Shown here one piece after another: positions 1 through 46,004 of a stretch of 46,004 nt of DNA; position 1 is the stretch's first letter, and every line of letters starts with the position of its first letter. The position numbers and the translations under genes were made by a program. The stretch covers positions 1 through 46,004 of the forward strand of contig CADAHS010000021.1 in assembly GCA_902787825.1 (NCBI GenBank). Reading direction: 5' to 3'. Below the pieces are notes generated by a model that did not search any database, was not told where the DNA came from, and was given only the letters and a program-made list of their open reading frames with translations. Origin of the DNA: an uncultured Ruminococcus sp. Lineage in GTDB: Bacteria > Bacillota > Clostridia > Oscillospirales > Ruminococcaceae.

Positions 1-104
1 AAAATCATTAAGAGTTTTAGGAAAAGGGCTTGGGGAATAACCCTTTTGCAAAAGGGTTTTCCCCAAAAATCATTTATAATACTTCTGTATAAGTACAGCA
101 CTTA
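1..104 (+). repeat. MITE-like repeat, copy A, cut by the window edge
   Basis: This stretch matches the reverse complement of positions 39221-39326 almost base for base. It holds a long hairpin (TGGGGAAAACCC arm and its complement, near 34-68) and ends in the 33-base terminal repeat found in copies at 16.7 and 39.2 kb (right end near 104). The rest of the element, if present, lies left of the window. It sits just past the 3' end of the cysteine synthase gene. The flanking GTCCACGCTGTTTTTA looks like the second arm of a terminator whose first arm would be outside the window. Confidence 0.75.
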
Positions 105-139
105 ATGTCCACGCTGTTTTTATTTTACCAAACAGCTTA

Positions 140-1069
140 TCATTCATCAAAAAGCGGTGTTGAGAAGTATCTTTCCGCAGTATCGGGAAGCACGGTAACG
201 ACGACCTTGCCTTTGCCGAGCTTTTTAGCAAGCTTTTTTGCAGCAGCGACATTCGTTCCGCTGGATATACCGCACATTATTCCTTCAAGTCTTGCAAGGT
301 CTTTTGCGGTGTTGATAGCTTCGTCGTCGGTAACAATATAGATATTGCTGTATATACCAAGGTCGAGATTGTCGGGGATAATTCCGTCGCCTATGCCCAT
401 TTGCAAGTGTGTTCCGACCGTACCGCCGGCAAGGATCGCAGCATTTTCCGGCTCGACTGCCCAGATCTCGATATTGGGGTACTGTGCTTTGAGCACCTGA
501 CCGATGCCGCTGATAGTTCCCCCCGTTCCGATACCCGAGCAAAAGCCGTCAATGCGGCAGCCAGCCTGTTCAAGGATCTCCACCCCGGTATGGTACTTGT
601 GAGCCAACGGGTTTGCGGGGTTTGAGAACTGCTGGGGAACGAACACCTTCGGGTCCTTGGCAGCCATATCCTCAGCCATTTTCACGCACTTGTCCATACA
701 TTTGCCGATATTCCCCTCGTCGTGGACAAGGATGACCTCAGCGCCGTAGTGCCGAACAAGCTTTCGCCTTTCCTCACTCACCGAGTCGGGCATAATGATA
801 ATAGTCTTATACCCCCTGACTGCGCCGATAAGCGCAAGACCGATACCCTGATTTCCCGAAGTCGGCTCGACGATAATTGTATCTCTGTTTACAAGTCCGT
901 TCTTTTCGGCATCGAGGATCATATTATAGGCGGTTCTTGTTTTGATCGAACCACCGACATTGAGTCCTTCAAACTTTACGAGAATGTCGGCGCTGTCCTC
1001 ATCGACCATTCGACTGAGGCGGACAAGCGGCGTATGTCCGACATATTCCAGAATATTATTATAGATCAT
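140..1069 (-). CDS. cysK: Cysteine synthase (O-acetylserine sulfhydrylase), PLP-dependent
   Basis: Makes cysteine from O-acetylserine and sulfide in the cytoplasm. The 309-residue protein has the family's usual length and order: an N-terminal HTPLVRL segment, the PLP-lysine motif GGSIKTRTA (Lys about 43), the PTSGNQGIG phosphate-side loop, the GIGTGGTISG phosphate-binding loop and a C-terminal SSGTN segment. The lysine motif reads SIKTR where the textbook motif is SVKDR, so a related beta-substituting enzyme is possible. The second of two adjacent ATGs is best spaced from GGAGG. A single-gene unit with its own promoter at 1098-1126. Confidence 0.88.
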   Translation of the reverse strand: MIYNNILEYVGHTPLVRLSRMVDEDSADILVKFEGLNVGGSIKTRTAYNMILDAEKNGLVNRDTIIVEPTSGNQGIGLALIGAVRGYKTIIIMPDSVSEERRKLVRHYGAEVILVHDEGNIGKCMDKCVKMAEDMAAKDPKVFVPQQFSNPANPLAHKYHTGVEILEQAGCRIDGFCSGIGTGGTISGIGQVLKAQYPNIEIWAVEPENAAILAGGTVGTHLQMGIGDGIIPDNLDLGIYSNIYIVTDDEAINTAKDLARLEGIMCGISSGTNVAAAKKLAKKLGKGKVVVTVLPDTAERYFSTPLFDE

Positions 1070-1097
1070 CATTCAACCTCCAGCATTAGATAGTTAT

Positions 1098-1126
1098 ATT
1101 GTACCACATTTTCGTAGATTTTGCAA
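1098..1126 (-). promoter_or_regulatory. Predicted sigma-A promoter of cysK
   Basis: On the minus strand, TTGCAA (1121-1126) and TACAAT (1098-1103) are separated by 17 bases, with an extended TGTGG just before the -10 box. No binding site for a cysteine regulator was recognised. Confidence 0.6.
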
Positions 1127-1636
1127 CTAAAAGATGCCGGTACGGAGAGCTTTTGTTATTACGCCACGAAGCTGGACGCCGGTCATAGGCAAATCAAGCT
1201 CGCTGGCGGTCTGCGCCCAGCTGTGGAGCCGCTGTGTGTTATCGTTAAAATAGCGGTGTCTGACGACTTTTCTGACGAAAGGGCTGGGGATCTCCTCGAG
1301 GCTTTTTTCAAGCTCACGCTTTCTGAGCATCACCTTTGAAAGTTCCAGCCACAGGTCGATCATTTTGCAGCGTCCACGCTTATAATCCCTGTCGATAAGC
1401 TCCGGCTGGATCTCACGCTGTTTAGCGAGCTTTTCGACACGCATTGCGCTTTGGGTCAGCTCGAGGATCTCACGTTTAAGCAGTTTTTCTCTGTAAACAT
1501 AGCTTTTGTAGCGTCCAAGCTCTCTTGTATCAAGCTCTGCACACGGCTTTGTCTGCTCATTTATCCGGGTGATATTCATTATTTTATTATATGTTTCAAG
1601 CATATCTATTGCTGTAAAGAACTCTTTTGCACTCAT
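1127..1636 (-). CDS. Unknown helical protein with C-terminal HTH-like segment
   Basis: A 169-residue protein of unknown function. The N-terminal two thirds is charged and predicted helical or coiled-coil. The end (WAQTASELDLPMTGVQLRG) resembles the helix-turn-helix of sigma region 4-like or phage late-gene activator proteins such as the DUF1492/ArpU type. That likeness is by eye only. The ATG at 1636 follows AGGAGG at 7 bases and is preferred over an upstream in-frame start at 1672. It has no operon partner, and no clear terminator lies between it and cysK. Confidence 0.6.
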   Translation of the reverse strand: MSAKEFFTAIDMLETYNKIMNITRINEQTKPCAELDTRELGRYKSYVYREKLLKREILELTQSAMRVEKLAKQREIQPELIDRDYKRGRCKMIDLWLELSKVMLRKRELEKSLEEIPSPFVRKVVRHRYFNDNTQRLHSWAQTASELDLPMTGVQLRGVITKALRTGIF

Positions 1637-1793
1637 TTGCGTCCTCCTGTTCGTTTCAAACAAATCTTCCACGCTGTCGGGGCAACAGCTGAAACTTCAG
1701 AAATTCCACACTTTTCCTTGTTTCTGATATTATTATACAACATTTGTTTTGATTTGTCAAGAACATATGTTCGATATGAATACATTTATTTGT

Positions 1794-1829
1794 ACAAAAA
1801 AGAAAACCCACGCAGCAGCGCAGGTTTTC
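1794..1829 (-). terminator. Intrinsic terminator of first pilin-like gene
   Basis: GAAAACC...GGTTTTC hairpin with an interrupted stem, followed on the minus strand by a run of T. Placed directly after the stop codon at 1843. Confidence 0.75.
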
Positions 1830-1842
1830 AGGTGTTTAAAGA

Positions 1843-2337
1843 TCATTCAGGCACATACTGTGTACCAAAAGAAATGCTCTGAGCTTCAGAAGGAGTTTTA
1901 GGCGGATTAGGATACTGTCCTACGATCTGACCAGCGGTCGAGTCATTTCTTGGAGCCCACTGTGCAAATCCTACTGCACCATCGTCGTCCATTCTCAGTG
2001 CGATAGCACCGGAATCCTCGCCGTCGTCCTTCAATGCATCAGCAACAGCGTGGCAGACCTTAGCCGAATAGTCGTTACCGGTGACTTTAGTCTTTAGCTC
2101 GCTGACTTCCCATTTAGTAAAGAAAGTTTCCGAGTCCTCACCGTCACCGATACAGATCGCAGCCTGGCTCTTTGCAGTTGTGAAGATAAGCTTTGCATTA
2201 GCATTGGCAGCTTTAAGCCTTGCCTTCTTGACATAGTTCATCATTGTGGGGATCAGGATAGCCGCCAACACTCCAATTATGGCAATGACTACCACAAGCT
2301 CCACAAGGGTGAACCCTTTGCGGTTCTTAGTATTCAT
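1843..2337 (-). CDS. Type IV pilin-like protein (prepilin), copy 1
   Basis: A 164-residue prepilin. The short basic leader ends at Gly in RKGFTLVELVVVIAIIGVLA, the classic prepilin peptidase and N-methylation site, followed by the hydrophobic N-terminal helix and YVKKARLKAANANAK. The body is acidic and ends in a region rich in Gly, Pro and Gln. The start at 2337 has GGAGGG six bases upstream; the longer reading to 2424 has no ribosome site. It is a paralogue of the gene at 2551-3027, alike in the first 50 residues and in a C-terminal FAQW...TGQI.GQ.P segment. No pilus assembly genes are near. A role in adhesion is suggested by the pilin-like cellulose-binding protein CbpC of Ruminococcus albus, but is inference. 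Confidence 0.85.
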   Translation of the reverse strand: MNTKNRKGFTLVELVVVIAIIGVLAAILIPTMMNYVKKARLKAANANAKLIFTTAKSQAAICIGDGEDSETFFTKWEVSELKTKVTGNDYSAKVCHAVADALKDDGEDSGAIALRMDDDGAVGFAQWAPRNDSTAGQIVGQYPNPPKTPSEAQSISFGTQYVPE

Positions 2338-2406
2338 AATTTCCCTCCGTAATCTAACGCCGAAGCGTCCCCAATAGATACGAATTACACTCATAATTCC
2401 AATTAC

Positions 2407-2434
2407 ATTATAACAGATAATCAAAAAATGTCAA
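2407..2434 (-). promoter_or_regulatory. Predicted promoter of pilin copy 1
   Basis: Minus strand TTGACA (2429-2434), 16-base spacer, TATAAT (2407-2412). Both boxes are consensus, which suggests strong expression. Confidence 0.7.
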
Positions 2435-2483
2435 TAGGTTTGTGCCGTAACGAATTTATTTTACATATTTAATGAAAAAAGTC

Positions 2484-2514
2484 CAAAAAAGAACGGCTGC
2501 CGAAGCAACCGTTC
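2484..2514 (-). terminator. Intrinsic terminator of second pilin-like gene
   Basis: Ten-base stem GAACGGTTGC/GCAGCCGTTC (one wobble or mismatch) closed by a TTCG tetraloop and followed by six T on the minus strand. It separates the two pilin genes into independent transcripts. Confidence 0.9.
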
Positions 2515-2550
2515 TTGATGTTCTTTAGAAGAAGCTTATTTCGTTAAGGA

Positions 2551-3027
2551 TTAGCCCTTAGTACCGAATGTGAAGCCTTCAGCGTCAGAAACTTCCTTAG
2601 CAGGATCAGGGAACTGTCCAGTGATCTGACCAGTTGTTGTGCTGTTTGTCTGCCACTGAGCAAAGTTGCCTGTAGCGTCATCAGCCTGCTGCCATACTAC
2701 TACGCACCAGCCAGCGCCGTCGCCGTTGTCCTTGAGTGCATCATAAACAGCTGCCTTAAGGATATTGCTGTCGCCGTTCCATCCGTTGATCTCAACAGGT
2801 GTGGTCTCATTCAGGTCATCGATCTCGTCGCCGTCAGCGATCTTGTCAGCACCCTTGTTGTTAACTGTTGTGAAAACGAGCTTAGCGTTAGCGTTAGCTG
2901 TCTTCAGTCTTGACTTCTTAACATAGTTAAGCATTGTAGGAATGAGGATAGCTGCCAGAACACCGATGATTGCGATAACTACTACGAGCTCAACGAGTGT
3001 GAAGCCCTTCTTGTTTGACTTTCTCAT
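2551..3027 (-). CDS. Type IV pilin-like protein (prepilin), copy 2
   Basis: A 158-residue prepilin with the leader MRKSNKK, cleavage and methylation motif GFTLVELVV and a hydrophobic helix nearly identical to copy 1 (IIGVLAAILIPTM). The body differs from copy 1 but keeps the ending pattern FAQW..N..TTGQITGQFPDP. The start at 3027 follows GGAGGG at a normal distance. It has its own promoter about 120 bases upstream and its own terminator. It likely forms a short surface filament or adhesin once processed by prepilin peptidase and assembled by machinery encoded elsewhere. Confidence 0.85.
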   Translation of the reverse strand: MRKSNKKGFTLVELVVVIAIIGVLAAILIPTMLNYVKKSRLKTANANAKLVFTTVNNKGADKIADGDEIDDLNETTPVEINGWNGDSNILKAAVYDALKDNGDGAGWCVVVWQQADDATGNFAQWQTNSTTTGQITGQFPDPAKEVSDAEGFTFGTKG

Positions 3028-3063
3028 AGAAAATCCCTCCATAATAAAATTTAATATTAAAAG

Positions 3064-3117
3064 CATTGCACCCCAATATGCAATGAACTTTCCATAGATC
3101 ACTGACCTTTAAGGTCA
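3064..3117 (-). promoter_or_regulatory. Two inverted repeats in the pilin 2 leader
   Basis: Between the promoter (3154-3181) and the start at 3027 lie CATTGCA...TGCAATG (about 3066-3086) and the perfect palindrome TGACCTTTAAGGTCA (3103-3117). They could be operators or mRNA-stabilising hairpins. Copy 1 has no obvious equivalent. Confidence 0.4.
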
Positions 3118-3153
3118 TCGGCTAAGTGCTTTGTGTTCCTTAGCTTGATTATC

Positions 3154-3181
3154 ATTATACTCGAAATATCTGATTTGTCAA
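3154..3181 (-). promoter_or_regulatory. Predicted promoter of pilin copy 2
   Basis: Minus strand TTGACA (3176-3181), 16-base spacer, TATAAT (3154-3159). Same layout and spacing as the copy 1 promoter, giving a leader of about 120 bases. Confidence 0.7.
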
Positions 3182-3575
3182 TAGTTTTTTGCAAAGTTTT
3201 TTGAAGTTTGTGCAAATTGACAAATTCGGACGTTCCGTTCGGATATATTCGCCAAAATGTTTAACATATTGTACTAATTGAACATTTGACAAAAGAAAAA
3301 CAATTATTTGTAATCTATTGAGTTACATTTCACTGCATTTCTCCTGTTGACAATGCATAGTATACAACATAGAAATCAATTTGTCAATAGGTTTGACCAA
3401 ATTTGTTGAAAATATCACAAAAAATTATTTCTAAAGCTGTCAAAAAGGCAAAACGTACAAAAAATATTTACACGCTGTACATCTTACAGTCAAACAAATG
3501 GTCCAAAAACTGCCGCTGTGAGGGCATTTGGGGCACAGCTCACGCTGCGGATCACGCCGATATGTGCACTATACA
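3182..3575. other. AT-rich intergenic region without recognised gene
   Basis: About 390 bases between the pilin promoter and the cysteine desulfurase terminator. It is AT-rich and contains repeated TTTGTCAATAG-like strings (also at 3170-3190 and 2425-2435), which could be remnants of promoter duplications. No credible coding region or RNA was found. Confidence 0.4.
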
Positions 3576-3605
3576 CAAAAAGAAGCCCGACAGGCGAGCT
3601 TCTTT
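3576..3605 (-). terminator. Terminator of the cysteine desulfurase operon
   Basis: AAAGAAGC...GCTTCTTT hairpin with a T-rich tail on the minus strand, directly after the stop at 3614. Confidence 0.7.
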
Positions 3606-3613
3606 TACAGATT

Positions 3614-4732
3614 TCAGATCGAACCGATCGCTTTTGCGAGTGCGCTGACCTGCAAGGGGGTATTGAATACGGACGGTGAAAATCTCACCACGCCCTGTTC
3701 GGTCGTTGCGAGAGTGCGGTGGGCAAGCGCTGCACACTGCAGTCCCCCTCTGAGCGCAAATCCCTTCTGCGAGAGCTTTTGTGCGACCTCTTCGGAATGC
3801 ACATCTGCGATATTGAAGGCGGTCACAGGGAGTCTGGGGACGTTTTGCTCGTAGATCTTCACACGTTTATCCCGTGAAAGCAGCTGTTCAAACTGATCGC
3901 ATAGTTTTTTTTCGTGGCGCAGGATCGCTTGCGGAGTTTTTTTGCGCACAAACCGCAGACCTTCGCCAAGCCCGATGATGCCGACGGTATTGATAGTACC
4001 GCTTTCGAGCCTTTCGGGCAGAAAGCCGGTCTGCTCCAGCTGTGCAGAGGTGGCACCGGTCCCGCCCTCGATTATTGTGGAAAGTGCATAATTTCCGTTT
4101 GTGACGAGAAGCCCTGTTCCTGTCGGTCCGTAGAGCGATTTATGGCCTGCGGTACAGATAAAGTCAAAGCCGTCGTCGAGTGTTATATCCAGCACGCCCG
4201 CCGCCTGCGCCGCATCGCCGATAAAGCAGATGCCGCGGCGTTTGCACATCTGCGCAAGTCTGCGGTACGGCAGCACTCTGCCGGTGACGTTGGAAGCGAC
4301 GGTACACACCAGTGCACGGGTATCATGGCGGACGAGCTTTTCAAAGTTTTCAAGCGTCAGATCATCGTCATTTGTGACCTGCGCCACAGAGAAATCGACC
4401 CCTCGCATTTTCCACAATGCATAGACAGGTCTTGCGACGGCGTTGTGCTCATAGTCGGAAATTATGACATGGCCGCCGTACTGAGCGATGCCTTTGATCG
4501 CCATATTCAGTGCGAAGGTACAATTCTGCGTAAAAGCGACATTTTCGACCTGTGCGTGAAAAAAATCAGCCGCAAGCTGTCTGACATCAAAGACTTTTTG
4601 CGCCGCTTCCTCAGAAAGCCTGTGCCCTCCCCTGCCGGGATTGCCGCCGTAACGGCTGACTGCCGCAGACACGGCTCTTGCCACGCTTTCGGGCTTTGGA
4701 AAGCTGGTGGCTGAGTTGTCAAAATTTATCAT
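3614..4732 (-). CDS. Cysteine desulfurase family protein (class V aminotransferase)
   Basis: A 372-residue PLP enzyme of the NifS/CsdA type that removes sulfur (or selenium) from cysteine. The lysine motif AGHKSLYGPTG (Lys 198) and preceding GDAAQ are clear. A conserved Cys at about 333 in LQCAALAHRT sits where the catalytic persulfide cysteine of this subfamily is expected. The ATG at 4732 follows AGGAGAT. It lies 13 bases downstream of a DUF3343 gene in a two-gene operon. That partner is a proposed small sulfur or selenium carrier, so the pair may move sulfur to an unknown acceptor. No IscU or SufU scaffold is adjacent. Confidence 0.88.
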   Translation of the reverse strand: MINFDNSATSFPKPESVARAVSAAVSRYGGNPGRGGHRLSEEAAQKVFDVRQLAADFFHAQVENVAFTQNCTFALNMAIKGIAQYGGHVIISDYEHNAVARPVYALWKMRGVDFSVAQVTNDDDLTLENFEKLVRHDTRALVCTVASNVTGRVLPYRRLAQMCKRRGICFIGDAAQAAGVLDITLDDGFDFICTAGHKSLYGPTGTGLLVTNGNYALSTIIEGGTGATSAQLEQTGFLPERLESGTINTVGIIGLGEGLRFVRKKTPQAILRHEKKLCDQFEQLLSRDKRVKIYEQNVPRLPVTAFNIADVHSEEVAQKLSQKGFALRGGLQCAALAHRTLATTEQGVVRFSPSVFNTPLQVSALAKAIGSI

Positions 4733-4745
4733 AGATTATCTCCTG

Positions 4746-4961
4746 TCAGATCTGTATAACACTTCTGTATGGTATATTCAGCCTGTCAAGCTGTGCGGTG
4801 ATCCTCTCGGGAGGATCCTTGACTCTGAGCGAATATCCGCAGCCTGAGCCTGCATTTTTGGGCGTTTTTTCTATCTCGCAGAAAATCCCAAGACCATTGA
4901 GCAGTTTCTTTGCTTTCATGGCATAGGTTATCGAAGTCATTGTGATGAGCGTTTTTTTCAA
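4746..4961 (-). CDS. DUF3343 protein, putative sulfur or selenium carrier
   Basis: A 71-residue protein with the DUF3343 pattern: an N-terminal TSITYAMKAKKLL helix, then GSGCGYSLRV with a single conserved Cys, and a short C-terminal part ending in IPYRSV. Members of this family sit beside cysteine desulfurases and selenium genes and are annotated as Se/S carriers, which fits the neighbour here. The start codon is TTG at 4961, well placed after GGAGGG. It is the first gene of the operon. Confidence 0.8.
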   Translation of the reverse strand: MKKTLITMTSITYAMKAKKLLNGLGIFCEIEKTPKNAGSGCGYSLRVKDPPERITAQLDRLNIPYRSVIQI

Positions 4962-5042
4962 AGCGTACCCTCCTTTAGTTTTTTATCCGTCTGTGAAGCA
5001 GTATCGGACAATTCATTATATGCACGCCGGGGGTATGATGAC

Positions 5043-5076
5043 AAAAAAAGAGAACCGCACCTTGCAGTTCTCTTTA
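5043..5076 (-). terminator. Terminator of htrA
   Basis: AGAGAACCGC...GCAGTTCTCT hairpin followed by seven T on the minus strand, 20 bases after the htrA stop. Confidence 0.85.
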
Positions 5077-5094
5077 TATAGTATATATATTTCA

Positions 5095-6561
5095 TCAGAA
5101 ATTGTAAAGATAATCTCTGAACAGGTCGCTGTAATTTTTGTACTGCTGTTCATAGTCGTTAGTGGAGGTGTCCTCCTCGGCATTGCTTGCCTCGTCCAGC
5201 TTTACCTGAAGGTCGACCATTTTCCCATCTCTGTAAACTGTGATCTTCACGGTATCTCCGACCTTGCACTTATTCTTGACGGCATTAAGCTCAGACAGCG
5301 ATGTGATAGCAGTATCATTGATACCTATGATTATATCGTTCTTCTTTATGCCGCCCTTTTCGGCGCCACTGCCTTTGGTGACGCTGGTCACCTGGTATCC
5401 CCTGGGGACATTATAGTACTCGGCATAGGTCGCAGATACATTTCTTCCTGCCACGCCAAGGCTGGGTCTTTTGACAAAGCCGTTTTCCATAAGGCTCCTG
5501 ATTATCGGCATCGCTTCGTCTATCGGGATAGCAAATCCGAGTCCCTCGCCGTAGGTATTGGAGACCTTTGCAGAGGTGATGCCTATTACCTGTCCGTAAG
5601 CATTGATAAGCGGTCCGCCCGAGTTACCGTTATTTATGGAGGCATCGGTCTGGATAAGTGTCATCGTTCTGTCCTGGACGGTGAGAACTCTGTCCTTTGC
5701 GGAGATAATGCCCGAGGTTACAGAGTTTGCAAGTGAAAATCCGAGAGGATTTCCGATAACGATAGAGACCTCGCCGACTCTTATCTCAGAGGATTTTCCG
5801 AATTCGCAGGCGGTAAGATCCTGACCTGCACTTATTTTCAGAACGGCTATATCCGTCTGGCTGTCCTTTCCAACGATAGTTGCCTTATAAGTAAGATCCT
5901 CTTCCTTGACATTTTCGCTCTTTGCATAGGTCTTTGGCAGCAGGACCGAGACAGACTTTGCGCCGTTGACAACGTGAGCATTGGTGATGATATATCCGTC
6001 CTTGCTCATTACGATACCGCTTCCGGTCGCTGTTCCGTTTGAGAGGATACACGAGATGCCTACAACAGACGGTGAGACTTTTGTTACGATATCGGGGATA
6101 GACATTGCGTCCTTCGGGGTAGAGAGCTGGGCTATTGTCGGCAGATTGGATCTGTCGACCTCTGATGAGCTGTCGCTTGCGGAGGAGTCATTATCGTCTG
6201 ATTTTCCCGAATTGGTTGCACCTGAGGCATTTGTGCTGACAGGGTTGCTGCCCGTGATAAGCGTATAGCCAACGACTGATGTTGTACCGATAGCTATGAC
6301 GCTGAGAATAGCAACGATACCGGTAAGCACCTTTTTGCCTTTGGAAGCCTTAGGCTTTTTCGGTGAATAGTAAAACTCATTTGAGCTGCCTGACTGGTTG
6401 AACCTTGTATATCCGCTGTTGTCATAAAAACTATTATAGCCGCCGGAAGCCCTGTTCGGCTCGGAGAAGCTTGCGGAATTATAAGAATAGCTGCCCTTGT
6501 CGGTGCTGCCCGAACGGCTTGTTTTATTGTAATCATAATAATTATTATTAAAATCGTTCAT
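5095..6561 (-). CDS. htrA: HtrA/DegP-type membrane-anchored serine protease with PDZ domain
   Basis: A 488-residue quality-control protease. Order of parts: a low-complexity cytoplasmic N-terminus rich in Asn, Ser, Gly and Tyr (1-70), one membrane helix (about 78-103), a Ser/Asp-rich linker, the trypsin-like domain with His 196 in TNAHVV, Asp 237 in TDIAVLKI and Ser 314 in GNSGGPL, and one PDZ domain (about 355-455) containing GSGAEKGGIKKNDII. The ATG at 6561 follows AGGAGG at 8 bases; the TTG two codons earlier is too close. It probably degrades misfolded proteins at the outer face of the membrane. Monocistronic. Confidence 0.92.
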   Translation of the reverse strand: MNDFNNNYYDYNKTSRSGSTDKGSYSYNSASFSEPNRASGGYNSFYDNSGYTRFNQSGSSNEFYYSPKKPKASKGKKVLTGIVAILSVIAIGTTSVVGYTLITGSNPVSTNASGATNSGKSDDNDSSASDSSSEVDRSNLPTIAQLSTPKDAMSIPDIVTKVSPSVVGISCILSNGTATGSGIVMSKDGYIITNAHVVNGAKSVSVLLPKTYAKSENVKEEDLTYKATIVGKDSQTDIAVLKISAGQDLTACEFGKSSEIRVGEVSIVIGNPLGFSLANSVTSGIISAKDRVLTVQDRTMTLIQTDASINNGNSGGPLINAYGQVIGITSAKVSNTYGEGLGFAIPIDEAMPIIRSLMENGFVKRPSLGVAGRNVSATYAEYYNVPRGYQVTSVTKGSGAEKGGIKKNDIIIGINDTAITSLSELNAVKNKCKVGDTVKITVYRDGKMVDLQVKLDEASNAEEDTSTNDYEQQYKNYSDLFRDYLYNF

Positions 6562-6675
6562 ATTCAATTCCTCCTGCTTCGCATTTTCCTGTTATACTTT
6601 ATATTATACAGTACAATGTGATAGTTTTATGATAGTCAAAACAATGTTTAATGATTTTTGACAAAGCGTGACCTG

Positions 6676-6828
6676 TCAGATCAGATCCGTGCGGTCTATC
6701 GCTTTCCCGGTGTGCTCAATGTCCGGCGAACGGGTACGCAGCTTCAGAAGCTCATGCGTCAGTCTGCCGTCATCACACGATCTCAAGACCTCATAAAAAT
6801 ATACATATTCTCTCCTGTAAGCCGTCAT
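6676..6828 (-). CDS. Possible small protein, 50 residues
   Basis: An open frame between gpr and htrA on the same strand, starting MTAYRREYVYFYEV and rich in charged residues (DGRLTHELLKLRTRSPD). The ribosome site before the ATG is poor. An AGGAGA lies inside the frame rather than before it. No family was recognised. It is listed because composition and position fit a real gene, but it may be a chance reading frame. Confidence 0.3.
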   Translation of the reverse strand: MTAYRREYVYFYEVLRSCDDGRLTHELLKLRTRSPDIEHTGKAIDRTDLI

Positions 6829-6915
6829 AGACCGATACTCAAAAACATTACAGCAGTTATTATAGCACAGCCTTACGCATTTTTCAAGTCTTGTGCGAAA
6901 TATCACGGCATTTTG

Positions 6916-7743
6916 TCAGACAAGAGAGCTGATGTCTTCATAGGAAAGCGAAGGCTGAAGGGCAAGATTTATAGCCATAGCGATATACTCTGCACCGTTT
7001 TGAACAAGTCTGTCCACGCCTCTTGGAGTGACCATCATAGTACCGTCTGCCGAGCTGTAATCAATGACCGTGGGAATACCTATCGCAATGCAGTTTGCGC
7101 CGAGAGTCCGCCTTGAAAGCTCTTTTCTTGAATTTGCAACGCCGCTTCCCGGGGAGATACCCGTGTCGGTGAGCTGTATCGTCCGGCCGAGATTGTGTGT
7201 TTCGCTGCAGGCAAGGGCGTCCACCGCAATGACCGTATCTGCGTCGATACGGCTGCAGGCGGCTTTGACAAGATCGCTTGCCTCAATGCCCGTCTGTCCG
7301 AGCACTCCGGGACGTATCACGCTGACCTCGGTCAGCTCACCCATATCCAGCTCATTACCGAGCTGTCTGATATGGCGTGTTGCAAAGACCCTTTGTGCAC
7401 ACAGCGGTCCGATCGCATCCGGCGTTATGCTCTGATTGCCAAGCCCTGCAACGAGCACTCCCCGTGCGTTTGGGGCAAGCAGATGTATCTCGTGCGCAAT
7501 AAGCTGCGTGCGCAGCTTCATCACGTCGCTGTAATTCTCGATCCCCTCATCGGTCATTCTGACTGTAACATATCTGCCCACGGGCTTTCCAAGCTTTTCT
7601 GCGACTTGCTCGCTGAAAATGTGTATCCGCTGGATCTCCAGCTTAGCCTGCTCGTTCACTGCTGTGCGTGAGCCTACACCTTCGCAGTATATATCCCCTG
7701 CGCTGCTTATCACCTCAGAAGCCATATCTGTTCTTATTTTCAT
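6916..7743 (-). CDS. gpr: Germination protease GPR (spore protease)
   Basis: A 275-residue A25-family protease that starts the breakdown of small acid-soluble spore proteins at germination. The N-terminus MKIRTDMASE contains the motif at which the zymogen is processed. Internal landmarks are VLVAGLGNQSITPDAIGP, VIAVDALA and TDTGISPGSGVANSRKE, all typical of GPR. It is slightly shorter than Bacillus GPR. The ATG follows AGAGGACA. It is divergent from rpsT, an arrangement common in Clostridia. In spore formers gpr is read by sigma-F/G; no convincing forespore promoter was seen upstream. Confidence 0.93.
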   Translation of the reverse strand: MKIRTDMASEVISSAGDIYCEGVGSRTAVNEQAKLEIQRIHIFSEQVAEKLGKPVGRYVTVRMTDEGIENYSDVMKLRTQLIAHEIHLLAPNARGVLVAGLGNQSITPDAIGPLCAQRVFATRHIRQLGNELDMGELTEVSVIRPGVLGQTGIEASDLVKAACSRIDADTVIAVDALACSETHNLGRTIQLTDTGISPGSGVANSRKELSRRTLGANCIAIGIPTVIDYSSADGTMMVTPRGVDRLVQNGAEYIAMAINLALQPSLSYEDISSLV

Positions 7744-7847
7744 TGAGTTGTCCTCTTTTCACGGTTATTTTATGTATTTTCGTGCATACTGTCCATAAGG
7801 CAGAAAGATGCGATAGCAAAATTTGTGATCTTTTTTGCGAAAAAAGC

Positions 7848-7876
7848 TTGCAATTCGCACTCAGATGTGCTAAAAT
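7848..7876 (+). promoter_or_regulatory. Predicted promoter of rpsT
   Basis: TTGCAA (7848-7853), 17 bases, TAAAAT (7871-7876), with TGTGC before the -10 box. It leaves a leader of about 95 bases containing TAAGGGTAGCT...AGCTAACTTA, an imperfect hairpin that could serve S20 autoregulation (inference). Confidence 0.6.
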
Positions 7877-7981
7877 ATAATGCAAGGCTTGTTTATTAAG
7901 GGTAGCTGCATCTCCTCTCAGTCTGTAGCTAACTTATCCAAATAAGTGCGAATTTATTCATTAGGATCAGGAGGTGTCGGT

Positions 7982-8233
7982 ATGCCAAACATTAAGTCTG
8001 CTAAGAAGAGAGTTAAGGTAATTGCAACAAGAACTGCAAGAAACAAGGCTATCAAGTCTGACCTCAAGACAGCTCTCAAAAAGGCTGACGCAGCAGTAAA
8101 CGACAATGCCGAGAACAAGGCTGAGGTCGTAAGAGCTGCTATCAAGAAGGTTGATATGGCTTGCACAAAGGGAATCATGCACAAGAACAAGGCAGCCAGA
8201 AAGAAGTCACAGCTTGCTAAGAAGCTCGGCTAA
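7982..8233 (+). CDS. rpsT: 30S ribosomal protein S20
   Basis: An 83-residue, very basic helical protein of the small ribosomal subunit. It begins [12 protein letters not shown] and ends [16 protein letters not shown], both diagnostic for bacterial S20. The ATG at 7982 follows AGGAGGTG; an in-frame upstream ATG at 7946 is rejected because it would precede this ribosome site. Followed at once by a strong terminator, so a single-gene unit. Confidence 0.96.
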
Positions 8234-8243
8234 AAAGAAGATC

Positions 8244-8274
8244 AACGCCATCCATTGTGGGTGGCGTTTTTTTT
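8244..8274 (+). terminator. Terminator of rpsT
   Basis: Ten-base stem AACGCCATCC/GGGTGGCGTT, five-base loop, then eight T. Confidence 0.93.
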
Positions 8275-8318
8275 AGAGGTAAGAAGTAAGAAATAAGATT
8301 TAGAGGTAAGAGGCGGAA
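8275..8318 (+). repeat. Short AAGAGGTAAGA-type repeats behind a terminator
   Basis: Directly behind the rpsT terminator come several near-repeats of AGAGGTAAGA and AGTAAGAAATAAGA. The same words recur behind the pta terminator (33586-33612) and form both arms of the htpG terminator (33642-33675). Origin unknown. Confidence 0.5.
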
Positions 8319-8335
8319 AAAAAATTCCGCTGCAT

Positions 8336-8364
8336 TTGACAATATTATATTAATATAGTATAAT
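8336..8364 (+). promoter_or_regulatory. Predicted promoter of the amino-acid ABC operon
   Basis: Consensus TTGACA (8336-8341), 17 bases, consensus TATAAT (8359-8364). Confidence 0.75.
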
Positions 8365-8369
8365 ACTAA

Positions 8370-8406
8370 GGCATTACCACACAACTGCTGTGCGGTGCTG
8401 CCTTAA
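8370..8406 (+). promoter_or_regulatory. Hairpin in the ABC operon leader
   Basis: AAGGCA...TGCCTT encloses ACC...GGT and CACA...TGTG arms, a nearly continuous interrupted stem of about 13 pairs starting at the transcript's 5' end. No T run follows, so it is not an intrinsic terminator. It may stabilise the mRNA or form a regulatory structure. Confidence 0.45.
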
Positions 8407-8437
8407 TGCTTTAATACTTTATTATGGTGGTGTAAAA

Positions 8438-9148
8438 ATGGATTGGGAGGCAATAAAAAAAGTAACGGGGATCTTGTTTGACTATCTTCCGAACACCCTG
8501 AAGCTTTTTACGATAACACTTTTATTCTCAATACCGGTCGGAATGTTGGTAACAATGCTCAAAAAGTGCCGGTTCAAGCCTGTTGCGTGGCTGACGAATC
8601 TTTATATTCTGATAATGCGAGGCACACCTCTGATGCTTCAGATAATTGCGATCTACTACGCTGTGCCGATGCTCAAGGCTAACTTTGCATCAGGCTCGGA
8701 CGGTTTTTTCGCAAGCTTTGTAAACAGCATTGATACCCGAAGCGACAGCTATATGTTCACTGCTTTGTGCGTTGCGTTCGTACTGAACTATGCGGCGTAT
8801 TTTGCTGAGATATTCAGAGGAGGTGTTGACTCGATACCTAAAGGGCAATATGAGGCGGCTTCAATGCTTGGAATGACAAAGATGCAGACGTTTATCCGCA
8901 TAATCCTGCCGCAGGTCACAAAAAGAGTCGTTCCTGCTACTGCAAACGAGGTCATCACGCTGGTGAAGGACACCTCGCTTGCAAATGTTATCGCTTACGC
9001 TGAGATAACCATGAAGGCAAAGCAGCAGATGAACACATACAGTTCTATCATTCCGCTGTTCATCGCAGGTTTGTTCTATTTTGTGCTCAATGCGATCGTT
9101 ACGGTGATCTTTTCTCTCATAGAAAAGAAATTCAACTACTATAAATAA
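8438..9148 (+). CDS. Amino-acid ABC transporter permease (HisM/GlnP type)
   Basis: A 236-residue inner-membrane permease of a polar amino-acid importer. Hydrophobic segments alternate through the protein. The cytoplasmic EAA loop that contacts the ATPase is visible as YEAASMLGMTKMQTFIRIILP around 145-165, and RGTPLMLQI marks the family's N-terminal part. The ATG at 8438 has GGTGGTG upstream and is preferred to an ATG at 8390 inside the leader hairpin. The ATPase gene follows 13 bases later. No substrate-binding protein gene is present, so the substrate cannot be named. Confidence 0.9.
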   Translation: MDWEAIKKVTGILFDYLPNTLKLFTITLLFSIPVGMLVTMLKKCRFKPVAWLTNLYILIMRGTPLMLQIIAIYYAVPMLKANFASGSDGFFASFVNSIDTRSDSYMFTALCVAFVLNYAAYFAEIFRGGVDSIPKGQYEAASMLGMTKMQTFIRIILPQVTKRVVPATANEVITLVKDTSLANVIAYAEITMKAKQQMNTYSSIIPLFIAGLFYFVLNAIVTVIFSLIEKKFNYYK

Positions 9149-9161
9149 GGAGGACTTGAAG

Positions 9162-9926
9162 TTGGCTATTCTTGAAGTTAAAAATATCGCCAAAAGCTTT
9201 GACGGAAATCAGGTCCTCAAGGATATCTCATTCAATGTTGAGCAGGGTCAGGTGGTTGCGATAATCGGACCGTCAGGAAGCGGAAAATCAACGCTGCTGC
9301 GGTGTATCAACCAGCTTGAAAAAGCCGACGGCGGAGAGATATGCGTTGACGGGACAAGAATGTTTTACACAGACAGCGAGAGAAACAAGGTGGTTTACGC
9401 ATCAAAGCAGGAGCTGCGTGACATAAGGCTGAAGATCGGTCTTGTGTTTCAGAATTTCAACCTGTTCCCGCACTTCAATGTTATGCACAATATCACCGAG
9501 GCACCTGTGCACGTTCTGAAAAAATCAAAAGAAGATGCTGAAAAGCAGGCAATGGAGCTGCTTGAAAAAATGGGGCTGACAGGCAAGGAAAAAGCCTATC
9601 CCTGCGAGCTTTCAGGCGGACAGCAGCAGAGAGTTTCCATTGCAAGGGCACTGGCTTTGAAGCCACAGATACTGTTTTTTGACGAGCCGACCTCGGCTCT
9701 TGACCCTGAGCTTACGGGCGAGATACTCAAAGTAATAAAGGAGCTTGCCAAGGAAAAGATGACTATGGTCATCGTCACGCATGAAATGGCGTTTGCAAGA
9801 GATGTTGCAAACCACGTTATCTTTATGGACGAGGGCTATATCGTTGAGGAAGGCTCTCCCGATGAACTGTTCGGCAACACCCAAAACGACAGGACAAAGC
9901 AGTTTCTTGCAAGATTCAAGGACTGA
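9162..9926 (+). CDS. Amino-acid ABC transporter ATP-binding protein (GlnQ/HisP type)
   Basis: A 254-residue ATPase powering the permease encoded just upstream. Walker A GPSGSGKST, Q-loop NFNLFPH, signature LSGGQQQR, Walker B ILFFDEPTSALDP and the switch His in VIVTHEMAFA are all intact. The TTG at 9162 lies 8 bases after AAGGAGG and is chosen over a TTG at 9156 only 2 bases away. It carries a roughly 10-residue insertion after VDGTRM (FYTDSERNKV), seen in some clostridial members. Confidence 0.93.
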   Translation: MAILEVKNIAKSFDGNQVLKDISFNVEQGQVVAIIGPSGSGKSTLLRCINQLEKADGGEICVDGTRMFYTDSERNKVVYASKQELRDIRLKIGLVFQNFNLFPHFNVMHNITEAPVHVLKKSKEDAEKQAMELLEKMGLTGKEKAYPCELSGGQQQRVSIARALALKPQILFFDEPTSALDPELTGEILKVIKELAKEKMTMVIVTHEMAFARDVANHVIFMDEGYIVEEGSPDELFGNTQNDRTKQFLARFKD

Positions 9927-9944
9927 TATCGCAGGAGGAAAAAG

Positions 9945-10442
9945 ATGCAGGAATTTGAATATATGCTCACTCAGGACGAATGCTATACCGTGTGCAGCTA
10001 CAAAGGCGATGAGCAAAGTGTGGTCATACCTGCGGTGTTCCTTGGCAGACCGGTCACGATACTTTATGACAGGCTGTTCAAAGGGCATAAAGAGATCACA
10101 AGCATATCTATACCGGATTGCATTACCGATATAGGCAGTTTCGTTTTCGATGGCTGCGAGGGACTGCACAGCATCACTTTGCCAAAAGCGCTCACGTCGC
10201 TGTGGTCATATGCATTCGCAAGATGCAGCTTTGAGGAGCTGACGATACCTGCGGGAGTTGAAACAGCACCGCCGTTTCTGTTCAAAGACTGCAAGCGGCT
10301 GAAAAAGGTAACTTTCCTTGGGAATATGAAAAAGGTGCATAACTACTCATTCTGCGGCTGTAACAAAAGCATTGTCATCCAGGGCGCAGACAACGCCGTT
10401 GTCGGTGATGATATATTCGGAGATAAACTTGAAAACAAATGA
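9945..10442 (+). CDS. Small leucine-rich-repeat (BspA/LRR_5) protein
   Basis: A 165-residue protein built of four or five LRR_5 units of the form ITSISIPDCITDIGSFVFDGC, without a signal peptide, so probably cytoplasmic. It lies 18 bases after the ABC ATPase with its own AGGAGG and stops 21 bases before the nadE start, so all four genes may share a transcript. It is far smaller than the secreted LRR protein at 22.4 kb. Function unknown; LRR_5 proteins usually bind proteins. Confidence 0.8.
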   Translation: MQEFEYMLTQDECYTVCSYKGDEQSVVIPAVFLGRPVTILYDRLFKGHKEITSISIPDCITDIGSFVFDGCEGLHSITLPKALTSLWSYAFARCSFEELTIPAGVETAPPFLFKDCKRLKKVTFLGNMKKVHNYSFCGCNKSIVIQGADNAVVGDDIFGDKLENK

Positions 10443-10462
10443 ACACTAACGAGGTGATCGGC

Positions 10463-11200
10463 ATGAAAAAATTTGATGTTAAGGACATTATCAGGCAGGC
10501 TTGCGAATGGATAGTGGATTTCTTTGAGAAAAACGGCAAGGGCTGCAACGCCATTGTCGGCATTTCCGGCGGAAAGGATTCCTCTGTTGCTGCGGCACTT
10601 TGCGTCAAGGCGCTGGGCAGGGACAGGGTCATCGGTGTGCTTATGCCAAACGGCGTGCAAAGCGACATTGAAGATGCGCAGAAGCTCGTTGCACATCTTG
10701 GGATCAAAAGCTATACGGTGAACATAAAGGACGCTTTCGAGGGTCTGGTGAACGCTATGCCAAAGGAGCTGGAGTTCACGACGCAGGCAAGGGTCAATCT
10801 GCCGCCGAGACTGAGAATGTCAACGCTTTACGCTGTTGGACAGTGCTGCAACGGGCGTGTGGTAAACACCTGCAACCTGTCTGAGGACTGGGTCGGCTAC
10901 TCGACACGCTACGGCGATGCCGCAGGAGATTTCAGTCCGCTGTCACACCTCACGGTCACTGAGGTAAAGCTGATAGGCAAAGAGCTCGGGCTGCCGACGG
11001 AGCTTGTGGAAAAAGTTCCGAGCGACGGACTTTCGGGCAGATCTGACGAGGACAATCTCGGCTTCACCTACGCTGTGCTTGATAAGTACATCAGAACAGG
11101 CGTGTGCGAGGACGAAAAGACCAAGGCACTCATCGACCGCAAACACGAGCTTAACCTGTTCAAGCTGCAGCTGATGCCGTCGTTTGACCCTCAATTCTGA
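10463..11200 (+). CDS. nadE: NH3-dependent NAD+ synthetase
   Basis: A 245-residue enzyme that amidates nicotinate adenine dinucleotide to NAD+, using ammonia. The P-loop for pyrophosphate is AIVGISGGKDSSVAAAL. NTCNLSEDWVGYSTRYGDAAGD and the late PSDGLSGRSDEDNLGF segment are typical. There is no glutaminase domain, hence the ammonia-dependent type. The ATG at 10463 has GAGGTG six bases before it; an ATG at 10439 that overlaps the previous gene lacks a site. It lies at the end of the ABC transporter cluster. No clear terminator follows before the thiamine leader. Confidence 0.92.
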   Translation: MKKFDVKDIIRQACEWIVDFFEKNGKGCNAIVGISGGKDSSVAAALCVKALGRDRVIGVLMPNGVQSDIEDAQKLVAHLGIKSYTVNIKDAFEGLVNAMPKELEFTTQARVNLPPRLRMSTLYAVGQCCNGRVVNTCNLSEDWVGYSTRYGDAAGDFSPLSHLTVTEVKLIGKELGLPTELVEKVPSDGLSGRSDEDNLGFTYAVLDKYIRTGVCEDEKTKALIDRKHELNLFKLQLMPSFDPQF

Positions 11201-11225
11201 TACTCAAAAAATTCACCGAATGTTC

Positions 11226-11254
11226 TTGCAATTTGCATTACTTGGGTGTATAAT
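11226..11254 (+). promoter_or_regulatory. Predicted promoter of the thiamine operon
   Basis: TTGCAA (11226-11231), 17 bases, TATAAT (11249-11254), about 50 bases before the TPP aptamer. Confidence 0.7.
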
Positions 11255-11304
11255 ATAAATGATAGAGCGAGGATCGAACATCTTATCTCTTATATATTTC
11301 ATTT

Positions 11305-11400
11305 CATCTGAACGGGAGCTTGTGCGGACAGGCTGAGAAAAAGGTGGTGACCTTTGACCGTAGACCTGATTTGGGTAATGCCAACGGTAGGTACTTGGAG
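11305..11400 (+). ncRNA. TPP riboswitch (THI element)
   Basis: The aptamer's conserved parts appear in order: CGGGAGC then GGCTGAGA (helix P2 side and J3/2), then GACCGTAGACCTGATTTGGG (pyrimidine-sensing core, normally ACCTGATCTGG), and TAATGCCAACGGTAGG. It is followed 16 bases later by an intrinsic terminator, so thiamine pyrophosphate should switch the operon off by early termination. The downstream genes are all thiamine-related. Confidence 0.93.
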
Positions 11401-11416
11401 ATAACAAGCATTTTAC

Positions 11417-11445
11417 AGAGCTGCCCGAATGAGCAGCTCTTTTTT
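11417..11445 (+). terminator. Riboswitch expression-platform terminator
   Basis: Eight-base stem AGAGCTGC/GCAGCTCT, eight-base loop, six T. Its distance from the aptamer fits TPP-controlled termination. Confidence 0.88.
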
Positions 11446-11662
11446 AGATGCATTGACCGGGATACAGCTTGGCAGATCTTATCTATCACATCTATGATCA
11501 ACAATTACGGAAAGGACGGCGATAACAGCGTTCCCGACGGCTCGGGCGGATAGAAGGGGAGCTCCTTGTGTCTTGTATTTTTGCGATGGGAACCCGTGTT
11601 TCGGGGTGAGAGGCAGAAATTGATCTGCGACCGAAAATTATATGCGAAAAGAGGATATTCAG
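11446..11662 (+). other. Unexplained 217-base second leader before thiW
   Basis: Between the riboswitch terminator and thiW lies a G-rich stretch with two clear hairpins, ACCCG...CGGGGT (about 11593-11609) and GCAGA...TCTGC (about 11614-11629), the latter followed by GACCG. A 19-codon frame starts at 11494 (MINNYGKDGDNSVPDG) and stops at 11553. Neither a named riboswitch nor a terminator could be assigned. Other thiamine operons usually begin soon after the riboswitch terminator, so this spacer is unusual. Confidence 0.45.
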
Positions 11663-12394
11663 GTGAAAGGTTCAAAGAATCTTATTAAAATGGTCGTGCT
11701 CTCCATGCTCATAGCCTTAGGCGTTGTTATCTCGCCTATACTCAGAGTTGAGGGTATGTGCCCGATGGCTCATTTGATCAACATTGTTTGTTCGGTGCTT
11801 TTAGGACCGTGGTACTCGCTTTTGTGCGCAACGCTTATCGGAATAATCCGTATGGCGTTCATGGGGATACCGCCGCTTGCGCTCACAGGCGCTGTGTTCG
11901 GCGCTTTCCTGTCGGGCGTGCTGTACCGTGTGTCAAAGGGAAAGATAATCTGTGCGGTACTGGGTGAGATCATCGGCACGGGAATAATCGGTGCGGTAGT
12001 TTCCTACCCTGTTATGCGCTTTATCTGGGGACGTGACGGACTTGGCTGGGTTTTCTACATACCATCATTCGTCGCAGGAACGCTCATCGGCGGAAGCATC
12101 GCTTACTTCTTTCTCAGAAAGCTCGCCGACACAGGCAATCTTACAAAGATGCAGAAAATGCTTGGCTCGCCTGCGTTTGCAGACAACAGCAGCATACTTT
12201 CAAGCTCGCTGACGATAGCAGCCTTTGGTGCGATAGCTTTCGTTGTCATTGAGGTAGTTTCGGGAATGTTCAAGCTCAGCACAAAGGTGACTCAGTACGC
12301 TGCCTATGGCTCACTGATAGCGTTTGCCTGCATCGCACTCATTTACTTTATCATCAAAAAACTCGGAGGGAATAAGGTTGCAGCAGATAAATGA
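11663..12394 (+). CDS. thiW: ThiW, thiazole-precursor ECF transporter S component
   Basis: A 243-residue membrane protein with the ThiW signature (VEGMCPMAHLINIVCSVLLGPW and RMAFMGIPPLALTGAVFGAF). It is thought to bind hydroxyethylthiazole for a shared ECF importer, and its placement before thiM supports this. Beyond the normal ThiW length (about 165-170 residues) it has an extra tail of about 70 residues with two more membrane segments (AAFGAIAFVVIEVVSG and YGSLIAFACIALIYFII). GTG at 11663 has GAGG 8 bases upstream; the ATG at 11642 has no site. EcfA and EcfT are not in the window. Confidence 0.88.
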   Translation: MKGSKNLIKMVVLSMLIALGVVISPILRVEGMCPMAHLINIVCSVLLGPWYSLLCATLIGIIRMAFMGIPPLALTGAVFGAFLSGVLYRVSKGKIICAVLGEIIGTGIIGAVVSYPVMRFIWGRDGLGWVFYIPSFVAGTLIGGSIAYFFLRKLADTGNLTKMQKMLGSPAFADNSSILSSSLTIAAFGAIAFVVIEVVSGMFKLSTKVTQYAAYGSLIAFACIALIYFIIKKLGGNKVAADK

Positions 12395-13181
12395 CATTCG
12401 TTCGGCGCTGAAGCAGAACGCTCCGCTGATTCACTGCATTACAAACCCTATCTCGATAAACCAATGCGCAAACGTGATTCTTTCTGCGGGTGCAAGACCA
12501 ATGATGGCTGAGCACCCCGAGGAAGCTGCTGAGATAACTAAAACAGCCGGTGCGGTGATGCTCAATCTTGGCAACCTCACCGACGTGCGCAAGCAGTCAA
12601 TGCTCATAAGCGCAGCGCAGGCAAAACAAAGCGGTACTGCGTTCATTCTTGATATATGCGGCGCAGCCTGTCTGCCGACACGAAGAGAATACGCACTGAG
12701 ACTTATCAACACTTCCCTGCCCACAGTTATCAAAGGAAATTACTCAGAGATAATGGCACTGGCAGATGACAGCTACAGCTCAACCGGAGTTGATGCTGAC
12801 AAAAAACTGACTTTACAGGCAGTTTCGCAAAGCGCAGGTGAGCTTGCAAAAAAGCTTGCAGCGGTGATACTTGCAAGCGGCGAAACTGACATCATCACCG
12901 ACGGCACCAGCACAGCCTATGTACACAACGGCTGCGCACAGCTCGGCTCGGTCACCGGCACAGGCTGTATGCAGGGTGCACTTTGTGCGGCGTATTTGTC
13001 GGCTGCAAACGGTTTTGATGCGGCTGCGGCGGCAAGCGTGGTGTTCGGCATCTGCGGACAGCTCGCACAGACGCAGAAAGGCTCTGGCAGCTTTATGGTC
13101 AATCTTCTCGATGCGCTTTCAACGGTTGACGGCGGCACTATCGACAGGCTGACAGATATTACTTTTGATAAGCAAAACTGA
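12378..13181 (+). CDS. thiM: Hydroxyethylthiazole kinase
   Basis: A 267-residue kinase that phosphorylates salvaged hydroxyethylthiazole. Visible landmarks: PLIHCITNPISINQCAN at the N-terminus, MMAEHPEEA, PTVIKGNYSEIMAL, and the anion-hole region GSVTGTGCMQGAL with the catalytic Cys. The start is TTG at 12378, 7 bases after GGAGGG, overlapping the end of thiW by 17 bases and so probably translationally coupled. With ThiW it forms the thiazole salvage arm of the pathway. Confidence 0.93.
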   Translation: MQQINDIRSALKQNAPLIHCITNPISINQCANVILSAGARPMMAEHPEEAAEITKTAGAVMLNLGNLTDVRKQSMLISAAQAKQSGTAFILDICGAACLPTRREYALRLINTSLPTVIKGNYSEIMALADDSYSSTGVDADKKLTLQAVSQSAGELAKKLAAVILASGETDIITDGTSTAYVHNGCAQLGSVTGTGCMQGALCAAYLSAANGFDAAAAASVVFGICGQLAQTQKGSGSFMVNLLDALSTVDGGTIDRLTDITFDKQN

Positions 13182-13203
13182 ACTGCACTACGGAGGAAGG
13201 GCA

Positions 13204-13839
13204 ATGAAAGACCTCGATACAAGAATATATTTTATCACTGACAGCACACCCTACACTGAGGAAGAATTCCTTGCAAGGGTACGCAGTGCGCTCAGAGGCG
13301 GCGTTAGCCTCATTCAGCTGCGTGAAAAGCAACGCACGACAAGGGAGTACATCAGGCTTGCCGAAAAGGTGAACGAAATCGTAAAAGAGTTCGGTGTGCC
13401 GCTGATAATCGACGACCGGATCGACGTTGCTATGGCAGCAGGCGTAAAGGGTGTACATCTCGGACAGAGCGATATGCCGATAAAGACTGCGAGGAAAATC
13501 CTCGGTGAGGACTTTATCATCGGAGCGACCGCAAAGACCGTAGAGCAGGCACTTGAAGCCTTTGAGCAGGGTGCGGATTATCTCGGAGTGGGCGCTATCT
13601 ACCCCACGACCACAAAGGTAAAAACGGTGCTGACCTCAACACAGATGCTTGATAAGATCTGCAAGGCTGTGCCTATCCCCGTAAACGCTATCGGCGGACT
13701 AAACAAGGATAACATCGACGTTCTCAAAGGTATCGGGATAAGCGGTATCTGCGCAGTATCGGCGATAATGAAGGCTGACGATCCCGAAAATGCGGTAAAA
13801 GAGCTTTCAGCGGCAGTAAAGGCAAAGCTGGGGATATAA
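13204..13839 (+). CDS. thiE: Thiamine phosphate synthase
   Basis: A 211-residue TIM-barrel enzyme joining HMP-PP and thiazole phosphate. The YFITDS start, the VSLIQLREK strand-loop, IIDDRIDVAMA, GVHLGQSDMP, the GADYLGVGAIYPTTTK loop and NAIGGLN are all in family order. The ATG at 13204 follows GGAGGAAGG, 22 bases after thiM. Confidence 0.94.
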   Translation: MKDLDTRIYFITDSTPYTEEEFLARVRSALRGGVSLIQLREKQRTTREYIRLAEKVNEIVKEFGVPLIIDDRIDVAMAAGVKGVHLGQSDMPIKTARKILGEDFIIGATAKTVEQALEAFEQGADYLGVGAIYPTTTKVKTVLTSTQMLDKICKAVPIPVNAIGGLNKDNIDVLKGIGISGICAVSAIMKADDPENAVKELSAAVKAKLGI

Positions 13840-13864
13840 AACACAAAATATCGGGGAGTAATAA

Positions 13865-14413
13865 ATGATACTGTTAGTTGTAGATACACAAAAAGGGTGC
13901 TTTGACGAGAGGCTGTATGCGTTTGAAACGGTCAGGAAGAATATCAGACAGCTGATCGACGCAGCGCGCGAGAATGGCGTTGAGGTCATATATATTCAGC
14001 ACGATGACGGTCCCGGGACTGATCTGGATAAGTCTTGTGACAACTATGAAATATATGATGAATTTGCACCCAGAAGCGATGAAAGGCGTTTTGAAAAGAA
14101 CGTAAACAGCGCTTTTCACCCAATGACGGGATTAACAGAATACCTGCACTCCAAGGGTGAAAAGGATATTATAACGATCGGTGTATCGACAGATTACTGT
14201 ATGGACGCAACAATAAAAAGCGGATTTGAAAAAGGGTTCAGCATATTTGTTCCTTCATACACCAACTCGACCTATGACAACCCCTATTTTGATAAGGAAA
14301 CTGCATACAGGTATTACAATGAATTTATGTGGGGAAAACGTTACGCAAGGATAATTACTGTTGAACAAGCATTACAGCTGCTGCGGTCTGAAATAACAGC
14401 GGCGGATATATAA
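13865..14413 (+). CDS. Isochorismatase-like cysteine hydrolase
   Basis: A 182-residue member of the isochorismatase/nicotinamidase superfamily. The catalytic triad is Asp 7 (VVDTQ), Lys 78 (FEKNVNSAF) and Cys 112 (VSTDYCMDAT), with the usual cis-peptide region before the Cys. The substrate is unknown. It is inside the thiamine operon between thiE and thiD, so a role in salvage of a thiamine breakdown product is possible, but nothing in the sequence proves this. Start ATG 26 bases after thiE with GGGGAG upstream. Confidence 0.85.
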   Translation: MILLVVDTQKGCFDERLYAFETVRKNIRQLIDAARENGVEVIYIQHDDGPGTDLDKSCDNYEIYDEFAPRSDERRFEKNVNSAFHPMTGLTEYLHSKGEKDIITIGVSTDYCMDATIKSGFEKGFSIFVPSYTNSTYDNPYFDKETAYRYYNEFMWGKRYARIITVEQALQLLRSEITAADI

Positions 14414-14476
14414 AGGGCAGTTTCGGCTGCGGCATGGTATGCGGCGGCAAATTCTGATATACAGGAGAAGTGAACT

Positions 14477-15283
14477 ATGAAAACAGCGTTGACGATAGCA
14501 GGCAGCGACAGCTGCGGAGGAGCAGGGATACAGGCTGACATCAAAACTATGACGATGAACGGCGTTTACGCCATGAGTGCGATAACGGCGCTCACTGCGC
14601 AGAACACTACGGGCGTTCGCTCAATAATGGAGGCTTCCCCTGAATTTCTTGCGCAGCAGCTCGATGCTGTTTTTGAGGACATCTTCCCCGATGCCGTAAA
14701 GATAGGTATGGTATCTTCAAGCGGACTTGTTCAGGTCATTGCCGACAAGCTTTGTGAATACAAGGCAAAAAATATAGTCGCAGACCCTGTAATGGTTGCG
14801 ACCAGCGGCTCGGCGCTGATAAAGACCGATGCAATAAAAACACTGACAGATAGAATTCTTCCTATGGCGACAGTTGTTACACCAAATATTCCCGAGGCGC
14901 AAGTGCTTTCGGGATTGGATATAAAAAACAGGGACGATATGAAAAAAGCCGCAGAGCTTATCAGGTCGCAGTACGGCTGTGCTGTGCTGCTAAAAGGTGG
15001 ACACAGCGTTAATGACGCAAGCGATCTGCTTTGCTGGGAAAATGGCTTTGAGTGGTTTGAGGGCAAGCGGATCGACAATCCCAACACCCACGGAACAGGC
15101 TGCACGCTTTCAAGTGCGATCGCTTCAAATCTCGCAAAGGGATTTTCTCTTGGCGAGTCGGTAGGGCTTGCAAAGGAGTTTATCTCCGGGGCACTTGCAG
15201 CAATGCTGGATCTGGGCAATGGCAGCGGACCTATGGCTCACAATTTCGACCTGAAATCAAGATTTGCCAACGAAAAAAGCTGA
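14477..15283 (+). CDS. thiD: Hydroxymethylpyrimidine/phosphomethylpyrimidine kinase
   Basis: A 268-residue ribokinase-fold enzyme that phosphorylates HMP twice to HMP-PP. The N-terminal [21 protein letters not shown] is diagnostic. [33 protein letters not shown] and the anion-hole [14 protein letters not shown] follow in order. It has a good AGGAG site. It lies 63 bases after the isochorismatase gene and 14 bases before thiC. Confidence 0.95.
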
Positions 15284-15297
15284 AAGGAAGAAAGCAA

Positions 15298-16602
15298 ATG
15301 AGAAATTACACCACGCAGATGGACGCTGCAAGGCAGGGCATCATCACACCCGAAATGAAGATCGTAGCAAAGAAGGAATACCGCACCGAGGAGGAGATCA
15401 GGGATCTTGTTGCAAAGGGGCAGGTCGCTATCTGCGCTAACAAGCTGCACAAGTGCATTGACCCCGAGGGCGTTGGCTCTATGCTGCGTACAAAGATCAA
15501 TGTAAACCTCGGCGTTTCCCGTGACTGCAAGGATTACGACATTGAGATGAAAAAAGTTCAGGCAGCTGTTGATATGGGCGCTGAGGCGATAATGGATCTC
15601 TCCTCTCACGGAAACACCCAGCCGTTCAGGCAAAAGCTTACAAGCGAATGCAAAGCGATGATCGGCACTGTACCTGTCTATGACAGCGTTATCCACTACC
15701 AGCGTGACCTTGCAACGCTCAGTGCAAAGGACTTTATCGACGTTGTTCGTCTTCACGCTCAGGACGGTGTTGACTTTGTAACACTGCACTGTGGTATCAC
15801 AAGAAAGACGATCGAGCAGATCAAAAAGCATAAAAGAAAAATGAACATCGTATCCAGAGGCGGCTCACTGGTTTTTGCGTGGATGAGCATGACCGGCGAG
15901 GAAAACCCGTTTTATGAGCACTTTGACGAGATACTTGACATATGCCGTGAGTACGATGTGACGATCTCGCTGGGTGATGCCTGCCGTCCGGGCTGCCTCG
16001 CAGATGCAAGTGATGTTTGCCAGATAGAGGAGCTCGTGCGCCTTGGCGAGCTTACAAAAAGGGCTTGGGCAAAAGATGTTCAGGTAATGGTCGAGGGACC
16101 GGGACACGTTCCGCTTGACCAGATAGAGGCAAATATGAAGATACAGCAGACTATCTGTATGGGTGCGCCTTTCTATGTACTCGGACCGCTTGTTACAGAC
16201 ATCGCTCCGGGATATGACCACATAACATCTGCGATCGGAGGTGCTATCGCTGCCTCAGCAGGTGCGGCTTTCCTGTGCTACGTTACCCCGGCAGAGCACC
16301 TTGCGCTGCCTAACGTTGACGACGTTAAGCAGGGTATCATCGCCTCACGCATAGCTGCTCATGCCGCTGATATAGCAAAGAAAATACCTCACGCTCGTGA
16401 CATCGACGATCAGATGGCTGATGCACGCCGCACATTCGACTGGGAAAAGCAGTGGGAATGCTCGATAGACCCGGAGACTGCAAAGGCTATCCGTGACAGC
16501 CGTGCGCCCGAGCATGACGACACCTGCTCTATGTGCGGAAAGTTCTGCGCAGTGCGCAGCATGAACAAAGCTCTTGCAGGCGAATATATCGACATACTCT
16601 GA
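15298..16602 (+). CDS. thiC: Phosphomethylpyrimidine synthase ThiC (radical SAM)
   Basis: A 434-residue enzyme that converts aminoimidazole ribotide to HMP-P. It is the short form lacking the extra N-terminal domain of proteobacterial Thi[14 protein letters not shown] opens the protein, [15 protein letters not shown] and [15 protein letters not shown] follow, and the C-terminal [10 protein letters not shown] is the family's unusual iron-sulfur motif. Last gene of the thiamine operon. Because thiG, thiH, thiS and thiF are absent here, the operon pairs pyrimidine synthesis with thiazole salvage. Confidence 0.96.
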
Positions 16603-16689
16603 CATTTCGCCGGGTAAAGCTTTTCAGGCACCTGACGTGAAGGTGTTCACGCTCAGTGCATATCACAATAGTATTACGGATAAAACAGC

Positions 16690-16848
16690 AAAACCGATGC
16701 TTTTTAAGGGTAGTACCTATATAGAAGTTATATAAATCATTTTGAGTAATATCTTTTATTGCGAAGGACTGTTTCCCAGCCGCATTTTTTGACCATAACT
16801 ATTTATAATGCTTCTGTATAAGTACAGCACTTAAGGGCATCGGTTTTT
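16690..16848. terminator. Bidirectional terminator split by a repeat insertion
   Basis: AAAACCGATGC (16690-16700) and GCATCGGTTTT (16837-16847) are perfect inverted repeats flanking repeat copy C. Rejoined, they would form an 11-base stem with a 9-base loop and T runs on both strands, between the convergent thiC and carD genes. The insertion occupies the loop. Confidence 0.75.
16704..16833. repeat. MITE-like element, copy C (short form, 130 bp)
   Basis: Ends TAAGGGTAGTACC and its partner GTACAGCACTTA form an imperfect terminal inverted repeat (about 25 of 33 positions agree), with TA at each end. The inner part matches the reverse complement of 39361-39457, but the 108-base palindrome module of the long copy at 39.2 kb is missing. 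It has no coding capacity. The TA ends and size suggest a non-autonomous derivative of an IS630/mariner-type element (inference). Confidence 0.75.
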
Positions 16849-16853
16849 TCATA

Positions 16854-17354
16854 TCAGCTCGCAATATGCTCATGGATATAATCAACAACGTCGCTGCGGT
16901 CTATTTCAAGCGCATAGGCAAACTCTTCAAACAGCATATTTTCAGCAATGCTGAGATAGTTTTCATCTGATGAACGCAGTTTTCTGCCCATCTCGGAAAG
17001 CTCCTTGCGGCGAAGATACAGCGTTTTTATCAGCCTTATTATCTCGTGCTTATCGGCGTCCCTTATTATCCTGCTGTATTCTTCCTTTCGCTTGACATCA
17101 TTATCTATCCACAGCACTCCCTCGGAATCCATATGTGCGATAAGCTCGTCAGCCTCTGCTCTTGTGCAGACTGTGTGAAGCTTGCTGAGTGCGGCTTTAT
17201 TATTCACAGGCACATAGAAAACACTTTTATCGGAATGAAGATTTTTCAGGATATAGTACTCCTGCTGTTTTCCCGTAAAATCAAGCTTTTTTATTGCTGT
17301 AATCTTACATATACCGGATGTTGCATACACCACAACGTCATTTACTTTATACAT
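16854..17354 (-). CDS. CarD-family transcriptional regulator
   Basis: A 166-residue protein with the N-terminal CarD/TRCF RNA-polymerase interaction domain (MYKVNDVVVYATSGICKI..., about 1-60) followed by an all-helical C-terminal part (RKEEYSRIIRDADKHEIIRLIKTLYLRRKELSEMG) that binds promoter DNA in known CarD proteins. It is expected to bind the polymerase beta subunit and stabilise open complexes. The ATG at 17354 follows GAGGTGAG; a GTG three codons earlier is too close. Single gene, convergent with thiC. Confidence 0.85.
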   Translation of the reverse strand: MYKVNDVVVYATSGICKITAIKKLDFTGKQQEYYILKNLHSDKSVFYVPVNNKAALSKLHTVCTRAEADELIAHMDSEGVLWIDNDVKRKEEYSRIIRDADKHEIIRLIKTLYLRRKELSEMGRKLRSSDENYLSIAENMLFEEFAYALEIDRSDVVDYIHEHIAS

Positions 17355-17653
17355 CAGTCTCACCTCGCAAAAAAATCAAACGTGCAGCAAGCAACCGGAC
17401 TTACGCAGATACTGCTACACGTTCTTTATCTCATTTTAACACTTTCGCAGGCAAAAATCAAAGGCACTTTTGCACAAATATACACAGCGGATTTTTGAGC
17501 ACAAATACGATAATGACCATTTTTTCTATCTGCAAAAGGCTCTGAAGGTTGACATTGGTGAAGTACTCATTTATAATTGGATCAAACAAGCAGCTTGACA
17601 ACAAAACATCACCGTGTAACTGTGAACAGATCCTGAACAATTTCCATTTGCTC
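17355..17653. other. Divergent intergenic region, nothing recognised
   Basis: About 300 bases between carD and the marR promoter. No gene, RNA or clear terminator could be supported. Confidence 0.4.
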
Positions 17654-17702
17654 TTGACAAAGCAGTAACTTGTTACTATACTATAAGCAGTAACTTGTTA
17701 CT
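17654..17702 (+). promoter_or_regulatory. marR promoter with two palindromic operators
   Basis: TTGACA (17654-17659), 17 bases, TATACT (17677-17682). The perfect palindrome AGTAACTTGTTACT occurs twice, at 17664-17677 in the spacer and at 17689-17702 over the start site, centre to centre 25 bases. This is the pattern expected for autorepression by the MarR protein encoded next. Confidence 0.85.
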
Positions 17703-17724
17703 ACATCTGAATGGAGGCAGCACA

Positions 17725-18210
17725 ATGAAAATGAACGAGATGTATGAAAGCTTTGGCACAAGCAGCGAAAACATGGCAAAGGCGATATTCACAAGTATTT
17801 TTGTAATGCAGAACCGTATGCAGACTGCGTGTGAAAAGATCCAGACGCAGATCTCAATGAAGCAGTGGCTTCTGATCGCTATGACGATAAGCTGTCCTGA
17901 GCCGAGGACGCTGACAAATGTGGGCAAACTTATGGGCTGCTCAAGGCAGAATATCAAAAAGCTTGCCATGGCGCTTGAAAACAAAGGCTTTGTGAAACTG
18001 ACAGCGGGCGGAAACAACTCGCTGCAGATCGAGCTTACACAACAGGCTGAAGAATACTTTGCACAAATTGGAGAAAAACACCTAAAGACCATGCAGCTTT
18101 TGTTTTGCGAATTCACCGAGCAGGAGATCCAACAGCTTTTCAGTCTGTACGGCAAGCTGTACGCAGGCATCGAGAAGGTTGAAAAATACACGGAGGAACA
18201 GGACGCATGA
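17725..18210 (+). CDS. MarR-family transcriptional regulator
   Basis: A 161-residue winged-helix regulator. The recognition region PRTLTNVGKLMGCSRQNIKKLAMALENKGFVKL (read in two parts, about 70-102) and the wing GGNNSLQIELTQQAEEYF are typical. The ATG at 17725 follows GGAGG, and the stop codon overlaps the next start (ATGA). It very likely represses its own operon through the twin palindromes upstream. The ligand is unknown. Confidence 0.9.
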   Translation: MKMNEMYESFGTSSENMAKAIFTSIFVMQNRMQTACEKIQTQISMKQWLLIAMTISCPEPRTLTNVGKLMGCSRQNIKKLAMALENKGFVKLTAGGNNSLQIELTQQAEEYFAQIGEKHLKTMQLLFCEFTEQEIQQLFSLYGKLYAGIEKVEKYTEEQDA

Positions 18211-19073
18211 GAAAGGTCGGGAGAAGAAAGATGTTTGTTGTTATCGGGATATTGCTTGTTATCATCGGTGCGCTGATGATATGGTTCAATATATCTTATT
18301 CGCCGCTGAAAAAGCAGTTTGACAAAGACACTCAAAGGCTTGTCAAGGAAAACAGGCTTGAAACAAGCTCAGAGGTCTTTACCGAAAAAGATTTTCAACA
18401 GCTGCCTCAGGCTATCCGCAGATACGTTGAGAACTGCGGATACATCGGAAAGCCAAAAATGTCATATCTGAAAATGCAATACAAAGATGTGGATTTCAAA
18501 ACCGGCAGAAACGGCGCAAAGCTGAAAATGGATTACACGCAGTATAACTTTGTGAAAGAGCCGTGCAGAATGGCTTTTAATGATGCAAGTATGTTCGGTG
18601 TTCCGTTTCAGGGATATGACTCCTACGAAAACGGAAAAGGCGGAATGAAAGGCGTTTTGGCAAAGCTGATAACACTGTTCAACGAGACCGGAGAGGAAAT
18701 GGACAGGGCTTGTCTGGTGACTTTCCTTGCTGAGAGCTTATTTGTCCCGACAGTGTTAACTCAGGATTATGTAACGTTTGAGCAGACCGGCGAGTATGAA
18801 GTTACAGGCAGGATAACATACAAAGGACAGACCGTCAGCGGTGTATTCAGTTTCAACGAGCAGTACGAGATGGTATCGTTCACGACTAATGACAGAGCAG
18901 CGACAGGGACCGACGGAAAGTCAGAGAATATCCCGTGGACTGCAAGGTGCGATGATTATGAGCTCAATGACAGCGGCATCAGGCAGCCAAAAAGATTCCG
19001 GGCGATATGGAACTACGACGACGGCGATTTTGTTTACTTTGACGGACAGATAAGCAGCATAACCTACGGCTGA
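18207..19073 (+). CDS. Membrane-anchored DUF6544/DUF6920-like protein
   Basis: A 288-residue protein with one N-terminal membrane helix (about 10-28) and an outside domain. The motif QLPQAIRRYVENCGYIGKPK matches the LPxxVRRYL start of the DUF6544/DUF6920 family, whose beta-rich domain resembles lipoprotein-carrier folds. It overlaps marR by four bases and is probably its main regulated partner. Function unknown; a cell-envelope stress or detoxification role is a guess from the MarR link. Confidence 0.7.
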   Translation: MRKVGRRKMFVVIGILLVIIGALMIWFNISYSPLKKQFDKDTQRLVKENRLETSSEVFTEKDFQQLPQAIRRYVENCGYIGKPKMSYLKMQYKDVDFKTGRNGAKLKMDYTQYNFVKEPCRMAFNDASMFGVPFQGYDSYENGKGGMKGVLAKLITLFNETGEEMDRACLVTFLAESLFVPTVLTQDYVTFEQTGEYEVTGRITYKGQTVSGVFSFNEQYEMVSFTTNDRAATGTDGKSENIPWTARCDDYELNDSGIRQPKRFRAIWNYDDGDFVYFDGQISSITYG

Positions 19074-19160
19074 GCAGACTGACAATGCAAGGGCGTTTGG
19101 TCAGAAAAGATCCTGTCCGGCTTTATTACACCACAATATTTTTACAAAGGGAGTGAAAAA

Positions 19161-19751
19161 ATGATAATTGATATTTCTCAGGAGGTATTCTCCTGCTGTG
19201 TTTTCCCGGGAGATCCGCAGCCGCAGATGCAAAGACAGATGAGCATTGACCGTGGTGATATCTGCAATCTTACGAGCTTTTCGATGTGTGCTCACAACGG
19301 CACCCACGTTGATGCACCGTTTCATTTCATAAATGACGGCAAGACGCTTAGTGATATGGGGCTTGAACCGTTCGTCGGTGAGTGCTATGTGACACTGCAC
19401 GACGGCGATGTGACGCAGGAAGATGCAAGAGTGATGATACAAAAAGCAAAGGCTGCCGGAGCTGACAAGAGGATACTGATAAAGGGCAGGGCGACTGTGA
19501 CTGCACAGGCTGCCGAGGTGTTTGCAAAAGCCGGACTGCTGCTGCTTGGCAACGAGAGTCAGACGTTCGGTCCGCAGGATTCTCCGAAGCAGGTGCACGA
19601 GATACTGCTCGGTGCAGGGTTGGCGCTGCTTGAAGGGATAGTGCTGATGGAGGCAGATGAGGGAAGGTATTTTCTGAGCGCTGCTCCGCTGCACCTTGGC
19701 GGCTGTGACGGCGCTCCGTGCAGGGCGCTGCTTATCAGACAGGACATATAA
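19161..19751 (+). CDS. Cyclase family / kynurenine formamidase-like metal hydrolase
   Basis: A 196-residue cytoplasmic hydrolase. The metal site HNGTHVDAPFHF (His 45, His 49, Asp 51, His 55) is the HxGTHxDxPxH signature of the family. LLLGNESQTFGP and the late APLHLGGCDGAPCRALL agree. Members hydrolyse N-formylkynurenine, isatin or polyketide esters, so the substrate is open. No tryptophan-degradation gene is adjacent. Start ATG has GGGAG upstream, and a strong terminator follows. Confidence 0.88.
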   Translation: MIIDISQEVFSCCVFPGDPQPQMQRQMSIDRGDICNLTSFSMCAHNGTHVDAPFHFINDGKTLSDMGLEPFVGECYVTLHDGDVTQEDARVMIQKAKAAGADKRILIKGRATVTAQAAEVFAKAGLLLLGNESQTFGPQDSPKQVHEILLGAGLALLEGIVLMEADEGRYFLSAAPLHLGGCDGAPCRALLIRQDI

Positions 19752-19752
19752 A

Positions 19753-19795
19753 AAAACACTCGCATAGGACTTTTCAGTCCCGTGCGGGTGTTTTG
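19753..19795. terminator. Terminator after the cyclase gene
   Basis: AAACACTCGCA and TGCGGGTGTTT arms with an inner GGAC/GTCC pairing, flanked by A and T runs, so active on both strands. Confidence 0.85.
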
Positions 19796-19797
19796 TT

Positions 19798-19911
19798 CTA
19801 CATGACCACTTTATTTTTACCGTCTCTTTTGCCTTCGTAAAGCTTGCTGTCTGCATCGTGGAGCCAGGCATCTGTGCTCTGCTCCTGCCGATGCTCAGCG
19901 CTAAGATGCAA
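19798..19911 (-). pseudogene. Remnant of a GGDEF diguanylate cyclase C-terminus
   Basis: The minus strand reads STDAWLHDADSKLYEGKRDG then KNKVVM and a stop. This is the standard end of a GGDEF domain (pattern WLxxADxALYxAKxxGRNxVV). Nothing upstream continues the domain: the frame runs into the alcohol dehydrogenase terminator after about 37 codons. A relic of a deleted gene. Confidence 0.75.
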
Positions 19912-19912
19912 A

Positions 19913-19945
19913 GGACCGCCGCACCCGAAAGGATACAGACGGTCC
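19913..19945 (-). terminator. Possible terminator of the alcohol dehydrogenase operon
   Basis: GGACCG...CGGTCC arms with a weak T-rich tail on the minus strand, 22 bases after the stop. Confidence 0.45.
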
Positions 19946-19966
19946 GATCATTATTTTGTACTCAGA

Positions 19967-21145
19967 TCACAGCTTTGCATTTGCAGCTATCTGATAGATC
20001 TGTGCGACATCGTCAGATGACAGTGCGACAAAGCCGCCTGTTCTGCCGTCACCCAGCCCGAACTTTTCAACCAGCTTCGGAATGTCCTGCTGATTTGCGC
20101 CAAGCTCGTCAAAGTTGATAGGCATACCTATATCGTGCAGGAAGCGTCTGAACGCTCTGATGCCTGCAAGTGCAGTGTTTTCGGGATTTTCAAAATCCAT
20201 TTCACAGCCGAACACTCTTGTTGCCATCTGGCAGAATCTCATTACGTTATGCTTATAGACAAACTCCATCCACGCAGGCATAATAACCGCAAGTCCTGCG
20301 CCGTGTGCACAGTCGTAGAGGGCGGAAAGCTCATGCTCGATACCGTGGCTGTTCCAGTCCTGCTGCCTGCCCACACCAACTATATTGGTATGCGCAACGG
20401 TTCCTGCCCACATTATATTCGCTCTTGCCTCATAGTTGTCAGGGTCGGCGATAACTCTGGGAGTTTCTTTCAGCATTGTCAGCAGCACTGCCTCGCACAG
20501 TCGGTCGGTGATCTCGACCTCGGTGGTGTTGGTGAAATATCTTTCAAAAACGTGAGCCATGATGTCCGTTGCGCCGCAGGCAGTCTGATATGCAGGCAGC
20601 GTCTGTGTGAGCTGCGGATCCATTATCGAGAACTTCGGGCGAAGCACATCTGAGCCGGTGGCACGCTTGAGCATACCGTCCTGCTTGGTTATCACAGAGT
20701 CACCCGAGCCTTCGCTGCCCGCCGCTGCGATAGTCAGAACCGTTCCCACCGGCAGAGCCTTTTCGGGGCGCTTTGTGCAGTAGAAATCCCAGAAATCGCC
20801 CTCATACGGAACACCTATAGCGATAGCCTTTGCCGAATCTATCACCGAGCCGCCGCCGACGGCAAGTATAAAATCTATATTCTCACTTCTGCAAAGATCG
20901 ATCCCTTTATAAACAAGGGTGTCGTGAGGATTTGGTTTAACACCGCCAAGCTCGGCATAACCGATACCGCTTTGTTCAAGCGAGGTCCTGACCCGATCCA
21001 GCAGTCCGGACTTTATTGCGGACTGTCCGCCATAGTGTATGAGCACCTTGCTGCCGCCGTATTTTTTGACATATTTTCCGCAGTCATTCTCTCTGCCTTT
21101 GCCGAAAACAAACTCAGTGGGGCTGTAAAAATTAAAATCATTCAT
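19967..21145 (-). CDS. Iron-containing alcohol dehydrogenase (butanol dehydrogenase-like)
   Basis: A 392-residue group III alcohol dehydrogenase. NAD(P) is bound by the FILAVGGGSVIDSAKAIA stretch. Metal ligands lie in QTACGATDIMAHVFERY and HGIEHELSALYDCAHGAGLA. It reduces aldehydes at the end of fermentation or acts in reverse. The ATG at 21145 follows AGGAGG; the gene overlaps the epimerase stop by 8 bases, showing translational coupling. The length is typical of the BdhA/YqhD side of the family. Confidence 0.92.
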   Translation of the reverse strand: MNDFNFYSPTEFVFGKGRENDCGKYVKKYGGSKVLIHYGGQSAIKSGLLDRVRTSLEQSGIGYAELGGVKPNPHDTLVYKGIDLCRSENIDFILAVGGGSVIDSAKAIAIGVPYEGDFWDFYCTKRPEKALPVGTVLTIAAAGSEGSGDSVITKQDGMLKRATGSDVLRPKFSIMDPQLTQTLPAYQTACGATDIMAHVFERYFTNTTEVEITDRLCEAVLLTMLKETPRVIADPDNYEARANIMWAGTVAHTNIVGVGRQQDWNSHGIEHELSALYDCAHGAGLAVIMPAWMEFVYKHNVMRFCQMATRVFGCEMDFENPENTALAGIRAFRRFLHDIGMPINFDELGANQQDIPKLVEKFGLGDGRTGGFVALSSDDVAQIYQIAANAKL

Positions 21146-22160
21146 GGTAAAAATCCTCCTTTGCTTTTTCACAGATCGCTATGACCCTGTCGCACCAGCT
21201 GTCAAACTCCGGATCGTCATTCTGAAGCTCCGGGTGCGCAAGGATATTTTTCACTGTCATTTTTATTCCCTCAGCGGCAGATATCTCCGCTTTGAAATCC
21301 GGTACCAGCGACTTGACTTTGGTGTTATCAAACACAACTGAGTTTGCCTTGTCGCCGATAAGGCTTCCGGTGAAGTCGTAGTCCCTTCCAAGTTCGGCAA
21401 GCATCTGCGAGGAAACATAGTAAGGCTTCAGCTCAACACCAAGCGCATCTGCGATCGCCTGATAGATAGTGTTCCAGCTCACGCTCTCGTCGCTTGTTAT
21501 GTGAAACGCCTGACCTATCGCCTTCGGATTTCCGACAAGTCCCGCATAAGCCTTTGCAAAATCGCTGTTATGCGTTATCGTCCACAGAGATGTTCCGTCG
21601 CCGTGTATCAGCACACGCTTGCCCTGCATTATCCGCTTCACGACCTGCCAGCTGCCGTTTTTGCCGTGAACGCCCAGCGGTACGCTTCGCTCGTCATAGG
21701 TGTGGCTCGGTCTGACGATCGTCACGGGAAAGCCATCGTGCAGATACCTTTGCATCAGGTATTCCTCACAGGCTTTTTTGTTGCGTGAATACTCCCAGTA
21801 CGGGTTTTCAAGCGGCGTTTGTTCGGTGATGACATAGCTGCTCGGCGGTTTCTGATAAGCCGAGGCTGAGCTGATGTAGATGAACTGTTTTGTTCTGCCC
21901 GAAAACAGCCGATAGTCACGTTCAAGCTGCTGAGGAACAAATCCGATGAACTCACCAACGCAGTCAAATGACATTTCTTCAAGCCTGCTGTGCACCTCAG
22001 CCTCATCGTTGATGTCGGCGGTGATGAGCCTGACATTTTCGGGAAGGGTCTGGTTCCTGTTTCCCCTGTTGAGCAGATACAGCTCATCTCCCCTTTGCGC
22101 CAGCAGCCTTGTGATAGCCATGCTTATCGTTCCTGTTCCTCCGATAAAAAGAACCTTCAT
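21138..22160 (-). CDS. NAD-dependent epimerase/dehydratase (SDR) family protein
   Basis: A 340-residue extended short-chain dehydrogenase. The Rossmann motif is FIGGTGTISMAI (GxxGxxG), the catalytic residues appear in YISSASAY and YSRNKKACE (YxxxK-like), and SWNTIYQAIADALG lies in the substrate domain. It resembles the clostridial epimerase family close to plant stem-loop RNA-binding proteins. Substrate unknown. First gene of a two-gene operon with the alcohol dehydrogenase. Starts at ATG with GGGAGGT upstream. Confidence 0.87.
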   Translation of the reverse strand: MKVLFIGGTGTISMAITRLLAQRGDELYLLNRGNRNQTLPENVRLITADINDEAEVHSRLEEMSFDCVGEFIGFVPQQLERDYRLFSGRTKQFIYISSASAYQKPPSSYVITEQTPLENPYWEYSRNKKACEEYLMQRYLHDGFPVTIVRPSHTYDERSVPLGVHGKNGSWQVVKRIMQGKRVLIHGDGTSLWTITHNSDFAKAYAGLVGNPKAIGQAFHITSDESVSWNTIYQAIADALGVELKPYYVSSQMLAELGRDYDFTGSLIGDKANSVVFDNTKVKSLVPDFKAEISAAEGIKMTVKNILAHPELQNDDPEFDSWCDRVIAICEKAKEDFYHE

Positions 22161-22348
22161 GTGATACCTCCCTTGATCTATTTTTCGGTTGAAAACAGTA
22201 TAGCATATTATAATGATTTTGTCACTATTTTTTGTACACGGTTTTAAAATTTCATTCTCGCTTTGTAATCAAAGCAATTTGATCGTATGAATTGTGAATA
22301 TTCTTTTTGTGCAATATGTCGAAAACGTTTGAAAAAACACGGCAGACG

Positions 22349-22377
22349 TTGACTTTAAAAAAGCAAAGGTGTATACT
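22349..22377 (+). promoter_or_regulatory. Predicted promoter of the LRR surface protein
   Basis: TTGACT (22349-22354), 17 bases, TATACT (22372-22377). Confidence 0.65.
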
Positions 22378-22425
22378 GAAATGTGAGATCAACCGCATAA
22401 ACGGGAAATAGGAGGAATCACAAGG

Positions 22426-25400
22426 ATGAAGAAGAAATTTCTGTCAATGGCGTTGGCACTGTGCCTGGTGTTCGGTTCAGCTGCATCACTGCCGCAGGAT
22501 GCTTTCACCGACAGCACAAGCATAACAGCAAGCGCTTACGGTGAATCGGTAAGCGGCAATTACAAATACAAGGTGCTGGACAACAAGACCGTCGAGATCA
22601 TTAACTACACCGGTTCTGACCGAACTGTGAACATTCCCTCAAAGATCGCAGGCAAAAAGGTCACTGTTATTGGCAGCAACGCTTTCCACAACTGTACAAA
22701 GATCAGAAGCCTGACGATACCATCGACAGTCACCACGATCGAAGGCAGTGCATTCAGCAAATGTACCTCTCTGACAAGCGTGACTGTACCTGCCTCGGTA
22801 AAGCAGATCAGCTCCAGTGCTTTTGCGTACTGTACAGCACTTAAAACTGCCGTAATAAACAGTGCTGTGATAGGCGCTGATATGTTCAGGTCCTGTTCAG
22901 CACTTACGTCTGTAACGATAGGTTCGCAGGTCAAGTCCATAGACAGCTATGCATTTTACAGCTGCACCGCACTCAAGGAGATCAAGATCCCTCAGAATGT
23001 TACATCAATAGGCTCATGTGCATTCAACGGCTGTACTGCATTAAGGACCGCAATTATCGGCAACGGTGTCAAATCTATCGGTTATGAAGCTTTCTGGGGC
23101 TGCAAGAGCCTTTCAAACCTCAATATCGGCAGCAATGTTACAAGCATCGACAGCTATGCTTTTGCAAAATGTATCTCTCTTCAGGAAGTTACGGTGCCTT
23201 CAAAAGTCGAAGAAGTGGGAAACAATATGTTCGCTGCCTGCACATCTCTGAGAAAAGCTACACTCAAGGACGGCGTTGCTTACGTCAGCTCTGAAATGTT
23301 TTCAAACTGCACGGCTCTTTCAAGCGTTTACATAAGCAACACCGCAAACAAGATCGGCAGCCGTGCATTCAGCAGCTGTAAATCGCTGAAGACGGTCAAG
23401 ATACCCGACAGCGTTATCTCGATAGGAGATAATGCATTCTATAACTGCACAAGTCTTAAATCGGCATCGCTCGGAAAGTTCCTTACCGAGCTTGGCTATC
23501 AGAGCTTTTTGAACTGCTCGAACCTGACAAGCATTACTATCCCTTCAATGGTAACTGATGTCGGAAGCTATGCATTCCATAACTGCTCTTCTCTGAAAAC
23601 AGTGGTCCTCAAAGACGGCTGCACTGAGATCAGCTCGAATATGTTCTCTAACTGCGAATCGCTTTCAAGCATAACCATTCCTAACACGGTAACTTCGATA
23701 GGTTCGGAGGCATTCAGCAACTGCTCATCATTAAAATCTGTAAAGATCCCCAACAGCGTTACCAGCATCGGAGACAGTGCATTCAGCAACTGCCCGGTAC
23801 TGAAAGATATCGTTATCGGAAACAGCGTTACAGAAATCGGCAGCCGTGCATTCAGCAACTGCATAGCTTTGCAGGAGGTTATCATTCCGGGAAGCGTGAC
23901 CGATATAGGATATTATGCGTTCTACAACTGTAAATCTCTTAAAAACGTGTATATCCTTTACGGCATCATCACCATCGGAGGAGGAGCTTTCATCAACTGT
24001 GATGCCCTTTCTTATGTTTACATCGGAAAAACAGCTGTCACGATCAATGCTGAGGCTTTCAAGAATATTCCGATGAAGTCGGTAACTATCCCTAAAACTG
24101 TTGTGGAGATCAAAAGCGACGCAGTCGGATACAAAGGTTACAACACCAAGGTCAGCGGCTTTGTAGTCAGAGGCTTCAAGGGAACAGAAGCTCAGACATA
24201 CGCTAAAAATAACGGCTTCAAGTTCGAGGCTGTTGACGGCTGCAAGTGCACAGGCGCAAAGAAAACCATCACCATCGCACCGACCTGCGATTCAAAGGGC
24301 TACAAGCTCACTATCTGCACACGCTGCGGAAAGACTACAAAGTCTAACTACACCGCTGCCTATAAGCATACATTCAGCGATTGGACCGTCACAGAAAATG
24401 CGACCTGCACAAAGACCGGCGAGAAGATAAGATACTGCAAGCTGTGCGGCAAGAAGGAAACAAAAACTATCGCCAAGCTTGCTCACAAGCACGCTAACCA
24501 GTGGAAAACAGTTTCATTTAACCTGAAGACCAACAGATCTGTCATCAAGGACAAGTGTACAGTATGCGGAAAGTATGTTTTCAGTCATACTGTTGCAGTT
24601 GCTGTCAAGCGTTTTGCAGGCTCCAACCGTTATGATACCGCTGCTTTGATATCCAACCAGAACAAGGGCGGAATGTACAAGACCAACAGCACTGTCATCA
24701 TCGCAACGGGAATGGATTTCCACGATGCACTTATCGCAGTTCCTCTTGCAAAGGCATATGACGCTCCCCTGCTGCTTTCAAGCCCTGACAATATAACCGC
24801 TCAGACCAAGGCAGAGCTTGAACGTCTGAAAGCAAAGAAGGTCATTATCCTTAACACAGGCAATGCTCTGAGCAGAAAGGTCACATCGGCTCTGTCAAAG
24901 TATAATCCAACTATTATCAGCGGAAAGACCTGCTTTGAGACCGCTAAGAAGGTCGCTGAATCATTGCAGTCAAAGATCAAGGAAAACACCAAAAACAAGA
25001 CCACAGCTCCGAACTCGGTGTTCTTCACAACAAACAAGAACGCTGCCGATGCACTTTCAGTTTCACCGATAGCTGCCATCAAGGGCGCTGCGATACTGTA
25101 CGTTGACCCGAACAAGAAAGCTCTTGACAGCAACACTCTTTCATATCTGAGCAAAGTAAAGAAAAGCGTCAAGAACATCTACATCGTCGGCGGTACGGTG
25201 GCTATCCCCAAAGCAGTTGAAACAAGCATCAAAAAGGCTCTTCCAAACGGCAAAGTCACAAGATTCGCAGGCGCAAACAGATACGAGACCTGCCTGCTGA
25301 TAAACAAGGCTTTTGCAAGCACTCTTACAGGAAAGAGCGTGTGCGTTGCCAAGGGACTTGATTTCCCTGATGCACTTGCAGGAGGAGTGTTCGCAGCTAA

Positions 25401-25563
25401 GAACGCTTCCCCGCTGCTGCTTGCAGACAATGCTCTGAGCGCAAACCAGAAGAGCTATCTCAAGTCAAAGAACCCAAGAAAGATCTATGTCTTTGGCGGA
25501 AAAGTGGCTGTTCCGGATAAGATCGTTAAAGACGTTACGGCGGCATCAGTCGTTAAAGTCTGA
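22426..25563 (+). CDS. Secreted BspA-like LRR protein with CWB2 wall-binding repeats
   Basis: A 1045-residue surface protein. Signal peptide at 1 to about 38 (MKKKFLSMALALCLVFGS... ending near ITASAYG). From about 45 to 590 come roughly 23 LRR_5 units of the pattern VTSIGSEAFSNCSSLKSVKI. From about 600 to 725 is a Cys-rich linker with repeated CxxCG pairs (ICTRCGKTT, YCKLCGKKE, KCTVCGKYV), which may bind metal. From about 728 to the end lie three CWB2-type repeats (RFAGSNRYDTA, the middle one diverged, RFAGANRYET), known to bind the anionic polymer of clostridial walls. Likely an adhesin. Own promoter and terminator; GGAGGA site. Confidence 0.93.
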   Translation: MKKKFLSMALALCLVFGSAASLPQDAFTDSTSITASAYGESVSGNYKYKVLDNKTVEIINYTGSDRTVNIPSKIAGKKVTVIGSNAFHNCTKIRSLTIPSTVTTIEGSAFSKCTSLTSVTVPASVKQISSSAFAYCTALKTAVINSAVIGADMFRSCSALTSVTIGSQVKSIDSYAFYSCTALKEIKIPQNVTSIGSCAFNGCTALRTAIIGNGVKSIGYEAFWGCKSLSNLNIGSNVTSIDSYAFAKCISLQEVTVPSKVEEVGNNMFAACTSLRKATLKDGVAYVSSEMFSNCTALSSVYISNTANKIGSRAFSSCKSLKTVKIPDSVISIGDNAFYNCTSLKSASLGKFLTELGYQSFLNCSNLTSITIPSMVTDVGSYAFHNCSSLKTVVLKDGCTEISSNMFSNCESLSSITIPNTVTSIGSEAFSNCSSLKSVKIPNSVTSIGDSAFSNCPVLKDIVIGNSVTEIGSRAFSNCIALQEVIIPGSVTDIGYYAFYNCKSLKNVYILYGIITIGGGAFINCDALSYVYIGKTAVTINAEAFKNIPMKSVTIPKTVVEIKSDAVGYKGYNTKVSGFVVRGFKGTEAQTYAKNNGFKFEAVDGCKCTGAKKTITIAPTCDSKGYKLTICTRCGKTTKSNYTAAYKHTFSDWTVTENATCTKTGEKIRYCKLCGKKETKTIAKLAHKHANQWKTVSFNLKTNRSVIKDKCTVCGKYVFSHTVAVAVKRFAGSNRYDTAALISNQNKGGMYKTNSTVIIATGMDFHDALIAVPLAKAYDAPLLLSSPDNITAQTKAELERLKAKKVIILNTGNALSRKVTSALSKYNPTIISGKTCFETAKKVAESLQSKIKENTKNKTTAPNSVFFTTNKNAADALSVSPIAAIKGAAILYVDPNKKALDSNTLSYLSKVKKSVKNIYIVGGTVAIPKAVETSIKKALPNGKVTRFAGANRYETCLLINKAFASTLTGKSVCVAKGLDFPDALAGGVFAAKNASPLLLADNALSANQKSYLKSKNPRKIYVFGGKVAVPDKIVKDVTAASVVKV

Positions 25564-25579
25564 CAGGATCAGATAACAC

Positions 25580-25616
25580 AAAGAGGCTCTCACGGCGACC
25601 GTGATGAGCCTCTTTG
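25580..25616 (+). terminator. Terminator of the LRR surface protein gene
   Basis: AAAGAGGCTC...GAGCCTCTTT with an inner CACGG/CCGTG stem and a short T-rich tail. Confidence 0.85.
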
Positions 25617-25724
25617 TTAATCTATGTAGTATTATCCGAAACGACTACGCCCAAGAGCAGCATAAAATGAAACCAAAAGTTGGTGATAACCGATTCAAGT
25701 GATACCTATTCTGGCTATCTAAAA

Positions 25725-26129
25725 CTAGCGCTTTTCTTTATTTCTATTTTTAGCTTTAATTATCATTGCTAAAACTGTCGTAACTGTTTGAATAATTAGA
25801 TCGAGTATTTCAACCACTAGCGCATCTGCATATTTCCCCCAAAAACCTCTGCCTAAATGATTAGTCATATTGGACATTATTAAAATGCACAGAAGAAAAT
25901 AAGATATTATTACAGACAAAGCCCAAAAGATATAATCTGTTTTATCTGTAAATATACAATAGAAGCATATTATAATTTGTAAAGGATATAATGAATATCC
26001 TAATACTCTATCAAAGTGTTCTCGGTAAACTTCAAGAATGGTGGACTTGTCAAGAAAAGTGCATGATATTAAGCAAACACTTATATCAAGCCGAGGCAGT
26101 GTAAATGCGGTTTGAAAAGATACGAAAAG
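25725..26129 (-). pseudogene. Membrane protein ORF lacking a start (decayed)
   Basis: The frame is open for 134 codons but the first 70 contain no ATG, GTG or TTG. The first usable start, TTG at 25919, would give only 64 residues and has no ribosome site. The whole stretch looks like coding sequence: EVYREHFDRVLGYSLYPLQ, then three hydrophobic segments (LQIIICFYCIF, WALSVIISYFLLCILIM, IIQTVTTVLAMII) and a basic end NRNKEKR. The likely origin is an unknown membrane protein that lost its 5' end. It lies behind the tRNA terminator. Confidence 0.5.
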
Positions 26130-26179
26130 TTATGAAAAGTCAAAATAAAGGACAAGTAGCGGACAAAGCCTATTTTCAC

Positions 26180-26224
26180 TATAAAAGAAAAACTCGGAAA
26201 CAACGTATTTACGCTGTTTCCGAG
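26180..26224 (-). terminator. Terminator of the tRNA operon
   Basis: Ten-base stem CTCGGAAACA/TGTTTCCGAG followed by TTTTTCTTTT on the minus strand. Confidence 0.9.
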
Positions 26225-26233
26225 ACTGTTGAA

Positions 26234-26308
26234 TGGTGACCCGTACGGGATTTGAACCCATGATGCCGCCGTGAAAGGGCGGAGTCTTAACCACTTGACC
26301 AACGGGCC
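26234..26308 (-). tRNA. tRNA-Glu (anticodon TTC)
   Basis: 75 bases with encoded CCA. Acceptor GGCCCGT/ACGGGTC, anticodon arm CCGCC-CTTTCAC-GGCGG with TTC at the anticodon position, and T-loop TTCAAAT. Closely follows the Bacillus tRNA-Glu pattern. Transcribed after tRNA-Met. Confidence 0.95.
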
Positions 26309-26325
26309 AAAATGCTACGGGAATG

Positions 26326-26402
26326 TGGTAGCGGTAACTGGATTTGAACCGGTGACACCCTGGGTATGAACCAAGTGCTCTAGCCAACTGAGCTATACCG
26401 CC
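26326..26402 (-). tRNA. tRNA-Met (anticodon CAT, elongator type)
   Basis: 77 bases with encoded CCA. Acceptor GGCGGTA/TACCGCT (G-T at the end), anticodon arm CTTGG-TTCATAC-CCAGG, T-loop TTCAAAT. The paired G1-U72 end and the overall likeness to Bacillus tRNA-Met argue for elongator Met, though a lysidine-modified Ile tRNA cannot be fully excluded. Confidence 0.93.
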
Positions 26403-26425
26403 ATATTTCCCGTAGCGACTATATT

Positions 26426-26454
26426 ATTATACACTACGCTAATTGGTTTGTCAA
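26426..26454 (-). promoter_or_regulatory. Predicted promoter of the tRNA operon
   Basis: Minus strand TTGACA (26449-26454), 17 bases, TATAAT (26426-26431): full consensus. Confidence 0.8.
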
Positions 26455-26526
26455 GCGTTTTTTCAAAAAAACTCGATTTTTATAATTTAGTCACAAAGTC
26501 TACTATCTCCAAATTTCGCAAAACTC

Positions 26527-26555
26527 TTGATTTGTCCCGTAAAATGTGGTATATT
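26527..26555 (+). promoter_or_regulatory. Predicted promoter upstream of the 26.6 kb ORF
   Basis: TTGATT (26527-26532), 17 bases, TATATT (26550-26555), with TGTGG before the -10. The frame open to 26654 begins just downstream. Confidence 0.5.
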
Positions 26556-26653
26556 TTGATTAAACAGCATTAACGGATAACGATAAGCGAGGAATAACCA
26601 ATCAAGATGGTTTTGTAAGTGTATCTTGTCACTATAATGGCATAAAGACGGAT

Positions 26654-27004
26654 ATGCATATCAAAGAAGGTAAAACAACGTTCATTGATCAAAATACACA
26701 TCGGTTGTTTTTAAATAGAAACAATATTAAAATTGCCGTTCTTGATAAAAGCGGACATATCATTCAGTTGTCCGATACAGTGAAACTCAATGAAAACGAC
26801 ATATATCTTGTGGGAGATATAAAATATAACGTTGGAGAGAACAAGATCGACCCGGATATGTTTGATAACAGCACGAACGATTTTGGTCTGTTACTTACCT
26901 ATCTGCCATATATATGGGTCGTACCGCTTTTGATAGCAGCTGCTGCTATTGTGATCGTTAAAATCAAAAACACCAAACATATGGAGAACACCTATGAACA
27001 TTAA
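26654..27004 (+). CDS. Putative surface protein with C-terminal membrane anchor, possibly 5'-truncated
   Basis: A 116-residue reading: a beta-rich domain (KTTFIDQNTHRLFLNRNNIKIAVLD), a membrane helix at about 80-105 (LLTYLPYIWVVPLLIAAAAIVIV) and a basic tail, so the domain should face outward. No ribosome site precedes the ATG. The frame stays open upstream to a stop near 26563 with protein-like content (GITNQDGFVSVSCHYNGIKTD) but no start codon. This suggests the C-terminal end of a once longer protein now driven by a short promoter region. Overlaps the hydrolase start by 11 bases. Confidence 0.5.
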   Translation: MHIKEGKTTFIDQNTHRLFLNRNNIKIAVLDKSGHIIQLSDTVKLNENDIYLVGDIKYNVGENKIDPDMFDNSTNDFGLLLTYLPYIWVVPLLIAAAAIVIVKIKNTKHMENTYEH

Positions 27005-27791
27005 AACCTCTGTTGTCACCACACATGGATCTGCAATGACCTATTTCAGTTTCGGCTCGGGCAAAACGCCCTTTGTTATGCTCCCGGGGATCAGCACAAG
27101 ACCCGTCTCAACGCTTGCTCCGGCTGTCGCAAACGCCTATAAAGATTTTGCCGACAGATTTACAGTGTACTGCTTTGATCCCGTCACTTCCCCGCCGGAC
27201 GGTTATACCATTTACGATACCGCCCGTGACACCGCCGCAGCCCTCGACGAGCTTGGCATAAGATCAGCCTGCGTATTCGGCGTTTCTATGGGGGCAATGA
27301 CCGCACAGACGCTTGCCGTTGAAAGGCCCGACCTCGTCGGAAAGCTGATCCTGAGTTCTACCGCAAGCCGCATTTCTCCCCAAGCCGAAGAGCTGCTCCG
27401 CCGGCTCAACCAGCTTGCCCAAAGCGGCGATTTGCAAGCTTTGTACCTTGAATTTGCCAAAGCCGTATATACACCGAGCTTCTTTGAGACCTATAAAGAT
27501 GCGATAACTGCGGCCTTTGGCGGAAGTTCACAGCAGGACATTGACCGCTTTGTAAAGCTGACAAGAGCGATCATTGATTTTGATATATACGACGAGCTTG
27601 AAAAGATAAGCTGTCCCGTGCTCGTTATCGGTGCAGGCGAGGACAAAGTATTCGGGGTGCAGGCGTCCTGCGATATCGCACAAAAAACGGGCGGAAAGCT
27701 TTATATCTACGAGGGCTACGGACACGCCGCTTACGACGAAGCGCCGGATTATAAGCAAAGACTTTATGAGTTTTTTACAAGTCAGGAGTGA
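26994..27791 (+). CDS. Alpha/beta-fold hydrolase
   Basis: A 265-residue cytoplasmic hydrolase. The nucleophile elbow is FGVSMGAM (Ser 98), the acid is probably Asp in GAGEDKVFG, and the base is His in YEGYGHAAYDEAPDY near the end. The N-terminal LPGISTRP oxyanion loop fits the family. Substrate unknown. Starts at an ATG with GGAGAAC upstream, 11 bases inside the preceding ORF. The DUF1653 gene follows after 7 bases. Confidence 0.88.
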   Translation: MNIKTSVVTTHGSAMTYFSFGSGKTPFVMLPGISTRPVSTLAPAVANAYKDFADRFTVYCFDPVTSPPDGYTIYDTARDTAAALDELGIRSACVFGVSMGAMTAQTLAVERPDLVGKLILSSTASRISPQAEELLRRLNQLAQSGDLQALYLEFAKAVYTPSFFETYKDAITAAFGGSSQQDIDRFVKLTRAIIDFDIYDELEKISCPVLVIGAGEDKVFGVQASCDIAQKTGGKLYIYEGYGHAAYDEAPDYKQRLYEFFTSQE

Positions 27792-27798
27792 TCGGACA

Positions 27799-28011
27799 AT
27801 GCAGATAAAAAAGGGCAAATACCGCCATTTCAAGGGAAATATGTATGAGGTGATCGGCACCGCAAAACACTCCGAAACGCTCGAAGAAATGGTCGTTTAC
27901 CGTGCTCTCTACGGCGACGGAGAACTCTGGGTGCGTCCGGCAGCAATGTGGGACGAGCAGATACAGCGTGAGGGCAAGGTGTTCAGAAGATTTGAATATA
28001 TAGGGGAATAA
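27799..28011 (+). CDS. DUF1653 protein
   Basis: A 70-residue protein matching the DUF1653 pattern: KKGKYRHFKGNMYEVIGTAKHSE at the start, VVYRALYGDGELWVRP in the middle and RRFEYI at the end. It is a small SH3-like barrel family of unknown function, common as a single gene. The ATG at 27799 is preceded by AGGAGTGA, which overlaps the stop of the hydrolase gene, suggesting coupled translation. Confidence 0.85.
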   Translation: MQIKKGKYRHFKGNMYEVIGTAKHSETLEEMVVYRALYGDGELWVRPAAMWDEQIQREGKVFRRFEYIGE

Positions 28012-28110
28012 CTGTACAAGTTATTGTACAGTTTGTCCGCAAAATAAGAGTAATATCCTGAATTTCACTGCATATATTTTAATACACCAAAATGTATTGG
28101 AGTGAGATTT

Positions 28111-28383
28111 ATGGATCACCAGGAGAAGGAACGGTGCATACAGCTTGCAGAGCATATGATAAGCAAAAAAGCGACCGTTCGTGCCACAGCCACTGTTTTC
28201 GGCGTGAGCAAATCCACAGTTCACAAGGATCTGACCGAAAGGCTGAAAATGGTCTCCCCCGAGCTGTACAAACAGGTCAAGGAGATACTTGAGGAAAACA
28301 AACGTGAAAGACATATAAGAGGCGGACTTGCAACAAAGCATAAATACGAAAGGCAGAGCCGTTTGCCTGCCGCAATGAAATGA
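28111..28383 (+). CDS. spoIIID: Sporulation regulator SpoIIID
   Basis: A 90-residue DNA-binding protein that in Bacillus and Clostridium controls mother-cell genes with sigma-E and sigma-K. The helix-turn-helix TVRATATVFGVSKSTVHKDLTERL is clear, and the basic C-terminal part (RERHIRGGLATKHKYERQ) that contacts the minor groove is present. The ATG at 28111 follows GGAGTG; a GTG three codons earlier is less likely. Together with gpr it shows that core sporulation genes persist in this genome. Confidence 0.93.
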   Translation: MDHQEKERCIQLAEHMISKKATVRATATVFGVSKSTVHKDLTERLKMVSPELYKQVKEILEENKRERHIRGGLATKHKYERQSRLPAAMK

Positions 28384-28640
28384 GCCGCACCACAGGTGAT
28401 TCACGGCACGGGAAAACTACATAAAACCTTCTGCACGCAGCTGTACGGGCTTTTCTGTACGGCTGCTTATATTTTGCAGGTATCCGCCGGTGGTACAGGG
28501 CGATTTTTTTGTACAGTTCATTTTTTGTATTTTAGTTACAAATACGAGAATTGTGCTCATTTTACGGATTTTCACGCAGCAGCACCGCATATCCGCAGAG
28601 ATATTTTTTGAATTAAAGAGAATTTTTTTGTACAAATAGC
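28384..28640. other. Intergenic region with one hairpin, no gene
   Basis: GCAGCTGTAC/GTACGGCTGC (28437-28466) forms a hairpin followed by a weak T-rich stretch and may end the spoIIID transcript. Two copies of a TTTTTTTGTACA word occur near 28504 and 28624. No coding region was supported. Confidence 0.4.
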
Positions 28641-28669
28641 TTGCAATTTTGAAAATGATGTGTTATAAT
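28641..28669 (+). promoter_or_regulatory. Predicted promoter of nrdR
   Basis: TTGCAA (28641-28646), 17 bases, TATAAT (28664-28669), with TGTGT before the -10. No NrdR box pair was recognised, so autoregulation is not evident. Confidence 0.7.
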
Positions 28670-28717
28670 AGTGTCTGTAAGTTGATCCCGACAAGTTGAT
28701 AGTTAGGAGTAATAATT

Positions 28718-29173
28718 ATGAAATGTCCTTTTTGCGGTTTTGAAGACACCAAGGTCATAGACTCACGTCCCAGCGAGGGCAAGAAACGCAGAAGAAGAGA
28801 ATGTACCAGCTGCGGAAAGAGATTCACCACCTATGAAGTGGTCGAAAAGCCTATGCTTATGGTCTATAAGAAAGACGGCTCGTTTGAACCGTTTGACAGA
28901 GCCAAGCTCATCAAAGGCTTGCAGACAGCGATAAAGAAGCGTCCGGTAAGCGTTGAGCAGATGACTGCACTTGTGGACGATATTGAAAATACATATGCTA
29001 ATAAAATGCAGACAGAAACAACGACCAGCGAGATCGGCGATATGCTGCTGCACGGGCTTAAAAAGCTCGATCATGTAGCTTATGTCAGATTTGCCTCTGT
29101 TTATAAAGACTTCAGTGACGTTGATTCCTTTATTCAGATAATCTCTGAACTTGATACCGAAAAAAAGCCCTGA
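28718..29173 (+). CDS. nrdR: Transcriptional repressor NrdR
   Basis: A 151-residue repressor of ribonucleotide reductase genes that senses ATP/dATP. The zinc ribbon uses MKCPFCG (Cys 3, 6) and CTSCGKRF (Cys 29, 32). The ATP-cone follows (KPMLMVYKKDGSFEPFDRAKL to about 136). Length is standard. Single gene with its own promoter; no reductase gene in the window. Confidence 0.96.
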   Translation: MKCPFCGFEDTKVIDSRPSEGKKRRRRECTSCGKRFTTYEVVEKPMLMVYKKDGSFEPFDRAKLIKGLQTAIKKRPVSVEQMTALVDDIENTYANKMQTETTTSEIGDMLLHGLKKLDHVAYVRFASVYKDFSDVDSFIQIISELDTEKKP

Positions 29174-29314
29174 CAACAGGCATTATGCAAGCACCCCAAC
29201 CAATGATACCATCGTTTTCATTACCATAATAGCCGAAAGCATACCGACATTGTTCAAAAGCAGTGCCGGGTGTTTTCGTTTATGTAGAAATTCTTAATTT
29301 TTATGCGCAGATAC

Positions 29315-29343
29315 TTGATTTGAGAAAAGTGTTGTGCTATAAT
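29315..29343 (+). promoter_or_regulatory. Predicted promoter of the Q-repeat membrane protein
   Basis: TTGATT (29315-29320), 17 bases, TATAAT (29338-29343), with TGTGC before the -10. Confidence 0.65.
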
Positions 29344-29385
29344 GGAAACGTTGTTAAAACAAATAAATAAATAGGGGGAACCACT

Positions 29386-30879
29386 ATGCGACAGGCTCAG
29401 ACATACAAGCCTTCAAACACATTTTCATTTGTCGGGTTTATCCTGATGTTTGTATCAATGCTCATATCCGGAGCATTGCTGTCGTGGCTGTATGTAGTTT
29501 TGCAGGCAGTCATTCCATTCATCTATCTTTGCATACTTATCACCATCGGATTTGGTGCAGCGATCGGAGGAATAGGCGCACTCTTCGTAAAGGTGTATAA
29601 GATAAGACACCCGGGGCTTGCTATCGCCGCAACACTGATAGCAATGTTCTTTGTCTACATCTTCCACTGGTGCGTATACGTTTCAAGAGATTACGACAAG
29701 AACGTGTATGACTATATGAAAACACAGAATGCAGCGAATTACTATATCGGTGCGAGCGACAGTGAGATCGAAGCTGACGGATATGAAACGATAATCGCCT
29801 ATCTGAAAAATACCAGCATCACAAGGCTCACCTTTACCTCAAGGGAGAAGGAGTACTTCACATCAAAGCAGGAAAGCGATTACAAAAAGGGAGTTTCCGT
29901 GTGGGATTTCTACGAATTTGACAAAGTCCTCGGAACGACCAATGAAGAGGCGGTCGCTTCACTCAAAGCCATGAAGGGCAAGAATGCTTACACATTCTAT
30001 TACGAGTACAGAAACCAGCCAAAGCACACTATCGGATATCTGCTCGTACACCCGGGTGATCTCTGGGAGGATATCAGAGATATCAACAAGGTCGGCAGAT
30101 GGACGATGCGTTCATCAAGATCTTCATTCAGCAGCAACAGAAACAGCACCACCAATAATAACGTTAATGGCATCATGCTGTGGATAACCTGGTTTGGTGA
30201 GCTTCTGCTTATGTTTATCCCGGCAGCTGCTATCGTATATTACAAGGCAGCTACTCCGTTCATCGAGCAGGATAACGACTGGGCTCTCACCGACAAGCCG
30301 CGGCTCTCGTTCAAGTTCATTGATCCGTATCCCGGCAACAATTCCGGCGAAAAGCAGTTCAAGACCATCTTTATGAACGATATCGACAGCCTGTTCTCGC
30401 TGCAGCCTCTGATGCCGCAGATGGGACAGCTCAACACAATGTATATCGTTTCCTACTGCCACAGCAGAAACTATTCCGAGAACTATCTTTCGATAAATCA
30501 TATCAGGATAACCAACGCAAAAAACAACCAGAGAGCTACCTCAAATATTGTCAAGAATGTGCTTGTCGATGCTGATTACATTGCGACCCTGCACGGAATG
30601 TTCAACTATGCCGTTCCGGCAGGCTGCCCCGGCACAAACAGATTTGCTCAGCAGCAGGCTCAGGCTGAACCGCAGCCACAGCAGCAGGCTTACCAGCAGC
30701 CACAGCAGCAGGCTTACCAGCAGTCACAGCAGCAGGCTTATGAGCAGCCGCAGCAGCAGGCTTATGAGCAGTCACAGCAGCAGGCTTACGAGCAGCCGAC
30801 AGCTGATAACTCGGGTGATATGGACGGTATCGACACCTCGAATATCGACCTCAGTTCACTTGATAATACAAACCAGTAA
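29386..30879 (+). CDS. Unknown membrane protein with C-terminal Q-rich repeats
   Basis: A 497-residue protein with no recognised family. Three membrane segments lie in the first 100 residues (near 14-36, 40-67, 76-97). A soluble domain follows (about 100-260), then another membrane helix (MLWITWFGELLLMFIPAAAIVYY, about 264-286), a cytoplasmic or outer domain (290-425), and a tail with five copies of QQQAY[QE]Q alternating P and S (about 428-470). The last part is Asp/Ser/Asn-rich. The repeat tail resembles spacer or multivalent contact regions. GGGGG site before the ATG; own promoter and terminator. Confidence 0.75.
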   Translation: MRQAQTYKPSNTFSFVGFILMFVSMLISGALLSWLYVVLQAVIPFIYLCILITIGFGAAIGGIGALFVKVYKIRHPGLAIAATLIAMFFVYIFHWCVYVSRDYDKNVYDYMKTQNAANYYIGASDSEIEADGYETIIAYLKNTSITRLTFTSREKEYFTSKQESDYKKGVSVWDFYEFDKVLGTTNEEAVASLKAMKGKNAYTFYYEYRNQPKHTIGYLLVHPGDLWEDIRDINKVGRWTMRSSRSSFSSNRNSTTNNNVNGIMLWITWFGELLLMFIPAAAIVYYKAATPFIEQDNDWALTDKPRLSFKFIDPYPGNNSGEKQFKTIFMNDIDSLFSLQPLMPQMGQLNTMYIVSYCHSRNYSENYLSINHIRITNAKNNQRATSNIVKNVLVDADYIATLHGMFNYAVPAGCPGTNRFAQQQAQAEPQPQQQAYQQPQQQAYQQSQQQAYEQPQQQAYEQSQQQAYEQPTADNSGDMDGIDTSNIDLSSLDNTNQ

Positions 30880-30883
30880 CGCA

Positions 30884-30917
30884 AAAGGAGTTGCCGCCAA
30901 AACGACAACTCCTTTTT
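30884..30917. terminator. Terminator between convergent genes
   Basis: AAAGGAGTTG/CAACTCCTTT perfect ten-base stem with six T on the plus strand and A run on the other side, serving both the Q-repeat gene and the small gene at 30923-31069. Confidence 0.9.
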
Positions 30918-30922
30918 TCCGT

Positions 30923-31069
30923 TCATACGATCGCAAACTCAAACAGGAATACCAGCCAGCCCACCGCCGAAACCAGAGCCATTATCATCTCTCCGCCCGG
31001 CGCAAGGTGCATACAGCCCTTTTTCCTCGCCAGTGTATTTCTCCTCAGCATCTCATTCGTCGGTTCCAT
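30923..31069 (-). CDS. Small membrane protein, 48 residues
   Basis: Starts MEPTNEMLRRNTLARKKG and ends in one hydrophobic helix (MIMALVSAVGWLVFLFEFAIV). The ATG is preceded by GGAGGAATAATT, a strong and well-spaced ribosome site, and a bidirectional terminator stands 5 bases after the stop. No family was recognised. The layout, a basic N-terminus followed by a single C-terminal membrane helix, is that of many bacterial membrane microproteins. Confidence 0.55.
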   Translation of the reverse strand: MEPTNEMLRRNTLARKKGCMHLAPGGEMIMALVSAVGWLVFLFEFAIV

Positions 31070-31193
31070 AATTATTCCTCCCTTTGTATCATTTTCTGCA
31101 TTATATCATCAAATTATACATATGTGGGGAATTTTTTTGGACAGTTGCGCTATTATCGAGTGCACGCTGCAACCGGGAATATTTTTGGACACT

Positions 31194-31230
31194 AAAAAAA
31201 GAATGTACGTCAAACGGCGTACATTCTTTT
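31194..31230. terminator. Terminator of the GH5 gene
   Basis: GAATGTACG/CGTACATTC stem with flanking A7 and T4 runs; on the minus strand the tail is seven T. Lies 6 bases after the GH5 stop. Confidence 0.88.
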
Positions 31231-31235
31231 ATCTA

Positions 31236-32258
31236 TCATAGATATTTTACAAGCTCGTCTATAACTCCTGACAGATGCTCGTCGCTCAGACCGTAGTCCA
31301 TTTCCTTGTAGCTCCACGCAGCCCTGCCAAAACCGTATTTTTCAAAAGCAGCACTTATATCCTTATACCACCTCAGTGCGTCCCCGGGATCTGCAAGGTT
31401 TATAACTCCGTATTCTCCGCAGTACACGGCAACGTCCCTTTCCTCGGATACTCTCTTTGCCTCGGACATTCTTTCCTCAAAATAGCTCGCACCGATCAGT
31501 CCGTCTGATATGTGCTCAAAATCCTGGAGATCAAGACCTATCTCCTTGGTCTTTTGCTGATAAAGCGAGATGTTTTCAGGATAGCTGAGCCTGAAATCCC
31601 TTGGCATCTCATCGATCCAGTAAGCACCCTGATGAGTGAAGATGAGCGGATCATAGAAATGGAAGGTGTAAACTATGTTCTCATCAGCAGGTGCAGCAAG
31701 ATCCTTCATCGCATCAAGAGAGTTGTTCCAATAGCTTCCGACAATGATCTTTATATCCTTGCTGTACTTTCTGATGATGCTTACAGTCTTGCTGATGATG
31801 CTGTTCCAGCTGTCGATGTAGCCCGGATCAGTGACCTCGTTGAGAAGCTCGAATGCCAGCCTGTCGTTATACTGAACATATCTCCTTGCAAACTCTTCCC
31901 ACAACTCGTAAAACGCCTGCTGAAGACTGCTGTCGTTGAAGAAGTTTCTCTCGTTCTCACCCTTGTCAAATGAGAAGCCTCTGGTCTTGTGCAGATCAAG
32001 TATCATATTCAGACCATGCTTTCCACACCAGTCGATGCATTTCTGAACGTACCCAAAGCCCGACTCAATGAAGCTTGAGTCGTCATTTTGAAATATATTA
32101 TAATCAACAGGAACTCTGACATGGTCAAGTCCCCAGCTTTTGATCTTAATGATATCCTGCTCGGTGATGAAGTTTTCCAGTCTGTCCTGCGAATAGTCGC
32201 ACTGTGAAAGCCAGCCGCCGAGATCTATTCCGTGCATATATCCGTCAAACTTTTTCAT
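31236..32258 (-). CDS. Glycoside hydrolase family 5 (cellulase-type) enzyme, intracellular
   Basis: A 340-residue GH5 catalytic domain without signal peptide or binding module. The start MHGIDLGGWLSQ, the HVRVPVDY strand, acid/base Glu 141 in FELLNEV and nucleophile Glu 282 in VYCGEYGV are in the right places; His 200 in YTFHFYDP fits as well. The missing signal peptide suggests it acts inside the cell on imported beta-linked oligosaccharides. The exact subfamily was not determined. ATG with AGGAGGCG upstream. Confidence 0.88.
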   Translation of the reverse strand: MKKFDGYMHGIDLGGWLSQCDYSQDRLENFITEQDIIKIKSWGLDHVRVPVDYNIFQNDDSSFIESGFGYVQKCIDWCGKHGLNMILDLHKTRGFSFDKGENERNFFNDSSLQQAFYELWEEFARRYVQYNDRLAFELLNEVTDPGYIDSWNSIISKTVSIIRKYSKDIKIIVGSYWNNSLDAMKDLAAPADENIVYTFHFYDPLIFTHQGAYWIDEMPRDFRLSYPENISLYQQKTKEIGLDLQDFEHISDGLIGASYFEERMSEAKRVSEERDVAVYCGEYGVINLADPGDALRWYKDISAAFEKYGFGRAAWSYKEMDYGLSDEHLSGVIDELVKYL

Positions 32259-32424
32259 ATTCTACGCCTCCTGTAATTATATTGTTTGTATTTTAACACA
32301 AATACGTTACATTTTATATCATAATTTTGCTGTTTATATCACTTTCATAACCATATTCCGGCGCACTCTCCAAAAGCGTTTCAACGATTTTTTCGATGTT
32401 CTTTTATTTGTTACACTAACACTA

Positions 32425-32453
32425 TTGAAAAATATAAAACAGCGTGTTATAAT
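32425..32453 (+). promoter_or_regulatory. Predicted promoter of pta
   Basis: TTGAAA (32425-32430), 17 bases, TATAAT (32448-32453). Confidence 0.7.
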
Positions 32454-32488
32454 ATTAAGTGCAAAATTATTAACGGAGGTATACTACA

Positions 32489-33505
32489 ATGGGAATGTTC
32501 GATAAGCTTATCGCAAACCTTAAAGCAAGCAAGAAAACGATAGTTTTCACAGAGGGTACCGATGCCCGTATCCTGTGGGCTGCTGACAAGCTGCTCAAGG
32601 AGGAACTTATGGGTGTTGTGCTTTGCGGAAACGTTGACGAGGTCAATGCTGCCGCTGCAAAGGACGGATTTGATATTTCAAAGGCTGAGATACTTGATCC
32701 TGCGACCTATCCTGAAATGGAAGCTCTCGTTGCTCAGATGGTAGAACTGAGAAAGGGCAAGATGACCGAGGACGAGTGCAGAGCTGCGCTTGCAAGATCC
32801 AACTACTTCGGCACAATGCTCGTTAAGGCAGGCAAGGCTGACGCTCTGTTGGGCGGCGCTACCTATTCCACCGCAGATACAGTCAGACCTGCTCTTCAGA
32901 TAATCAAGACAAAGAAAGGCTCAAACCTTGTAAGCTCCTCATTCATACTTTTCAGAGAAAAGGACGGACAGGAAGAGAAGATAGCAATGGGCGACTGCGC
33001 TATCAACCTTGGCTACACCGACAGAGTTGACAAGGACGGCAACGTTGTTCTTTCAGCTGCAAGACAGCTCGCTGAGGTTGCCGTAGAGACTGCAAGGACC
33101 GCTGATTTCTTCGGTATCGACCCGAAGGTAGCCGTTCTGAGCTTCTCCACCTACGGTTCCGGCAAGGGCGGTACAGTTCAGCTCTCACACGATGCTGTTA
33201 TCGAAGCAAGACAGCTTGACCCTAACCTCGTTATCGACGGAGAGTTCCAGTTTGACGCAGCTGTTTCTGCTGAGGTCGCAAAGACCAAGTGCCCTGATTC
33301 CAAGGTTGCAGGACAGGCTAACACCTTCATCTTCCCACTTATCGAAGCAGGCAACATCGGATACAAGATCGCACAAAGACTCGGCGGCTTTGAAGCTTAC
33401 GGACCTATCCTTCAGGGACTCAACGCTCCGATCAACGACCTTTCAAGAGGCTGCATAGCTGATGAGGTCTACAAGATGGCTATCATCACCGCAGGCATGG
33501 CGTAA
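32489..33505 (+). CDS. pta: Phosphate acetyltransferase
   Basis: A 338-residue enzyme interconverting acetyl-CoA and acetyl phosphate for acetate formation. Landmarks: TIVFTEGTDARILWAA at the start, NYFGTMLVKAGKADALLGGATYST, AVLSFSTYGSGKG and the late GPILQGLNAPINDLSRGC. It is the short form without the DRTGG regulatory domain. Acetate kinase is not adjacent. GGAGGT site before the ATG, own promoter and terminator. Codon use is strongly biased, consistent with high expression. Confidence 0.96.
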   Translation: MGMFDKLIANLKASKKTIVFTEGTDARILWAADKLLKEELMGVVLCGNVDEVNAAAAKDGFDISKAEILDPATYPEMEALVAQMVELRKGKMTEDECRAALARSNYFGTMLVKAGKADALLGGATYSTADTVRPALQIIKTKKGSNLVSSSFILFREKDGQEEKIAMGDCAINLGYTDRVDKDGNVVLSAARQLAEVAVETARTADFFGIDPKVAVLSFSTYGSGKGGTVQLSHDAVIEARQLDPNLVIDGEFQFDAAVSAEVAKTKCPDSKVAGQANTFIFPLIEAGNIGYKIAQRLGGFEAYGPILQGLNAPINDLSRGCIADEVYKMAIITAGMA

Positions 33506-33529
33506 TAGAAGCAAGATTTTAGAAGCATG

Positions 33530-33570
33530 AAGCAAGATGCTCGGGAGACCGGGCTCTTGCTTTTCTTTTT
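33530..33570 (+). terminator. Terminator of pta
   Basis: AAGCAAGA...TCTTGCTT with inner CGG/CCG pairing, then TTTTCTTTTT. Confidence 0.85.
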
Positions 33571-33635
33571 CAAAAGAAAGAATACTAAGAAATAAGAGGT
33601 AAGAGTTTTCTTGCCTCTTTTTTATAGATACGACC

Positions 33636-33676
33636 AAAAAAAACAAGAGGTAAGATCATACTCTTACCTCTTGTTT
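33636..33676 (-). terminator. Terminator of htpG
   Basis: Perfect 14-base arms AACAAGAGGTAAGA/TCTTACCTCTTGTT with eight T on the minus strand. The arm sequence is the same word that recurs at 8275-8318. Confidence 0.92.
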
Positions 33677-33689
33677 ATCTGTTTTCCTG

Positions 33690-35582
33690 TTATTTTGTCA
33701 TAAGTTCGCATACAAGGTTTGCAAACTCAACAGGGTCTTCAATGCTCAATCCCTCGATAAGCAAAGCCTGGTCGTACAGAAGCTTTGCGTAATCAGCAAG
33801 CTTGTCCTTGTCGTTTGCATACAGCTCCTTGAGCTTTTCAAATATCGGGTGATCGGGGTTGATCTCAAGCGCCTTTTCAGCCTTGACCTTCTCACCGTTG
33901 TTCTGCGGCATAGCGTTGAGCACCTTTTCCATCTCTATCGTGATCGGTCCGCCGTCAGAGGACAGGCACACAGGGTGACTTTTGAGCTTCTTTGAAAGTC
34001 TTACCGTCTTGACCTTGTCAGCAATAGCCTTTTGCATACATTCAAACAGATCTTTGTTCTGCTCGTCAAGCTTCTTGGCTTCTTCCTTTTCCTCCTCGGT
34101 GTCAAGATCAAGATCCGAATCTGAGATCGACTTGAACTGCTTGTCCTTGTACTTTATCAGCACCTTGAGTGCGAACTCGTCGATGTCCTGTGTGCAGTAA
34201 AGCACCTCGTAGCCCTTTTCCTTTACCTTTTCAAGCTGAGGGAGCATCTCGATACGCTCCTTGCTCTCGCCGCAGGCATAGTAAATGTTCTTCTGATCCT
34301 CCTTCATTCTCTCAACGTACTCGTCAAGCGTAACGTTCTTGCCCTCAAAAGAAGACGGGAACATCAGAAGATCCTGGAGCATCTCGTTTGCTGCGCCGTA
34401 GGACTGGTAGATGCCGAACTTGAACTGCAAGCCAAACACCTTGTAAAACTTCTCGTACTTTTCACGATCGTTCTTCATCAGCTTTTTCAGCTCATTCTTG
34501 ATAGCCTTTTCAAGGTTTCTCTCAATGATTTTAAGCTGTCTGTCGTGCTGCAAAAGCTCACGGGAAATGTTCAGCGAAAGATCTTCACTGTCAACAACGC
34601 CCTTTACAAAGCTGAAATAGTCAGGCAGCAGGTCAGCGCACTTGTCCATTATCATAACACCGCTGGAATAAAGCTGCAAGCCCTTCTCATAATCCTTTGA
34701 ATAGTAGTCAAAAGGTGCTTTTGATGGAATATACAAAAGCGCATCATATGTCGCAACGCCCTCATTCTTTGAATGGATATGCGTTATCGGCGGCTCATAA
34801 TCGTAGAACTTCTCAACATAGAAATTGTTGTAATCTTCTTCTGTCAGCTCGTTCTTGTTCTTTTTCCAGATAGGAGTCATCGAGTTGAGCGTTTCTATCG
34901 CCTTGTGTACCTCCGGCTCTTCGCTGTCCTCGTGATAATGTGTGTGCTCCATCTCCATTCTGATCGGGAACCTGATATAGTCTGAATACTTCTTTACCAG
35001 CGTCTGTATCTGGTTCTGATCGAGGTATCTGGAGTATTTGTCATCATCTGTGTCATCTTTCAGATGCAGCGTTATGATCGTTCCCACACCGTCAGGCTTT
35101 TCGCAAGGCTCTACCGTGTATCCGTCAACTCCGTTTGACCTCCACTCATAAGCCTGCTCGCTGCCGTAAGCCTTTGTCACGACGCTTACCTCTTTAGCGA
35201 CCATGAATGTGGAATAAAAGCCTACGCCGAACTGTCCGATAATATCAACATCATCGCCCAGATCATTTTCCTTCTTGAATGCGAAAGATCCCGAGTTTGC
35301 GATCGTTCCAAGGTTGTTTTCAAGATCCTCCTCGGTCATACCGATACCATTGTCCGAGATCGTAAGCGTGCGGTTTTGCTTGTCAATGGCAAGGTTGATC
35401 GCAAAATCCGATTTGTTAAGTCCCACAGATGTGTCGGTGAGAGATTTGAAATAAAGCTTGTCGATAGCATCACTTGCATTTGAGATAAGCTCTCTGAGGA
35501 AAATTTCCTTGTGGGTATAGATAGAGTTTATCATCATATCCAGAAGTCTTTTCGATTCAGCCTTGAACTTTTTGGTCTTCAT
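33690..35582 (-). CDS. htpG: Chaperone HtpG (Hsp90)
   Basis: A 630-residue cytosolic ATP-dependent chaperone. The GHKL ATPase parts are visible: [33 protein letters not shown] and GQFGVGFYS. The middle domain contains the catalytic-loop Arg region [15 protein letters not shown]. The C-terminal dimerisation part follows. Normal length. The only gene of its transcript, with a perfect CIRCE operator upstream. Confidence 0.97.
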
Positions 35583-35638
35583 TTTAGTTCACCTTTCTGT
35601 CCTTATATATTTATCCTATTGAAATTAAGATACACAGT

Positions 35639-35665
35639 TTAGCACTCTTACCTCAAGAGTGCTAA
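35639..35665 (-). promoter_or_regulatory. CIRCE operator (HrcA binding site) of htpG
   Basis: TTAGCACTC, nine bases, GAGTGCTAA: an exact match to the CIRCE consensus. It lies just downstream of the -10 box and about 57 bases before the htpG start, so HrcA should repress htpG until heat shock. Confidence 0.95.
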
Positions 35666-35669
35666 TTAT

Positions 35670-35697
35670 ATTATAGCTCTCCCGCCGGAAAAATCAA
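35670..35697 (-). promoter_or_regulatory. Predicted promoter of htpG
   Basis: Minus strand TTGATT (35692-35697), 16 bases, TATAAT (35670-35675), directly before the CIRCE element. Confidence 0.75.
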
Positions 35698-35765
35698 CCC
35701 CTGTCACAAAATATGCAAGATTTATTTACCGTTAATTAACAAACGCAGATAATCTGCTTTTATGC

Positions 35766-35795
35766 TTGCAATTATTATACTAAGTGTGCTATAAT
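35766..35795 (+). promoter_or_regulatory. Predicted promoter of the CPBP protease gene
   Basis: TTGCAA (35766-35771), 18 bases, TATAAT (35790-35795), with TGTGC before the -10. Confidence 0.65.
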
Positions 35796-35826
35796 AAAAT
35801 GTATCTATAAAAAAGAGGTGGAGCCT

Positions 35827-36834
35827 TTGGAAATAATGCACAACCAAACGGATAACAAGTGGAAAAGGTGCGGCAGAGATGTCGGCGTGCTCAGCTTTAT
35901 ACTGATACTTTTCAACTTTTCTTCCAGATATCTTGGCTATGTATTTTACTATATAAGCTATTGGGTACTCACCGGTACATTCACCGGCAGCTGGGAAGAG
36001 GTGCGCAGCTACTTTGCGGACCGACCCGAGATAAATGACTCAACTACATTTGTGATGCTTGCCAACATCAGCATCACCGTTGCGTGCGTCCTGATAGCCT
36101 TGCTCATAGCGGGAGTTTTCTTCAAAATGACCGTCTGGAGCTATATGATGCCCACAAAGCAAGGCACTCTCACTGCCCTGAAATGGACCCCGCCAAGCTT
36201 TGTGTTCAATATGATATCCTCAACGATAATCGCTTTCTTCACAAGCTTTCTCAGCAGTATGGGCGTTGATGTTCCAACGGCTGATTTCTCCATACATCAG
36301 CCATCAGTCATCGCTGTTGTGATGCAGTTTTCATACGTCATCGTCCTTGCGCCGCTCTGCGAAGAGATCATCTACCGTGGACTTATCATCAAGACCATCG
36401 CCCCGTACAGCAAAAGTGCAGCTGTACTCGTTTCTGCGCTTGCTTTCGGTCTGATGCACGGCAATATCCCACAGGCAGCATCTGCGTTCTGCACAGGTCT
36501 GATCTACGCTGTCATCGCACTCAAATGCGGTTCTATCATACCCACAGTCATTATCCACGGGCTGAATAACCTTATCGTAAATTCGCCCGAGCTTGCAGGG
36601 GCACTTGGTATCCCCTACAACCGCACGGTGCTGAGCATCATCGAGATCTGTGTAGCTCTGTTCGGATTTTTCGTGTGGTTCACCGACTTTAAGTTCCTTA
36701 AATTTGAGACCTCCTCCGACGGCGAGGATAAAAAGCTTTCCTTCTCCAAAGTTCTTACCAACCCCATGCTGATAGTTTATTTCTCTATACTGGTTATCGT
36801 AATAATCGTAAGGATAGTCCAGGCAAATTCATGA
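35827..36834 (+). CDS. CPBP-family intramembrane metalloprotease
   Basis: A 335-residue protein with about eight membrane segments. The CPBP (Abi/CAAX) motifs are present: LCEEIIYRGLI (EExxxR), FGLMHGN (FxxxH) and IIHGLNN. Relatives process prenylated or peptide substrates and some give bacteriocin immunity; the substrate here is unknown. The start is uncertain: TTG at 35827 fits AGAGGTGG best, GTG at 35818 overlaps that site, and ATG at 35836 is 14 bases away. Confidence 0.88.
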   Translation: MEIMHNQTDNKWKRCGRDVGVLSFILILFNFSSRYLGYVFYYISYWVLTGTFTGSWEEVRSYFADRPEINDSTTFVMLANISITVACVLIALLIAGVFFKMTVWSYMMPTKQGTLTALKWTPPSFVFNMISSTIIAFFTSFLSSMGVDVPTADFSIHQPSVIAVVMQFSYVIVLAPLCEEIIYRGLIIKTIAPYSKSAAVLVSALAFGLMHGNIPQAASAFCTGLIYAVIALKCGSIIPTVIIHGLNNLIVNSPELAGALGIPYNRTVLSIIEICVALFGFFVWFTDFKFLKFETSSDGEDKKLSFSKVLTNPMLIVYFSILVIVIIVRIVQANS

Positions 36835-36923
36835 CTTAACACCGTATGACCAAAATGCATCTGAAGCTTGTAACAGCCATCGGGCAAAGGTCATGCGGTG
36901 CTTCGTTTTGTTGCCGGAAACAC

Positions 36924-36952
36924 TTGACAAAAATCAACAAACAGTGTATACT
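36924..36952 (+). promoter_or_regulatory. Predicted promoter of the ECF S-component gene
   Basis: TTGACA (36924-36929), 17 bases, TATACT (36947-36952). Confidence 0.7.
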
Positions 36953-37003
36953 CATATACAAATAGCCAACTGCGCAAGCAGGTTTATCAGAGGAGATGAT
37001 CTT

Positions 37004-37528
37004 ATGATCACAGCACGAAAACACCGCCCGAGCGTAAATTCAAACACAAAGCTCATAACTCTTTCAGCGCTTTTCGCCGCAATGACCTTTGCTCTCACAG
37101 CCTTTATCCATATCCCGACCGCAAAGGGCTATATCCATATTGGTGATGCAGCTGTATTCATCGCCGCAAGCCTTCTTCCCAAGCCATATGCAGTCGCCTC
37201 AGCAGCAATAGGAGCTTGCCTTTCTGATGCGATCTCCGGCTACTGGATCTGGGTGCCTGCAACACTGCTTATAAAAGGACTTACCGCACTTGCGTTCACC
37301 TGCACAAAAAGCAGGATCATCAACCCAAGAAACCTCACTGCACTGCTGCCTGCTGTTGTACTCTGTGTCGGCGGCTACGGACTGTACAGCGGTCTGTTCA
37401 TCTACGGCTCACTGCCCGCAGGCTTCATTGATGCACCCGCTAATCTTTTTCAGACCGCCGCAAGCGCCGCTGTCTACATCGCATTCGGGCTTACGCTTGA
37501 TAAATCGGGGCTTAAAAAGAAAATTTGA
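37004..37528 (+). CDS. ECF transporter S component (vitamin uptake)
   Basis: A 174-residue membrane protein with five or six helices and the S-component hallmark near the start: ALFAAMTFALTAFIHIPTAKGYIHIGDAAVF. GACLSDAISGYWIWVPATLLIKGLTAL follows, as in the uncharacterised TIGR04002-like group. It should bind a small vitamin-type solute and share an energising module encoded elsewhere. Substrate not predictable; no riboswitch was seen. ATG at 37004 with AGGAGATG upstream. Confidence 0.83.
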   Translation: MITARKHRPSVNSNTKLITLSALFAAMTFALTAFIHIPTAKGYIHIGDAAVFIAASLLPKPYAVASAAIGACLSDAISGYWIWVPATLLIKGLTALAFTCTKSRIINPRNLTALLPAVVLCVGGYGLYSGLFIYGSLPAGFIDAPANLFQTAASAAVYIAFGLTLDKSGLKKKI

Positions 37529-37536
37529 ACAGATAC

Positions 37537-37565
37537 TTGAAAATGCACAGAAAATGTGGTATACT
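37537..37565 (+). promoter_or_regulatory. Predicted promoter of the phosphoribosyltransferase-like gene
   Basis: TTGAAA (37537-37542), 17 bases, TATACT (37560-37565), with TGTGG before the -10. Confidence 0.65.
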
Positions 37566-37603
37566 ATATCTTACAATTAAAAAGCGATAAGGAGGCTTTC
37601 TTA

Positions 37604-38233
37604 ATGGAAGATCGTATGCAGACTATCGAATGTCGTAGTAACAGCAAGGTATCCATAGGTGTTATACCCGGTCACTATGCTACAAACCACTCACACGTCA
37701 ACTACTACGTTGATATGACCTCAATAAAAACAAGTATGAAAATGGCTAACGAAGCGGCTAAAGAGCTTGCAGCCACCTACGCTTCAACGCACGTTGACAC
37801 GATCATCTGCCTTGAGGGTACAGAGATACTCGGAGCATTTCTTGCTCGCAGCCTTTCAGAAGCAGGCATCAACAGCGGCTCTGACATCAACGTTGTTACT
37901 CCTGAGCTGAATGCGGTAAATCAGATGATCTTCCGTGACAATACGCAGAAAAAGATCTGGGGCAAACAGGTGCTTTTGTTCATCTCCTCCGCTTCTACCG
38001 GAAAGAGCATCGCAAGGGCTATGGACTGCTTGCAGTACTATAACGGTCATCTCGTTGGCGTTGCCGCTATATTCTCCGCCATCAAGGAAACCGGCGGTAT
38101 CAAGCTGCACTCTCTGTTCAGCGAAAAGGATCTGCCTGATTATCAGTCATTTGCCGCTAACGAATGTCCGCTTTGCAAGACCGGACAGAAGGTCGATGCG
38201 CTTATCAACAGCTTCGGCTACTCAAAGCTTTAA
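37604..38233 (+). CDS. Phosphoribosyltransferase-like protein (orotate PRT type)
   Basis: A 209-residue type I PRT-fold protein. TIICLEGTEILGAFLARSLS resembles the N-terminal core strand of orotate PRT. The PRPP-binding motif position reads LLFISSASTGKS (127-135) instead of the usual acidic DDVxTTG, so the two acidic residues are missing. A CPLCKTG pair (Cys 188, 191) near the end may bind metal. It may be a regulator or an altered enzyme rather than a real pyrE, and no pyrimidine genes are near. Start ATG with GGAGG upstream. Confidence 0.75.
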   Translation: MEDRMQTIECRSNSKVSIGVIPGHYATNHSHVNYYVDMTSIKTSMKMANEAAKELAATYASTHVDTIICLEGTEILGAFLARSLSEAGINSGSDINVVTPELNAVNQMIFRDNTQKKIWGKQVLLFISSASTGKSIARAMDCLQYYNGHLVGVAAIFSAIKETGGIKLHSLFSEKDLPDYQSFAANECPLCKTGQKVDALINSFGYSKL

Positions 38234-38243
38234 GGATCTTTTG

Positions 38244-38273
38244 AAGACTGTACCTTTGGGTGCAGTCTTTTTT
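38244..38273 (+). terminator. Terminator of the phosphoribosyltransferase-like gene
   Basis: AAGACTG-TACC / GGTG-CAGTCTT stem with six T. The tail abuts the promoter of the next gene. Confidence 0.9.
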
Positions 38274-38274
38274 G

Positions 38275-38303
38275 TTGACTTTTTTAAGCATTGGTGATAT
38301 ACT
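38275..38303 (+). promoter_or_regulatory. Predicted promoter of the glycosyltransferase gene
   Basis: TTGACT (38275-38280), 17 bases, TATACT (38298-38303). Confidence 0.65.
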
Positions 38304-38346
38304 TATACTATATGTTGTATGTTAGCAGCGAAAGGGGGACGAATAT

Positions 38347-39201
38347 ATGGGGAAAGGCAGCTTCAAAGTCGGCAAATATACCCTTTCGCCTTACAGCGTC
38401 CTTATGGAGCTTTGCAGCCGTGAGCTTCCCGAGCATCTCAACGTTTGCCTTGAATCAATGCTGATGCAAAGCTATCCCCCTTCTGATCTCGTGCTGGTAT
38501 GCCGTGAGGGGCTGACCAACGAGCTGCGTATAATCGTAAAATCATTTCAGAACGAGTTCAAAGGCATCATTCATATCGTCACCGCAAGCAGCGAAATGAG
38601 TGTTGGCAAAGCCCTCAACAAGGGAATGGAAGCCTGCAAATATGACTACATCGTCAGAATGGACAGCGACGACATTTCCAAGGAAAACAGGTGCATCAAG
38701 CAGATGACACTGTTTGCGATCAAGCCCGGTCTTGATATCTGCGGTACGTTCGTTGAGGAGTTCGATTCAGCGACTGACGAGGTCATCTCCACAAAAAAAG
38801 TCCCCGTTCTGAACAAGGACATCGTAAGATACGCCAAAAGAAGAAACCCATTCAACAGACAGACCGTTGCCTTCAAAAAACGAGCAGCGCAGGCTGTCGG
38901 CGGATATGAAGATGCCGGGCTGTTCGAGGACTATGATCTGATAGTGAAAATGCTGATGAGCGGCTGCACAGGGCAGAATATCCCCGAAGCGCTGGTGAGA
39001 TACCGTGTTGACGAAAACACCATAAAACAGCGCAAAAGCCTTAAACGTACAAAAGCGTTTTTCAGGCTGCGCCGCCGTTTCAGAAAGTATGGATTTTGCA
39101 GACTGAAAGATACCATTGCACCATGTGCCGTTCAGGGTCTGCTGTTCATTATGCCCGCCTTCTTTACAAGATGGTTCTATAAAAAATTTTTACGAAGCTG
39201 A
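38347..39201 (+). CDS. Family 2 glycosyltransferase
   Basis: A 284-residue GT-A enzyme that transfers a sugar from a nucleotide donor, probably for capsule or wall polysaccharide. SYPPSDLVLVCREG and VGKALNKGMEACKYDYIVRMD lead to the metal-binding DSDD (106-109). The later GLFEDYDLIVKML supplies the ED base motif. A basic and hydrophobic C-terminus (about 225-284) may sit on the membrane. Single gene, GGGGGAC site before the ATG, convergent with the dynamin operon. Confidence 0.9.
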   Translation: MGKGSFKVGKYTLSPYSVLMELCSRELPEHLNVCLESMLMQSYPPSDLVLVCREGLTNELRIIVKSFQNEFKGIIHIVTASSEMSVGKALNKGMEACKYDYIVRMDSDDISKENRCIKQMTLFAIKPGLDICGTFVEEFDSATDEVISTKKVPVLNKDIVRYAKRRNPFNRQTVAFKKRAAQAVGGYEDAGLFEDYDLIVKMLMSGCTGQNIPEALVRYRVDENTIKQRKSLKRTKAFFRLRRRFRKYGFCRLKDTIAPCAVQGLLFIMPAFFTRWFYKKFLRS

Positions 39202-39203
39202 AC

Positions 39204-39478
39204 AAAAAGAGGCTGGTGCATAAGTGCTGTACTTATACAGAAGCATTATAAATGATTTTTGGGGAAAACCCTTTTGCAAAAGGGTTATTCCCCAAGCCCC
39301 TTTCCTAAAACTCTTAATGATTTTTTAACCCCGATGGTTAAAACCATCGGGGTTAAAAAATAGTTATGGTCAAGAAATGCGGCTGGGAAACAGTCCTTCG
39401 CAATAAAAGATATTACTCAAAATGATTTATATAACTTCTATATAGGTGCTACCCTTAACTGCATCAACCTCTTATTTT
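39204..39478. terminator. Bidirectional terminator split by a repeat insertion
   Basis: AAAAAGAGGCTGGTGCA (39204-39220) and TGCATCAACCTCTTATTTT (39460-39478) are inverted repeats (14-base stem, one wobble, one mismatch) separated by repeat copy B. Closing them over TAAC restores a terminator between the convergent GT2 and dynamin genes. Confidence 0.7.
39221..39458. repeat. MITE-like element, copy B (long form, about 238 bp)
   Basis: The terminal inverted repeats TAAGTGCTGTAC and its partner near 39425-39457 match those of copy C. Between them is an extra module with two palindromes: TGGGGAAAACCC...GGGTTATTCCCCA (39260-39294) and a perfect 19-base-arm palindrome (39321-39360, TTTTTTAACCCCGATGGTT arm) that would itself act as a bidirectional terminator. 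No coding capacity. Confidence 0.8.
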
Positions 39479-41255
39479 ACACCTCGTATCCGTACTCGCT
39501 GAGTATCCTTTGCGGCTCTTTCAGAAGCTCTCTTGCCTTGGCGATAGTTGACCTGATCTCGTTGTTGTCAAGCTGACCTATCATCTCCTGTGTCTGCGAG
39601 ATAGCCTCCTTGTTAAGCCCTATCTGGTACTTATAAAGACCCTCGAGCCTTGACAAAGCCTTTGTTTCAAGGTCCTGATAAACCGTCTTGATATCCTTTA
39701 CGATATTGTTTCTGATATCGTCATAGTTTTCAAGAGCAATGTCAATGATATCCGTCTGCTTTTTCTTTTTGAGAATAAGGCTGAACGAGCTCATAGTTGC
39801 CGGCGGGAAGGTCTCGCTTGTTCCGAACAGCTTAACGCCCATAACACTTCTGGTAACGTTCTTATTCACCGACATCATTATTCTCTCCACCGACGGAGCC
39901 TTTGATTCATCACTGAACTCCTCGATACCAAGAGAATTTGAAAGCTCTCTGCTCATCTTCTCAACAAGCTCTGTTATCCTGTCTCTGTGATTCTCGATAC
40001 AGGTTCTGTACGCCTCCCCCACCTTTTCCATAAGATAAGGGTAGAAATACTTTTCGATGTCCTCTGCCGGGAACTTGTCCTCGCCTGTTTCCTCGTTCTT
40101 GCTGCGGCATTCGAGAATGCTTGACCTGAGCTTTGAGAAAAACTCATACATCCACTTTTCAGCTTCCTGCTGCATTTCTATTATTGACAGGTGCAGACCC
40201 GGCTTCTTTTCTTCAAGAGCCTGTTCAAGCTCCTGTCCCTTTGATTCTATCGCACTGACCTTTTCAGCAAGCTTTTGCTGGTCAAGTTCTGCCATTTCGC
40301 TGATAAGGTCAAGCTTGGTCTTTGTTTCCTCCCACATCTGGCTGAGCATCGTCAGCACTCTCTGCGAACGGATAACATCCTTTTGCATGATTATATCACG
40401 CTTGAGCGACAGCTCGAACTGAAGGAACTGCGTTTCGTAAAGATCTCTGAAATTCCCCTTGCTCTGGGGTCTTTCAAGTCCCATTCTCCTTGCGAACTCA
40501 TCAGCGCCGCTTATTCCGTAAACGACCGCATTGGGGACTATCCTTCCCGCAATGGTCTTGAAGCGTCTGAGTATCCTGTGAGCGTCCTGGCGGCTTTCCA
40601 GCGCGTCGAGCATATTTACAAGTATATACAGCATACCGAATCTCTGCGGCTGAACGTGTGTTGCAAGAAACGTCTGCTCAGTCTCCGAAAAAGGCATCAG
40701 GCAGGAAGCTGCATACATGATAGCGTCCGCATTAACGATATAATCCCTGACTTCCTTATCCAGCGTTTCAAGATCCGACAGACCCGGAGTATCCACGATC
40801 TTTATCTCGTTAAGTATCGGTGAATTGTCCTTGATCTGAACATAAGAGATCTTCGACGGGAACAGCTTCATACGCTGTTCAAGCTTCTCACGCTTTATAT
40901 CGTCGATCGTCAGCGGCACTCTTCTTCCGTTTTCAAGGAAAGCCGTGACCGTTCTGAAATTGCCAAAAGATATCTCGTTGATCGTGTATGTTTCGGGTGT
41001 TGCATTTGTCGGCGTAAGCTCTTTTCCGAGAATAGCGTTTATTATTGTGCTTTTGCCTCGTTTGAACTCACCCAGTATGACCAGTGTGAACGGCTCGTCC
41101 ATCTTTTTGCCTATAAGACCGTCCCAGTCCTTTAGCTCGCTTACGAACTCCGTACCCAGCACATTAGCTATCTGCGGGTCGTCGATCACAGAATTAAGGC
41201 AGGATCTTATTCTTGAGATATTATAGCTGTCGGCATTGTTCTTATCTGTTCCCAT
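39477..41255 (-). CDS. Dynamin-like GTPase, soluble type
   Basis: A 592-residue large GTPase. P-loop GEFKRGKST (62-70), G2 Thr region PTNATPETYT, G3 DTPG (155-158), G4-like NMLD (214-217). Long helical stalk with coiled-coil segments after about 290. No hydrophobic membrane paddle is visible, unlike the other GTPase of this operon. It starts at an ATG overlapping the stop of the preceding gene (TGATG), so translation is coupled. Third gene of the operon. It probably pairs with the paddle-bearing partner, as in heterotypic bacterial dynamin pairs. Confidence 0.88.
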   Translation of the reverse strand: MGTDKNNADSYNISRIRSCLNSVIDDPQIANVLGTEFVSELKDWDGLIGKKMDEPFTLVILGEFKRGKSTIINAILGKELTPTNATPETYTINEISFGNFRTVTAFLENGRRVPLTIDDIKREKLEQRMKLFPSKISYVQIKDNSPILNEIKIVDTPGLSDLETLDKEVRDYIVNADAIMYAASCLMPFSETEQTFLATHVQPQRFGMLYILVNMLDALESRQDAHRILRRFKTIAGRIVPNAVVYGISGADEFARRMGLERPQSKGNFRDLYETQFLQFELSLKRDIIMQKDVIRSQRVLTMLSQMWEETKTKLDLISEMAELDQQKLAEKVSAIESKGQELEQALEEKKPGLHLSIIEMQQEAEKWMYEFFSKLRSSILECRSKNEETGEDKFPAEDIEKYFYPYLMEKVGEAYRTCIENHRDRITELVEKMSRELSNSLGIEEFSDESKAPSVERIMMSVNKNVTRSVMGVKLFGTSETFPPATMSSFSLILKKKKQTDIIDIALENYDDIRNNIVKDIKTVYQDLETKALSRLEGLYKYQIGLNKEAISQTQEMIGQLDNNEIRSTIAKARELLKEPQRILSEYGYEV

Positions 41256-42229
41256 CAGCTCTGCCCTCCGTTTCCGACTATAATACTGGTGCGGACATCG
41301 CAGATCTGAACAGGCTGGATCTTCAGTTCCTTGCCGTCGATATCATTTCTCCAGTCATACAGCGTAGCGCAATACAAAAACTCGTTAGCCGCAAGAATGC
41401 TTCTTTCGATCTCAGTAAGTCCTTCCTCGACCTTGAGGCTTCTTGAATCCATTGCGTGTATCTGTTCTGAAATAACATCAAGATCTTTGAAGTTCTCCTG
41501 CTTTCTGCCGTAGAAATCCATATAGCCTTTTTTGAACAGTCCGCTGAGTATCCCGATAAATCTTCCGGGCTTGTCAAGGCAGATTATGCCTGCTCTGAGG
41601 GCGGTCTGCTCTCCGAATTTCACCCAGCCCGAAAGAGCCGTGTAAAGCTGGCTGCTCACGGGTGACGGATAGCTTCTGGTGACAGGTCTGTAACAGTCCT
41701 TATTTACATTGAGGTATGTATAAGCGATATTGAACTGACAATGTCCGTTCTGTATCCTGCCGCACTCACAGCCCACAAGAAGCGTAAGCTCGTCCTCGCT
41801 GCACATCTGCACGAGGCTTTTTGAGATAACGATGCAGGGGTCTATCATCTCGCTTGCTATTGAATATATCAGAGCCTTGTTGATGTCCTCACGGATAAAC
41901 ACGATCGGCACCACAAGCTCAAGTCTTTCGCTGCACTTTTTGACGATGTCATATATCTCCGGATATTTCAGCGGTCCGACCTGATCGCATTTCATGAACA
42001 GGTGCTTTGCCTCGGCAGAAATATCCTGAGTATTCACCGCTTTGAACAGCTTTGAAGCTCCGCCCAGCCCCATGATCTTCTGTCTGACCGCATAATCAGA
42101 CTCGTAAGCATAGTCAAGATTGCCGTTGACAGTATGCCCCTGGAAAGACCGTGTATATGCTGTGAGGTAGGCTTCAAAATCCGTGTCGATACTCAACAGC
42201 GGATTTTGTGTTTGCGATACTTCATTCAT
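41255..42229 (-). CDS. Degenerate M48-type peptidase (pseudo-peptidase)
   Basis: A 324-residue protein. Around 105-165 it follows the M48 metallopeptidase pattern (VPIVFIRED, PCIVISKSLV, SEDELTLLVG), but where HExGHIxxGH is expected it reads CECGRIQNGH (154-163). The downstream third-ligand region WxRxxExxADRAG reads WVKFGEQTALRAG (Glu 207 kept, Asp lost). Both catalytic His are gone, so zinc proteolysis is unlikely. The Cys 154, Cys 156, His 163, Cys 164 group could bind a metal differently. No membrane helix is evident. It lies between and is coupled to two dynamin-like GTPases. Confidence 0.7.
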   Translation of the reverse strand: MNEVSQTQNPLLSIDTDFEAYLTAYTRSFQGHTVNGNLDYAYESDYAVRQKIMGLGGASKLFKAVNTQDISAEAKHLFMKCDQVGPLKYPEIYDIVKKCSERLELVVPIVFIREDINKALIYSIASEMIDPCIVISKSLVQMCSEDELTLLVGCECGRIQNGHCQFNIAYTYLNVNKDCYRPVTRSYPSPVSSQLYTALSGWVKFGEQTALRAGIICLDKPGRFIGILSGLFKKGYMDFYGRKQENFKDLDVISEQIHAMDSRSLKVEEGLTEIERSILAANEFLYCATLYDWRNDIDGKELKIQPVQICDVRTSIIVGNGGQS

Positions 42230-42279
42230 TATTTGTCCTCCATGATCTTTATTGTGGTATCAGCTGCAAACAAAGCGGA

Positions 42280-44331
42280 CTAAGCATCCATCTGCTCTGT
42301 GAGCACCTTTCTGACAGCATATGCGTCCTGAACGATCTTGCTGGCGCTTTCAGCGACGTTATGCAGCCTTTCCATTTCCTTCTGGGAAACACTGCTCTTC
42401 TGAGTTTTGAGGTCATTGAGGTTATCCAGTGTTTCCTGAGTATCACGGAGTATGATCTCTGTTTCTTCTTCTATCTTTTTCTTGAGTCCCTCAAACGATG
42501 AGAATACCTGACGGCGGACAGTTTCGGTAAAGTCGTTGTTCAGCTTCATCTCATGGAACTGCTTTTTGACCTGAGTTTTGAAATTGGATTTGAATTTTTC
42601 TATTCTTTCCTTGACAAGTATCTTATCGATCGCAAAGTTCGATGTGAAGGTACCTGCGATGCCTGCCACTGCCATAAGCACAAGTGTCACTGGCAGAGCT
42701 GTGGTGATGCCGAAGAATCCTGCAAACACTACCGAAGCATAGTAGGTAGCATAGAAGCTTGTCAGACCCGTTGCACCGCCAAGCAGTGCGCCCTTGAGTC
42801 CGGACTCCCTGAATCCGAGGAACAGACCTCCCACGCCGTAGGAACCGATCGCAACACCTATGATCTTATCTACAACACCGCCGTTTTGCGTCACACGGTT
42901 AGAGATAGTGAACATCTCCTGTATCCTTGCAACGCTCTCAAAGAATGCGTCCTCAAAGCCCTGAAGTCTTTCAGCCTCACCGCTGACTGCAACATTGATC
43001 TGGTTCTGGATCTGCTCACAGATTATCTGTGCCCTGACCTCGATAGATTCTCTGATCTTCTCTGTCAGCTTAGCCGAAACGAGCTTGAGCTGATCCTTCT
43101 TGAAGTCATCAGATGACATCTGGAAGTTATCAATGACCTGCATAGCAGCTTCCTCTATCTTATCCCAGTAGCTGTCAAGGATAGGCTGGAGGCTGTTGAA
43201 TACCTGGTTAGCAGAATCATTGATCTTAACGAATTCCTCTCTCTTCTTATTTCTTATCTCCTCGATCTCCTTTATGGCAGCGTCATACTTCACCATAAAT
43301 TCATCGTTAGCCATCATAAGTGCATTTTCCTGCATTACGACGTTTCTGAGTATCTCGGTACCTGAGTTTGTGATCTTGTTTGTGATTATCTGGAGGGATA
43401 TAACGCCGCGCTCTTTTGTGAGCATACTTTCAAGGGCGTTCTCAAACTCGGGGAAATTACTTTCCTCAAGCATTGCCCGATCGCCCGTAGTCTTTGCAAT
43501 GAGAGCCTTCTTAGCGTACACGCCGATAACTCTCGGAGTTCCGATCTTTCTTTTATAAACGGCAAACTCACGGGAATCCTCTCCCATGACCTTCTTTGCC
43601 TTTTCCATAACATATCTGCCTATTCTCGTACGGACAGTCTCAACTATCTTGTTCTCGTCCTCCTGTGAGAATGTTCCAAAGCAGTTGACAACAAAGATGA
43701 TCCTTCCCACGTCAGAGGTCATCATCTTCTTTTCAAGAAATTCCTTTTCAAACTGTGAAAAAGGCGAGTTTGCGCTGATAACAAACACAGCGGCATCTAT
43801 CTTGGGCAGTATCGACAGCGTAACGCTGGTCATCTGCTCATCATCATTCAGACCCGGAGTGTCGATGATATCAACATTCTTCTTGCAGAATTCAGTATCG
43901 TAGTAGACCGTAGCTTCCTTAACGGTCTCCGCTCTCTCCTCAGATTCTGCCGTCAGCTTGGTAACATAGTCCTCAAGCTTGCCTATATCGACCCTTTCGC
44001 TGTTGCCGTTTTTATACTCGACCTGCACATACGGCTCGGTGCTGTATGTAACCCTGTTCAGAGTTGCAGTCGCAGGCAGAACGTCAGCAGGCAATACCTC
44101 CTGACCCAGCATCGCATTGATAAGTGTTGACTTTCCTCTTTTGAACTCGCCTACGATAGCGACCTCAAAATGTTCGTCCTTGGTCTTGGCGATAGTCTCC
44201 TCCAACGATTTCGCCGTGTTGACGAGACAGATCTCGTCGCTGAGCTGCAAAAGCTCCTCCAGATCGGCGGTAAGGTTTTCCATAGTCTGCTTATACGCCG
44301 AATAGCTTCCGTAGTCAATCTGCTTTTCCAT
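42280..44331 (-). CDS. Dynamin-like GTPase with membrane paddle
   Basis: A 683-residue large GTPase. P-loop GEFKRGKST (61-69), G2 PATATLNR, G3 DTPG (157-160), and a G4 position reading VVNCFG without the usual Asp. A long helical middle region is followed by an extended hydrophobic stretch (about 486-565, rich in Gly and Ala) that should insert into membrane, then a return helix bundle. The ATG at 44331 follows AGGAGG at 6 bases. First gene of the operon; 50 bases to the next gene. Predicted to remodel or guard the cell membrane. Confidence 0.9.
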   Translation of the reverse strand: MEKQIDYGSYSAYKQTMENLTADLEELLQLSDEICLVNTAKSLEETIAKTKDEHFEVAIVGEFKRGKSTLINAMLGQEVLPADVLPATATLNRVTYSTEPYVQVEYKNGNSERVDIGKLEDYVTKLTAESEERAETVKEATVYYDTEFCKKNVDIIDTPGLNDDEQMTSVTLSILPKIDAAVFVISANSPFSQFEKEFLEKKMMTSDVGRIIFVVNCFGTFSQEDENKIVETVRTRIGRYVMEKAKKVMGEDSREFAVYKRKIGTPRVIGVYAKKALIAKTTGDRAMLEESNFPEFENALESMLTKERGVISLQIITNKITNSGTEILRNVVMQENALMMANDEFMVKYDAAIKEIEEIRNKKREEFVKINDSANQVFNSLQPILDSYWDKIEEAAMQVIDNFQMSSDDFKKDQLKLVSAKLTEKIRESIEVRAQIICEQIQNQINVAVSGEAERLQGFEDAFFESVARIQEMFTISNRVTQNGGVVDKIIGVAIGSYGVGGLFLGFRESGLKGALLGGATGLTSFYATYYASVVFAGFFGITTALPVTLVLMAVAGIAGTFTSNFAIDKILVKERIEKFKSNFKTQVKKQFHEMKLNNDFTETVRRQVFSSFEGLKKKIEEETEIILRDTQETLDNLNDLKTQKSSVSQKEMERLHNVAESASKIVQDAYAVRKVLTEQMDA

Positions 44332-44570
44332 CACAAACCTCCTGTTCCGATGATACGGTAATTAACTTCCGTAAGAATGATATAACAGCCGAGAGTTTCT
44401 ATTATACAAAATAGTCACAAACGATTAATCATATTACCACATAGTAGATTATAACACACCTTTTCATTCATCGTCAAGAATTATTATCACCATCGAAACA
44501 AAATTACCCTTTTACACAAAACGCAATCGAATAATTAGACATTTTGCACACATTTTTTCAGCGGTTTAAC
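44332..44570. other. Dynamin operon upstream region
   Basis: About 240 bases, AT-rich, holding the operon promoter (44448-44477) and a leader of about 110 bases. No further gene or RNA recognised. Confidence 0.4.
44448..44477 (-). promoter_or_regulatory. Predicted promoter of the dynamin operon
   Basis: Minus strand TTGACG (44472-44477), 18 bases, TATAAT (44448-44453), with TGTGT before the -10. Suggests constitutive sigma-A expression. Confidence 0.7.
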
Positions 44571-44600
44571 AAAAACAGGTGCATACACTGATGCACCTGC
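44571..44600 (-). terminator. Terminator of the radC operon
   Basis: CAGGTGCAT/ATGCACCTG stem with a T-rich tail on the minus strand. Confidence 0.85.
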
Positions 44601-44663
44601 CACAAGATATTGTGTTTTTGAACCGATACTGCCGGGTCGCCGCCGATAGTCGAAGCATCGCCG

Positions 44664-45377
44664 TCAGCATTCCATATCGTGGATAAAACCGCACCTTCTC
44701 ATGCTCAGAACGCTGTCTTTGCCGACAATAAAGTGGTCTATCACGGTAATATCGAAAGGAGCAAGATACTGCATTATCTTTCTGGTGAGAATGATGTCCT
44801 CCTGAGACGGTGCGCTGGGCGAATCGGGGTGATTATGAGCAAGAATGATATTTCTGCTGCCGCTGTTGAGCACTATCCTTGCAAGCTCTCTGAAATTGAC
44901 CTCTGTCGAGGACTCACTTCCCCTTGAAACGACCGATACCGTGCTCACGCCCATGCTCTCAGTGATACACAGCACCCTGAAGCACTCGGCGGTCTCCTGC
45001 AAAAACAGGCTTTTAATATACTCCGGGAAATTCTCCATATCCCGAACATCTATCTTCTCGTGACGCTGTTTTGCAATGTAGTCGCTTATCGAGCCGAGCA
45101 GTTTCAGCATCACAGCCGCATTCTCACCAATGCTTCTGACCTGTCTGAGTCTGTCCACAGGCGCATTGACAACGCCTCTCACCGAGCCGAACTGGCTGAT
45201 AAGCTCGTGTGCAGCAGCGTTCGTATCTCCCCTTGGGATAACAAAGAACAAAAGCATCTCCATTATCTCATGCTCTGCAAATCCGTCCAGCCTTTCATCT
45301 GCGGCAAATCGTTCTCTCATTCTCGCACGGTGCCCATCGTGAATGCTTTTCTTGTTTTGTTCATTTTTTCCTGCCAT
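44664..45377 (-). CDS. radC: RadC-family JAB-domain protein
   Basis: A 237-residue protein with an N-terminal helix-hairpin-helix-like part (LRQVRSIGENAAVMLKLLG) and the JAMM metalloprotease-like domain. The zinc site is HNHPDSPSAPSQED (His 181, His 183, Asp 194), complete. The biological role of RadC is unsettled; it is often linked to DNA repair or mobile DNA. The ATG at 45377 follows GGAGGGCG. The GNAT stop lies 42 bases upstream of this start, so both are probably co-transcribed. Confidence 0.93.
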   Translation of the reverse strand: MAGKNEQNKKSIHDGHRARMRERFAADERLDGFAEHEIMEMLLFFVIPRGDTNAAAHELISQFGSVRGVVNAPVDRLRQVRSIGENAAVMLKLLGSISDYIAKQRHEKIDVRDMENFPEYIKSLFLQETAECFRVLCITESMGVSTVSVVSRGSESSTEVNFRELARIVLNSGSRNIILAHNHPDSPSAPSQEDIILTRKIMQYLAPFDITVIDHFIVGKDSVLSMRRCGFIHDMEC

Positions 45378-45418
45378 CGTATCGCCCTCCGCAGACAAGA
45401 TCTGCTTTTGTACCGCTC

Positions 45419-45871
45419 TCACAGCTTGTACTGCATAAAGTTGTTGTTTTTCACAAATCCGAAATCCGTGTACAGCAAAACGCCCATATCAGATGCCGTT
45501 ATCTGAACTGTTCCGCAGCCACGCTGCCTTGCCTCATCGACCACCCGTGAAAGCAGCTGTTTTGCAATGCCTCTGCGCCTGTACTCACCGTCGGTGAACA
45601 TACTTGAAAGCAGCCCTATCCGACCGCTGGGGCAGCCAAAATACGGCGGCTTTTCCACGATAGACATTCCGCTTGTCCCGATTATCTTGTCACCGTCCAG
45701 CGCCAGCCACGAAACGAACGTGCCGTCAGCCATATGCCTTTTGTAGTAGTCCTCCAGAGCAGGTCTGAGGTCAATGTCCTGCTTTGCGCCCTCCTCTCGA
45801 AGCTGAGCTATGCGCATAGAGATAAATGTATCAAGCTCTTTCTCGGTAAGCCTTCTGTAAACGATCTGCAT
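45419..45871 (-). CDS. GNAT-family N-acetyltransferase
   Basis: A 150-residue acetyltransferase. The acetyl-CoA motif is GEYRRRGIAKQLLSRVVDEA (R/QxxGxG/A type), followed by the C-terminal YTDFGF strand common in the family. Substrate unknown. The ATG at 45871 is 8 bases after GGGAGG; a GTG two codons earlier is too close. First gene of the radC pair. Confidence 0.9.
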   Translation of the reverse strand: MQIVYRRLTEKELDTFISMRIAQLREEGAKQDIDLRPALEDYYKRHMADGTFVSWLALDGDKIIGTSGMSIVEKPPYFGCPSGRIGLLSSMFTDGEYRRRGIAKQLLSRVVDEARQRGCGTVQITASDMGVLLYTDFGFVKNNNFMQYKL

Positions 45872-45942
45872 TGTCACAGCCTCCCTTTTATATAGCTTTA
45901 CTGCAATAAATCAGAATTTGCCGCAGTGTTCCTGCCGGACAG

Positions 45943-46004
45943 CTGGGGGAAACCCTTTTGGAGAAGGGTTCTCCCCCAGACCCCCTTCCTAAACCTCTTA
46001 ATGA
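45943..46004. repeat. Diverged stand-alone copy of the palindrome module
   Basis: CTGGGGGAAACCC...GGGTTCTCCCCCAG and the following CCTTCCTAAACCTCTTAATGA align with 39259-39320 in the same orientation, at roughly 80-85 percent identity by eye. No 33-base terminal repeat precedes it here, so the palindrome module occurs independently of the MITE-like ends. It continues past the window. Confidence 0.7.

Follow-up and report, generated by a model that had tools for sequence, protein, structure and literature searches.

In the window analysed here, a 46,004-nucleotide stretch of a contig from an uncultured Ruminococcus sp., two genes for dynamin-like GTPases and, between them, a gene for a degenerate relative of the M48 metallopeptidases form one real unit that is inherited together. 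The middle protein and its relatives have lost the zinc site while their gene remains under purifying selection, and intact M48 relatives occupy the same place among dynamin genes in other lineages. Judging from these comparisons, this trio may well be a peptidase-dynamin unit in which the peptidase became a non-catalytic regulator or subunit, setting GTPase assembly or membrane recruitment.

Layout of the operon and its two GTPases

The open reading frames in the window place the trio in a tight minus-strand operon, with the first GTPase gene (GT1), the M48-like gene and the second GTPase gene (GT2) in that order, flanked by candidate transcription signals:

44574..44601, minus strand: terminator-like hairpin separating GT1 from radC, which lies upstream (11 pairs, T-rich tail)
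44448..44477, minus strand: promoter-like site upstream of GT1, TTGACG-18-TATAAT plus TG (consensus 11/12)
42280..44334, minus strand: GT1, membrane-type, BDLP-like bacterial dynamin-like GTPase with a membrane hairpin (684 aa)
41255..42229, minus strand: soluble M48-like pseudopeptidase (324 aa; residues 154-163 read CECGRIQNGH)
39477..41255, minus strand: GT2, soluble dynamin-like GTPase (592 aa)
39312..39372, minus strand: likely terminator downstream of GT2, a strong hairpin flanked by T/A-rich sequence (-28.3 kcal/mol, z -7.8)

The GT1 start is a GTG at 44334, directly followed by an ATG at 44331, which the preliminary description had taken as the start. A 50-base gap (42230-42279) separates GT1 from the M48-like gene, whose stop codon shares one base with the GT2 start (TGATG). 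Together with the profile matches given below, the three minus-strand frames bear out the preliminary description, which had reported both this spacing and the order membrane GTPase, degenerate M48, soluble GTPase. The promoter-like site at 44477-44448, on the minus strand ahead of GT1, is the best one found; since the whole window holds 12 such sites against 7.7 expected, it is a consensus match and by itself no proof of function. From one gene of the trio to the next, no terminator-like site was found on the minus strand, and the hairpin between radC and GT1 supports a separate transcription unit for the trio.

GT1 has the features of a bacterial dynamin-like protein, namely a Dynamin_N GTPase domain (Pfam, 2.5e-33) with G1-G4 motifs, of which G1 and G3 are identical in 73/73 aligned rows and the G4 place reads NCFGT in all 73. 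Its alignment with Nostoc BDLP across residues 53-667 (PDB 2j68, 7.6e-29), together with a hydrophobic hairpin (residues 535-569, where the 19-residue Kyte-Doolittle mean reaches 2.12), predicts a helical trunk and a membrane paddle. A Dynamin_N GTPase domain is likewise present in GT2 (1.5e-21), residues 19-343 of which match the same structure (5.6e-18) and in which G1 and G3 are conserved in 75/75 rows, save E/D and S/A swaps. No hydrophobic segment above 1.6 on the 19-residue scale was found in GT2 (maximum 1.08), and hence no sign of a membrane paddle. Soluble partners of bacterial dynamins are known.

Inheritance of the trio and decay of the zinc site

A survey of named loci, in which the best 80 of 165 were inspected, returned 73 with the full colinear trio and seven interrupted at a contig end beside the M48-like gene. 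The preliminary description had proposed to ask whether dynamin-like genes flank homologues of the middle gene, and among these 80 a dynamin neighbour is present on every side that the contig reaches; homologues mostly lacking such neighbours, which it had named as evidence against its reading, were not seen for the degenerate protein. The flanks of the trio vary, the next commonest neighbour being present in 22/81 loci, and the distance from the M48-like stop to the nearest GT2 start lies between -8 and +6 in 69/73 loci. At the level of the family, the 37 of 247 genomes with a strong GT2 match are the same 37 that have a strong M48-like match. It is therefore hardly credible that the three genes are mere neighbours without a joint function, given this identical presence, the persistence of the unit as its flanks change, and the near-overlap of the genes. 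The trio pair provides the only Dynamin_N matches at E <= 1e-10 in genomes G000 and G001, and cultured hosts of the trio include Ruminococcus albus 8 and R. bicirculans 80/3.

All 29 genomes of the genus carry the unit (G027 only as a contig-edge piece), and the degenerate version is found in 5/6 genomes of another genus, the genome without a match being 79% complete. Being fixed in the genus speaks against a phage-defence system of the usual patchy kind, and for that reason we rank lower the preliminary description's hint of phage defence, for which the weakness of the GTPases' matches to the PADLOC LeoA and LeoBC models also offers little support, by which the dynamin pair would act on damaged membrane in an anti-phage or abortive-infection response while the M48-like protein senses infection. 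Such a role seems unlikely, even though the abstract of PMC8844932 describes Bacillus subtilis DynA as delaying phage lysis, GT1 does give weak matches to these models (8.1e-17 and 8.7e-17), the trio is found next to integrase-like genes on one unverified scaffold labelled as phage, and the intact version of the peptidase is patchy, occurring in 1/11 genomes of its genus. A scan of viral contigs gave no match, using patterns that were built from one sequence and reach close relatives only.

M48 peptidases carry an HExxH....H zinc motif, with Glu as the third zinc ligand. At this place the window protein reads CECGRIQNGH, so that the HExxH of active M48 enzymes is replaced by CECGR. Taken alone, the protein falls below the Pfam M48 cut-off (E 0.26, 11.5 bits against 20.3), while PF01435 is matched by 35/42 of its relatives at E <= 1, the best of them at 3.7e-9, and the nearest intact relatives match Pfam M48 at 6.2e-20 (L183) and 5.8e-20 (L199). 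A sequence search of the PDB gave chance-level matches only (best 0.68), and a profile search reached Ste24 (0.043) and HtpX (0.14) in the right motif region, neither significantly. The Pfam matches of its relatives support a degenerate M48-peptidase relative with a predicted M48 fold, as the preliminary description had held; a match to a non-M48 fold, which would have counted against it, was not seen in these sequence searches. No membrane segment was detected in the protein (19-residue Kyte-Doolittle maximum 1.19).

Across the alignment of M48-like proteins the first zinc His is found in 0/81 rows and the second in 12/81, its position being Arg or Lys in the other 69. By contrast, the motif Glu (Glu155), Asn161 and His163 are kept in 81/81 rows, and the third-ligand place (207) is acidic in all of them (Asp in 74; Glu in seven, including the window). 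The dN/dS of the gene lies at 0.031-0.084 over eight pairs (0.046 for the window against L057). Retention of the motif Glu leaves some room for other chemistry, and the conserved residues, together with a Cys at position 154 in 44/81 rows, might suggest that the protein is still a metalloenzyme, its ligands having changed to Cys or Ser 154, Asp 207 and His 163. We regard this as very improbable, however, as position 154 may be C, S, A, G, I, F or Y, the second His has mostly given way to Arg or Lys, the motif Glu is lost in L056, and the acidic residue is lost in L049 and L055.

Intact M48 relatives and the ancestry of the pairing

An intact HECGH M48 protein lies inside the same GT1-M48-GT2 order in two other lineages (L183 and L199), and intact M48 genes adjoin dynamins in five further genomes (L169, L176, L177, L178 and L182), so that the seven linked genomes show several gene orders. 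M48 relatives outside the trio are mostly without a nearby dynamin, with 7/20 genomes linked. Among genomes with a Dynamin_N match at E <= 1e-10, a cut-off set after inspection of the list to drop short frames resembling Era/Der-type GTPases, linkage rises to 7/12; the unlinked five are G771, G624, G692, G547 and G992, and those left out for having no dynamin at this limit are G503, G626, G621, G663, G802, G999, G1024 and G1186. Random placement within 10 kb would yield 0.12 linked genomes of the 12 (P about 4.5e-12, for a set chosen post hoc whose kin are not independent). As a control, 13 genomes with HtpX-like M48 matches included three with a dynamin at the same limit (G861, G670 and G731), each on a contig other than that of the M48 gene. 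Three more M48 relatives outside the trio (L216-L218) had a nearby dynamin in 0/3 cases, and among plasmid relatives (10 records, six inspected) no dynamin was annotated among the neighbours of five, the sixth, H5, being unannotated. L201, where LeoBC-like and LeoA-like GTPases follow an M48 gene 258 bases on, was not counted as linked, because G999, which belongs to the same genus, has a close relative of this M48 gene without such neighbours; the Dynamin_N match in L201 is also above 1e-10.

In the phylogenetic tree the intact sequences fall on one side of a branch with 100/100 support (100% of bootstrap trees), a topology explained by a single loss of the first zinc His, although the exact position of L183 and L199 is unsure owing to long branches. 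As an addition to the preliminary description, these data indicate that the association of this type of M48 protein with dynamins predates the loss of the active site.

Under the reading that we favour, a heterotypic pair of dynamins, GT1 membrane-inserting and GT2 soluble, would make up one functional unit with a cytosolic M48-fold protein whose ancestor was a zinc peptidase with its gene already next to those of dynamins. Decay of the zinc site in the Ruminococcus lineage would have begun with the first His and gone on to the second His and the ligand Glu, with the protein kept as a non-catalytic subunit. Its former substrate cleft would most likely serve to bind one GTPase or both, thereby setting GTPase assembly or membrane recruitment in core envelope maintenance on the inner side of the cytoplasmic membrane. 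We infer the loss of catalysis, the GTPase binding, the regulation and the membrane role, and likewise the adaptor or sensor function put forward in the preliminary description.

A more tentative possibility is a circuit resembling that of mitochondrial OMA1 and OPA1, in which an intact M48 protein would cut a dynamin under stress and so switch remodelling off, the Ruminococcus version holding and releasing it without cutting. Excerpts of PMC8027119 describe OMA1 as an M48 peptidase that cleaves the dynamin OPA1, and such a circuit would fit both the intact M48 genes in or beside dynamin operons in varied gene orders and the excess of linkage over random placement. Against it, the majority of intact relatives have no dynamin next to them, and OMA1 is a membrane protein acting in the intermembrane space, whereas the M48 proteins considered here have no membrane segment and should be cytosolic.

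Significance and comparison with known systems

Bacterial dynamins are mostly paired and, to our knowledge, their control is poorly understood. The trio is conserved in Ruminococcus and related gut bacteria, and a search of the open-access literature found no description of such an operon, in keeping with the preliminary description, which knew of no system in which a pseudo-metallopeptidase links two dynamins; among the matches listed, 'bacterial dynamin' and 'M48' co-occur only in PMC9839784, which by its title concerns murine GBP2. The trio would illustrate clearly how a pseudoenzyme can become an obligatory part of a core operon, and the presence of active and dead M48 forms in the same gene place offers a direct test of proteolysis against binding in the control of dynamin assembly.

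Among bacterial dynamins, Campylobacter jejuni Cj-DLP1/DLP2 assembles into a membrane-tethering 2:2 heterotetramer and resembles the trio in that two unlike dynamins are encoded together; GT1 matches both chains of its structure (PDB 5owv; 2.9e-15 and 1.1e-8) and GT2 one (8.2e-8), but the excerpted text (PMC6104087) speaks of no M48 gene, unlike in the trio. GT1 aligns with Nostoc BDLP1 (PDB 2j68/2j69/2w6d) over nearly all of GT1 and has a membrane hairpin, and BDLP1 is described in tandem with BDLP2; here too the trio differs, excerpts of PMC4159319 naming no peptidase gene. LeoABC of enterotoxigenic E. coli, introduced in the same excerpts, shares the tandem dynamin genes but has no M48 component, and the profile matches are weak, GT1 reaching at most 59.5 bits on PADLOC models that give 338 (LeoBC) and 375 (LeoA) for the real relatives in L201. 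E. coli RdcA-RdcB (CrfC/YjdA-YjcZ) likewise couples a soluble dynamin-like GTPase to a small non-GTPase partner gene, but has a single dynamin and acts in cyclase regulation, and excerpts of PMC6510439 do not present RdcB as related to peptidases.

Among M48 peptidases, the intact trio proteins match HtpX profiles (up to 3.9e-14, L199) but lie far below the HtpX equivalog cut-off (52.5 against 355 bits), and they differ from HtpX and other bacterial M48 proteins in having no membrane helices and in having dynamins as operon partners. OMA1-OPA1 is alike in that an M48 peptidase is paired with a membrane-remodelling dynamin; as portrayed in the excerpts of PMC8027119, OMA1 is membrane-bound, active and in another compartment, while the trio consists of linked genes with a peptidase that is degenerate in the window lineage. 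By this analogy one might cautiously picture a bacterial module in which cutting by a co-encoded M48 peptidase controls membrane remodelling by a heterotypic dynamin pair and in which, in Ruminococcus, the dead enzyme is an obligate subunit exerting control by binding alone. The trio lets one ask whether the mitochondrial pairing of M48 peptidase and dynamin has a bacterial counterpart, and may itself be one.

A conserved three-gene unit

GT1, encoding a membrane-type dynamin-like GTPase, GT2, encoding a soluble one, and between them the gene for a degenerate relative of the M48 peptidases (the M48-like gene) form one unit, which in the window is laid out as follows:

44477-44448, minus strand, promoter-like site (consensus match 11/12 with TG)
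44334-42280, minus strand, GT1
42229-41255, minus strand, M48-like gene
41255-39477, minus strand, GT2

GT1 is separated by 50 bases from the M48-like gene, which overlaps GT2 by one base (TGATG). The promoter-like site and a terminator-like hairpin lie between the upstream radC and the operon, a hairpin of very high predicted stability lies 3' of GT2, and no terminator-like sites were found on the minus strand among the three genes. A plus-strand protein at 37556-38233 has weak similarity to orotate phosphoribosyltransferase (2e-8, far below cut-off).

A scan of named genomes yielded 165 relatives, the best 80 of which were kept for locus analysis. The trio was complete, colinear and on one strand in 73 of these 80 loci, and in the remaining seven the absent gene would fall past the contig end; in 69 of the 73, the nearest GT2 start lay between -8 and +6 bases from the M48 stop. 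No conserved gene was found outside the trio, the commonest further neighbour occurring in 22 of 81 loci (window included), many of them on short contigs. Within the family, the same 247 genomes, which share ancestry and hence are not 247 independent tests of co-occurrence, gave M48 matches in 42 and GT2 matches in 38, with 37 common to both. The five genomes with M48 and without GT2 (G087, G253, G123, G207 and G266) all gave weak matches (4.2e-7 or worse), which in the three examined (G087, G253 and G123) were to longer HExxH proteins of another type; the single genome with GT2 and without M48 (G162) has a weak dynamin match (3.7e-18).

Pfam assigns dynamin likeness to both GTPases (GT1, 2.5e-33; GT2, 1.5e-21), which share 24% identity and keep the G1 and G3 GTP-binding motifs among the aligned sequences examined (73 for GT1, 75 for GT2). 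An alignment with Nostoc BDLP covers GT1 residues 53-667, and residues 535-569 of GT1 form a hydrophobic stretch; no hydrophobic segment was found in the window's GT2 or M48-like protein. In two genomes, G000 and G001, the only Dynamin_N matches at E <= 1e-10 are the trio's own.

The M48-like gene is present in all 29 genomes of the genus (in one, only a fragment at the edge of a contig) and in 5/6 of another genus, with high-scoring matches in 37 of the 247 family genomes; Ruminococcus albus and R. bicirculans are among the named hosts. The degenerate trio, in which M48 lacks the first zinc His, looks like a lineage-core function. A complete trio is also found at 175-4984 of L210 (MT836781.1, 8795 bases), an unverified human-faeces scaffold deposited as bacteriophage, where the opposite strand beyond it encodes a protein of 473 aa and two short ones that by eye look like an integrase and its helix-turn-helix partners. 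This trio may belong to the host and lie next to an integrated element, or may itself be mobile.

Descent and zinc site of the middle protein

By itself the window's M48-like protein falls below the Pfam M48 cut-off (E 0.26). Its M48 kinship is clear at the sequence level once family data are used: PF01435 is matched by 35 of 42 relatives (best 3.7e-9), and the family profile picks up intact M48-kind peptidases of other families (up to 5.3e-24 and 3.6e-25).

At the place of HExxH the window protein has CECGR. Across 81 aligned sequences (the window and the best 80 of the 165 relatives), the first zinc His is missing throughout, replaced by Cys (44), Ser (25), Ala (7), Gly (2) or, once each, Ile, Phe and Tyr; the HExxH Glu is always present, and the second His is kept in 12, being otherwise Arg (65) or Lys (4). 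Position 207 is Asp in 74 and Glu in seven, and Glu155, Asn161, His163, Trp202, Thr209 and Arg212 are invariant in all 81. Divergent family members show a more decayed motif (L056, TGISKTHNNH; L184, RECGRIQNEQ) or lack the acidic residue at 207 (L049, L055). With motif residues absent or replaced in this way, the canonical zinc site is, as judged from these alignments, gone, and we strongly infer that the protein is no longer catalytic. The gene is not a pseudogene, since its dN/dS is low (0.031-0.084 in eight pairs), falling among the GT1 and GT2 values (0.003-0.063) or slightly exceeding them.

Intact relatives and the loss of the active site

An intact HECGH-containing M48 lies between GT1 and GT2 in L183, a locus of the window's family (HECGHIHNNH; Pfam M48 6.2e-20), and in L199, from another family of the class (HECGHVHNEH; 5.8e-20), both with the third ligand Glu. 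The two trios are far diverged (identity 39% for M48, 32% for GT1 and 29% for GT2) and the intact form is patchy, being present in 1/11 genomes in the genus of G079, while L199 is the only intact trio among 38 genomes in the family of G961. In L185, an M48 frame with HECGH is broken by a stop and followed by GT2. Upstream of both intact trios are an extra dynamin-like gene and then zinc-ribbon-type genes (L183 2734-6075, L199 3960-6309), which suggests that the original operon was larger than the present trio.

Intact M48 genes also adjoin dynamins in L169, L176, L177, L178 and L182, placed before, after or one gene from the GTPases. Dynamin linkage was seen in 7/20 genomes with wider M48 relatives, or 7/12 when genomes lacking a dynamin at E <= 1e-10 are excluded. 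If genes were placed at random, 0.12 of the 12 would be expected to show linkage within 10 kb (P about 4.5e-12, for a set chosen after the fact and including related genomes). No local dynamin linkage was found for three further relatives (L216-L218), nor any dynamin beside M48 relatives on five annotated plasmids. The M48-dynamin pairing is real, yet far from obligatory outside the trio.

In L201 (8553-13736) an intact M48 is followed 258 bases on by LeoBC-like (4.6e-101) and LeoA-like (1.8e-112) GTPases; in G999, from the same genus, no such GTPases adjoin the M48 relative. Three consecutive M48-type genes in L200 (7143-9614, minus strand), of which two lack HExxH and one keeps it (HELGH), lie upstream of GTPase-like genes that include a match to DO-GTPase2 (6.2e-9); this seems to be another setting in which M48 copies near GTPases lost the active site.

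In a tree of 54 sequences, a single branch (support 100/100, recovered in 100% of bootstrap trees) separates the 16 intact ones from the rest, so that, with the root among the intact forms, the first His need have been lost only once. For the second His, at least two changes are required. L183 and L199 are placed beside the degenerate clade, in an order left unsure by the program's warning of long branches. On the simplest reading, a trio with an intact M48 came first, and the zinc site was then lost and the peptidase kept. L218, from a distant genome of the phylum, encodes at 4614-5432 an M48-type protein without HExxH and with no dynamin adjoining; the motif seems to have been lost more than once in this wider group.

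Proposed mechanism and known systems

GT1 and GT2 probably work at the membrane as a heterotypic pair, by analogy with the Cj-DLP1/2 heterotetramer, described as tethering membranes (PMC6104087), and because most bacterial dynamins are stated to occur in tandem (PMC4159319). The M48-fold protein would probably grip one GTPase through its old substrate cleft; the six invariant residues would then be fixed without a zinc site because the cleft holds a GTPase. Directly after GT2 in six of 80 loci (L123, L125, L126, L133, L134 and L135) are YceG-domain and TelA genes (in L134, PF14266 at 9.8e-57 and PF05816 at 6e-95), a co-location that hints, weakly, at a link to envelope stress.

In the open-access papers searched, no description of an M48-dynamin operon was found. 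We rate the trio as a tandem bacterial dynamin operon, a known kind, with an unusual third member. In mitochondria, the M48 peptidase OMA1 is described as controlling the dynamin OPA1 (PMC8027119), and there, as in the trio, an M48 peptidase or relative is paired with a dynamin; by analogy, we hypothesise that the bacterial M48-dynamin pair may act like OMA1-OPA1.
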